In this document: positions 1 to 43,104 of the stretch, in pieces | How the letters are laid out: each line of letters opens with the position of its first letter | Position numbering within the stretch: position 1 is the stretch's first letter | From: Propionivibrio limicola | GTDB taxonomy: Bacteria > Pseudomonadota > Gammaproteobacteria > Burkholderiales > Rhodocyclaceae | NCBI RefSeq assembly: GCF_009469695.1 | Contig: NZ_SSSR01000026.1 | Coordinates: 1 to 43,104 of the forward strand | Length of the DNA: 43,104 nt | Reading direction: 5' to 3' | Position numbers and translations under genes: made by a program | Notes under the pieces: generated by a model | What the model was told of the DNA's origin: nothing | Seen by the model: only the letters and a program-made list of their open reading frames with translations | Database searches by the model: none

Positions 1-141
1 GCGCTGATCGCGCCGCCTTCCGGTCGGGCCTTCGCCCCTCCCTCTCGGCAACGCGATCAGCGCAAATGAAGTGTCCGGGGTGTGTCAGTTTTGAATCGCT
101 GCCCAACAAAAATCTGTATCAGTTTTGAATCGCCGTTGACA
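1..141. mobile_element. End of an IS21-family-like insertion sequence (body lies outside the window)
   Basis: Two direct copies of the motif CAGTTTTGAATCGC lie at 86-99 and 120-133, 34 bases apart, and the block ends in TTGACA at 136-141. Read from the other strand, it starts TGTCAACGGCGATTC and repeats the internal motif, which is the usual build of IS21-family ends (TG..CA tips with multiple internal transposase-binding repeats). Bases 1-12 and 52-63 form a perfect 12-base inverted repeat around a 39-base loop. An open frame from base 1 stops at 67-69 and might be the last residues of IstB, but that is not provable here. Directly after base 141 begins a gene fragment with clear protein homology, so the element's edge is well placed. 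No target duplication can be tested because the other end is outside. Confidence 0.6.
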
Positions 142-142
142 G

Positions 143-535
143 CCCGGTTTTTTCAGGGAACTGCCGCCGATGGCCGGTGCGCTGGAGGCCGTTCCCGCCC
201 TGCTTGAACTCGGCCACGACGTACGAATCTGCACCTCGCCGCTCAACGACTACCGCAACTGCCTGATCGAAAAATACGAATGGGTCGAACGCCACCTGGG
301 GCTGGAATTCGTCCACCGGATGATCGTCACCAAAGACAAAACCCTCGTCTTCGGCGATGTGCTCGTCGACGACAAACCCGTCATCACCGGCTCACGCCAG
401 CCCAGCTGGCAACACATCCTCTTTGACCAGCCGTACAACCGTCACATCGGTCCGGCTCAGCTGCGAATTGATTGGAAAACGTGGAGGCGATTGCTGGCAG
501 CCTCTGACGGCTGCGAACAACAGGCCTCAGCCTGA
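143..535 (+). pseudogene. 5'(3')-deoxyribonucleotidase (NT5C-like), 5' part removed by the IS end
   Basis: The reading frame reads PGFFRELPPM, then a body with ICTSPL, KYEWVERHLG, DKTLVFGDVLVDDKP and W.HILFDQPYNR. These are the middle and C-terminal parts of the small HAD-family pyrimidine deoxyribonucleotidases (NT5C), which dephosphorylate deoxynucleoside monophosphates. Family members are about 180-200 residues and start with a DxDGV phosphoacceptor loop; that loop is absent here. A stop codon at 137-139 closes the frame just before the homology, at the IS tip. An ATG at 170 could in theory give a 121-residue product, but it would lack the catalytic aspartates. I therefore call it a broken gene. 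The later acid loop (GDVLVDDKP) is preserved, so the disruption looks recent. Confidence 0.75.
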
Positions 536-568
536 CCGCTTACGTCCGGGTTTCCTTAAAACCGCCTC

Positions 569-1612
569 TTAGTCGCCCCGGTTCTGGTTGCGCCAAGCCT
601 GCTGCTGGCGTTCGGCAAGGAAGGTCCAGGCGACGATGCGGCTTTTTTTCTGGCCTTGCGACATTTCGATGGTCAGGTTCTTGCGTACCCCGGCCTGCTT
701 CAGGGCGCGGTAAATCGCCGGCAGGCTGGTGGCTTTCGAGACGAGCGCCGAGAACCACAGGCAATTGTTTTGCACGTGCACGCTTTCGGCGATCATTCGG
801 CTGACGAAGCCGGCCTCGCCGCCGGGGCAGCACAGTTCGCTGTTTTGCCCGCCAAAATTCAGCGTCGGTGGCTTGCTGCTCGGCGCCTCCTTGCCGAGGT
901 TTTTCCATTTGCGCTCGGACCCCGCTCTGGCCTCGTCGAGCGAGGAGTGAAAGGGCGGGTTGCAGAGCGTCAGGTCGAATAGCTCGTCGTGATGCACGAC
1001 CCCCTTGAAGATGTCCTCGCGCGAGGTCTGACGCCGCAGTTCAATGGCGAAGCGGTGGCTGGCGTTGGCGTCGAGCGTCGCCTGCGCGCTGGCCAGTGCG
1101 GCGCGGTCGATGTCGGTGCCGACAAACGACCAGCCGTATTCGCTGTGACCGATCAGCGGGTAGATGCAGTTGGCGCCGACGCCGATGTCGAGCACGCGGA
1201 TTGCGGTGCCGTGCGGCACCACGCCGCCGTTGCTGCGCGCCAGCAAGTCGGCCAGATAGTGCAGATAGTCGGCGCGGCCCGGAATCGGCGGGCAAAGATA
1301 GCGGGCGGGAATGTTCCAGCCGTCGATGCCGTACTGCAGTTTGAGCAAGGCGCCGTTCAGCGCCCGGACCGCCTCCGGGTTGGCGAAGTCGATGGAATCG
1401 TCGCCGTAGGCATTGGGGGCGACAAACGTCGCCAGTTCCGGGCGGCAGGCGATCAGTTGGGGAAAATCGTAACGGCCCAGATGCCGGTTACGTGGATGCG
1501 GTCCCTTTTTTTCGGTGGGCTGGGCTGGCTGACCCGGCTTGGCTTTGAGCTTGGTTTTTGGCCGGTTTTTGAGATTTTTGGCAGCGTCGGGCGCTGGGTG
1601 TTTCTTTTGCAT
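569..1612 (-). CDS. rlmF: 23S rRNA (adenine-1618-N6)-methyltransferase RlmF
   Basis: A 347-residue protein. It carries a class I SAM-binding motif LDIGVGAN at about 141-148 and the N6-adenine methyltransferase catalytic motif NPPF followed by HSSLDEA at about 218-227, the hallmark of RlmF (formerly YbiN), which methylates A1618 of 23S rRNA. The family is usually near 300 residues; the surplus is a basic Lys/Pro-rich N-terminal tail (residues 1-40) before the conserved NRHLGRYDF segment. The start at 1612 follows no strong Shine-Dalgarno, so a start nearer the conserved part is possible. It stands alone, convergent with the truncated nucleotidase. The function is a family assignment with high confidence. 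Confidence 0.9.
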
Positions 1613-1668
1613 TGGAGTTTCAATCGGTCCGCGCGGCCGGCCAGTATAAACGGTGAACTTGGCGGTAG

Positions 1669-1803
1669 CTGCAGTCTGAAGTCGCCACGCTGAACCAGCT
1701 TGTCGATGATCTGTAGGCGCTGTCGCTTTCCGATGCCGGCGCCGACGACTACATCTGCAAATCGTACAGCCCGCGCGAAGTCGTGGCGCGCGTCAAAGCC
1801 GTG
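1669..1803 (+). pseudogene. Chimeric remnant of a baeS/baeR-type two-component pair
   Basis: One frame reads [15 protein letters not shown], a stop codon (TAG), then [16 protein letters not shown] and [13 protein letters not shown]. The first part resembles the helix after the HisKA box of BaeS-type histidine kinases (LVDDLxxLSxSDxGAL). The second resembles the end of the BaeR receiver ([22 protein letters not shown]). The two halves meet at the shared Gly-Ala codons GGCGCC, as if a deletion joined kinase to regulator through that short identity. No start, no catalytic His and no phosphoacceptor Asp remain. The downstream DUF2442 stop codon overlaps its end. Family resemblance is judged by eye. 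Confidence 0.6.
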
Positions 1804-2059
1804 GTGTTGATTCTGGCGTTGATTCCCCTGGGAGCATTTCAGCGAGTAGCGTTTCCGGTGCGATGTCCTGCTCGTTGGGCCTGGTTACCGCGCCAAATAA
1901 AATGCCCAACTTATTGAAATAATGCACGTCCCGAAGCTTGCGAAAAACGCCGTGGTCGAGATACGGGGTCAAGTCGAAAATGCCCCTGCGTCCATCCTCA
2001 ATCTCGACAAAAATTCGGAAATTTGGCAGCGGCTTGACAGTTTTTACATCCCAGTACAT
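1793..2059 (-). CDS. DUF2442 family protein
   Basis: An 88-residue protein beginning MYWDVKTVKPLP, with GRRGIFDLTPYLDHGVFRKL, YFNKLGILFGAV and PNEQDIAPETLL. This is the DUF2442 pattern: small proteins usually encoded next to a DUF4160-type partner and often considered toxin-antitoxin-like. Length is normal for the family. The start at 2059 is supported by a GAGGGTGGCGCC stretch just upstream on the minus strand. The C-terminus (GESTPESTPRL) runs into the baeS/baeR remnant, so the natural end may have been changed. A short partner remnant lies directly upstream. The molecular role of the family is not established. Confidence 0.8.
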   Translation of the reverse strand: MYWDVKTVKPLPNFRIFVEIEDGRRGIFDLTPYLDHGVFRKLRDVHYFNKLGILFGAVTRPNEQDIAPETLLAEMLPGESTPESTPRL

Positions 2060-2072
2060 GGCGCCACCCTCA

Positions 2073-2153
2073 AAGAGGTTCGATTTTGTAGGGATTTTCG
2101 CCGCTGAGCGCGAGTTCCCAGTCTGCCATGAGTTCGTCGCGATACATGTATTT
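2073..2153 (-). pseudogene. Probable C-terminal remnant of the DUF2442 partner gene
   Basis: The minus-strand frame gives MYRDELMADWELALSGENPY and then KIEPL, with an upstream extension CFLEHRRKY back to a stop codon near 2209. The DELxADWELA..G..P.KI.PL ending resembles the tail of small proteins encoded just before DUF2442 genes (DUF4160-like), and it stops about 11 bases before the DUF2442 start, the expected operon spacing. The N-terminal domain is not seen in any frame upstream, so the gene appears truncated. It could instead be a real 26-residue peptide. Judged by eye. Confidence 0.4.
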
Positions 2154-2327
2154 CCTTCGGTGCTCTAAAAAACATGTAAGCAAACCGTGGTCTGTCCCTT
2201 ATTTCTGGGGAGTTTGCGGCGAGAACTTCATGCCAAAAAATAACCGGAGATGGACGACAATTTAACAATTTAGGTTGTGTGGGAACAGCGGATTCATCAG
2301 AAGCATGAAAGCATAACGACGGCAATT

Positions 2328-3305
2328 TTATATGTCCATAGGATAGGGCGATTCAATTTTCCGGGCGGGCGTTGCTTGGCAATCTGATGAGTCGACTGAT
2401 GACTCCTCCGTGCTCCCCATCGCCGCTTCCAGCATGTCAATAAACGCCCGTGTCTTGGCGGGCATGAGGCGGCGGCCGGGGAAGACGGCCCAGGCGGGGT
2501 GTGAGGGCGGGCGCCAGTCGGGGAGAACGGGGCGCAGTTCGCCGCGCTGGACGCCGGGGCGTGCGAAGTAGTCGGGGGCGGCGGTGATGCCGGCGCCGGC
2601 GGTGGCGAGTTTGATCAGGAGTTCCGGGGCGTTGGCGGTGGCGCGGCAGGGCGGGGCGCCTTCCCAGCGTGTTTCGCCGCGCAGCAGCGTCCAGCTGACC
2701 GGTTCGCCGTTGCGTCCGAGCAGGCGCAGGGTGTCGCGCTGCATCAGGTCGTCGGGCGCCGCCGGGTCGCCGTGTTCGGCGAGGTAGGACGGGGCGGCGT
2801 AGAGGCCGACGCGGAAGTTGGCGATCTTGCGGGCGGCGAGCATGGCGTCGTCGGGCAGGTCGCCGATGCGGATGGCGAGGTCGAAGTTTTCGCCGAGCAG
2901 GTCGACGCGCCGGGGCGAGAGGTCGAGTTCGAGCGAGACGCCCGGGTGCAGGGCGATGAAGGCGGCCAGCATGTCGGGGAGCAGCAGGTTGGCGAAGTCG
3001 CTCGGCATCGAGACGCGCAGGCGACCGCTCGGGCGTTGCTGGCGGAATTCGGCCAGCGCATGCACCGCCTCGACTTCGGCGGCGACCTGTTGCGCGTGGT
3101 CGAGCAACTGGCGGCCGAATTCGGTCAGCGTCAGGCGGCGCGTCGTGCGCAGCATCAGGCGTTCGCCGAGCCGTTCTTCAAGCAGCGTGATGCGGCGGGA
3201 GACCGTCGATTTGGGCAGGCCAATCTTTTCGGCGGCGCGGCTGAAGCTGCCCGTTTCGGCGACACGGGCGAAGATCAGCAGGTCATTGGCGTCGTATTGT
3301 TCCAT
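2328..3305 (-). CDS. LysR-family transcriptional regulator
   Basis: A 325-residue protein with the LysR winged helix at residues 1-65 ([47 protein letters not shown]) and a substrate-binding domain over about 90-295. It is transcribed away from azoR and pirin, the arrangement of a LysR regulator controlling its neighbours and itself. The [12 protein letters not shown] start is typical of the AaeR/DsdC-like subgroup that often controls quinone or electrophile reductases. The last 30 residues (from about 295) are a low-complexity tail beyond the usual family end. The inducer cannot be read from the sequence. The local GC is high, with strong GCG/GGC bias as in the rest of the region. Confidence 0.9.
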
Positions 3306-3320
3306 AGGTGGAACAATGTT

Positions 3321-3336
3321 ATCCGATTTGACGGAT
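3321..3336. promoter_or_regulatory. Candidate LysR operator in the lysR-azoR divergent region
   Basis: The only clear dyad in the 96-base divergent intergenic region is ATCCG-6-CGGAT. It is near the T-N11-A interrupted dyad that LysR proteins bind, though one base longer. It lies about 15 bases upstream of the LysR start and 65 bases upstream of azoR, so occupancy could repress lysR and control azoR. Inferred from position and symmetry only. Confidence 0.4.
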
Positions 3337-3401
3337 TCTCATTTGTTTTGCAGACAACTAAAGTGATTTCCATGCGGTTAACTTTTCAAAAGGAGACACA
3401 A

Positions 3402-3998
3402 ATGAACATCCTGCAAATCAATGCCAGCGCCCGCCAGAATGCCAACTCGACGCGCGTTGCCGACGCCATCGTCGCCCGCCTGCGGGACGCCAATCCGGCG
3501 GCCAGCGTGGTGTTGCGCGATCTGGTACGCGATCCCCATCCGATCCTCGACGAAGCGGCGCTCGGCGCCCTGTTCACCCCGGCCGAGCAGCGCACGCCCG
3601 AGCAGGCGGCGCGCGTGGCGCTCGACGATGCGCTGATCGCCGAAGTGCAGGCAGCGGACGTGATCGTGCTCGGTGTGCCGATGTACAACCTCGGCGTGCC
3701 GGTGCAGTTCAAGAGCTGGATCGACGCGATTGCGCGCGCCGGCGTGACGTTCCGCTATACGGAAAATGGCCCGGAAGGCTTGCTCAAGGGCAAGAAGGTT
3801 TACGTCGGGCTGGCGCGGGGCGGCCGCTACCGCGATACAGCGTTCGATACGCAGGTGCCGTATCTGAAGACCGTGCTCGCTTTTCTTGGCATCACCGATG
3901 TGAGCTTTTTCTACGCCGAGGGTCTAAATATGGGGCCGGAAGCGGCGCAGCAGGGATTTGCCGAGGCTGAAGCCGACATTGCGGCGGCGATTGCCTGA
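3402..3998 (+). CDS. azoR: FMN-dependent NADH:quinone oxidoreductase / azoreductase
   Basis: A 198-residue flavodoxin-fold protein of normal AzoR length. It begins [21 protein letters not shown], the FMN phosphate-binding loop (S-x-R-x-x-x-S type). It then has [20 protein letters not shown] (flavin-contacting loop), the substrate-side LARGG segment, and a C-terminal [17 protein letters not shown] helix. AzoR reduces quinones, and azo dyes in vitro, with NADH. The ATG at 3402 follows AAAAGGAGACACAA, a strong ribosome site. The frame is also open far upstream through the antisense of lysR, which is not coding. A pirin gene follows 37 bases downstream, probably in one transcript under the divergent LysR regulator; azoR-pirin pairing suggests quinone or flavonoid stress. 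Confidence 0.9.
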
Positions 3999-4035
3999 GG
4001 GCGAGCTCTGGCGTCGGCAAAAAGGAGGATGCAAC

Positions 4036-4905
4036 ATGAAACACGTTCAACGACCTGAAACAGTCTCTCTCTCACGAACCGTCGAACAAATCGTCGCCGG
4101 CAAGGCGACGACCGACGGCGCCGGGGTGAAGCTGACGCGCGTGCTGACGCAGCCGTTGCAGCGCCGGCTCGATCCCTTCCTGATGCTCGACGCCTTCGGC
4201 AGCGACAACCCCGGCGACTATATCGCCGGCTTCCCCGACCATCCGCACCGCGGCTTCGAAACGGTGACCTACATGATTGCCGGCCGCATGCGCCACCGCG
4301 ACAGCGCCGGCCATGAAGGTCTGCTCGAAAACGGCGGCGTGCAGTGGATGACGGCCGGGCGCGGCGTCATCCACTCCGAGATTCCCGAGCAGGAGGCGGG
4401 CGTCATGGAAGGTTTTCAGCTCTGGCTGAACCTGCCTTCCCGCGACAAGATGAGCGAGCCGTGGTACCGCGATTTTTCCGCCGTCGAACTGCCGCGCTTC
4501 GTGACCGGGAGCGGCGTCGAGGTGACGGTGATTGCCGGCGAGAGTCACGGGGTGGCCGGCGCGGTGGCGCGCACGGCGACGGCGCCGCTGTATCTCGACC
4601 TGCATCTGCCGGCGGGAACGTCGTTCAGCCAACACCTTCCGGCCGGGAATAACGCCTTCGTCTACGTGTATCGCGGCGAAATCGACATTGCCGGCAGCCG
4701 GGTGCCGCCGCAACGGATGGCTATACTGACCGATGATGCGGACGCCGATGGCGTGACGATCACGGCGGAGGCTCCGGCGCGCGTGCTGCTGGTGGCCGGT
4801 CGGCCGCTCGACGAGCCGATCGTCCAGTACGGGCCGTTTGTGATGAATAGCGAACAGGAAATCTATCAGGCACTGAACGATTTTCGCGACCGGCGGCTGG
4901 CCTGA
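4036..4905 (+). CDS. Pirin-family protein (cupin)
   Basis: A 289-residue bicupin. The metal-binding residues of pirin are present: HPHRGFETVTY (about H69, H71) and VIHSEIP (about H113, E115), in the N-terminal cupin. The C-terminal cupin is seen in LDLHLPAGTSF and FVYVYRGEID. Bacterial pirins such as YhhW show quercetin 2,3-dioxygenase activity; other members act as redox-sensitive regulators. ATG 4036 follows AAAAAGGAGGATGCAAC, a near-consensus ribosome site. It lies 37 bases after azoR and is probably co-transcribed. The true substrate cannot be told from sequence. Confidence 0.88.
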   Translation: MKHVQRPETVSLSRTVEQIVAGKATTDGAGVKLTRVLTQPLQRRLDPFLMLDAFGSDNPGDYIAGFPDHPHRGFETVTYMIAGRMRHRDSAGHEGLLENGGVQWMTAGRGVIHSEIPEQEAGVMEGFQLWLNLPSRDKMSEPWYRDFSAVELPRFVTGSGVEVTVIAGESHGVAGAVARTATAPLYLDLHLPAGTSFSQHLPAGNNAFVYVYRGEIDIAGSRVPPQRMAILTDDADADGVTITAEAPARVLLVAGRPLDEPIVQYGPFVMNSEQEIYQALNDFRDRRLA

Positions 4906-4935
4906 AAAATGTGTTTTGAACCGCTTTTAACCGCT

Positions 4936-5064
4936 TTTGACGCAGAGCACGCAGAGCCGCAGAGATCGCAGAGAGAAACGAGAAAGAGCGGAGAGAATGC
5001 TTGAGAAAAGCTCTTGCCTCTCCACATGAATCAATGCTTTTCTCTGCGATCTCTGCGTTGAAAG
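4936..5064. repeat. Intergenic imperfect palindrome of CGCAGAG units
   Basis: The left arm (4941-4974) is a run of 7-9-base units around (C)GCAGAG. The right arm (5040-5060) is its complement, CTCTGCGATCTCTGCGTT. The arms enclose about 65 bases and could fold into a long hairpin. It lies between pirin and fumC and may end transcription of the former. It belongs to the class of degenerate tandem-unit palindromes common between genes in betaproteobacteria. The fumC ribosome site begins just after it. Confidence 0.65.
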
Positions 5065-5084
5065 AGGTTTCGGAGGAGGGCGAC

Positions 5085-6521
5085 ATGACGAATTCAGTAA
5101 AGCGTGAAAAAGGCGCGACAGGTAGCCAGACTCGGACTGAGCGCGATTCGTTCGGTCTGATCGACGTTCCTGCCGACCATCTGTGGGGCGCGCAAACGCA
5201 GCGTTCGCTCGACTTCTTCCGGATTTCGACGGAACGCATGCCCGATGCGCTGATCCTGGCGCTGGCGCAGGTCAAGCGCGCCTGCGCGGTGGCCAATCGC
5301 GATCTCGTGTTGCTGGCGACGGACAAGGCCGATGCCATTGTCGCGGCGGCGGACGAGGTGCTCTCCGGCAAACATCCGGGCGAATTCCCGCTCTCCGTTT
5401 GGCAGACCGGCTCCGGCACCCAGACCAACATGAACATGAACGAGGTGCTGGCGAACCGTGCCTCGGAACTCATGGGCGGTGAGCGCGGGCCGCAGCGGCG
5501 GGTCCACCCGAACGACGACGTCAATCGCGGCCAGTCGTCGAACGATGTGTTCCCCACCGCCATGCATGTGGCCGCCGCAACCGGCGTGGTGCGTGCCGTG
5601 TTGCCGGCGCTCCGCACATTGCGCGAGACGCTCGCCGCCAAGTCCGACGCTTTTTCCGGCATCGTCAAGATCGGTCGCACGCATTTGCAGGACGCAACGC
5701 CGCTCACCCTGGGACAGGAGTTTTCCGGCTATGCGGCGCAGCTCGAACAGGCCGAGTCGCTGATCGCTGCCGTTTTACCGTCGCTTTATCCGCTGGCCAT
5801 CGGCGGCACCGCCGTCGGCACCGGGCTGAATACGCATCCCGAATTCGGCGCGCGCGTGGCGGCCGAACTGGCGCGGGCGAGCGGATTGCCCTTTACGAGC
5901 GCCGCGAACAAGTTCGCCGCGCTGGCCGCGCACGACGGCGTCGCCGCGGCACACGGCGCGCTGCGGACGCTGGCCGTGGCGCTGATGAAGATCGCCAACG
6001 ATATCCGCTGGCTCTCGTCCGGGCCGCGTTCAGGGCTTGGCGAGATTGCGATTCCAGAGAACGAGCCGGGCAGCTCGATCATGCCCGGCAAGGTCAATCC
6101 GACCCAGTGCGAGGCGATGACCATGCTCTGCGCGCAGGTGATGGGCAACGACGTGGCCCTCGGCGTTGGCGCGTCGCTCGGCAATTTCGAGCTCAACGTC
6201 TTCAAGCCGCTCATCGCCCACAACGTGCTGCAAAGCATCCGCCTGCTCGCCGACGGCATGGCCAGCTTCGAAGCGCATTGCGTGCGCGGCATCGAGGCCA
6301 ACCGGGAGCGCATCGCCGAACTCGTCGACCGTTCGCTGATGCTGGTGACGGCGCTGGCGCCGCACATCGGCTACGACCGGGCGGCCGGCATCGCCAAGAA
6401 AGCGCACCACGAAGGACTGACCCTGCGCGCAGCGGCGCTGGCGTCGGGCGACGTGTCGGAAGCCGATTTTGACCGCTGGGTGCGGCCGGAGGCGATGGTG
6501 GGGAATCAGCTGTCCGCTTAG
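5085..6521 (+). CDS. fumC: Fumarate hydratase class II
   Basis: A 478-residue protein of the fumarase/aspartase superfamily. The signature loop [15 protein letters not shown] is at about residues 324-338, the substrate-binding [10 protein letters not shown] loop near 106-115, and the [13 protein letters not shown] and HPNDDVN..QSSND segments in between. It interconverts fumarate and malate in the citric acid cycle; class II enzymes need no iron and resist oxidants. GGAGGAGGG precedes ATG 5085 by about 4 bases. The first 20 residues are a non-conserved polar lead before [20 protein letters not shown], where homology starts, so the protein is slightly longer than the usual 460-465. It appears monocistronic between two palindromic repeats. 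A fumarase rather than an aspartase is favoured by the KVNPTQCE form of the signature. Confidence 0.93.
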
Positions 6522-6537
6522 CCCGCAGAAAAAGGGC

Positions 6538-6630
6538 GAACCACCAAGCCACCAAGGGCACCAAGTTTCACCAAGAAAAACGGGTTGAAACTTGGTGCTT
6601 CTTGGTGATCTTGGTGTCTTTGTGGCGAAA
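6538..6630. repeat. Intergenic imperfect palindrome of CCACCAAG units
   Basis: The left arm (6541-6575) is a tandem of CACCAAG units. The right arm (6586-6626) is the complement (CTTGGTG units). The tip is AAAAACGGGTTGAAA. It sits between the convergent ends of fumC and the pterin dehydratase gene, 17 bases after the fumC stop and 8 before the other stop, so it can serve as a bidirectional terminator. Its build (tandem units, A-rich tip, TTTGTGG at the end) is like the other two palindromes in the window, but the unit differs. Confidence 0.7.
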
Positions 6631-6638
6631 ATGAATTA

Positions 6639-6995
6639 CTACGCCGGCGCGGTCAGCAGACGATCGATTTTTGCCGCGCAGATGAAGTCGTTTTCCGACA
6701 GCCCGCCAATCGCGTGGGTCGAATACCTGACCCGACACTGGCGATAGCCGACTTCGAGGTCGGGGTGGTGATCCTCATGGTGCGATATCCACGCTGTCGC
6801 ATTCACGAAGGCCATCGTCTCGTAGTAGTTCTTGAATCGGTACGTTTTCACCAGTTCGTTGCCTTCGCAGTTCCAGCCATTGAGGGTGGGCAACAGGCGG
6901 GCGATTTCGTCGGGCGTCAATGGCGGCACGCCGCCTTCGCATGGCTTGCAATGTCGCGTCGAGAGGTCGCATACGGTTGATTCGGTCGCTTGCAT
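6639..6995 (-). CDS. Pterin-4a-carbinolamine dehydratase
   Basis: A 118-residue protein. The catalytic motif HHEDHHPD lies at about 72-79 and is preceded by FVNATAWI; the N-terminal part has L.P.LNGW. This is the PCD/DCoH family, which dehydrates 4a-hydroxytetrahydropterin during phenylalanine hydroxylase turnover and also occurs in bacteria without that enzyme, where it may aid pterin recycling for the molybdenum cofactor. The frame is open to 7121, but ATG 6995 is chosen because AAAGGAGCAAATC precedes it and because homology starts near residue 20. The first 20 residues contain three cysteines (VCDL, HCKPCE), slightly unusual for the family. No phenylalanine hydroxylase gene is in the window. 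Confidence 0.9.
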   Translation of the reverse strand: MQATESTVCDLSTRHCKPCEGGVPPLTPDEIARLLPTLNGWNCEGNELVKTYRFKNYYETMAFVNATAWISHHEDHHPDLEVGYRQCRVRYSTHAIGGLSENDFICAAKIDRLLTAPA

Positions 6996-7115
6996 GATTT
7001 GCTCCTTTTTTCGATTGATGCGCTGATCCCATGCATTGGAGTGTGGTGCCGCAAAACGGTTCGTGTCTGTCTTCAGCGATGGACGATTGGCCGCATCGCG
7101 CGTATCATCCGCGCC

Positions 7116-7240
7116 CGTCATTGGGGAGTAGCCGCCCTTCGCCAGAAGGGGCTTGCGTCAACATACTTGTCCGGTTGGACATGGCGCAGGCGGTTTGAGC
7201 ACTTGGCAAGACCTTTGGCTGCATTGCCTCCTGTGGTGCC
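7116..7240 (+). promoter_or_regulatory. yybP-ykoY manganese riboswitch
   Basis: The stretch contains GGGGAGTAGCCGCCC (7123-7137), CGTCAACATACT (7157-7168) and GGCAAGACCTTTGG (7205-7218), in that order. These are the conserved blocks of the yybP-ykoY RNA: the GGGGAGUAG loop, the cross-strand CGUCAACAUACU segment also seen upstream of E. coli alx, and the GAC-containing second loop. The RNA senses Mn2+. It lies 48-170 bases upstream of a GDT1/UPF0016 transporter gene, a common target. GCCCTTCGCCAGAAGGGGC at about 7133-7152 can form the stem between the blocks. Identified by eye; a covariance-model score would settle it. Confidence 0.85.
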
Positions 7241-7287
7241 GGAGAGGCGTGCGGTCATTCGTCTTTTCCGGCCAGAGAGTTCAAAAA

Positions 7288-7842
7288 ATGGAAGCCTTCC
7301 TCGTTTCGACCGGCATCGTGGCGCTGGCCGAGATCGGCGACAAGACGCAATTGCTGGCGTTCATCCTCGCCGCCAAATTCCGCAAGCCTGTTCCCATCAT
7401 TCTCGGCATTCTGATCGCGACCATCGCCAATCATGCCTTTGCCGGCGCCATTGGTTCCTGGGTGACGTCTGCGCTGGCGCCCGAGACGCTGCGCTGGGTG
7501 CTCGGCATCTCCTTCCTGGCCATGGCGGCATGGACGCTTGTGCCGGACAAGTTCGACGAGGAAGAGGCCAGGCTGGCCCGTTTCGGTGTTTTCGGGACGA
7601 CGCTCATCGCCTTTTTTCTTGCCGAGATGGGCGACAAGACACAGATCGCGACGGTGGCGCTGGCCGCTCAGTATGGCGCGTTCTATACCGTCGTGGCGGG
7701 CACCACGCTGGGGATGAAAATTGCCAACGTCCCGGTCGTCCTGCTCGGCGACCGGGTTGCCCACAAGATCCCGGTGCGCCTCGTTCACAGCATTGCCGCC
7801 ATGATCTTCGCCACGCTCGGCGTGGTGACACTGTTTGCTTGA
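7288..7842 (+). CDS. TMEM165/GDT1 (UPF0016) family manganese transporter, MneA-like
   Basis: A 184-residue membrane protein with six predicted hydrophobic segments in two inverted halves. Each half carries the family signature E-x-G-D-K-T (ALAEIGDKTQ near residue 15, FLAEMGDKTQ near 115). Bacterial members such as Vibrio MneA export Mn2+; eukaryotic ones move Mn2+/Ca2+ into the Golgi. The short charged loop between the halves (PDKFDEEEA) is normal. ATG 7288 has only a weak ribosome site (AGAGAGTTC), which fits control by the upstream riboswitch. Expression is expected to rise with Mn2+. The export role is inferred from the family and the riboswitch together. Confidence 0.88.
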   Translation: MEAFLVSTGIVALAEIGDKTQLLAFILAAKFRKPVPIILGILIATIANHAFAGAIGSWVTSALAPETLRWVLGISFLAMAAWTLVPDKFDEEEARLARFGVFGTTLIAFFLAEMGDKTQIATVALAAQYGAFYTVVAGTTLGMKIANVPVVLLGDRVAHKIPVRLVHSIAAMIFATLGVVTLFA

Positions 7843-8025
7843 TTCGCCCACGTCGGATTTGGGGTCGTGCAAGGCGTGTGCTTAAATGGAAATGACCGGG
7901 CGAAAAGCTGCATCGGCCCGGCCATGAGCGCAATTTCAGGTGATTCATCGTTTCTTCATGCACGTAACAGGCCCGAGATAAATCCGGGCGGGTCCTTCAC
8001 AGGAAGAAAGGTCAAAGGTGATTTC

Positions 8026-8259
8026 ATGTTGATCAAAAGTTTTGCTCCCTGTTCCGACTGGTTCTTTGTCTATGTGGATAGCGACGGCAAACGGTGCGAA
8101 ACCCGTTTGGCCGGCTGGGCGCTGACGACAGGACACGATGGCGCCGATGCGCTGGTCGGCATGATCGCGGCCGAAGGCAAGCTCGAATTGACATCCGTTC
8201 CATGCGTGGCCGGTTCCTACCGTCACGAAAGCGAGATGCCGCGGCCGATCGAGTTGTGA
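8026..8259 (+). CDS. Small conserved-looking hypothetical protein
   Basis: A 77-residue protein not recognised. It begins MLIKSFAPCSDWFFVYVDSD, with later GWALTT, GMIAAEGKLELTSVPCVAGS and YRHESEM. It has no membrane segment and no signal peptide; the predicted pattern is alternating beta strands, with two cysteines. AGGAAGAAAGGTCAAAGGTG upstream provides a ribosome site (AAAGGTG, 5 bases before ATG 8026). GC content and codon use match its neighbours, which supports real coding. It stands alone between the manganese transporter and ygiQ with about 150 bases on each side. No function is proposed. Confidence 0.6.
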   Translation: MLIKSFAPCSDWFFVYVDSDGKRCETRLAGWALTTGHDGADALVGMIAAEGKLELTSVPCVAGSYRHESEMPRPIEL

Positions 8260-8375
8260 TCGGCAGAATCCGGCCGGCGAACCCGCTGGCCGGATCATGC
8301 AACAAATTGGGTTCTGATTGGTCTGACGCTACCAGATCAGGGGAACATTTGAACCCGGTAAGCGGATGAATTCCC

Positions 8376-8383
8376 TGTAAAAT
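8376..8383 (+). promoter_or_regulatory. Candidate extended -10 promoter of ygiQ
   Basis: TGTAAAAT, followed 7-8 bases later by a C-rich start region, lies 32 bases before the ygiQ ATG. TAAAAT at this distance recurs upstream of typA in this window. No convincing -35 box is seen at 16-18 bases. Confidence 0.4.
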
Positions 8384-8414
8384 CCGCCCCCAATCCATTT
8401 TTCCAAAGCTGTTC

Positions 8415-10634
8415 ATGAGCGTCGACGCACCCAAGCCCCTCTTTTCCTACCGCAAGTACTGGGCCAAGCGCTTCGGCGTGGCGCCATTCCTGCCGATGTC
8501 GCGCGCCGAAATGGACGCGCTCGGCTGGGATTCGTGCGACATCATCATCGTTTCCGGTGATGCGTATATCGACCATCCGAGCTTCGGCGCGGCGCTGATC
8601 GGGCGGTTGCTCGAGGCGCAGGGATTTCGCGTCGGCATTATCGGGCAGCCGGACTGGCACTCGGCGGAGCCGTTCCGGGCGCTGGGCAAGCCGAATCTCT
8701 TTTTCGGCGTGACCGCCGGCAATATGGATTCGATGGTCAATCGTTACACGTCGGACCGCAAGATCCGTTCGGAAGACGCTTATACGCCGAATGCCGAGCC
8801 AAACCGGCGGCCGGATCGCGCCGTCGTGGTTTACGCGCAGCGTTGCCGCGAGGCGTACCCGGACGCCAACGTCGTGATCGGTTCGATCGAAGCCAGCCTG
8901 CGCCGCATCGCGCATTACGATTACTGGTCGGACAAGGTGCGCCGTTCGGTGCTGCCCGATTCCAAGGCCGACCTGCTGATTTACGGCAACGCCGAGCGCG
9001 CCATCGTTGCGCTGGCGCACCGGCTGGCGGCGGGCGAGCCGATCGAGCATATCCGCGATCTGCGCGGTACGGGCTTCATGGTGCCGCGTGGCTGGATGCC
9101 GGGCGAGGACTGGGTCGAGGTCGATTCGTCCGACGTCGATGCGCCGGGGCCGCTGATCAAGCATGCGAATCCGTATGGCGAGGACGCTGAGTCCACTTCG
9201 CAGACACTTCATTTCCATCCGCAAACAACAGCTTCCCCTGAGGCTCCGTCACACCGGCTGAAGCCGGTGTCCAGTTCGATGCCATTGCTGGATTCCGGCG
9301 TTCGCCGGAATGACGGGAAGCTGCATAAGCTCGACCGCTCCCGCACCGCCATCCGCCTGCCGTCCTACGAGCAGGTCAAGGGCGATCCGGTGCTGTACGC
9401 GCATGCCTCGCGCACCTTTCATCTGGAATCGAATCCGGGCAACGCGCGGGTGCTGATCCAGGCGCACGGTGAACGGGATGTGTGGCTCAATCCGCCGCCG
9501 CTTCCGCTGACGACGCTGGAAATGGACGGCGTTTACGGACTGCCGTACCAGCGCAAGCCGCACCCGTCCTACAACACGGCGGCGGGCGAAGCGAAGATCC
9601 CCGCCTATGAAATGATCCGCTTCTCGATCAACATCATGCGCGGCTGTTTCGGCGGTTGTACCTTCTGTTCGATCACCGAGCACGAGGGGCGCGTCATCCA
9701 GAGCCGCTCGGAGGCGTCGATCCTGCAGGAAATTGAGGACATCCGCGACAAGACGCCGGGATTCACCGGCGTGATTTCCGACCTCGGCGGGCCGTCCGCC
9801 AACATGTACCGGCTGGCCTGCAAGAGTGACAAAATTCAGGCATCGTGCCGTCGATTGTCCTGCGTCTTTCCGGATGTGTGCGAAAACATGGGCACGGACC
9901 ACGGGCCGCTGATCCAGCTTTACCGCAAGGCGCGGGCGATTCGCGGCGTCAAGCGCATCCTGATCGGCTCGGGCGTGCGTTACGACCTGGCCGTGCGTTC
10001 GCCCGAGTACATCAAGGAACTGGTGTCGCATCACGTCGGCGGCTACCTGAAGATCGCGCCGGAGCATACCGAGGCTGGGCCGTTGGCGCACATGATGAAG
10101 CCCGGTATCGGTACTTACGACAAGTTCAAGCAGCTGTTCGACAAGTTCTCGAAGGAGGCGGGCAAGGAGCAATACCTGATTCCGTACTTCATCGCCGCGC
10201 ATCCGGGGACGACCGATCTGGACATGCTCAACCTGGCCCTCTGGCTCAAGCGCAACGATTTCCGGCTCGATCAGGTGCAGACCTTCCTGCCGACGCCGAT
10301 GGCCATTGCCTCGGCGATGTACCACTCGCAGCGCAACCCGCTGAAAAAGGTGGCGCGCAATTCGCCGCTCGTCGAGACGATTCGTTCCGGGCGCCAGCGC
10401 AAGCTGCAAAAAGCTTTCCTGCGCTACCACGATCCCGAGAACTGGCCGCTGCTGCGCGAGGCGCTCAAGGAAATGGGGCGGGCTGACCTGATTGGCAACG
10501 GCAAGAAGCATCTGGTGCCGAGCTTCCAGCCGGCCGGGACCGGGCTGCGGCAGGCTTCTCCGGCCAAGCGCACCGTCAAACCGGTAAAACCATTCACCAC
10601 AGAGGCACAGAGGCACAGAGGGAAAAGGCGGTGA
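8415..10634 (+). CDS. ygiQ: YgiQ-family radical SAM protein (UPF0313) with repeat-derived linker and tail
   Basis: A 739-residue protein. The N-terminal domain ([42 protein letters not shown]) is a B12-binding-like fold. The radical-SAM domain carries the CxxxCxxC cluster motif with C411, C415 and C418 ([11 protein letters not shown]), then ITEHEGR.IQSRSE and the KIAPEHTE segment. The cellular reaction of YgiQ is not established. Two pieces are not ancestral: residues about 277-303 are read through a mobile double-hairpin repeat, and the last dozen residues (TTEAQRHRG then KRR) are read from the left arm of an intergenic palindrome. Both sit where the family is variable, so the enzyme is probably active. 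Start chosen at ATG 8415, 12 bases before the conserved FSYRKYW. Confidence 0.88.
9250..9316. repeat. Double-hairpin dispersed repeat inside the ygiQ linker
   Basis: ACACCGGCTGAAGCCGGTGT at 9251-9270 is a hairpin with a two-base tip. 9288-9315 contains ATTCCGGCGTTCGCCGGAAT, a second perfect hairpin flanked by CTGG and GACGG. The ATTCCGGC..GCCGGAAT element with trailing GACGG is a widespread bacterial intergenic repeat (REP-like), seen in many proteobacteria as the in-frame peptide LDSGxRRNDG. Here it is read in frame inside ygiQ. Confidence 0.75.
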
Positions 10635-10734
10635 GATATTCGCCTGTTTTTCAGTAATCCGGCATGCCCTGAATCTCAGTCTTTATCATTGATTTTCAAG
10701 CTTTTCTCTGTGCCTCTGTGTCTTTGTGGTTAAA
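10593..10734. repeat. Palindrome of CACAGAGG units spanning the ygiQ stop codon
   Basis: The left arm (10594-10622) has three ACAGAGGC units and supplies the last codons of ygiQ. The right arm (10702-10732) is CTTTTCTCTGTGCCTCTGTG followed by TCTTTGTGG. About 80 bases lie between. The element resembles the two other unit palindromes of the window and could act as the ygiQ terminator. Confidence 0.7.
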
Positions 10735-10774
10735 CAGGTTTTTCGTTCTTACCGCTGCCGAGCCCCCTTGCGCG

Positions 10775-10783
10775 TGCTAAAAT
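10775..10783 (+). promoter_or_regulatory. Candidate extended -10 promoter of typA
   Basis: TGCTAAAAT, an extended -10 (TG-N-TAAAAT), lies 31 bases upstream of the typA ATG. A match to TTGCGC directly upstream is too close for a -35, so the extended -10 would have to suffice. Confidence 0.45.
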
Positions 10784-10813
10784 CGCAGCCTTTTATCAAA
10801 GAGTTACCCCTTC

Positions 10814-12658
10814 ATGTCCCGTTCCGTACGTAATATCGCCATCATTGCCCACGTCGACCACGGCAAAACAACGCTCGTTGATAAGCTGCTGCATCAGGCG
10901 GGCACGTTCTCTGCCCACCAGCACGTTGCCGAGCGGGTCATGGACTCCAATGACCTGGAAAAAGAGCGGGGCATCACGATTCTCGCCAAGAACCTGGCCG
11001 TCGATTACGAAGGCGTGCACATCAACATCGTCGATACCCCGGGCCACGCCGACTTCGGCGGTGAAGTCGAGCGGGTGCTCGGCATGGTCGATGGCGTGCT
11101 GCTGCTGGTCGATGCCGTTGAAGGCCCGATGCCGCAAACGCGCTTCGTGACCAAGAAGGCGCTGGCGCTCGGCCTCAAGCCGATCGTCGTCATCAACAAG
11201 ATCGACCGCGACGGCGCCCGTCCGGACTGGGTGGTCGATAACACCTTCGACCTTTTCGACAAGCTCGGCGCGACCGACGAACAGCTCGATTTCCCGGTGA
11301 TCTACGCTTCGGCGATCAACGGCTACGCAACGACCGATCTCGATGCGCCGTCGTCCGACATGCGTCCGATGTTCGACGCCATCCTCAAATACGTGCCGCC
11401 GCCGGAAGCCAACGACATCGACGGCCCGCTGCAGTTGCAGATCGCGGCGCTCGACTATTCCTCCTACGTTGGCCGTATCGGCATTGGCCGCGTGCAGCGT
11501 GGTCGCCTGAAGCCGGCGCAGCAAGTCACCGTGATGTACGGTCAGCCGGATGAAAACGGCAATTTCGAACACGGTTCGCCAAAAAACGCCAAGATCAACC
11601 AAGTGCTCGGTTTCCGTGGTCTGGAGCGGGTGCCGATGGACGAAGTCGTCGCCGGCGATATCGTGCTGGTGACCGGTATCGAAGAACTCTCGATCGGCTG
11701 CACGATCACCGATCCGAATTCGCCGGAAGCACTGCCGATGCTCAAGATCGACGAGCCGACGCTGAACATGACCTTCATGGTCAACAGCTCGCCGTACGCC
11801 GGCACGGAAGGCAAGTTCGTGACCAGCCGCCAGATCCGCGAGCGTCTGCAGAAGGAACTGCTGACCAACATGGCGCTGCGCGTTGAAGACACCAGCGATA
11901 CCGATTCCTTCCTCGTCTCCGGCCGTGGCGAATTGCACCTGACCATCCTGCTCGAAACGATGCGCCGCGAAGGCTACGAGCTGGCCGTCGGTCGGCCGCG
12001 CGTGATCTTCAAGGAGATCAACGGCGAGCAGTGCGAGCCGTACGAAATGCTGACGCTCGACGTCGAGGAAGCGCATCAGGGCGGCGTTATGGAAGCGCTC
12101 GGCTACCGCAAGGGCGACCTCGTCGACATGGTTTCCGACGGTCGCGGTCGTGTCCGTCTCGAATACCGCATCCCGGCGCGCGGCCTGATCGGTTTTCAGG
12201 GCGAATTCATGAACCTGACGCGCGGCACCGGCCTGATCAGCCACGTTTTCGACGACTACGCGCCGGTCAAAGGCGACATGCCCGGCCGTCGCAACGGCGT
12301 GCTGATCTCGGCCGAGCAGGGCGAGGCCGTGGCCTACGCGCTGTGGAAGCTGCAGGATCGTGGCCGGATGTTCTCGGTGCCGGGCGACCGCCTGTACGAA
12401 GGCATGGTCATCGGTATCCACTCGCGTGAAAACGACCTCGTCGTCAATCCGATCAAGGGCAAGCAGCTGACCAACGTGCGTGCTTCCGGAACCGACGAAG
12501 CCGTGCGTCTGGTGCCGCCGGTCCAGCTGACGCTCGAATCGGCCGTCGAATTCATCGACGACGACGAGCTGGTTGAAATCACGCCGAAGAGCCTGCGTAT
12601 CCGCAAGCGTTTCCTCTCCGAGCACGAGCGCCGTCGCGCCTTGCGCAGCGAGGGCTGA
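10814..12658 (+). CDS. typA: Ribosome-associated translational GTPase TypA/BipA
   Basis: A 614-residue translational GTPase. G1 is HVDHGKTTL (residues 13-21), the switch I region holds RGITI, G3 is DTPGHADF and G4 is NKIDR. The EF-G-like domains III and V follow, then the BipA-specific C-terminal domain ending [17 protein letters not shown]. Length is typical (about 605-615). TypA binds 70S ribosomes, helps assembly of the large subunit at low temperature and affects stress and motility. The start at 10814 is preceded by AAAGAGTTACCCCTT (weak site). The gene is monocistronic: a candidate promoter precedes it and a perfect 19-base stem terminator follows. Codon use is strongly biased, consistent with good expression. 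Confidence 0.95.
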
Positions 12659-12675
12659 TACGACAACGGTCAAAG

Positions 12676-12717
12676 GTAAACGACAACGCGGCTCTCCGGA
12701 GCCGCGTTGTCGTTTAC
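12676..12717. terminator. Bidirectional terminator hairpin between typA and the GGDEF-EAL gene
   Basis: A perfect 19-base stem with arms 12676-12694 and 12699-12717 and loop TCCG. It lies 17 bases after the typA stop and 38 bases before the stop of the convergent GGDEF-EAL gene. There is no long T run on either side, but GTTTAC/GTAAAC at the stem base gives a weak one. The stem is the strongest perfect hairpin I see in the window. Confidence 0.75.
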
Positions 12718-12754
12718 AGAGCGATTTACGAATGCAGTCGCTGGCAGCAGGCGG

Positions 12755-14662
12755 TCAATCGCATGGGCTTTCCATTGTTCCCGGCGCGTGGTTGTGGATG
12801 AACGTCACCAGTTCGGCCAGCGGCAGCGGGCGGCTGATCAGGTAGCCTTGCAGAATGTCACAGCCGTGCGCGGTCAGAAATTCGGCTTGCGCCTCGGTTT
12901 CCACGCCTTCGGCGACGACGGTGATGCCGAGCGCCTTGGCCATCTGGATCACGGCGGACACGATGGCTGCATCTTCGCTGTTGTCGGGCAGACGGTGCAC
13001 GAACTGCTGGTCGATTTTGAGCGCGCCGACCTGAAAACGGCGCAGGTAGCCGAGCGAGGAATAGCCGGTGCCGAAATCGTCGATGGCCAGCGTGAAGCCG
13101 GCGTTGCGGAAAGCGGTGAGCACGTCCGCGCCATTTTCCGCCATCAGGGCGTTCTCGGTGATTTCGAACTCGATGCGCTGGGCGCACTCGCCGAAGTGGA
13201 GCAGCGTCTTGCAGGCGTTTTCGACCAGCGCATTGCCGCGCGTCATCTCGCGCGGCGAGACATTGATCGCCATCTTCGGGATATTGATGCCTTGCTGCCG
13301 CAGGGCGGCAATGTCTTGGCAGGCGCGGCGGATGACCCAGGCGCCGATGTCGACGATGAGGCCGCTTTTCTCGGCGACCGGGATGAATTCGGCGGGGGAG
13401 ACAAACTCGCCGCCCGGCGGAATCCAGCGCATCAGCGCTTCGAAACCGACGATCTGGCGCGTGCGGGCACAGACTTGCGGTTGATAGGCCAGGTAGAGTC
13501 CGGTCTCTGGCGCATCGGTCCTGATGGCCTCGCGCAAGCCCGCTTCGATCTGCAAGTCGCTGCGGATCTTGCGGTTGATTTCTGCGGAAAAGAACTGGGC
13601 GCGATTCTTTCCTTGGGATTTGGCTTCGTACATCGCCATGTCCGACCAGCGCAGGAGTGTGGTCGGATCGTCGCTGTCGTTCGGCATCATCGTCATGCCG
13701 ATACTCAGCCCGACGTGGCTCGGGATCGGTTCGGTCGGGAAGGGGCGGGAGATGACTTCGATCATCTTGCCGGCAATGGCGTTGACGTTCTCCGGATCGC
13801 CGGGCCGGAACAGGATGGCCGCGAACTCGTCGCCACCAATCCGGGCGAGCACGTCGTCGGCACGTATCGTCTGCTTGAGGCGGTTGGCGATCATCTGCAA
13901 GACGTCGTCGCCAGTGGCGTGGCCGCAGAGGTCGTTGACCTTCTTGAAGTCGTCGACATCGATCATCAGCAAGGCGGCGTTTTCTTCCTCGCGCTGGATG
14001 CGATTGACCGCTTTCTTCAGCTCATATTCGAAGAAGCGCCGGTTCGGCAGCCCGGTGACGCGGTCGTAGAGCGCCATTTTTTCGAGTTCGCCCTCGGTGA
14101 TGGCCATCTTCTTGCGCAGTCGGGCGGTGAAGCGCCGCGAGAGAATGAGTGCGACCAGCCCGATGAGCACGAGTCCGACGGCGTAGATCAGCAGATTCGT
14201 GTACAGCGGCCTGTAGGTGGCGAGCAGAACCAGCGATCCGACGCGTACGCCGGCCTGCATGACTTCGACGCGCAGCAGTCGGGTGAAAAGGCCGGTATCG
14301 ACGCGTGGACGGGGTGGCGTATCGAGTTCGAGGGGATTGATGCTGTCGGGGAAAATTGACTCCGGATCGTCAATCAGGATGAACAGATTGCCGTCTGTCT
14401 CATAAAGGGCGGCGCCGAGGATTCTCGCGGTCTTGCGGATCGCCGTCAGGTTTTCGTAGGCCGCTTTTTGATCGTTGAAGGCAAGCGCGGCCGCGCTGTT
14501 GGTGCCGAGGATGGCGGCTTGAGCCTCCAGTTCTTCCTCAAGTTGCTGCAAGCCCGAAACGTACTGGTACGTCATCAGCAGGATGAAGGTGACCAGCACG
14601 GCGACCGTGGTGGTGAGCAGCATCAGGCGCTTGGTGTATCGGGTGTGGGCGAGGATTTCCAT
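12755..14662 (-). CDS. Membrane-bound GGDEF-EAL protein (YfiN/TpbB-like sensor, CHASE8-type)
   Basis: A 635-residue protein. Membrane helices lie at about 13-33 and 155-176, enclosing a roughly 120-residue periplasmic domain of CHASE8 type (LEAQAAILGTNSAAALAFND). A short HAMP-like link leads to a GGDEF domain with intact GGDEF at 276-280 and an intact RxxD inhibitory site at 267-270, then an EAL domain with E408-A-L and DDFGTG near 528-533. Both the cyclase and the phosphodiesterase look competent. Pseudomonas YfiN is similar but has no EAL domain and is repressed by periplasmic YfiR. Here the gene starts two bases after the yfiR-like stop codon, so translation is probably coupled. Net direction (synthesis or breakdown of c-di-GMP) cannot be told from sequence. 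Confidence 0.92.
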   Translation of the reverse strand: MEILAHTRYTKRLMLLTTTVAVLVTFILLMTYQYVSGLQQLEEELEAQAAILGTNSAAALAFNDQKAAYENLTAIRKTARILGAALYETDGNLFILIDDPESIFPDSINPLELDTPPRPRVDTGLFTRLLRVEVMQAGVRVGSLVLLATYRPLYTNLLIYAVGLVLIGLVALILSRRFTARLRKKMAITEGELEKMALYDRVTGLPNRRFFEYELKKAVNRIQREEENAALLMIDVDDFKKVNDLCGHATGDDVLQMIANRLKQTIRADDVLARIGGDEFAAILFRPGDPENVNAIAGKMIEVISRPFPTEPIPSHVGLSIGMTMMPNDSDDPTTLLRWSDMAMYEAKSQGKNRAQFFSAEINRKIRSDLQIEAGLREAIRTDAPETGLYLAYQPQVCARTRQIVGFEALMRWIPPGGEFVSPAEFIPVAEKSGLIVDIGAWVIRRACQDIAALRQQGINIPKMAINVSPREMTRGNALVENACKTLLHFGECAQRIEFEITENALMAENGADVLTAFRNAGFTLAIDDFGTGYSSLGYLRRFQVGALKIDQQFVHRLPDNSEDAAIVSAVIQMAKALGITVVAEGVETEAQAEFLTAHGCDILQGYLISRPLPLAELVTFIHNHAPGTMESPCD

Positions 14663-14664
14663 GG

Positions 14665-15225
14665 TTATTCGATGATCTGCCGGGCGAGGCGAAGGGCCTT
14701 GGAACTGATCTGCAGGCCGGTTTTTTGAGCCGTGCGCAGATCGATGTCGAAGACAATGTGACCGCCGCTCAGTTCAAGATTGAGCATTACGCCGCGCCGG
14801 AAATAGTCCGGCGAGTCACCGGCAATCAGAACGGGGGCCGTTTGCTGTGCGGCCACGATCTCGGGCAGTCGGGCACGGTCGTCGGGCGAAAGATAAACGA
14901 CGTGGCATCCGGCCAGGCCGTCGGGCCGTACCTTGCTGGTCTGCAGGGTGCGGTTGCGCACTGCTTTCCCTTGGGCATTGCTCAGGGCGGTGGCGACCGG
15001 ACTGGAGCCCAGCACGCAGATCGACAGTCGATCGTTGGCAAGGGTCGGATGTGGCGGCCAGTCAACGAACATCGCCATGTTGATGATGATTGCGGCCTTG
15101 AGGTCGGCTTCGGAGGCTTTCATCTGCGCGGCGACGGGAAGCGCCAAGGCGCCGAGCCCGACGGCGAGGAGCGCGGAAGCGCCCTGTCGCAACCTGCGCT
15201 TCAGTAGCGGGAGAAAGATGTTCAT
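14665..15225 (-). CDS. YfiR-like periplasmic protein (DUF4154)
   Basis: A 186-residue protein. Residues 1-33 form a signal peptide: KRRLR, a hydrophobic core, then cleavage after PVAAQ. The mature part has the DUF4154 pattern: LKAAII.NMA.FVDWP, LSICVLGSSPVA, then GCHVVYLS and RRGVMLNLELSGGHIVFDIDL. C70 and C107 fall where YfiR of Pseudomonas has a structural disulfide. In that system YfiR represses the diguanylate cyclase YfiN from the periplasm, and release raises c-di-GMP. The gene lies between a TonB receptor gene (7 bases upstream) and a CHASE8-GGDEF-EAL gene (2 bases downstream), which fits the same regulatory job. No YfiB lipoprotein is present; the receptor may take its input role. Confidence 0.88.
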   Translation of the reverse strand: MNIFLPLLKRRLRQGASALLAVGLGALALPVAAQMKASEADLKAAIIINMAMFVDWPPHPTLANDRLSICVLGSSPVATALSNAQGKAVRNRTLQTSKVRPDGLAGCHVVYLSPDDRARLPEIVAAQQTAPVLIAGDSPDYFRRGVMLNLELSGGHIVFDIDLRTAQKTGLQISSKALRLARQIIE

Positions 15226-15232
15226 GGCCGTG

Positions 15233-17212
15233 TCAGTACGCCAGGGTCCAGCGCAGCATCACCTGGCGCCCGGGTTGCTCAACGGCGTGCAGGTCGAGGT
15301 AGGCGTTGGACGGAGCGTAGTAGCGGCGGTCGCCGACGTTATAAACGGCAACGCTGACCTGGCCAAGCTTCGGGTTTAGGGCCGACATGGCTTTGAGGTT
15401 GACGATGCCGTAACCCGGTACATCGCCATTGCTGCCTTTGCGCGAGGAGAGGCCGAGGATTTCGCCGGAGGCGGTCCAGCCGTAAGCAAGCGGCGCTTCG
15501 GCGATCAGTTTGCCCATCAGCTTCGGCGAGTCGGCCAGCGTTGAGCCATCCGCGAGCCGGCTCTGTTGCCAGGCGACACTGCCGCGTAGCCGGAGGCCGT
15601 TCGACCAGTGGTTTTCAGCACTGAGTTCGACGCCGTGGGCGTCAACCTCGTCCAGGTTGGTGTACGTCGCCACACCGTTGCTGTCGATGACTTGATCGAT
15701 CAGATCGCGGATCGTGTTGTCGTAAAGGCTCAGGCTGATATGGCCGGCCGATCCGAAGCGGTAGATTGCCGCGAGTTCGTGGCTCTCGATGCGTTCCGGC
15801 TCAAGGTCCGGGTTGGCCGACTGGGTGACGTTCCCGTCGTGGTAAAAACGCTCAAAGGCGTTCGGGAAACGGTAGGCGTTGCCGATCATCGCTTTCAGGC
15901 TGAGCCGGGACGTGGGTTGCCAGATGAGCGCAGCGCGTGGCGAGGTCTCTCCGGAATAGTCGCTGTGCGTGTCGTGGCGCAGACTCACGTTGAGCCGCCA
16001 GTCGGGCAGGAAGTTCCACTCGTCCTGAGCAAAGACGCTGGCCGTGCGCGACGGCTCGTTGCTGTCGAGAATGACGTTTTTCGGGGCCGTTTCGTAGTAA
16101 ATCTGTTCGATCTTGGTGTTCCATTGCGCGTCGATACCGACGATCAGCCGGTGGTCGGCGAGGCCGTTGTAGGAGAGCCGATATTCGCCGCCGTACCATG
16201 TCGCGGTTGCCCGATCCTTGCCGCTGGTGCCGCTGTCGTATTGGTAGCGGCCGTCATAGTTGAATCGGCCGCTGTAGAGGCGAAAGGCCGGTTGCCAGCC
16301 ATTCGTTTCATCGCCGTCGTAGCGGAGTTCGAACAGGCTGTTCTCGTCGCGCGTCCATGTGCCACTGGCGCCGAATTGAGTGCCCCATGCGGCCGTGGCC
16401 AGATCCTTCGAGCGCGAGCTGTAGTTGCCGGTTAGCCGCCAGTTGCCCCAGCGGTATTTGCCGTAGAACTTGTGGTATTTCTCGCCGTCGAGACCGTTGG
16501 CCTTGCCGTTGGTGATTCCGTTGTCGAATTCCGGGAAGTAGAGGTCTTCACCGTCTGATGTGTAGCCGGCCAGGCCGACGAACCAGTCCCGTTCGCCGTC
16601 GAGCTTTTGCCCGGCGACAACGCCGAGGCGCTTGGTGTTGAATTCTCCGGCGTCCAGCGTCACGCGTGCGCCATTGATGTCGCCGCCGTCGAGCATGATC
16701 GTATTGATGGTACCGAACAGGGCGTTGGGGCCATACACGGACGAGGCGGGACCGGCGACGAATTCGATGCGCTTGACCCAGTCGAGCTCGACCGGGGATT
16801 CGTTGCCGAGCAGCGCCTGGTCGAACAACGGGTCGTTGCGACGCGCGCCGTCGGTCAGCAGCAGGAGGCGGGTGCCGTAGTCCCCCGGCCGGTTGAAGCC
16901 GCGCACGCCGAGATAGGTGTAGTTGCGGTCGTTGCTCGCGTACACGCCAGGAACCGTGACCAGCGCTTCGGCCAAGTTGCGGTAGCCGTGCTGGCGCAGT
17001 TCGTTGTCGTCGATGACAGCGACGGTGGCCGGTGCTTCGGTGATCGACTGGGCGTAGCGGGAGGCGCTGACGACTTCGACGTTGAGCAACTCTTCGAGCG
17101 ACAGCGTGTTCAGGTCGCCCAGGTCGGCTGCCTCGCTTCCCTTCGCCAATGGCGACATGAGTGTGGCGGCCGAACAAAGGATCAGCGAGAAAAAACTCGT
17201 TATTCGTGTCAT
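15233..17212 (-). CDS. TonB-dependent outer-membrane receptor
   Basis: A 659-residue protein. Signal peptide at 1-26 (MTRITSFFSLILCSAATLMS). The plug domain follows, with LNTLSLEELLNVEVVSASR and ITEAPATVAVIDDNELRQHG, YLGVRGFNRPGDYGTR and VKRIEFVAGPASSVYG.NALFGTINTI. A 22-strand barrel follows and ends in Tyr (MLRWTLAY), the usual aromatic C-terminus. The plug start LSLEELLxVEVxSASR is typical of receptors encoded with DUF4154 and GGDEF genes. The frame is open to 17314 but ATG 17212 precedes the signal peptide. First gene of the three-gene minus-strand operon. The ligand is not readable; iron chelates, vitamin B12, quinone-like or plant compounds are all possible. Confidence 0.9.
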   Translation of the reverse strand: MTRITSFFSLILCSAATLMSPLAKGSEAADLGDLNTLSLEELLNVEVVSASRYAQSITEAPATVAVIDDNELRQHGYRNLAEALVTVPGVYASNDRNYTYLGVRGFNRPGDYGTRLLLLTDGARRNDPLFDQALLGNESPVELDWVKRIEFVAGPASSVYGPNALFGTINTIMLDGGDINGARVTLDAGEFNTKRLGVVAGQKLDGERDWFVGLAGYTSDGEDLYFPEFDNGITNGKANGLDGEKYHKFYGKYRWGNWRLTGNYSSRSKDLATAAWGTQFGASGTWTRDENSLFELRYDGDETNGWQPAFRLYSGRFNYDGRYQYDSGTSGKDRATATWYGGEYRLSYNGLADHRLIVGIDAQWNTKIEQIYYETAPKNVILDSNEPSRTASVFAQDEWNFLPDWRLNVSLRHDTHSDYSGETSPRAALIWQPTSRLSLKAMIGNAYRFPNAFERFYHDGNVTQSANPDLEPERIESHELAAIYRFGSAGHISLSLYDNTIRDLIDQVIDSNGVATYTNLDEVDAHGVELSAENHWSNGLRLRGSVAWQQSRLADGSTLADSPKLMGKLIAEAPLAYGWTASGEILGLSSRKGSNGDVPGYGIVNLKAMSALNPKLGQVSVAVYNVGDRRYYAPSNAYLDLHAVEQPGRQVMLRWTLAY

Positions 17213-17451
17213 CTTTCTTTTCTGAATGCGAGGATGCTCAGCGATCTTCGGTGCGCGTTGTCGGACGGGTAACGGCGCAATCCCTCTTGTTCTCAGCATT
17301 TCGGGATGGTGCATCAGGACGGGCGGCAGTGTCCAGAGTGGAAATGCTTACTCTCGCATTTTCGGATCACCGGGGGGCGGAAAACAGTGGGCGGCTGGCC
17401 GTTGGCGGTAATATCGGGCCATTGCCTCTCAATTTTCCGTCTGCCCGCACC

Positions 17452-17886
17452 ATGAACATTGAACCGATTCATTCACTCGAAGATGTGACGGCCCTGTTGC
17501 ATACCTGCCGGCTATCGACCGACGACATCCCGTCCGAATCGCCTCCGTTTTTTTTCGGCATCCGCGCGGGGGGACGCCTGATTGCCGCGGTTGGGCTGGA
17601 GCTTTACGGCGACGTCGGTTTGCTGCGGTCGCTGGCGGTCGACGACGGCTGGCGTGGCCAAAGGCTTGGCAGTGCGCTCGTGGCGTTTGCCGAAACGCAC
17701 GCCTTCAACCACGGGGCGAACACGCTTTATCTTTTTTCTTCAACGGCCGTGCCTTTTTTCCGCGGCCATGGTTATGTCGTCACGCGTCGCGACGAGGCGC
17801 CGGAAGCGATCCGGAAAACGCCCCAGTATGCCGGCCGCTGTTCTTCGGAAGCGTTCATGTGCAAAACGCTGACGCTGCTGGCCTGA
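17452..17886 (+). CDS. GNAT acetyltransferase, ArsN2-like
   Basis: A 144-residue GNAT-fold protein. It has IPSESPPFFFGIRAGGRLI, AVGLELYGDVGLLRSLAVDD, WRGQRLGSALVAFAE (the acetyl-CoA pyrophosphate loop, R/Q-x-x-G-x-G/A type) and TLYLFSSTAVPFFRGHGYVV. This order matches ArsN2-type acetyltransferases often found in arsenic-resistance operons, which end with a SSxxxM segment; here SSEAFMCKT. No arsenic genes flank it, so the substrate is uncertain. The frame extends upstream to 17161 through the TonB receptor promoter area, but ATG 17452 fits family length. Transcribed away from the TonB operon. Confidence 0.75.
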   Translation: MNIEPIHSLEDVTALLHTCRLSTDDIPSESPPFFFGIRAGGRLIAAVGLELYGDVGLLRSLAVDDGWRGQRLGSALVAFAETHAFNHGANTLYLFSSTAVPFFRGHGYVVTRRDEAPEAIRKTPQYAGRCSSEAFMCKTLTLLA

Positions 17887-17958
17887 CCGGCTACGTGATG
17901 TAGATGGCGCAGTTCTTGCGCGGCCACCGAGTTTCAACCGGAAGAGGATGAATGCATC

Positions 17959-18498
17959 ATGACAGCTCTCAACGTCGCCGTACTCTGCGGCAGTCTGCAA
18001 CGGCCTTCGCGCACGCTCGTCCTGTGCGAAGCGCTGCTGGCGAAAATTGGCGAACACCGGACAATTGTTCCGCATGTGGTGGAAATCGCACAAATCGGGC
18101 GCACGCTCGGTGCCTGCCTCAAGTACGACGAACTGCCGCCCGAGATCGTCACGCATTTGTCGGCGGTGGTCAGCGCCGATATCTTGATTGCCGCCAGTCC
18201 GGTGTATAGCGCGACTTACACCGGTATGTTCAAGCATTTCATCGACTTCGTGGGGATGGATGCGCTGGCCGGCAAGCCGACGCTGCTTGCCGCGACGGGC
18301 GGCAGTCCGTTGCACGGCTTGATGATTGATCAGCTGATGCGGCCGCTGTTTGCCATGAAGCAAGCGCTGACGCTGCCGATCGGCGTCTATGCGACCGAAT
18401 CCGATTTCACCGATTACCGCATTACCAGTCCGGGTCTTGAAAAGCGCATCGCACTGGCCGTCGATCTGGCCCTGCCATTCCTGCCTTTATCCGACTAG
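17959..18498 (+). CDS. NADPH-dependent FMN reductase (MsuE/SsuE-like)
   Basis: A 179-residue flavodoxin-like protein. The phosphate loop is GSLQRPSRT (residues 11-19). ADILIAASPVYSATYTGMFKHF is the flavin isoalloxazine loop, and LLAATGGSPLHGL the second flavin contact. The family supplies FMNH2 to two-component monooxygenases such as alkanesulfonate or methanesulfonate systems. No monooxygenase or sulfonate transporter gene is adjacent, so the partner is unknown. GGAAGAGGATGAATGCATC precedes ATG 17959. The next gene, a lipocalin, starts 26 bases downstream and may be co-transcribed. Confidence 0.85.
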   Translation: MTALNVAVLCGSLQRPSRTLVLCEALLAKIGEHRTIVPHVVEIAQIGRTLGACLKYDELPPEIVTHLSAVVSADILIAASPVYSATYTGMFKHFIDFVGMDALAGKPTLLAATGGSPLHGLMIDQLMRPLFAMKQALTLPIGVYATESDFTDYRITSPGLEKRIALAVDLALPFLPLSD

Positions 18499-18524
18499 AG
18501 TGAAGTGAGAGGAGGTGGCGATCA

Positions 18525-19088
18525 ATGGCGTTCCGTGAACGAACCGATAGTTCTGTTTGGCAACGGCTGGCCGGCTGTTTTCTGACGCTTGTCCTTGCGG
18601 CATGCTCGACGTTGCCGCCCGAAGGAATTCCAGTCGTCACCTCCTTCGACATTGCGCGCTACGAGGGCAAGTGGTACGAAATCGCGCGGCTTGATCATTC
18701 GTTCGAGCGCGGCCTGACCGATGTGAACGCCACGTATCACCGCTTGCCGGGCGGCACCGTCGAGGTGGTCAATCGGGGATTCGATGCGCAACGCGGCGCG
18801 TGGCGGCAAGCCGTTGGCAAGGCCCGGTTCAACCGGGGTGAAAGCGAAGGGACGCTGAAGGTTTCGTTTTTCGGCCCGTTCTACGGTGGCTACCACATCG
18901 TGGCGCTGGATCAGGCGCATTACCGCTGGTCGATGGTCGTCGGGCCTGACCGCGATTACCTCTGGATTTTGTCGCGGGACAAAAAGCTGCCGACGGAAGT
19001 CCGATCCCGCCTGCTTGAGCAAGCCCGTTCCTTCGGGTTCGCCACAGATCGCCTGATCTGGGTGACGCACGACCGTGAAGATGGTTGA
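18525..19088 (+). CDS. blc: Outer-membrane lipocalin Blc-like lipoprotein
   Basis: A 187-residue protein. Signal peptide II with lipobox LAAC at residues 24-27 (cysteine 27); Ser at +2 predicts outer-membrane sorting. The lipocalin signature GKWYEIARLDHSFERG is at about 47-62, and the conserved YRWSMVVGPDRDYLWILSR region near 137-155. Blc binds lysophospholipids and fatty acids and is usually induced by envelope stress or in stationary phase. AGGAGGTGG lies 6 bases upstream of ATG 18525. The 138-base stretch after it holds the promoter region of the chemosensory cluster. Confidence 0.9.
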   Translation: MAFRERTDSSVWQRLAGCFLTLVLAACSTLPPEGIPVVTSFDIARYEGKWYEIARLDHSFERGLTDVNATYHRLPGGTVEVVNRGFDAQRGAWRQAVGKARFNRGESEGTLKVSFFGPFYGGYHIVALDQAHYRWSMVVGPDRDYLWILSRDKKLPTEVRSRLLEQARSFGFATDRLIWVTHDREDG

Positions 19089-19121
19089 ACGCAAAGGCTT
19101 TCTTTGAAAGCACTCTCGCTC

Positions 19122-19185
19122 CGTAGTTTCCGCAGTTTTTTGCAGCAATTACGGATGCAAAAAAAATGATGCTTTTGGGAATATG
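19122..19185 (+). promoter_or_regulatory. Upstream element shared with the cheY region (copy 1)
   Basis: CGTAGTTTCCGCA, a T-rich spacer, TGCAG, and ACGGATGCA followed by an A-rich run. The same order recurs at 23811-23875. It lies about 125-190 bases before the Hpt gene and could be a promoter or regulator site of the cluster. No sigma-28 or sigma-54 consensus was seen in it. Confidence 0.35.
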
Positions 19186-19310
19186 AGCGACGTTGCGATT
19201 GACGCGGTAGATCGGCCCACGAGGCCTTGACACGTAATAACTTCAGGCGAAAAACGCCGAAAGACGCTTTGGCTGCGGAACCTGTGGCCAGAGCGCCGGG
19301 AAGAGACTGG

Positions 19311-19730
19311 ATGAACGAAGACAATGAGTTGTGCGTTCCCAGTGCATCGAATATCCGGAAGCAGAAGGAAGCACCATTCACCATTCGGGGCGTTCGGGTT
19401 TCAGAGGCGCTGGCGCGCTTTGCGGGGGATGTTGGCCGATACCGGCATTGGCTGGTCGACTTTTCGTATTACGGGCGGGAAACGGTGGCGGGTATCCGGC
19501 GGGCGCTGGCGGATGGCGAGCGTGAAGACGCGGAGCATCTGATCCACACCCTCCGGGGGCGGGCATCCATGCTCGGCCTGTACGAAGTCAGTTTTGTTGC
19601 CCAGTTGCTTGAAACGGCATTGAGCGACGGTGAGTCGTACGCGCTCTGGCTGGAGGAAGTCGGTCACACGGTCGATGACGTTGCAAATGAAATTCTTTCG
19701 ACGTTGACGGCCTGGATGTGCCAGGGGTGA
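19311..19730 (+). CDS. Hpt (histidine phosphotransfer) domain protein
   Basis: A 139-residue mostly helical protein. The Hpt motif lies at residues 75-90: HLIHTLRGRASMLGL, with phosphoacceptor H79. The canonical motif is H-x-LKG; here Lys is Arg, which some active Hpt domains also have. Residues 25-125 match a four-helix Hpt bundle (ALARFAGDVGRYRHWLVDF, then the motif helix and LLETALSDGE). The frame is open from 19227, but ATG 19311 has a purine-rich site (GGGAAGAGA) upstream and starts near the domain. It is 49 bases before a response-regulator gene and likely passes phosphate to that or another regulator in the cluster, or receives it from the hybrid kinase at 31-36 kb. Confidence 0.8.
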   Translation: MNEDNELCVPSASNIRKQKEAPFTIRGVRVSEALARFAGDVGRYRHWLVDFSYYGRETVAGIRRALADGEREDAEHLIHTLRGRASMLGLYEVSFVAQLLETALSDGESYALWLEEVGHTVDDVANEILSTLTAWMCQG

Positions 19731-19779
19731 GCGGCCGGTCTGGCTGGTTTTTTTCAGATAACTGCAGCAAGAGGACGTC

Positions 19780-20886
19780 ATGAGTCAGGAATTCAAGGTG
19801 TTCATCGTCGATGATGATCCCACCGTAGTCGAAATCATCGGTGCCATTCTGGAGCCGGATTATCCGCAGGAAAGTTTCCTGAGCGCCGAGGATTGCCTGC
19901 AGCGATTGGCGTCCGAGAAGCCGGATCTGTTTCTCCTCGACGTCAACCTGCCCGGAATGAACGGCTACGAGCTTTGCCAGCGGATCAAGAAAGAAGCGGG
20001 CATGCGCAACACATCCGTCATTTTCGTTTCCGGCCACGATACGATTGAAGAGCGCATCAAGGGTTATGACGCCGGGGGCGAGGACTTCATCGTCAAGCCG
20101 TTCGAGCCGGAAGAACTCATGCGCAAGGTGCAGGTTGCCGAGAGCATTGTGCGCAATCAGCGTTCCCTTGCCGAGCAGGCGGAGCAGGCCGAACTCCTTT
20201 CATCGCTGGTCATGGCCAGCATGGACGAAACCGGCATCCTGCTTCAGTTCATGAGCAAGCTGATCGCGATGGAAACGCCGGCGGAGATTGCCGAGGAACT
20301 GCTCGGACTGATGCAACGCTACCGCCTCGAAGGTGTGGTGCAGACGCGCATTGGCGACGACGTGGAAACGGTCAGCGCGGCTGGCATAAATTTGCCGCTG
20401 GAGGTTTCAGTGATCGAGCATGTGCGCGGGCAGGGGCGGATTTTCGAGTTCAGCTGCCGTGGCGTGCATAACTTCGAGCGTGTCACGCTCATGGTCAACA
20501 ATCTGCCGCTGGATGACCCGGATTACTGCGGTCGCTTGCGCGATCATCTTTCGGTGGCGGCGCAAGGCGTCGATTCCCGGCTCAAGGCCATCCAGGCTGA
20601 GCGGGCTGTACTCTCGGCCCTGGACAATATCGGCGATACGATCATGGAGCTGCGCAGTGCCCAGCAGCGCAATACGCAGGCCAGTTCAAAGCTGATCAGC
20701 GATCTGCAGGAGACGTTGCTCAACTCCTTCTACAAGCTGGGGCTGACGGATAACCAGGAGAAATTCCTGCAGAATCTGGTGGGCGATTTCATGGGCCGCA
20801 TGGCCGAACTGCTCAACCGTGATTCCGAAACCCAGAACACCCTGCTGCGGCTCAATCAACGCCTCGGGCAGTTGCGGAGTTGCTGA
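19780..20886 (+). CDS. Response regulator with long helical output region
   Basis: A 368-residue protein. The receiver (residues 5-122) has acid pocket DDD 11-13, phosphoacceptor D54 in LLDVNLPGMNG, and KPFEPEEL. A coiled coil follows (RNQRSLAEQAEQAELLSSLV, about 127-150), then a roughly 120-residue region unfamiliar to me (LQFMSKLIAMETPAEIAEEL, YRLEGVVQTRIGDDVETVS) and a second helical part (SRLKAIQAERAVLSALDNIG) to the C-terminus. It is no DNA-binding, GGDEF, HD-GYP or PP2C domain that I recognise. The middle part has GAF-like features. RBS AGAGGACGTC precedes ATG 19780. The next gene, cheD, begins close to or overlapping its stop codon. Confidence 0.85.
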   Translation: MSQEFKVFIVDDDPTVVEIIGAILEPDYPQESFLSAEDCLQRLASEKPDLFLLDVNLPGMNGYELCQRIKKEAGMRNTSVIFVSGHDTIEERIKGYDAGGEDFIVKPFEPEELMRKVQVAESIVRNQRSLAEQAEQAELLSSLVMASMDETGILLQFMSKLIAMETPAEIAEELLGLMQRYRLEGVVQTRIGDDVETVSAAGINLPLEVSVIEHVRGQGRIFEFSCRGVHNFERVTLMVNNLPLDDPDYCGRLRDHLSVAAQGVDSRLKAIQAERAVLSALDNIGDTIMELRSAQQRNTQASSKLISDLQETLLNSFYKLGLTDNQEKFLQNLVGDFMGRMAELLNRDSETQNTLLRLNQRLGQLRSC

Positions 20887-20921
20887 GCGTCGGAGCGGTG
20901 GTTGTGAATGCTTCTGGAACC

Positions 20922-21533
20922 ATGGGTGCCCCCGTCGCCACCGTTGATTACGCCCGCCTTCCCGTCAAGGAGATCGAGCGTCACGCACGGAGCGTGCATC
21001 CCGGGGCGTGGGCAGTCGAGACGCAGAAGCCGCTATCGACGCTGCTCGGCTCGTGCGTTGCGGTCTGTCTGTTCGACCCGATGCTGCGGATTGGCGGCCT
21101 CAATCACTTCATGCTCCCCGATATGGGGCGGGCCCGGAACGGCGATGTCGATTCGCTCCTGTCCGGCAACTTCGCCATGGAAGCGTTGCTGAACGCCCTG
21201 ATCAACAAGGGAGCAAAAAAAGTCCGTCTGCAAGCCAAGGCGTTTGGTGGCGGTACGATCATCGACACGGACGGCGGCTCGCTGAGCATCGGCATGCGCA
21301 ATGCCGGTTTTGCCAAGGAGTGGCTCGAGCGCGAGGGGATTCCGCTCGTCGCCTCGGATTTTCTCGGCCCGTGGTCACGCAAGGTGTTGTTCCTGCCGTC
21401 GAGCGGTGAAGCGTTTTGCAAGCGGATGGTGACCAACATGGCGACGGCGGACGTCATTGCCCGCGAGGAGCGCGCCTATGCCGAGACATTGCGGCAACCG
21501 TCGCCGACGGGCAAGAAAATCGAGTTGTTCTGA
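20922..21533 (+). CDS. cheD: Chemoreceptor glutamine deamidase CheD (first copy)
   Basis: A 203-residue CheD. The catalytic triad residues are T40, C45 and H62 within STLLGSCVAVCLFDP and GGLNHFMLP; the AKAFGGGTII segment is also conserved. CheD deamidates glutamines in receptor cytoplasmic domains and can interact with CheY-P-handling proteins. The N-terminal extension VDYARLPV.EIERHARSVHPG and the C-terminal KKIELF are typical of betaproteobacterial CheD. The start is uncertain: TTG 20880 would overlap the previous stop, and GTG 20898 or 20904 have a weak GGAGCG site; ATG 20922 is the conservative choice. It overlaps cheR in TGATG, giving translational coupling. Confidence 0.88.
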   Translation: MGAPVATVDYARLPVKEIERHARSVHPGAWAVETQKPLSTLLGSCVAVCLFDPMLRIGGLNHFMLPDMGRARNGDVDSLLSGNFAMEALLNALINKGAKKVRLQAKAFGGGTIIDTDGGSLSIGMRNAGFAKEWLEREGIPLVASDFLGPWSRKVLFLPSSGEAFCKRMVTNMATADVIAREERAYAETLRQPSPTGKKIELF

Positions 21534-22342
21534 TGGTCGAGATTCCCATCACCGATCAGGAATTCACGCTTTTTCAGCGCCTGATCTACAAGATTGCCGG
21601 CATTTCGCTGAGCGACGCGAAACGGGTGTTGCTGGTCGGGCGACTGGCGAAACGGTTGCGGCAATACGGCTTGTCGTCCTTCACCGCGTACTACCGCATG
21701 CTGGCGAGTGGCGATCATCCGGAGGAATTGCAGACGATGGTCGATCTGCTGACGACGAACGAAACGTATTTTTTCCGCGAGTCGCAGCATTTCAGCTTCC
21801 TTCGTGACGAGATCGTCGCCCGGCGCAAGAACCCGGCACCGTTCCGCGTGTGGAGCGCCGCGAGTTCGAGCGGCGAGGAAGTCTATTCGATTGCAATGAC
21901 GCTGGCCGAATGCCTGCCGGATACGCCGTGGGAGGTGATGGGGTCGGACATCTGCACCCGCGTTCTGGCTAAGGCGACAGCCGGCCATTATTCGCTGGCC
22001 CGCACCGAGGGCATTCCGCCCGGCTATATGCGCAAATATTGCCTGAAGGGCGTGCGCTCGCAGGCGGGGACTTTCCTGATCGCGCCGGAGCTTCGTCAAA
22101 AAACGCGCTTTTGTCAGATCAACCTGATGCAGCCGGTCGAGGCTGCCATCGGCGAATTTGAAGTCGTTTTTCTGCGCAACGTGATGATCTATTTCGATCC
22201 CGAAACGAAGGCAAAGGTCGTGCACAACCTCTTGCCACGCCTCAAGCCGGGCGGGCATCTCATCATCGGTCATTCCGAAACGCTGAACGGCATTACCGGG
22301 CAGGTTGTCGCGGTAAAGCCGACCATCTACCGCAAGCCATGA
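21533..22342 (+). CDS. cheR: Chemoreceptor glutamate methyltransferase CheR
   Basis: A 269-residue CheR. The N-terminal helical domain (TDQEFTLFQRLIYKIAGISL, MVDLLTTNETYFFRE) is followed by a SAM-binding domain with RVWSAASSSGEEVYSIAM, GSDICTRVLAKA and the LRNVMIYFD motif; then GGHLIIGHSETL. It methylates receptor glutamates with SAM. No C-terminal TPR or pentapeptide-binding extension is seen beyond the normal domain. ATG 21533 overlaps the first cheD stop, and its own stop overlaps the second cheD start (ATGA), so a cheD-cheR-cheD block is translated as a unit. No cheB methylesterase gene is in the window. Confidence 0.92.
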   Translation: MVEIPITDQEFTLFQRLIYKIAGISLSDAKRVLLVGRLAKRLRQYGLSSFTAYYRMLASGDHPEELQTMVDLLTTNETYFFRESQHFSFLRDEIVARRKNPAPFRVWSAASSSGEEVYSIAMTLAECLPDTPWEVMGSDICTRVLAKATAGHYSLARTEGIPPGYMRKYCLKGVRSQAGTFLIAPELRQKTRFCQINLMQPVEAAIGEFEVVFLRNVMIYFDPETKAKVVHNLLPRLKPGGHLIIGHSETLNGITGQVVAVKPTIYRKP

Positions 22343-22893
22343 GTTGCCCGCTGCCGTCATTTCCGCGCAAGGAGAGCGTCAAAAATGTGATGCTCCAGCC
22401 AGGAGATTTTTTCTTCGGCGGCGGCGATACGCGGATTTCCACGCTCCTCGGCTCGTGTGTCTCGATCACGTTCTGGCATCCGCACCAACGCATTGGCGGC
22501 ATGTGCCATTACATGCTCACCGAGCGCGCGAAGGCAGGTAGCGCAGCGCTTGATGGGCGCTACGCGAGCGAAGCATTCGCCCTGTTTCTCCGTCATGTTG
22601 ATGAGGCCGCCACGCGGCCGTTGGAATACCAGGCCAAGATTTTCGGCGGGGCAAACATGTTCGTCGAAACGCCGGGGGCCAGTATGGATATTGGAGCGCG
22701 CAACATTGAGTACGGCGTTCGCTTGCTCGCCTCACGGCATATTTCCATCGTGTCGCGCCATGTTGGCGGGAGTGGGCGGCGCAAGCTGCATTTTGACCTC
22801 TGGAGCGGCGACGTCTGGCTGGCGTTCCCTGATGGTTCCGGTGCGGAGGTGGAGGGCGCCGCCGAGAGCCGTTTCCAGCGAGTGAATAGGTAG
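22339..22893 (+). CDS. cheD: Second CheD-like glutamine deamidase
   Basis: A 184-residue CheD paralog, clearly different from the first copy. Catalytic residues T35, C40 and H57 are intact (STLLGSCVSITFWHP, GGMCHYML), and AKIFGGANMF is the second conserved block. It has the N-terminal MLQPGDFFFGGGDTRI, the common CheD form, and lacks the ELF C-terminus; it ends FQRVNR after a short acidic and polar tail. ATGA overlap with cheR. Two active-looking CheD proteins flanking one CheR suggest different receptor substrates, or that one works as a regulator. Confidence is high for the family, low for why there are two. Confidence 0.85.
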   Translation: MSCPLPSFPRKESVKNVMLQPGDFFFGGGDTRISTLLGSCVSITFWHPHQRIGGMCHYMLTERAKAGSAALDGRYASEAFALFLRHVDEAATRPLEYQAKIFGGANMFVETPGASMDIGARNIEYGVRLLASRHISIVSRHVGGSGRRKLHFDLWSGDVWLAFPDGSGAEVEGAAESRFQRVNR

Positions 22894-22910
22894 ATATGGG
22901 GAGTGACGGG

Positions 22911-23759
22911 ATGGAAGCGAACCAAAACTCAGTCTTGAATATCCTGGCCGCGGGCCTTGATTGTGGGGACATCGTTTTCTCGACGCATGCCGAAATTGCC
23001 TTGCGCGTGCAACGCTTGCTCGACGACCCCGACTGTGCCACCGAGCAGTTGGGGAAGCTTATCGCCGCCGATCCTTTGCTGTCCGCCCGGGTGCTCGCCC
23101 TGTCGAATTCGCTGGCCTATAACCCGTCGGGGCGGGCCGTTACGGAACTGCGGGGCGCGATCGCACGCCTTGGGTTTGCCAACTTGCGCGCCGTGGTGGC
23201 GTCGGTCGTTGTGCGGCAGATGAAAGCTGGGAGTCAGACGCCGGAGGCGCGTGTCATGGCCGCGCGGCTCTGGGAACACACGGCCCACGTCGCCGCTCTG
23301 GCGCGCGTAATCGCCCGCCGGGTGACGCACCAAAATCCGGAAGCCGCCTTTTTTGCCGGGATCGTGCACGAGGTCGGCAGTTTTTATCTGCTCTCACGGG
23401 CTGGCGAGTTTTCGGGCGTGCTGAGCCGCGAACTGGAGGCATGGCACGGCGAGGGGGAGGCCATTGTCGGCCGTGCCGTTCTGCGCGCGCTTGATGTGCC
23501 CGACAGTGTTCTCGAGGCGATGGAGACGCTTTGGTCCGGTTATCTGGCCTTGCCGCCCGTTTCGCTCGGCGACACCCTCCTGCTGGCCGACGAACTCTCG
23601 CCCGTCGAGTCGCCATTCGATGCGCTGGACGGTATGAGCCGCAAGGGCATGGCCGTTGAACTCGACATGGCTATCGATGACGAGATGCTGAGTCAAATCC
23701 TTGCTGAGTCGGCGGAGGAGGTGCGTTCTCTGACGGCAGCACTTGGTGAAGCGGCTTGA
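22911..23759 (+). CDS. HDOD-domain signalling protein
   Basis: A 282-residue protein built around an HDOD domain (residues about 15-210). It has LGKLIAADPLLSARVLALSNS and AIARLGFANLRAVVASVVVRQ, then LWEHTAHVAALARVIARR, AFFAGIVHEVGSFYLLSR (the degenerate HD-like region) and GRAVLRALDVPDSVLEAM. HDOD is a non-catalytic relative of HD phosphohydrolases, common in signalling and chemotaxis clusters. ATG 22911 is preferred over ATG 22896 because GGGGAG lies 8-9 bases upstream of it. It is 17 bases after the second cheD. The binding partner is unknown; a role in coupling to the chemosensory output is inferred from position. Confidence 0.82.
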   Translation: MEANQNSVLNILAAGLDCGDIVFSTHAEIALRVQRLLDDPDCATEQLGKLIAADPLLSARVLALSNSLAYNPSGRAVTELRGAIARLGFANLRAVVASVVVRQMKAGSQTPEARVMAARLWEHTAHVAALARVIARRVTHQNPEAAFFAGIVHEVGSFYLLSRAGEFSGVLSRELEAWHGEGEAIVGRAVLRALDVPDSVLEAMETLWSGYLALPPVSLGDTLLLADELSPVESPFDALDGMSRKGMAVELDMAIDDEMLSQILAESAEEVRSLTAALGEAA

Positions 23760-23810
23760 GGTTCTTTTCCCTCATTACTCATCGCTCAGTTTTCCTGTTT
23801 TTCACGACTA

Positions 23811-23875
23811 CGTAGTTTCCGCAAATTTCTGCGGATTCCACGGATGCACAAGAAAAACCAATTTTGAGAGCATCG
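23811..23875 (+). promoter_or_regulatory. Upstream element shared with the Hpt gene region (copy 2)
   Basis: CGTAGTTTCCGCA, spacer, TCTGCGG, then ACGGATGCA and an A-rich run, in the same order as at 19122-19185. In this copy TCCGCA-6-TGCGGA makes a perfect dyad at 23818-23835. It lies in the 172-base gap before cheY, the largest gap inside the chemosensory cluster, so it may carry an internal promoter. Confidence 0.35.
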
Positions 23876-23931
23876 GATCATCGCCCAAATGCGGGCAGGT
23901 CGATCGAGTGATGTAAGGGAGAAAGGGCGTT

Positions 23932-24297
23932 ATGAGCACGGTCATGTTGGTGGACGATTCGGCCACCATTCTTTTGAGTATTGCGAGCATTCTGGGCAAA
24001 GCGGGTTATTCGGTGGAAAAAGCGCCCAATGCCGAGCAGGCGCTCAAGAAATTCAATGACGGCGTGAAGATCGACCTGTTGATCACCGATCTCAACATGC
24101 CCGGCATGAATGGCATCGAACTGATCAAGGAAGTGCGCCAGCTTCCTTCGTACAAATTCATGCCGATTCTTTTTCTGACCACCGAATCGCAGCAGTCGAA
24201 GCGCATGGAAGCGAAAGCGGCGGGCGCATCGGGCTGGATCGTCAAGCCGGCGACGGCCGATGAATTGCTTAACACGATCAAGCTTGTCCTCCGTTAA
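23932..24297 (+). CDS. cheY: CheY-type single-domain response regulator
   Basis: A 121-residue receiver with nothing after it. Acid pocket D8-D9 (LVDDSATI), phosphoacceptor D53 (LLITDLNMPGMNG), conserved Thr in LFLTTES and Lys in WIVKPAT. This is the CheY family. Phospho-CheY would be made by the CheA encoded 0.9 kb downstream and hydrolysed by the CheZ-like protein that follows 7 bases later. AAGGGAGAAAGGGCGTT precedes ATG 23932. The target (flagellar motor, pilus or an enzyme) cannot be inferred here because no such genes are present. The first gene after a larger gap, so it may have its own promoter. Confidence 0.92.
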   Translation: MSTVMLVDDSATILLSIASILGKAGYSVEKAPNAEQALKKFNDGVKIDLLITDLNMPGMNGIELIKEVRQLPSYKFMPILFLTTESQQSKRMEAKAAGASGWIVKPATADELLNTIKLVLR

Positions 24298-24304
24298 GGG
24301 GGCG

Positions 24305-24868
24305 ATGCCGATAATGATTCATTCGGAGATCGTGCGAGGCGAGCAGTCCGCCGACGGGGAAATCGTCAATGAGCGCATTGCCGTCGAGCTGGAGCAGGTC
24401 CGCCTGTTCAACGATGTCATGCGCGGCCAGTTGCAGGCGGTGGCCGAGGCCACGGAAATCGCGGCGTTCAGGATCGCCGAACGTTTGCACGTCCTCGATC
24501 GCGAGGTGGCGAAGCTTGAATCGATCACGTCGGACACGACGGCACCGGCCGAGGGCGTCCGCCAGTGCATTAGCAGGATGGCTGGTGGGCTGTTTGAGGC
24601 GCACGCGCAAATCCAGTTTCAGGATGTCGTTCGGCAGCAGATCGAGTTGATCGTGCAGGCGCTCGGCCAACTTGATGAGCATGCTTTACAGCTGGCGCGG
24701 AGTCTGCGCGACCCCGGGCCGTCGGTCGCGCAACCCTCAGTGGCCGAACGTCTTGATGAGTTGTACAGCGGTTACGTGATGGATCGTCAACGTGTGGCCC
24801 ATGATGTGGCGCTTCAGCGTGAAACGCCCTCCACGGGGACGGCGCCACTGCGAACGGAACTCTTCTAA
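24305..24868 (+). CDS. CheZ-like CheY-P phosphatase
   Basis: A 187-residue, almost wholly helical protein. The segment around residues 104-113 is QFQDVVRQQI, matching the CheZ active-site helix (FQDLTGQ in E. coli). D107 and Q111 line up with catalytic D143 and Q147, the D-x-x-x-Q rule. The rest is not closely CheZ-like; it could be called a FQDxxRQQ-type chemotaxis protein. It ends LRTELF; canonical CheZ ends in a short amphipathic CheY-binding tail, and the neighbouring CheD also ends in ELF. AAGGGGGCG precedes ATG 24305. It sits between cheY and the STAS gene, which supports phosphatase function. Confidence 0.68.
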   Translation: MPIMIHSEIVRGEQSADGEIVNERIAVELEQVRLFNDVMRGQLQAVAEATEIAAFRIAERLHVLDREVAKLESITSDTTAPAEGVRQCISRMAGGLFEAHAQIQFQDVVRQQIELIVQALGQLDEHALQLARSLRDPGPSVAQPSVAERLDELYSGYVMDRQRVAHDVALQRETPSTGTAPLRTELF

Positions 24869-24880
24869 AAGGGGAATGCA

Positions 24881-25186
24881 ATGTCGTCCGGCCAGCTATT
24901 GACCTTGACCGAGGATCTGACCATCTACAACGCGCTTGAGCTCAAGTCACGTCTTCTGGAAGCGCTTGCCTCTTCCGACGCGCTTGAGCTCGATCTTCTT
25001 CAGGTTGCCGACATCGACACCGCCGGGGTGCAGTTGCTTCTTCTGCTCAAGAAGGAAGCGCAGCGGGCCGGGAAAAGGGTGGCGATTGTCGCCCACAGTC
25101 AGGCGGTGCGCTCGGTGATCGAATTTTGCAATCTGGCCGCCGAGTTGGGCGACCCGCTGGTGATTCCGGCCACCGAGTCGGTATGA
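24881..25186 (+). CDS. STAS-domain protein
   Basis: A 101-residue single STAS domain. TIYNALELKSRLLEAL and LDLLQVADIDTAGVQLLLLLK contain the phosphoacceptor region; the usual Ser/Thr is the Thr of DIDTAG. STAS proteins act as phosphorylation-controlled antagonists in partner-switching and also occur just before cheA in some chemosensory clusters, as here (10 bases upstream of the preferred cheA start). AAAAGGGGAATGCA precedes ATG 24881. No anti-sigma kinase or PP2C gene is in the window, so if it is phosphorylated the kinase must lie elsewhere. Confidence 0.85.
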   Translation: MSSGQLLTLTEDLTIYNALELKSRLLEALASSDALELDLLQVADIDTAGVQLLLLLKKEAQRAGKRVAIVAHSQAVRSVIEFCNLAAELGDPLVIPATESV

Positions 25187-25196
25187 GGAGATGGAA

Positions 25197-27443
25197 ATGG
25201 ATGAGCTGAAAGACGAGTTGATCAGCGTCTATGTCCAGGAAAGCCGCGAACAGCTGGACGAGATGGAGGATGGTCTGCTGCGCCTTGAGCAAGACCCGGA
25301 TGACGCGGACAACATCAACGCGATTTTTCGTGCGGCCCATACGATCAAGGGCGGTTCGGGCGTCATCGAATGTGGTTTTATCGAGCAATTCACGCATCGT
25401 GTCGAAAACCTGCTCGATGCCCTGCGTAACGGTGAAATCGCGGTCAGCGGACCACTGGCCACGCTGCTGCTGGAATGCTGTGACCACATGCGCAGCCTGA
25501 TGGATGTCCTCGTTGCCCAGAAGTCGTCGCCCGATGATGAAGTGCAGGTACGCGGGGAGGAGTTAGGCAACCGCCTGCAAATCTTTATCGATAGCGTTCG
25601 GGCGGCGACTTTGCCCCCCGTCGCTGCTTCCGATGCCGTCGAAGTTGAGAGCAGCGGCGGCGGTGAGGTCAATACCGATAGTTGGCACATTTCCGTGCGT
25701 TTTGGCCAGAACGTCTTGCGTGGCGGAATGGAGCCGTTATCGTTCCTCCGTTTTCTCGCCTCGCTGGGCGAGGTCGTTGGCATTGAGACAGTGCCGGACG
25801 GGATTCCCGCCGCGGCCGAAATGGACCCGGAATCCTGCTACCTTGGTTTCGAAATCCGTCTGAAAACAACGGCATCAAAAATCGAGATCGAGCGTGTGTT
25901 CGACTTCGTGCGGGATGATTGCGAGCTGCGCATTTTGCCGCCGCACAGCAAGCTTGATGACTACATCCTGCTCATTCAGGAACTACCTGAAGACACGATG
26001 CGGTTGGGCGAAATGCTCGTGCGTTGTGGCGCGCTGACACAGAGCGAACTTGAGCGGGGACTGATCGCGCAACAACAGGCGACGGATGCGACGGCGGAAC
26101 AGGAAGCCGCGCCATCGACGCCGCTCGGCGAGATTCTCGTCGGGAGCAAGCTTGTTCATAAAGAAGTGGTCGACGCCGCCGTTGCCCGCCAGACCCAGGT
26201 GACCGACAAGAAAGCCCGCGATGCGCAGATGGTGCGGGTGCAGGCCGACAAGCTCGATCAACTGATCGACCTCGTCGGCGAACTCGTGATCGCCGGTGCT
26301 TCCGCCAACCTGATTGCGTTGAAAAGCCGGCACAGCGAATTGCTCGAAGCGACTTCCGTACTCTCAAGACTGGTCGAGAGCATCCGCGATTCGGCGCTGC
26401 AACTGCGCATGGTGCAGATTGGCGACACGTTTACGCGTTTCAACCGCGTCGTGCGCGATGTCTCGAAGGAACTCGGCAAGGAGATCGAACTGTCGATCAG
26501 CGGCGCCGAGACGGAGCTCGACAAGAGCGTCGTCGAGAGAATTGGCGATCCGTTGATGCACCTCGTGCGCAATTCGCTCGACCACGGCATTGAACCGGCC
26601 GACGTGCGTCTGGCGCGCGGCAAACCGGCGTGCGGGCGCGTTTCCCTCAACGCGTTTCACGACTCCGGCAGCATCGTCATTCAGGTCTCGGACGACGGCG
26701 GTGGGCTGAACCGCGAGAAAATCCGTGCCAAGGCCATCGAGCGCGAACTGATCCAGCCGACCGATCCGCTTTCCGATCACGAGATCATCAATCTCATCTT
26801 CGAACCCGGCTTCTCGACCGCCGATCAAGTCTCCAAGCTCTCCGGTCGGGGCGTTGGCATGGACGTTGTCCGCCGCAACATCCAGGCGCTGCGCGGCACG
26901 GTCGATGTGGCTTCGGTCGAAGGCCAGGGCTCGACGTTCACCATTCGCCTGCCACTGACGCTGGCCATCATCGATGGCTTTCTGGTCGGCATCGGCCGCG
27001 CGTCCTACGTCATTCCGCTCGACTCGGTCGTCGAGTGCATCGAGCACAAGAACCTGGCCGGCGAGCGCAACTTCCTCAACCTGCGCGGTGAAGCGCTGCC
27101 GTTCATCCGCCTGCGCGATCTGTTCGAGATCGAGGGGCAGGCGCCGGCGCGCGAAAGCATCGTCGTCGTCCAGTTCGGCGGGCAGCGCGCCGGCATCGTC
27201 GTCGATCAACTGATGGGCGAGTTCCAGACCGTCATCAAGCCGCTCGGGCGGGTGTTCGCCAACCTGCGCGGCATCAGCGGCTCGACCATTCTCGGTAGCG
27301 GCGAGGTGGCACTCGTCCTCGATGTCGCCGCGCTGGTGCATATTGTCACGCGCGCCGAAGAGGAGTGCTGGCTGATGTACCGGCACGTCGCGCCCGTTTC
27401 TTCCGCAGCAAGCATTCCGCCAGCGATTTTGGCGGGGACATAA
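25197..27443 (+). CDS. cheA: Chemotaxis histidine kinase CheA with MshEN-like insert
   Basis: A 748-residue CheA. P1/Hpt domain at residues 1-110 with phosphoacceptor H48 (FRAAHTIKGGSG). A domain at about 158-250 (WHISVRFGQNVLRGGM, LASLGEVVGIE, ESCYLGFEI) stands where P2 normally is. Residues 269-292 and 309-332 form two copies of an MshEN-like motif: RLGEMLV, G278, L280, L285, L289, Q292, then PLGEILV to Q332. Then P3 dimerisation (DKLDQLIDLVGELVI), P4 kinase with HLVRNSLDHGIE (N box), DDGGGLN and GRGVGMDVVR (G boxes), and P5 CheW-like to the end. ATG 25197 is preferred to 25191 because GAGGAG lies 6 bases before it. It would phosphorylate CheY and perhaps other receivers of the cluster. Confidence 0.93.
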   Translation: MDELKDELISVYVQESREQLDEMEDGLLRLEQDPDDADNINAIFRAAHTIKGGSGVIECGFIEQFTHRVENLLDALRNGEIAVSGPLATLLLECCDHMRSLMDVLVAQKSSPDDEVQVRGEELGNRLQIFIDSVRAATLPPVAASDAVEVESSGGGEVNTDSWHISVRFGQNVLRGGMEPLSFLRFLASLGEVVGIETVPDGIPAAAEMDPESCYLGFEIRLKTTASKIEIERVFDFVRDDCELRILPPHSKLDDYILLIQELPEDTMRLGEMLVRCGALTQSELERGLIAQQQATDATAEQEAAPSTPLGEILVGSKLVHKEVVDAAVARQTQVTDKKARDAQMVRVQADKLDQLIDLVGELVIAGASANLIALKSRHSELLEATSVLSRLVESIRDSALQLRMVQIGDTFTRFNRVVRDVSKELGKEIELSISGAETELDKSVVERIGDPLMHLVRNSLDHGIEPADVRLARGKPACGRVSLNAFHDSGSIVIQVSDDGGGLNREKIRAKAIERELIQPTDPLSDHEIINLIFEPGFSTADQVSKLSGRGVGMDVVRRNIQALRGTVDVASVEGQGSTFTIRLPLTLAIIDGFLVGIGRASYVIPLDSVVECIEHKNLAGERNFLNLRGEALPFIRLRDLFEIEGQAPARESIVVVQFGGQRAGIVVDQLMGEFQTVIKPLGRVFANLRGISGSTILGSGEVALVLDVAALVHIVTRAEEECWLMYRHVAPVSSAASIPPAILAGT

Positions 27444-27472
27444 AACGTACATCATTCCAACCATATAACTCT

Positions 27473-27485
27473 TGCTGAATCAGCA
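27473..27485. promoter_or_regulatory. Palindrome TGCTGAATCAGCA upstream of the chemoreceptor gene
   Basis: A perfect 13-base palindrome (TGCTGA-A-TCAGCA) lies 23 bases before the mcp ATG, 4 bases after a TATAAC hexamer (27464-27469) that could be a -10. The position would suit a repressor operator at the transcription start. No matching second copy was seen in the window. Confidence 0.4.
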
Positions 27486-27508
27486 TAAACCACGTGAAGG
27501 AGCCTTCG

Positions 27509-29137
27509 ATGAAACTACGCTCTATTTCTATCCGCAGCCGTCTCGGTTTGCTGTCCATCTTTGCGCTCGTGATCTTGGCGGCGGTGGCTTTCTACACGGC
27601 CGTTATGCAAAGGGAACAAATGTTGCAGGACCGGCGCGCCAAGTTGCTTGCCGTGATCGAAATGGGGTACTCCCAGACGGCACGGTATGCCGCCTTGGCT
27701 AGCCAAGGCGAAATGAGCGTTGAGGAGGCTCAGGAGGCTGCTCGGTTAGCTATACGCAATATGCGTTTTGAGGGAGATAATTACATTGCCGTCCAGAGTT
27801 TGGACCTCAAGATGGTTGAGCACCCGGCCAAGCCCGAGATGAATGGAAAAGACATCTCTGACCTCAAGGATGTCAAGGGGTTTCGTATCAGCCACGAGAA
27901 CAACGAAAGTGCCAAGCGCGATCGGAATGAGACGACTGAATACCTCTGGCCTAAGCCTGGCCACAACGAGCCGGTAAAGAAGATGTCGCTGAGCAAGCTG
28001 TTCGCCCCGTGGGGGTGGGTGCTCACTGCAGGGGTTTATCTGGACGACGTGCAGACCGAATTCAACAAATTGGCGCTCACGATTGGCTCCGTGATTGGAT
28101 TGGCGATGCTACTGTTGATCACGTTGTCGGTGGTGATTACACGCTCGATTACGCGCCCGATCGGTGAGGCGGTCATGGCGTCGGAGCGGATTGCGAATGG
28201 TGATCTGACGGTTCGTCTTGAAGACGATGGCAAGGACGAGGTCGGCCAGTTGATGAAGGCCATGCAGGCGATGATTGGCCGCCTGACGCAGATCATTGGC
28301 GAAGTGCGCACGGCGGCTGACAACCTGACCAATGCGGCCGGCCAGGTTTCGGCGACGGCCCAGTCGCTGTCGCAGTCATCCTCGGAACAGGCGGCCTCCG
28401 TGGAGGAAACGACCTCGTCGATGGAACAGATGACCGCGTCGATTGCCCAGAACACCGAAAACGCCCGTGTCACCGACGGCATGGCCTCGAAGGCGGCGCA
28501 GGAAGCGGCGGAGGGCGGTAACGCCGTGAGCCGCACGGTTGAGGACATGAAGAGCATCGCTGGCAAAATTGGCATCATCGACGACATCGCTTATCAGACC
28601 AATCTGCTGGCGCTCAATGCGGCGATCGAAGCGGCGCGGGCCGGCGATCATGGCAAGGGTTTCGCGGTGGTCGCGGCAGAAGTGAGAAAGCTGGCCGAGC
28701 GTTCGCAGGTGGCGGCGCAGGAAATCGGCAATCTGGCCGACTCTTCGGTCAAGCAGGCCGAACGGGCCGGGGAACTGCTCACCGAGATGGTGCCCTCGAT
28801 CCGCAAAACGTCCGACCTCGTCCAGGAAATCGCTTCGGCGAGCCAGGAGCAAAGCACGGGCGTGACGCAGATCAACGGTGCCATGGGGCAACTCAACCAG
28901 GCGACCCAGCAGAATGCTTCGGCGTCCGAAGAGCTCGCCGCGACAGCCGAAGAACTCGGCTCGCAAGCCGAGCAACTGCAGCAGACAATGACGTTCTTCA
29001 AGCTCGATGAAGGTTCGCGCAACATGGCCGTCAGCCGTGCGGTGAGTGGCTCGTCGCGCAGTGCCGCAACGCGACTCGCTACGGCGGCGCCGACCGGCGC
29101 GCTGCAGATCAACGAAAGCGACTTCGAGCGCTACTGA
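27509..29137 (+). CDS. Methyl-accepting chemotaxis protein with single-Cache sensor
   Basis: A 542-residue chemoreceptor. Helix TM1 at about 12-32; a single-Cache (sCache_2-like) domain at 35-185 ([51 protein letters not shown]); TM2 at about 188-212; HAMP to 265; then the signalling coiled coil with hairpin tip [21 protein letters not shown] near 360-382. The C-terminus is DFERY, loosely like the xWxxF tether used by CheR and CheD in some receptors. ATG 27509 follows GAAGGAG by 6 bases; the GTG at 27494 is rejected. The sensory half has lower GC than the signalling half. Cache_2 receptors often bind small organic acids or similar; the ligand is unknown. Confidence 0.92.
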
Positions 29138-29150
29138 GGAAAGACGGATC

Positions 29151-29774
29151 ATGGGACAGATCGTGCAAAATCAGGCGCCGCATCCAGTCAAGGCGGCCGC
29201 CACGGCGGCATTGGCCAGGAGCACGGCCATCGTGGCGGGAAATGAGCGGGAGCACCCCTCGCAATACCTGACTTTTTCGCTGGCCGGCGAAATGTTCGCC
29301 CTCGGTATCCTCAATGTGAAGGAAATCATTGAATACGGCCACCTGACCGAAGTGCCGATGATGCCGGCTTTCGTGCGCGGGGTGATCAACCTGCGGGGCA
29401 GTGTGGTGCCGGTGATCGATCTGTCGGCCCGCTTTGGCAGCAAGTCGACCGAAGTGACCCGCCGGACGTGCATCATCATCGTTGAAGTCTTCGATGGCGA
29501 GGTTCGGCACGACATCGGGGTTCTGGTCGATGCCGTATCCGAGGTGCTGGAAATTCCGGGCCGCGAAATCGAGCCGCCACCGTCGTTCGGGGCCAGGATT
29601 CGCGCCGATTTCATCGCCGGCATGGGCAAGGTCGATGGCAAGTTCGTGATCATCCTCAACATCGACAAAGTGCTCTCGGTCGAGGAAATCACGTTGCTGA
29701 CATCGGGCGAAGCCGCTGTCGGTACGGGAGCGGCCGGAGCGGCCGAAATCGCGATGGCCTGCAGCACGGCGTGA
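29151..29774 (+). CDS. cheW: Chemotaxis coupling protein CheW
   Basis: A 207-residue CheW. The domain (about 35-180) begins YLTFSLAGEMFALGILNVKEI and continues with VRGVINLRGSVVPVIDLSARFG, VLVDAVSEVLEIP and INIDKVLSVEEI. It links the receptor tip to CheA P5. The N-terminal 35 residues are Ala-rich and not conserved. It starts 14 bases after the mcp stop with AGGAAAGACGG upstream, so receptor, CheW and the following regulator form one unit. The C-terminal tail (SGEAAVGTGAAGAAEI) is low complexity. Confidence 0.92.
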   Translation: MGQIVQNQAPHPVKAAATAALARSTAIVAGNEREHPSQYLTFSLAGEMFALGILNVKEIIEYGHLTEVPMMPAFVRGVINLRGSVVPVIDLSARFGSKSTEVTRRTCIIIVEVFDGEVRHDIGVLVDAVSEVLEIPGREIEPPPSFGARIRADFIAGMGKVDGKFVIILNIDKVLSVEEITLLTSGEAAVGTGAAGAAEIAMACSTA

Positions 29775-29809
29775 GGCGGTGGGGTAGCCCGAATGGGTTG
29801 GAGGCAATC

Positions 29810-31048
29810 ATGGCGAAAAGCGGGGAATACGGGATGTGCACGGAAAAATCCGCGCCGCTTCTTGCCGAAGCTGCGGACGGAGAGGTCGTCCGTTCCCGGC
29901 CGGCCTCCGCTCCGCATTTGCTGAAGGCGACACCGGTGTCGCCGCTGCGCCGGCGCAGTACCGATAACGAGGTGGTGCTGGTTGTCGACGATGCGCCGGA
30001 GAACCTGAGTTTCCTCGGGTCGCTGCTGCAGGAAGCGGGTTACCGGGTGAAGGTCGCCAACAGCGGTTTCGTCGGGCTTGGACTGGCATCAAGGGAGCCG
30101 AAGCCGGCGTTGATCCTGCTTGACGTGATGATGCCGGGCATGGATGGCTATGAAATGCTGCGCGAGCTGCGCGCCAATCCAGCGACGTGTGATATTCCGG
30201 TCATTTTTCTGACGGCGCGGGACGCCGACGAGGACGAGCAACGCGCCTTCGATGCCGGTATCGCCGACTACATCGTCAAGCCGATCAAGCCCGCCGTCGT
30301 GCTGGCGCGGGTGCGCAGCCAGCTGCTGGTCCGGCACGCCCGTCTGTGGCTGCAGAACCAGAATCAGGCGCTGGAAGCCGAAGTGGCGCGCCGCATGCGG
30401 GAAAATGAGTTGATCCAGGCGGTCAGCATCCGGGCCTTGGCGCATCTTGCCGAAACGCGCGACAACGAAACGGGCGATCATCTGGAGCGCACCCAGTCCT
30501 ACGTCCGTCTGCTCGCGACGCGCTTGGCGACGCATCCACGTTTCTCCGCCATCCTGTCCAGCCGTTACATTGAAAGGCTCACCCTCTCGGCGCCGCTGCA
30601 CGATATCGGCAAGGTCGGGATTCCGGACCGCATTCTGCTCAAGCCCGGGCCGCTGGCGCCCGACGAATGGGAGATCATGAAAACGCATACGCTGTTGGGC
30701 TACGAAGCGATTACTCTCGCCGAGCGCGACATCGATACGTCAGTCGATTTTCTTGCCCAGGCCAAGGAAATTGCCCGGTGGCACCACGAGCGCTGGGACG
30801 GCCGCGGCTACCCGGACGGGCTGGCGGGCGATGCCATTCCTGTCTCGGCGCGGCTGATGGCGCTGGCCGATGTGTTCGATGCAATGATCTCAAAGCGGGT
30901 TTACAAGGAGGCCATGCCGTTTTCCGAGGTGCGTGGCTTGATCGCCAGCGAGCGAGGGCGTCAGTTCGACCCGGATGTGACCGACGTATTTCTTGCCGGG
31001 TATGATGAATTCACGGCGATTGCGCAGCATCACGGTGTTAATCGGTGA
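29810..31048 (+). CDS. HD-GYP response regulator (predicted c-di-GMP phosphodiesterase)
   Basis: A 412-residue protein. A disordered lead (1-52) precedes a receiver with acid pocket D60-D61 and phosphoacceptor D105 (LILLDVMMPGMDG), a coiled coil (about 180-205), then an HD-GYP domain. All hallmark residues are present: HLER near 224-227, HD at 264-265 (PLHDIGKVGIPD), HHE at 325-327 and GRGYPDG at 331-337. HD-GYP enzymes hydrolyse c-di-GMP to pGpG or GMP. The frame is open from 29771 but GTTGGAGGCAATC precedes ATG 29810, giving 35 bases after cheW. Last gene of the chemosensory cluster and a plausible output: CheA phosphorylates the receiver, lowering c-di-GMP. Confidence 0.9.
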   Translation: MAKSGEYGMCTEKSAPLLAEAADGEVVRSRPASAPHLLKATPVSPLRRRSTDNEVVLVVDDAPENLSFLGSLLQEAGYRVKVANSGFVGLGLASREPKPALILLDVMMPGMDGYEMLRELRANPATCDIPVIFLTARDADEDEQRAFDAGIADYIVKPIKPAVVLARVRSQLLVRHARLWLQNQNQALEAEVARRMRENELIQAVSIRALAHLAETRDNETGDHLERTQSYVRLLATRLATHPRFSAILSSRYIERLTLSAPLHDIGKVGIPDRILLKPGPLAPDEWEIMKTHTLLGYEAITLAERDIDTSVDFLAQAKEIARWHHERWDGRGYPDGLAGDAIPVSARLMALADVFDAMISKRVYKEAMPFSEVRGLIASERGRQFDPDVTDVFLAGYDEFTAIAQHHGVNR

Positions 31049-31106
31049 GCGGCAGGGTTGATGTGCCGATCTTGATCTCTTTCAGTCCCATCTTCTTGTC
31101 GACGCC

Positions 31107-34100
31107 ATGTTCCTGCGCCAGATTGTGACCCGGTTTTGCGAAGCGACGCTCCGCGCGAATCCGTTTGTGGTGTTCCTCGTGTACGTCCTGCTGGGCGGTC
31201 TCTGGATCATCGGGTCGCATATCGTATTTGGCACTACCCATCCGCATGCGGGTGAGTGTGTCGATCTCATCATGGATGTCGTGTTCCTGTTTGGCTCGGC
31301 TGGCCTGTTGCATCTGCTCCTGCTGAACAGAGTGCGCTCCGGGGCCGGCGGAGCGTCAGGAATGGGCGGCGATACTGGACGGTTGGCGCGACCCCGGCTC
31401 AAGACACGCTATCTGGTTTTGCTCTTCATCCTGTTGACGCTGATCGTGCCCCTGTTGGGATTGTTGCACTACAGGTTGCAAACTCCGGTGATCGAAAAGG
31501 AGACCTTCGACAAACTGGAAGCGATTGCCCGGCTGCACACCGAGCGCATCGAGCAATGGCTGCAGGAGCGGGGCGAAGACATCGAGGTTTTCGCCAACAT
31601 GCCGCTGACGGTCGAGCAAGTGGATGGACTCACGCATGCGATTACGGATCGTTCGCGGGAAAATTCGTTGCGTGATGGGCTGGCCAGCCGTGTCCAGACC
31701 ATTCAGGAAACGCACGGCTACGAGGCGGTGGCGGTCTTCGACATGCACGGCAAGATGCTGCTCGGCGCGGGCAAGACGGAGCGTTTGTCGGCGGAGATAA
31801 GGCTGCTCGTCGCACGGGCTGAACGAATGCGACGTGTCCAGCATGGCGAGTTGCTTGACGTGGACGATCCTGTCGCAAGCGGTGCGACCGATTCAAGCGA
31901 GCGCGCGGCCGCGGCTGGTAAGGCAAACAGAGAGCCAAGCGGCAAGATCATGCACTTTGCGGCTCCCGTTCGGTCGCGCAACGGCGACAGGCCGGTTATC
32001 GGCTTCATCGTTTCGCGTGTCGATGTTGGGAACGAAGTGATTTCGGCGCTCGGCAAATGGCCGACGGTCAGCGAAAGCGGCGGGTTGATGCTGGTGCGGC
32101 GGGACTTCGACGATGTCGTTTTTCTGGGGAGTCTTAAAAATCCCGGTGTTATGAAGAGCGGACGAATGCCGCTGACCCGGACCGAGTTGCCGGCGGTGCG
32201 CGCGATCCTCGACGGATCGCCCGGCATAACCCGGGGTCGGGATTATCAAGGGCACGATGTTTTTGCCGCCTATCGTCCGGTGGCCGGGTCGAACTGGCAT
32301 CTTGTCACCAAGATCGATCGTGCCGAGGTGATGGCGCCACTGTGGCGGAACGTGTCCTGGATTACCGGCATTGCCATCGTGGCGAACCTGGCCGTCATGG
32401 GGGCGCTGTTTGCGCTGTGGCTCCAGCGCGAAGAATCGCAACGGCTCGTGCGGCTCGCTGAGCAGAGCAAATCGGACCGGCTGCTGGAGAAGTTTTTCAG
32501 TCTGCGCTTCGTCGGCATGGCCATTCTTTCCGCCGACAAGCGCCAGTTTCTTCGGGTCAATGACCACGGTTGCGCGATGCTCGGCTATTCGCGCGAGGAA
32601 TTGCTCCAGAAGACGTCCCGCGAGATTGTCCACCCTGACGATCTGGAAACGGTTTTCGGCCACATTCTGCGCGTACGCCTGGGCGAGACGCACAGCGCGG
32701 CCTTCGAGACGCGTGTCGTCTGCAAGGACAGCAACGTCCTTTTCGTCAGCGCCGAGGTGACGGCGGAGCGTTCCCCGTCAGGGCGGCTCGAATATCTTTT
32801 CCTGACGGTGCAGGATATTTCGCCACGCAAGATGCATGAAATGGCGTTGAACATCGTCAATGCCCAGCTCAAGACGAGCCAGTCCGAACTGCGTCTGCAG
32901 AACGAGAGCCTGCTGCAGACGCAGAAGGCGCTTGAGGAATCGCGGAGCCGCTATGTCAGCCTCTATGAGTTTGCGCCGGCCGCGTACCTGACCTTGTCGC
33001 CGGATGGCGTTATCAGGCGGATCAACAAAACCGGCGCGGACTTGCTCGGTGTGGAGCGCGGGGGGCTGGAAGGACGTCATTTCGTGACGTTCGTGGCTCC
33101 TGCCGATCTGTTGCACTGGGACGATTTCCTGCGTCTTTCCGTGCGTGATGGCGAGCGCCATGCCGAGGAATTTTCCCTGCTGGCGGCCGATGGCCGGGAG
33201 CTTTACGTCAATGCGGAAAGCCGGGGACAAAAGGACTCCGATGGAGAACTTTCAATAAGGGCGACGCTGACCGATATCACCGCGCGCCGTCATGCCGAGA
33301 TGGCCTTGCGCACGAGCATCGAGCGCTACGAAGCGGTGACGCAATCCTCGCCCGATGCCATCGTGACGGTCGATAGTCTGGGCGTCATCGTTTCGTGGAA
33401 TCCGGGCGCTGCGAAAATATTCGGATTGGCTGAGTCCGAGGCGATCGGTCAGCCGCTCGAAACGTTGTTGTCGGGCGATTCGGTCGAAGGCTACCGGGGG
33501 ATCATGAGCGGCATTCGTTCGGCGCACGCGGCGGTGTCGCTCAGTCCGTTCGAACTGGTCGCCGTGCGGCGGACGGGGGCGGGCGAGATTGCTGGCCTTG
33601 TCGCCAAACTAGAGGAAGTCGACGTCGATCTGTCGCTGTCGCGCTGGCAGGTGGCCGATGGCGTCTATTACACGCATACCTTGCGCGACATCACGGCGCG
33701 CAAGCACAACGAGCGCGCGCTGCGCATTCTTTCCGAAGCGATCCGGCAGAGTCCGGAGGCGATCGTCATTACCGACGTGGCGGGCCGTATCGAGTTCGTC
33801 AACGAAGCCTTCGTGGCGCACACCGGTTATTCGGCCGACGAGGTGCATGGACAGAACCCGCGCATTCTCCATTCAGGAAATACGCCTCCCGAGTATTACC
33901 AGGCAATGTGGGCCGCGCTTGGACGAGGCGAATCGTGGAAAGGCGAATTCCACAACCGGCGCAAGGATGGCCGCGAGTTCGTCGAATTCGCGGTGGTGGC
34001 GCCGATTCGCCAGGAAGACGGCTCAATCACGCACTACGTCGCGGTGAAAGAAGACATTACCGAGAAGAAGCGGCTCGGGGCGGAGCTCGACCGCTATCGT

Positions 34101-36098
34101 TTCAATCTGGAGGATCTGGTTGCGCAGCGCACGCAGCAGCTGGCCGAGGCACGTGTGCAGGCGGAGGCGGCCAGCGTGGCCAAGAGCGCTTTCCTCGCCA
34201 ACATGAGTCACGAAATCCGTACCCCGATGAATGCCATCGTCGGCCTTACCCACCTGTTGCGGAGCAGCAGCCCGACGCCCCGTCAGATCGACCGGCTCGA
34301 CAAGATCGAACAGGCGGCATCGCATCTCCTCGCGCTGATCAACAACATCCTCGATTTGTCCAAGATCGAGTCCGGCAAACTTGAGCTTGAGGAAACCGAT
34401 TTCCTGCTCGGTTCGGTCGTCGACAATGTCCACACGATGATCGCCAGCCAGGCACGGGAAAAACGCTTGTCGATCAGCATCGATGCGGATGATGCGCCGA
34501 TATGGCTGCGCGGCGATCCGACGCGTTTGCGCCAGGCCCTGCTCAACTATGCGAACAATGCCGTCAAGTTTACGCAGCACGGCAGGATCGTCCTGCGTGT
34601 CCGTTTGCTTGAAGAAGCCGATGACGAACTTCTAATGCGTTTTGAAGTCCAGGATACGGGGATCGGTATCGATAAAGACAGGATTTCCGAGCTTTTCACC
34701 CCCTTCGAGCAGGCCGATCCGACCATCGCCCGCCGGTTTGGCGGCACCGGACTTGGCCTGGCGATCACCTTGCGTCTGGCCGTCATGATGGGCGGCGATG
34801 TCGGCGTTGAAAGCGAGCCCTACAAGGGCAGTACCTTCTGGTTTACCGCCTGTCTCAAGCGCGGCCGTGGCGCTCCCCCGAGTATCCGGGATAGTCGATC
34901 CGTTGATTACGAGCGTGAGTTGCAGCAGGTGGCGCAAGGTGTCCGCGTCCTGCTCGTCGACGATGTCGAAGTCAATCTGGAGGTTGCCCAGCTCCTGTTG
35001 CATGCCGTGGGCTTCTCGGTTGATGTTGCCCGTAATGGCATTGAAGCTGTCAATCAGGCACGGAACGAAAAATATGAACTGCTATTGATGGACGTGCAGA
35101 TGCCCGAGATGAACGGTCTCGACGCTACGCGGGCGATTCGTCGGCTGGCCGGCTATGCGCAGACGCCGATTCTGGCGATGACGGCGAATGCCTTCGATGA
35201 GGATCGGAAAAATTGCCTGGAGGCGGGGATGAGCGATTTCATTTCCAAACCGGTCGATCCGAATGGCCTCTATGCGGTGCTGCTCAAATGGCTGCAGTCG
35301 CCAGCGCCATTGTCGGATGCCGTGCCGGTTGGCAACGCCATCGGGCTGCTGCCAAACGCAGACGCTGTTTCCGCCAGCGGAGCGTCGGGCGTGTCGTGTC
35401 CGGCGGAGCGCGGTGATCGGGAGGGCGTGTTGCCAAGCACCGCCGTTGAGCCGACCCGGGGGCCGGTTGGACAAAGACTGGCGGAGGTGGCTGGTCTGGA
35501 TATCGACAACGGCCTGACGCGCGTGCGTGGCAGCGAGGAAAAGTATGTGCGGGTCGTCACGCTGTTTCTGAACGGGCATGAGCGTGATGGCGACAAGCTG
35601 GCCGACGCGCTGGCCGACGACGACATGAAGGCCGCCGAACAACTGGCGCATTCGCTGAAAGGCTCCGCCGGACTGATTGGTGCTACCACGGTCGCGGAGC
35701 TGGCCACGTCGTTGCTTGATGCGATAAGGGCGGGCGAGGGTAGGGACGAGATCGTGGAACGCCATGCCCGGCTTGATCTTCCGCTCCGTGCCCTGATCGA
35801 TGGCCTGTCGCGGGCGCTTGCTCCGGCAAACGAGGCGCCGGGTGCCGCGACGGAGAGCCAGGCTGGCTTGCTTTACGAGCCGGCGCGCCGGCGCGTCGTT
35901 CTTGAGCGGCTGGTGGTCATGCTCGAGGAGGGTGATATGCAGGCTGGTGAATTGGCCAAGGAAGAGGCGGCGCTCTTGCGCGCGGCCTTCGGCGAACGCA
36001 GTGGGCCGTTGCTGGCGGCGATCGGCGTATTCGATTTCAAACACGCCCTCGACTTACTACGCGACGCGCGCGAGGATGTTCCCGTCTGCGAACCGTGA
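31107..36098 (+). CDS. Hybrid sensor histidine kinase: Cache, four PAS, HisKA, HATPase, receiver, Hpt
   Basis: A 1663-residue membrane kinase. Three N-terminal helices (about 20-41, 54-74, 101-122) precede a large periplasmic Cache-like domain (128-410) and TM4 (412-436). Four PAS domains follow, near 455, 615, 738 and 872, the last with a PAC segment ([17 protein letters not shown]). HisKA holds H1035 ([14 protein letters not shown]); the HATPase has N, DTGIGI and GGTGLGLAI boxes; the receiver has D1329 ([13 protein letters not shown]); the Hpt domain has H1515 ([10 protein letters not shown]). A 100-residue tail follows. All phosphorelay residues look intact. It stops one base before the stop of the convergent FixJ-type regulator gene, a likely final acceptor. 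The start is uncertain; no good ribosome site precedes ATG 31107. The extra N-terminal helix pair is unusual. Confidence 0.92.
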
Positions 36099-36099
36099 G

Positions 36100-36744
36100 T
36101 TAGCCGACCGGCGCGCGTAACGGCATCACGTCGACGACCAGGCGCACGAGTTCGGCGACCGAACCGGCCTGAAGCTTTTGCATGATGAGCTGCCGGTACG
36201 TTTCGGTGGTGCGCACGCCGATGCCGAGTTCGTCGGCGATCACCTTGGTGATCTTGCCGTCGAATATTCCCTGCAGCACTTCTTTCTCGCGCGGCGTCAG
36301 CTGCGCGATGCGCTCGCCGATCGCACGGTTTCTGAGCAGAAGTTCGGCGCGCTCCTTGTTGATGCGCAAGCCGTCCTGAATGCGCTCGATCAACTCCTGC
36401 GAGGAGAACGGTTTCTGGAAAAAGTCGAGCGCTCCGCCCCGCATGGCGCGCACCACCGATTGCACTTCGGCGTAAGCGGAAATGAAGATGATCGGCAGAT
36501 TGACGTTGCGCCGGTTCAGTTCGTCCTGCAGTTCGAGACCGCTCATGCCGGGCATGCGCAGATCGCTGACGATGCAGCCCTGTAATCCGTCGAGATCCTG
36601 TTCGACGAACTTCAAGGCGCTCTCATAGACGACGCACGGCAGGTTGATCGATTCGGCGAGATCAACCAGCAAAAAGGTCACGACCGGATCGTCGTCGATT
36701 AGAAAAACCTTGGGCGTCCCCCGCTCGGAATGGTCATTTTTCAT
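36100..36744 (-). CDS. FixJ/LuxR-family response regulator
   Basis: A 214-residue protein. Receiver at 10-125 with acid pocket D17-D19 (LIDDDP), phosphoacceptor D61 (IVSDLRMPGMSG), SAYAEV and FFQKPFSSQEL. A short linker leads to a LuxR-type helix-turn-helix (about 148-205: LTPREKEVLQGIFDG, ELGIGVRTTETYRQLIMQKL). FixJ-like regulators activate transcription as phosphorylated dimers. The frame is open to 37077, but the ATG at 36744 starts just before the receiver. Convergent with the 1663-residue hybrid kinase with one base between stop codons, so the two are probably a cognate pair. Its own promoter lies in the 36745-36860 gap. Confidence 0.9.
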   Translation of the reverse strand: MKNDHSERGTPKVFLIDDDPVVTFLLVDLAESINLPCVVYESALKFVEQDLDGLQGCIVSDLRMPGMSGLELQDELNRRNVNLPIIFISAYAEVQSVVRAMRGGALDFFQKPFSSQELIERIQDGLRINKERAELLLRNRAIGERIAQLTPREKEVLQGIFDGKITKVIADELGIGVRTTETYRQLIMQKLQAGSVAELVRLVVDVMPLRAPVG

Positions 36745-36860
36745 TTTTCTGCAAACCGGGCACTCGAAATGGTTATCGAAAGAGTTGCCGGACTGCGAGG
36801 CAACATCGCAGCGATGATACAAATTCACTATTGATGCTGCAAGGAAATGCACATCAAAGC

Positions 36861-36903
36861 AAAGGGAAGGTGCCGGGCAGGTAGTCCCGGCATCTTCCCT
36901 TTT
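36861..36903. terminator. Terminator hairpin after the Gly/Met-rich protein gene
   Basis: AAGGGAAGGTGCCGGG at 36862-36877 pairs with CCCGGCATCTTCCCTT at 36886-36901, with one mismatch and a short loop. It is followed by TTT on the plus strand and by TTTGCTTT on the minus strand. It lies 48-90 bases downstream of the end of the minus-strand gene and insulates the FixJ gene from it. Confidence 0.75.
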
Positions 36904-36950
36904 ATCCCAGGTGGGGGCGATGGCGAAGCGAAAAGCCGGCCCGACAAGGA

Positions 36951-37340
36951 CTATTTGAAGAAACCCCGTGCCTGCATCCGGTCGCAGCCGTTCTGGCGCG
37001 GTGTCGGCAACGTGGTTCCCTTTTCCTTGGCCCGGGCTTCCATCAGGTTGCGGTGCTCGGCCTGAATGGCCTTGCATTCCTCGTACGTTTTGGCCGCGAA
37101 CATTTTGTCGCGATGCGCCGTGCGTTCTTCAGGTGTCATCAATGCCCAGCCCGGCGTAGTGTTCTGGTTGAAGTACATGCATCCGGCGCCTCCGCCGCGT
37201 GGCCCCGGCCCCCAGCCGCCACCCATGCCGCCGCCCATGCCGCCGCCCATGCCCGGCCCCTGTGCCATCGCCGGTGCGGCCAGTGTGGCGCCAAACAGGG
37301 TGATCAGCGTCAGGCGTTTAAGGTTCATCGTGCTTTTCAT
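36951..37340 (-). CDS. Exported Gly/Met-rich small protein, Spy/CpxP-like in context
   Basis: A 129-residue protein. Signal peptide at 1-22 (KRLTLITLFGATLAAPAMAQ). Then a GMGGG tandem (about residues 25-40) read from 12-base DNA repeats. Then a helical region with CMYFNQNT, LMTPEERTAHRDKMFAAKTY, EECKAIQAEHRNLMEARAKEKG and a final GCDRMQARG. The LMTPEER and helical pattern recall Spy/CpxP/ZraP-type periplasmic proteins, and Met, His and Cys could bind copper or silver; neither is proven. GAGGAGTATTGCC precedes ATG 37340. It is divergent from an OmpR-type regulator and kinase, likely its controllers. Conserved Cys count (three) is unusual for Spy-like proteins. Confidence 0.72.
   Translation of the reverse strand: MKSTMNLKRLTLITLFGATLAAPAMAQGPGMGGGMGGGMGGGWGPGPRGGGAGCMYFNQNTTPGWALMTPEERTAHRDKMFAAKTYEECKAIQAEHRNLMEARAKEKGTTLPTPRQNGCDRMQARGFFK
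37215..37254. repeat. 12-base tandem repeat encoding the GMGGG run
   Basis: Three copies of a unit close to CCGCCGCCCATG lie in the minus-strand Gly/Met-rich gene. The run is prone to slippage and encodes a variable-length GMGGGMGGGMGGG stretch just after the signal peptide. Confidence 0.75.
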
Positions 37341-37615
37341 GGCAATACTCCTCGGTGATCGTTTGCAAGCGGAGAGCTCTGAAACATTGCAACGTGAATC
37401 CTGGTTGCAATTTTCGTCCGCCAGTGACTCTATTAAAGGACAAATCTGTAAAGCGCGTGTTGCTGAAAAGGGGGGAATTGCATCGCGGTATTGCACGTTG
37501 GGAGTACGTTACAGTGCGTTACAAATTCGTCTCCGGATAGCCGGCGGGGCCGATGAAAATCCGCTTCAATAATTGACAAGGACGAACACGTTTCCTCGTC
37601 CGTTTGGGGAATTCC

Positions 37616-38386
37616 ATGGAAAGCCGTGATTGCATTCTTGTCGTCGACGATGATCCAGAGATTCGCCGCCTGCTTGGCGATTACCTGATGCGCAATGGCT
37701 TCGAGGTGGTCGCGGCGCGCGACGGTCGCGAAATGTGGCAGATGCTTAGCCGCCATGCCGTCGATCTGATCGTGCTTGACCTGATGTTGCCCGACAGTGA
37801 CGGGCTGACGCTGTGCCGCGATCTGCGCGCGAAGGCCGCTGGCGCGGGAGCATCCCCGACACTTTTGGCGCACCCGAACCTGCCGGTGCTGATGCTGACC
37901 GCCCGCGGCGAGGAAACGGACCGCATTATCGGCATCGAGATGGGGGCGGACGATTACCTCGTCAAACCGTTCAATCCACGCGAACTGCTGGCGCGCATCA
38001 AGTCGATCCTGCGCCGGACGCGGGCCTTGCCGCCCAACCTGATGCCCGAGTCGGCGCGCTTCCTGTTTTTCTCCGGCTGGATGCTCGATACCGGCACGCG
38101 TCTGTTGACCGCGCCCGATGGTGTGGCGACGCCGTTGTCGGGTGGCGAATACCGCTTGCTGCGCATTTTTCTCGACCACCCGGACCGGGTGCTGAGTCGT
38201 GACCAGCTTTCCGAGTTGATTCATGGCCGCGAGGCCGATCCATTCGACCGGGCCATCGACGTTCAGATCAGCCGTCTCCGCCAGCGCTTGCGCGATGACA
38301 GGCGCGAGCCGCAACTGATCAAGACCGTGCGCGGCGAGGGCTATGTGCTGGCGTCGCCCGTGGAACGGAGGAATGCATGCGCTTGA
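37616..38386 (+). CDS. OmpR-family response regulator
   Basis: A 256-residue protein. Receiver at 5-130 with D11-D13 pocket and phosphoacceptor D55 (LIVLDLMLPDSDG), LMLTARGEE and YLVKPFNPREL. A winged helix DNA-binding domain follows (about 155-250: LSGGEYRLLRIFLDHPDRVL, RAIDVQISRLRQRLRDD, GEGYVLA). The receiver has an extra loop of about 12 residues (AGAGASPTLLAHPN) between the phosphoacceptor helix and the Thr strand. ATG 37616 follows GGGGAATTCC. The kinase gene overlaps its last ten bases. Divergent from the Gly/Met-rich exported protein gene, a likely target. Overall similar to OmpR/RstA-type regulators. Confidence 0.92.
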   Translation: MESRDCILVVDDDPEIRRLLGDYLMRNGFEVVAARDGREMWQMLSRHAVDLIVLDLMLPDSDGLTLCRDLRAKAAGAGASPTLLAHPNLPVLMLTARGEETDRIIGIEMGADDYLVKPFNPRELLARIKSILRRTRALPPNLMPESARFLFFSGWMLDTGTRLLTAPDGVATPLSGGEYRLLRIFLDHPDRVLSRDQLSELIHGREADPFDRAIDVQISRLRQRLRDDRREPQLIKTVRGEGYVLASPVERRNACA

Positions 38387-39789
38387 AGTATCTTTGTTCA
38401 GCGTTTGGTCGGCGGGTGTCCCGGCTTTTCCCGGCCAGCCTGTTTGCCCGTACGGCGTTGATTTTGCTGGCCGGACTGGTTGCCGCACAGGCCATCAGTT
38501 TCTGGCTGCATTGGGGGGAGCGGGCCGTCGTGGTTTCGCAGGCGCGCGGGCTGCATCTGGCTGACCGTATGGCAGACGCCGTGCGCCTGCTTGAGGCGGA
38601 CAAGTCGCAGCGCCGTGTGATCGCCACGGCACGTTTGCGTGCGGACGGGATTCAGGTTGCGCCGGTCGATTCCGACGAGGTTTTCAACTTTGTTCCGCGC
38701 GGCCAGATTCAGGCCATGCTGGCCATGCGTCTCGGCAGTACGCGCGACATTCGGTCGCCGGACATGATGGGCGGGGGCGGAAACTGGCGCAATGGCATGG
38801 GACGGATGCAACGGGAAGCAGCTCTGCCGGGCGCGCCGCGGACCTTTGACATTCGGCTGGACGATGGGCAATGGGTACGTTTCACGGCATCGCATGAGGC
38901 GCCGGCGCCAGCACTGCCGCATGATTTTCTGACGCATCTGCTGGTCTCGCTCATCGCTGTGACGGCCGTTGCCATGCTGGCCGTCCGGCAGGTCATCCGT
39001 CCGCTGCAGCAGCTTGCCGGCGCGGCCGATGCGCTCGGACATGATCTTGGCGCTCCGCCGCTCCCCGAGGAAGGTTCCAGCGAAATGCGGCGGGCGGCGC
39101 AGGCGTTCAACCGGATGCGCGAACGCATCAAGCGTCTCGTCGATGAACGTTCGCGCGCCCTGGCAGCTGTTTCGCACGACCTGCGCACGCCGCTGACGCG
39201 TTTGCGCTTGCGTGCCGAGTTGATCGACAACGAGGCGTTGCGCGACCAGATGGCGGCGGATCTTGAGACCATGAGCGCCATGCTTGAGGCCACCCTCGAC
39301 TATCTGCGCGGCTTGCAGGAAAACGAAACGCAGCGCCCGATCGACATCAACGCGCTGTTGAACAGTCTCGTCGAGGATGCGGCGGTGCTCGGCAAGAACG
39401 TCAGTACGGAAGGCGCCGCGATGCAGCCTTATCGTGGCCGTCTGACCGCCTTGCGTCGCGCCCTGCAGAATCTGATCGATAACGCCATCAAGTACGGCCG
39501 GAGCGCCCATGTCCGGATCGAGGACGGCCCGCAGATGCTGCGGCTGGTCGTCGAAGACGACGGGCCGGGCATTCCGCCGGAGGATCTGGCGCGGGTCACC
39601 GAACCGTACTATCGCCCCGACGCGTCGCGTCGTGCCGAAACCGGCGGCGTTGGCCTGGGCTTGTCGATTGTCAAAGACATTGCCTTGATGCACGGTGGCG
39701 AATTGTTGCTCGCCAACCGTCCGCTGGGTGGGCTGGCCGCGACGCTCGTGCTGCCGAGGGAAACCGGGAACGTTGCGTCGGCGTGCTGA
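38377..39789 (+). CDS. Sensor histidine kinase paired with the OmpR-type regulator
   Basis: A 470-residue EnvZ-like kinase. TM1 at about 24-44, a periplasmic domain 45-183, TM2 about 184-204, HAMP to 258, HisKA with H267 (AAVSHDLRTPLTRLRLR), then a HATPase with NLIDNAIKYG, DDGPGIPPEDL and GGVGLGLSIV. The periplasmic domain contains a Met/Gly cluster (DMMGGGGNWRNGMGRMQ, about 129-145) that echoes the GMGGG run of the divergently encoded exported protein. ATG 38377 overlaps the regulator's end, with GGAGGAATGC upstream. The signal is unknown; a metal is a reasonable guess given the Met-rich loop. Confidence 0.92.
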   Translation: MRLKYLCSAFGRRVSRLFPASLFARTALILLAGLVAAQAISFWLHWGERAVVVSQARGLHLADRMADAVRLLEADKSQRRVIATARLRADGIQVAPVDSDEVFNFVPRGQIQAMLAMRLGSTRDIRSPDMMGGGGNWRNGMGRMQREAALPGAPRTFDIRLDDGQWVRFTASHEAPAPALPHDFLTHLLVSLIAVTAVAMLAVRQVIRPLQQLAGAADALGHDLGAPPLPEEGSSEMRRAAQAFNRMRERIKRLVDERSRALAAVSHDLRTPLTRLRLRAELIDNEALRDQMAADLETMSAMLEATLDYLRGLQENETQRPIDINALLNSLVEDAAVLGKNVSTEGAAMQPYRGRLTALRRALQNLIDNAIKYGRSAHVRIEDGPQMLRLVVEDDGPGIPPEDLARVTEPYYRPDASRRAETGGVGLGLSIVKDIALMHGGELLLANRPLGGLAATLVLPRETGNVASAC

Positions 39790-39818
39790 TGGTCCGGCCG
39801 GAAAGAGGGGAAGGGGGC

Positions 39819-39824
39819 TAGAAT
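39819..39824 (+). promoter_or_regulatory. Candidate -10 (TAGAAT) upstream of the YigZ-like gene
   Basis: TAGAAT in GGGGGCTAGAATTCC lies 54 bases before the preferred GTG start and 30 bases after the kinase stop codon. No clear -35 box is seen, so this is weak. Confidence 0.3.
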
Positions 39825-39877
39825 TCCGCCTTTTGTGTTTTTCCCCGGCTGACGCTTCTCCGGGATAATTGCTTATC

Positions 39878-40489
39878 GTGATTCCCTTTCGCATCCCCGC
39901 TTCGCACCATTCCTTCGAGCTCGAGGAGAAACGCAGCCGCTTTATCGCCTATGCAGCGCATGCTGCGAGTCGCGAGGCGGCTGAAACGTTTATCCGCGAT
40001 ATACGGAGCCAGCACCCGCAGGCGCGTCACGTCTGCTGGGCCTACATTGCCGGCGCGCCGACGACGACGGTGATGTCGATGAGCGATGACGGTGAGCCGA
40101 GCGGTACCGCGGGCCGGCCGATGCTCCGCGTGTTGCAGCACAGCGGGGTGGGCGAGATCGTAGTCGCCGTGGTGCGCTACTTCGGCGGCATCAAGCTCGG
40201 TACGGGCGGCTTGCAGCGGGCCTATTCGGAGGCCGTCAGCGGTGTTCTGGAGGACTTGCCGGTGTCGTTGAAAGTTGCACGCACGGCCTTTCGGTTGCGC
40301 TTCGCCTACGCGCAGGAACCGGCCGTGCGTCATGTGCTGGGTCATTACGATGTGGACGGCGCGTGTTTCGATTATGGCGAGGATGTTTCCCTGTCCGTGC
40401 AGGTGGCGGAGTCCGAGGTGACGGCATTTCAGACCGAGGTCGTTAATCAGTGCGCGGGAGCGCTGGAAATCGAGTGTGTCGAGGATTGA
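39878..40489 (+). CDS. YigZ/IMPACT family protein (UPF0029)
   Basis: A 203-residue protein. The N-terminal domain has EKRSRFIAYAA, HVCWAYI, SDDGEPSGTAGRPML, then VVRYFGGIKLGTGGL, the UPF0029 signature. The C-terminal ferredoxin-like domain follows (LRFAYAQEPAVRHVLGHYD). The family occurs from bacteria to human IMPACT, a regulator of GCN2; the bacterial role is unclear, possibly RNA or ribosome related. The start is uncertain: GTG 39878 gives MIPFRIPASHHSFELEEKRS, and TTG 39869 would add three residues. Probably its own transcription unit. Confidence 0.88.
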   Translation: MIPFRIPASHHSFELEEKRSRFIAYAAHAASREAAETFIRDIRSQHPQARHVCWAYIAGAPTTTVMSMSDDGEPSGTAGRPMLRVLQHSGVGEIVVAVVRYFGGIKLGTGGLQRAYSEAVSGVLEDLPVSLKVARTAFRLRFAYAQEPAVRHVLGHYDVDGACFDYGEDVSLSVQVAESEVTAFQTEVVNQCAGALEIECVED

Positions 40490-40592
40490 GACGGCGGTGG
40501 AAGCCGTTTTGACCGTCCAGACGCTTTGTGTTCTACTTTTTGCCCTTTCCCTCGTACTTTTCTCCAATCGATTTGCAACAGGCATTTGACCC

Positions 40593-41237
40593 ATGGCACT
40601 TAAATTCCAGACCGTCCCCGTCACCATGTTCCAGCAGAACTGCACCATCCTCTGGTGCGACGAAACCATGCGCGGGGCCGTGGTCGACCCGGGCGGCGAT
40701 TTGCCGGTCATTCTCGATGCGATCAAGCAAACCGGTGTGACGGTCGAAAGAATCCTGGTTACGCACGGCCATATCGATCACGCCGGGCAGGTGGCCTCGC
40801 TCTCGAAAGAACTGTCCATTCCGGTCGAAGGGCCGCATCAGGACGATCAGTTCTGGATCGACGGCATGCCGGCGCAGAGCAAGATGTACCGTTTCCCGGA
40901 TGTGGAGTCGTTCACGCCGGATCGCTGGCTGAAGAACGGCGATACGGTCCGCTTCGGCAATATCGAGATGCAGGTGCTGCACTGCCCCGGTCATACGCCC
41001 GGACACGTGGTTTTTTTCCACGAGCCGTCACGGCTGGCACTGGTCGGCGACGTGCTGTTCAAAGGTTCGATCGGGCGGACCGATTTCCCGAAAGGCGATT
41101 ACGACACGCTGATCGCGTCCATCCGCAATCGCCTGTGGCCGCTTGGCGACGACGTGCGCTTCATTTCCGGACACGGGCCGATGTCGACGTTCGGCGAAGA
41201 GCGCCTCACCAATCCGTTCTGTGCCGACTGGTCCTGA
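40593..41237 (+). CDS. MBL-fold metallo-hydrolase, YcbL/glyoxalase II-like
   Basis: A 214-residue protein. The zinc motif THGHIDHAG at about 58-66 (HxHxDH), then HCPGHTPGHVVF (H near 131), D near 153 in ALVGDVLF, and SGHGP near the C-terminus supply the dinuclear metal ligands. This is the short YcbL-type branch of glyoxalase II-like hydrolases, which hydrolyses thioesters such as S-lactoylglutathione and lacks the C-terminal glutathione-binding domain. ATG 40593 follows GGCATTTGACCC, with no strong ribosome site. The end overlaps the next gene's proposed start. Confidence 0.88.
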   Translation: MALKFQTVPVTMFQQNCTILWCDETMRGAVVDPGGDLPVILDAIKQTGVTVERILVTHGHIDHAGQVASLSKELSIPVEGPHQDDQFWIDGMPAQSKMYRFPDVESFTPDRWLKNGDTVRFGNIEMQVLHCPGHTPGHVVFFHEPSRLALVGDVLFKGSIGRTDFPKGDYDTLIASIRNRLWPLGDDVRFISGHGPMSTFGEERLTNPFCADWS

Positions 41238-41598
41238 GAACGATAGCGGGCTCGTTCCGCGCACCTATCAGTTGCTGATCGATGTGGCATCGCCAGTGCG
41301 TGTGAGCATCGGCCGCCTCGGTACCTACGATTTTCCGGCCGGCCTTTATTGCTATACCGGCAGCGCGTTGCGCAATTTCGAGGCGCGGATCCGCCGCCAT
41401 CTCGCCAAAGAAAAGAAGTTGCGCTGGCACATTGACTATCTGCTGGCCGCGCCCGGTGTCTGCGTACGTGAGGTGCGGCGCCTTGCCGAGCCGGAGTGCG
41501 AGGTTAATCAGCGTTTGATTGGCGAGGTTCTTGTGCCCGGCTTTGGCGCGAGTGACTGCCGCGCCGGCTGCGGCAGTCACCTGAAGCGATTGTTTTAG
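41221..41598 (+). CDS. DUF123 / GIY-YIG-like protein
   Basis: A 125-residue protein with TYQLLIDVASPVRVSIGRLG, then YDFPAGLYCYTGSALRNFEA and KEKKLRWHIDYLL. This is the DUF123 pattern, a GIY-YIG-related fold (here GTYDFPAGLYCYTGS) often found alone or fused to DNA-repair or methyltransferase domains. It is not proven to be a nuclease. The start is uncertain: GTG 41221 would overlap the metallo-hydrolase gene by 17 bases, and no strong ribosome site is seen. The last codons include a palindrome (41552-41580), and the stop codon shares bases with the convergent gene's stop. Confidence 0.78.
   Translation: MPTGPENDSGLVPRTYQLLIDVASPVRVSIGRLGTYDFPAGLYCYTGSALRNFEARIRRHLAKEKKLRWHIDYLLAAPGVCVREVRRLAEPECEVNQRLIGEVLVPGFGASDCRAGCGSHLKRLF
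41552..41580. terminator. Palindrome in the coding end of the DUF123 gene, possible terminator
   Basis: GTGACTGCCGC (41552-41562) pairs perfectly with GCGGCAGTCAC (41570-41580) across a seven-base loop. It lies 15 bases before the overlapping stop codons of two convergent genes, followed by TTGTTTT at 41590. It could end transcription of the plus-strand gene, and hinder that of the minus-strand one after its stop. Confidence 0.45.
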
Positions 41599-42827
41599 CT
41601 GACTTGTGTGTTGATGTGGGCGGCCCAGTGCAGCGCGGTGACCTGCGATTTTGCGTGCGTCAGCGGATCGATGCCAAGCTCGGTCAGCAGCATTTGAGCT
41701 GCCTGGAAGTTGCCGGCCTCGGCTGCCGTGATTGAAGCGAGAAGCTTGCCGAGTACGCCGTCGTGATTCGGGTTGCGCAGCGCTGTGGCTACTTCCTCGT
41801 GCAGCGGAAGCTCCCGAAGAATGTCGGTCATCGGCAGGTTGATCAGGACGTCGAGCAATGAGAAAAGCCCCGTCAGGAAGGCGTGGTCGGCAAATTCGGC
41901 GGCGCCTTCCGGATCCTCATTCGGTTGGCCGGGGAAGATGGAAGCGCAGAGCAACTCCATTTGTCGACCGCGCGCGGCGGCTAGTTGCATGAGCGGGTTA
42001 GGGGCGCTGCCGTCGGCAAGATTGTCGGCGTAGATCAGCAGTTGTAGCCATCTTTGCAGGTGACGGCGGCCAAGAATGGTGATTGCCTGCGAGAAATTGC
42101 TGATTTTCGCTTTGGCGCCCACCGCGACCGAGTTCACCAGTCGCAGCAGGTTGTAGGAAAGCTTGGGTTCTTCGCGGAAAATCGTTTCTATCTCGCGCGT
42201 GTCGCCGTCCTGCTTGACGATATTCAGCAGCTTGATGAGCTTGAGGCGCGTCAAGTCCGGATCACGACCCAGGCGTGGATTGCGTGCCGTCAGGAAATGG
42301 CTGTCGCACCACTCGAAACCCTTGCCGGTCAGCCAGTCGAACATTTCGTACGTGCCGACATTGGCGGCCAGCCGGTGCAATCCGGCGTCGTTGGCATAAA
42401 CCTGATCGAAGCCGGTGAATTCCTGGCGCGCAAAAGCAGCGTCGTATTGCACGTAATCGAAAGCGTTGAGTGGAATCTTGCGCAACTGATCGGGAGCGTC
42501 GATGTGAAGGCCGATGCGATAGCCTTCCCGGCGTAGCTGTCCACAATGACGGACACACGTCGCGTTTTCCAGACTGGAGGCCGGCAGGATGAATACCGCC
42601 TGCTTGGTGCCGAAACGGCTGACAAACTCGTGGTGTGCGAGCAGCTCCGGTGTCACGGCCGTGACCAGCGGCAGGGAGCCGGCCAACTGAGCGACTCCCG
42701 CCTGATTGAGGCATTCGATGTAATGCGCACTTTCTGTCGCCGTGTCAGGAGACTGGCGCCAGTCGAGGGCTGCCCAGCTCTTGTCGGCGGCCAGCAGCGG
42801 GCGGAAGAAGAAAAAGGAATCAGGCAT
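41595..42827 (-). CDS. EAL-like (degenerate)/HDOD signalling protein, YuxH/CdgJ type
   Basis: A 410-residue protein. The N-terminal part (1-190) has the outline of an EAL domain (FFFFRPLLAADKSWAALDWR, VFILPASSLENATCV, YRIGLHIDAPDQLRKIPLNA, FDYVQYD) but lacks the E-A-L signature and the DDFG metal site, so it should not hydrolyse c-di-GMP. The C-terminal part (200-400) is an HDOD domain (REEPKLSYNLLRLVNSVAVG, FSQAITILGRRHLQRWLQLL, DHAFLTGLFSLLDVLINLPM). Similar EAL-like/HDOD proteins (CdgJ, YuxH) affect motility. A start at 42827 gives no strong ribosome site. Convergent with the DUF123 gene, with stop codons sharing TTAG. Confidence 0.85.
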   Translation of the reverse strand: MPDSFFFFRPLLAADKSWAALDWRQSPDTATESAHYIECLNQAGVAQLAGSLPLVTAVTPELLAHHEFVSRFGTKQAVFILPASSLENATCVRHCGQLRREGYRIGLHIDAPDQLRKIPLNAFDYVQYDAAFARQEFTGFDQVYANDAGLHRLAANVGTYEMFDWLTGKGFEWCDSHFLTARNPRLGRDPDLTRLKLIKLLNIVKQDGDTREIETIFREEPKLSYNLLRLVNSVAVGAKAKISNFSQAITILGRRHLQRWLQLLIYADNLADGSAPNPLMQLAAARGRQMELLCASIFPGQPNEDPEGAAEFADHAFLTGLFSLLDVLINLPMTDILRELPLHEEVATALRNPNHDGVLGKLLASITAAEAGNFQAAQMLLTELGIDPLTHAKSQVTALHWAAHINTQVS

Positions 42828-43024
42828 CGTTACCGGTGTTTTCTTAATGTTCTTGGGGTTGGGTTCTCAACGCACGCGGGGTATTTTCGCGCATGAGTCG
42901 ATCATTTTTTACGCATTGTAAATCAATCGTCTTCCCCGTGGCGGCGCCCTGTGAAGTCTGGTGAAGTCGAAGGACGTTCGTTGTCAGGCTGTTTGGGTCG
43001 GCGGGCAGGGCAATCGCATCAAAC

Positions 43025-43055
43025 CTACCCGAGTCCAAGGATGGACTCCCGGTAG
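43025..43055. other. Strong interrupted hairpin near the right edge
   Basis: CTACC, C, GAGTCCA pairs with TGGACTC, CC, GGTAG across the loop AGGA. The stem has 12 paired bases with a small internal bulge. No T run follows on either strand, so a rho-independent terminator is doubtful. It coincides with the end of a possible minus-strand reading frame. Confidence 0.6.
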
Positions 43056-43104
43056 GCATCAGAGGAGGCGGCGAGGATTCTGCGCGTATGAATGCCAGCC
43101 TTTC
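43025..43104 (-). CDS. Possible 3' end of a minus-strand gene running off the window
   Basis: The minus-strand frame entering from the right edge reads KAGIHTRRILAASSDAYRES then ILGLG and a TAG stop. It has the composition of a protein C-terminus, and two other frames of the segment are less protein-like. Only 26 codons are visible, so the product cannot be named, and the coincidence with the hairpin leaves open that this is structured RNA or chance. The 200 bases between it and the EAL-like/HDOD gene contain no other clear gene. Confidence 0.3.
   Translation of the reverse strand, partial: KAGIHTRRILAASSDAYRESILGLG

Follow-up and report, generated by a model that had tools for sequence, protein, structure and literature searches.

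The CheA chemotaxis kinase encoded in the window, that is, the whole stretch of 43,104 nucleotides analysed here, carries at residues 255-345 a segment that belongs to the MshEN family by profile, has the predicted fold of that family, retains a near-complete set of conserved ligand-contact positions and lies beside the P3 dimerisation domain. With a probability of roughly two in three, this segment is a true MshEN_N domain, one that is likely to bind c-di-GMP and to tune the kinase. The proposal of an MshEN-type domain in this CheA, made in an earlier note on the same DNA, draws support from the profile, the predicted fold and the conservation alike.

Wang et al. 2016 mentioned in one sentence, from database searches, that MshEN occurs with the chemotaxis protein kinase CheA (PMC5013675), and a 2021 paper on NfrB names chemotaxis among the processes associated with MshEN and describes most such proteins as uncharacterised (PMC8669469). 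As no test of an MshEN-CheA protein was found in the open-access literature searched, the present kinase is a further example of a known, apparently uncharacterised pairing. Added here are the conservation, the fold and a comparison with PilF, which together make binding likely.

Domain organisation and the two motifs

Hpt, H-kinase_dim, HATPase_c and CheW domains follow one another in this order in the 750-residue CheA, each above its Pfam cut-off (Table 1). The P2-like domain matched no Pfam family, and P3 starts directly behind helix 4 of the MshEN module.

Table 1. Features of cheA, its product and one neighbouring gene, in coordinates of the window
Feature	Position	Strand	Basis or remark
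cheA, chemotaxis histidine kinase, 750 aa	25191..27443	+	ORF; Pfam domains
P1 Hpt domain, residues 9-101	25215..25493	+	PF01627, E 1e-16
P2-like domain, about residues 163-253	25677..25949	+	Ferredoxin-like in model; conserved in relatives
MshEN_N-type four-helix module, residues 255-345	25953..26225	+	NF053729; PDB profile; AF2/Foldseek
MshEN motif I, residues 271-294	26001..26072	+	Consensus score; conservation in 87 rows
Spacer between motifs, 16 residues (295-310)	26073..26120	+	Hypervariable in relatives
MshEN motif II, residues 311-334	26121..26192	+	Pro replaces Arg, Lys replaces turn Gly
P3 dimerisation domain, residues 346-404	26226..26402	+	PF02895, E 3.1e-10; model helices
P4 ATPase domain, residues 453-590	26547..26960	+	PF02518
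P5 CheW-like domain, residues 596-717	26976..27341	+	PF01584
REC-HD-GYP response regulator	29771..31048	+	Pfam receiver and HD domains

Bases 26001-26192 encode CheA residues 271-334, in which two MshEN motifs of 24 residues each stand in tandem. The tandem is confirmed where the earlier note had placed it, and its base coordinates are correct; the residue numbers given there (269-292 and 309-332) are two too low, the true ranges being 271-294 and 311-334. Motif I, RLGEMLVRCGALTQSELERGLIAQ (271-294), agrees with 10 of the 11 consensus positions, which bears out the description of a first copy with one position missed. Motif II, PLGEILVGSKLVHKEVVDAAVARQ (311-334), agrees with 7 of the 11 and has the substitutions of Pro for Arg and Lys for Gly that had been described. 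The contact residues R, L, G, L, L and Q are all present in motif I (6/6) and are kept in kind at five of six positions in motif II, where Pro stands for Arg and both later Leu are replaced by Val. Shuffling of the CheA protein never produced a score of 10 (0/20,000; best shuffle 9), and a score of at least 7 arose in 2,831 of the 20,000 shuffles, so that motif II is not significant by shuffling alone and therefore needs other evidence. The spacer between the motifs had been put at about 16 residues in CheA, which is correct at 16, and at about 23 in MshE, which is wrong, as the MshE spacer has 5 (PMC5013675).

Membership of the MshEN family

The NCBIfam model NF053729 (‘cyclic di-GMP-binding domain, MshE-related’) matched residues 255-345 with 36.7 bits and an E-value of 2.7e-9, in two stretches that cover both motifs and with a score just under the curated cut-off of 38. 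Against the entire CheA protein the match had 29.5 bits and an E-value of 4.8e-7. A Pfam scan of CheA taken up to E 10 gave no MshEN match. The family membership expected for residues 255-345 was accordingly recovered with NF053729, below its cut-off, but not with a Pfam MshEN family.

Two alignments of related kinases were available, of which A1 held this CheA and 67 of 68 named loci (L084, with a spacer of 52 residues, was left out) and A2 held this CheA and 46 of the 68 (47 rows). All 47 aligned segments of A2 were matched by NF053729 at E <= 1e-3, and none gave an MshEN match in a Pfam scan. The commonest Pfam match among them was DUF4388, which was weak (37 of 47 segments, best 4.1e-5) and is read as cross-similarity; in the five rows inspected it covered one motif half or extended towards the second, always below cut-off. 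When the 47-row A2 profile was compared with the PDB, the matches were to PilF (6f8l, E 1.4e-16), PilB (5zfr, 4.4e-9; 5tsg, 2.7e-8), MshE (5htl, 6.4e-5) and the c-di-GMP domain of PilF (8pfa, 2.3e-4), and within the top PDB chain the highest-scoring stretch was the GSPII-C domain of PilF.

NF053729 found six matches in the genome. Above the cut-off were proteins with frames of 568 and 649 residues and a CheA paralogue (39.2 bits), the last of which scored 36.8, just below the cut-off, when rescanned as a protein. The two halves of the present CheA domain were found below it, at 24.2 and 20.5 bits. A weak match at 36283-36375 (15.4 bits), also below cut-off, was seen in the same search.

Predicted structure

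Template-free AlphaFold2 prediction of residues 160-410 gave a model of moderate confidence (mean pLDDT 77.2, pTM 0.48), in which the P2-like domain is followed by short, long, short and long helices over the two motifs and then by the P3 hairpin, with a pLDDT of 58 around the junction with P3. In Foldseek the top matches of this model were mostly ferredoxin-like proteins, none of them at E <= 0.001, and because these matches came from the P2-like part the MshEN part was modelled by itself. The template-free model of residues 255-345 alone reached a pLDDT of 82.8 and a pTM of 0.69, and its six best PDB matches in Foldseek were the N-terminal domains of MshE, PilF and PilB, comprising two chains of MshE, one of PilF and three of X. 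citri PilB. Rank one was V. cholerae MshE with c-di-GMP (5htl_A, 3.9 A over 67 columns); the fit of the model to chain 5htl_B was 1.5 A (67 columns), and that to the c-di-GMP-bound GSPII-B domain of PilF (9gl5) was 1.6 A (65 columns). As the Foldseek E-values were weak (the best being 0.45, with none at or below 0.001), the evidence lies in the order of the PDB matches. Moreover, the X. citri PilB domain has the same fold without the c-di-GMP motifs (PMC8389850), so that the fold alone is no proof of binding.

Conservation among related kinases

Full-length relatives were found in Rhodocyclales, Gallionellaceae, Burkholderiales, Methylococcales and Zobellella among the best 80 of 220 confirmed matches of the named-genome scan; some of the loci with G handles come from the same genomes as named loci. 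Cultured relatives of the same architecture, among the matches listed, include Azonexus hydrophilus, Dechloromonas denitrificans and Propionivibrio dicarboxylicus. Of 110 loci aligned, 105 were kept, L031, L032, L033, L035 and L036 being dropped because their best match fell short of the segment. A 95% identity filter reduced these to 91, and removal by eye of four without the MshEN segment (L028, L029, L030, L034) left 87 rows. Two of the rows dropped, L028 and L029, come from the same CheA lineage, and the conservation counts thus cover only those members that keep the segment.

In these non-redundant rows Gly3 and Gln24 are invariant in both motifs (87/87 at each position), and motif I has an invariant Leu21 as well (87/87). 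The first position of motif I is Arg in 78 rows and Lys in three, and Leu17 is kept in 67 of 87, the remainder having Val or Ile. The earlier note had looked to the first Arg and the final Gln of motif I, which are really R271 and Q294, and both are conserved in the relatives holding the segment, as R or K in 81 of 87 and as Gln in 87 of 87. Motif II is looser, with R or K at position 1 in 16 of 87 rows, the turn Gly in 17 of 87 and frequent Val or Ala at position 21, and the spacer is hypervariable, at 7-23 residues and once 52. Random sets of six positions are less conserved than the contact positions of motif I (p 0.014); for those of motif II the difference is not significant (p 0.13). At least five of the six contact positions of each motif are kept in kind in all 87 rows, and of the 12 in this CheA the motif-II Arg is the only one changed in kind.

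Loss of the segment and a compact form

At E 1e-10 a profile of residues 160-410 found 105 of 398 genomes in an even draw of the phylum, many of them through the P2-like or P3 part alone. A tree of the P3-P5 core was built from 82 rows and midpoint-rooted, and has several long branches; its 54 full-segment rows are a chosen subset of the full ones, and labels were assigned by script except for three set by hand (L020 as full, L130 and L131 as variant). The 54 rows lie in one supported group (100/98), together with two variants and five segment-less rows (L028, L029 and L132-134). In all five the P2-like domain is still present (E 5e-24 to 2e-41), and the MshEN profile found no match in them. 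As L132-134 adjoin segment-bearing Zobellella rows (99/98), one loss or more is well supported, and there may have been as many as three.

A distant clade (14 tree rows, support 100/100) has a compact form of the segment, with a two-residue overlap of the motifs and Leu or Ile in place of the motif-I Gln in 14 of 16 loci; L135 and L138 of the same clade have a one-residue spacer and retain that Gln. To judge from these changes, most compact forms probably do not bind as MshEN does. In addition, neither the MshEN nor the P2-like profile matched L030-L036, which are seven further CheA proteins from related genomes. The existence of relatives without the segment or with a shortened form shows that CheA can do without it.

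Evidence on ligand binding

Residues 255-345 of this CheA probably bind c-di-GMP, with roughly micromolar affinity or better. In MshE the side chains of the Gln residues form bonds to ribose and phosphate; affinity shifts by up to about fivefold on changes of Arg9, Asp12 or Gln32 and falls by more than tenfold when conserved hydrophobic residues are changed, and G11L and G40I leave poor or no binding (PMC5013675). GSPII-B of PilF binds at 6 nM with Lys and Leu in place of the two Arg, and the change of Gln to Glu in both of its motifs is described as a complete binding knock-out (PMC11731258); both of these Gln are invariant in the 87 CheA rows. GSPII-C of PilF from Thermus thermophilus, whose sole deviation is Pro335 at motif-II position 1, binds c-di-GMP at about 0.5 uM, an affinity like that of MshE (PMC11731258). 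Since it binds with Pro at that position, loss of the motif-II Arg from CheA need not be disqualifying, and as an argument against binding it was given less weight in view of the PilF precedents. The seven-residue spacer of GSPII-C likewise suggests that exact spacer length is non-essential. GSPII-C has three motifs, however, so its Pro-bearing motif is not proven as a ligand contact; it lies in the middle and is thus part of either adjacent pair.

It is unlikely that the segment is a structural relic, an MshEN-derived four-helix bundle that serves as a rigid connector between the P2-like and P3 domains and has lost c-di-GMP binding in the manner of XpsE or GSPII-A. Such a history would suit a motif II without Arg and mostly without the turn Gly, as would the retained fold of proteins that are known or predicted not to bind (PMC5013675, PMC12002112, PMC8389850), and the separate clade with the compact form (14 of 16 loci) implies that non-binding derivatives probably exist. 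GSPII-A is a non-binder whose motif I is near-perfect and whose motif II is degenerate; its failure to bind is attributed to a number of motif changes, to an N-cap box ahead of helix 1 and to subdomain contacts, and one construct of that study lost binding when Ser stood in place of the motif-II Arg (PMC12002112). A box like that of GSPII-A is absent from this CheA and from 84 of the 87 rows by a simple pattern (Ser/Thr/Asp within six residues before the Arg, Glu/Gln/Asp three later). Against a relic stand the Gly3 and Gln24 of both motifs, unchanged in every full-type row, the Gln being a residue that bonds the ligand in MshE and for which the fold would seem to have no evident need. Moreover, XpsE has changes at eight conserved positions, including both Gly3, Leu29, Leu54, Leu58 and Gln61 (PMC5013675), whereas among the contacts of this CheA the motif-II Arg alone is changed in kind. 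The five rows that keep the P2-like and P3 domains without the segment argue against an indispensable connector.

Possible effect on the kinase

If residues 255-345 are a c-di-GMP-binding MshEN_N domain, the two helix-turn-helix halves would form one pocket for one c-di-GMP, in a domain seated between the P2-like and P3 dimerisation domains. Because helix 4 ends about six residues ahead of the P3 hairpin in the model, binding may shift the P1/P2 arm relative to P3/P4, or may couple to the receptor array. Autophosphorylation or phosphotransfer could be raised or lowered as a result, and chemosensory output would be set in part by cellular c-di-GMP. Regulation of the kinase by such binding is fairly probable, though less so than binding itself. 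Matches in the genome to GGDEF (31), PilZ (3) and Flagellin_N (2) make both c-di-GMP and swimming plausible, and from the GGDEF and PilZ matches c-di-GMP is very likely made.

Routes for c-di-GMP into chemosensory pathways are known for PilZ receptors and adaptors, and a site within CheA would place the signal on the kinase, the meeting point of receptor inputs. It is somewhat more likely than not that a beta-/gammaproteobacterial kinase lineage carries its own c-di-GMP receptor, through which the motile-to-sessile signal would gate the core kinase directly rather than a receptor or adaptor, with losses of the module within the lineage and a compact, probably non-binding form in a separate CheA clade. 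If this is true, the losses and the compact form would be a natural series for studying the mechanism, and the segment-less relatives would be natural controls. With these controls, a small domain, known MshE and PilF residues and cultured relatives, the remark of 2016 is directly testable.

Gene neighbourhood

The neighbours of cheA encode CheR, two CheD, an HDOD protein, a CheY-type receiver, a STAS protein, an sCache receptor, CheW, a REC-HD-GYP protein, a PAS-rich hybrid kinase and a protein without a Pfam family. In a survey of 68 related loci, in which the best same-strand match over 40% of a neighbour's length was counted, the STAS protein was found near cheA in 64, the CheY-like receiver in 62, the receptor in 55 and CheW in 48, counts that are lower bounds because some loci are short; 50 of the 68 hold at least 3.7 kb downstream.

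The REC-HD-GYP protein has HDxGK and HHExxDGxGYP-type residues. Its top NCBIfam match is a response regulator c-di-GMP phosphodiesterase family, at 153 bits far below the 400-bit cut-off. The earlier note had proposed that c-di-GMP bound by CheA and a phosphodiesterase of this kind in the cluster make up a feedback loop, taken here as a dedicated local one, in favour of which stand the position of the gene, 2.3 kb downstream of cheA, and its HD-GYP-type residues. Such a loop is improbable, and finds no support in the survey, since the association is not conserved: close homologues (68-72% identity) were found beside cheA at just 2 of the 68 loci surveyed, and two more matches, at 29% and upstream of cheA, are most likely receiver domains. 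In addition, the 31 GGDEF matches in the genome mean that no single dedicated source of c-di-GMP is apparent.

It is also improbable that the pocket or surface of the domain serves a different ligand or partner instead. Examples would be cGAMP, which MshE binds as well, though far more weakly (KD 3.3e-4 M; PMC5013675), and a PilZ-type protein, as bound by the X. citri PilB domain of the same fold (PMC8389850). The contact set, which X. citri PilB lacks, matches that of proteins known to bind c-di-GMP, and there is no sign of a different ligand.

Comparison with known systems

The CheA domain resembles that of MshE (5htl) in its two 24-residue motifs, its four-helix bundle and its Gly3, Leu and Gln24 contact positions. 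It differs in having a spacer of 16 residues where MshE has 5, in the Pro and Lys of motif II where MshE has Arg and Gly, and in being followed by P3, the MshEN_C subdomain coming next in MshE. The likeness to GSPII-C of PilF includes Pro at position 1 and Val at position 17 of motif II, a spacer longer than 5 (7 in GSPII-C) and identity at 11 of 24 and 12 of 24 residues of the two CheA motifs. It differs in that GSPII-C keeps the turn Gly of motif II, has a third motif and belongs to a type IV pilus ATPase.

The MshEN-CheA fusions of Wang et al. 2016 have the same domain pairing, the sentence in which they are mentioned giving no CheA sequence or test. NfrB of E. coli is likewise a fusion of MshEN with a non-ATPase enzyme; it binds c-di-GMP with a Kd of 1.0 uM, allosteric activation having been inferred, and it differs in being a glycosyltransferase with a C-terminal MshEN that its authors call fully conserved (PMC8669469). 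The PilZ chemoreceptor Cbp1 offers a parallel in which c-di-GMP is read directly into a chemosensory pathway (PMC6454048). In the PilZ systems, however, the input is made at the receptor or methyltransferase through PilZ, whereas in this CheA it would be made at the kinase through MshEN.

Distribution and variation of the MshEN segment among CheA proteins

The MshEN segment of CheA is not confined to the protein of the window, and a second CheA of the same genome (L117, G000:C56:64000-68500) also carries it, with the motifs RLGEILVRCGTLTENELDAALLAQ and PLGTVLVAEQMVSPTVVQAALQKQ. Its best match to the CheA of the window spans only residues 8-652, at 59% identity. A compact version of the segment is present in a distant CheA clade (L135-L150), in which 14 of the 16 loci show a two-residue overlap of the motifs together with replacement of the motif-I Gln by Leu or Ile; in L135 and L138 this Gln is kept and the spacer is a single residue. 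The compact segment is probably a derivative that in most cases does not bind, or else the fold is put to a different use. The segment is absent from L132, L133, L134, L028 and L029, relatives of the window's CheA which keep the P2-like and P3 domains and are natural controls. No Pfam family was matched by the P2-like domain of the window's CheA (Table).

The Pfam family DUF4388 was weakly matched by 37 of the 47 MshEN segments in the alignment A2 (best 4.1e-5); in five rows that were inspected, the match fell short of the family cut-off. An MshEN-like half motif may lie inside DUF4388. A weak extra match to NF053729, the MshE-related cyclic di-GMP-binding domain model, sits in a 154-residue frame on the opposite strand from a response-regulator gene, and is probably due to chance.

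Table. Features of the window considered in this section
Feature	Position	Strand	Remarks
CHASE8-GGDEF-EAL protein	12755-15225	-	~10 kb from cheA
368-aa protein	19780-20883		receiver domain the sole Pfam domain shown
CheD genes (two)	20880-21530; 22339-22890		single cluster
FQDVVRQ-containing protein	24260-24865		
STAS-domain gene	24881-25183		immediately upstream of cheA
P2-like domain of CheA	25677-25949		strong conservation; ferredoxin-like in predicted model
Extra NF053729 match	36283-36375	+	15.4 bits, E 0.05

Gene neighbourhood of cheA

The CHASE8-GGDEF-EAL protein, adjoined by a YfiR/HmsC-like protein, is an additional c-di-GMP module of the window. A CheB methylesterase domain was absent from all 21 window proteins scanned with Pfam. 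Among the cheA neighbours sought, the STAS-domain gene was the most constant, being found in 64 of the 68 related loci. Homologues of the FQDVVRQ-containing protein occur near related cheA genes in 36/68 loci; the protein itself matched no family in Pfam or NCBIfam. FQDVVRQ follows a DxxxQ pattern, which resembles that of the CheZ phosphatase, and because of this resemblance the protein is perhaps a CheZ-like phosphatase.
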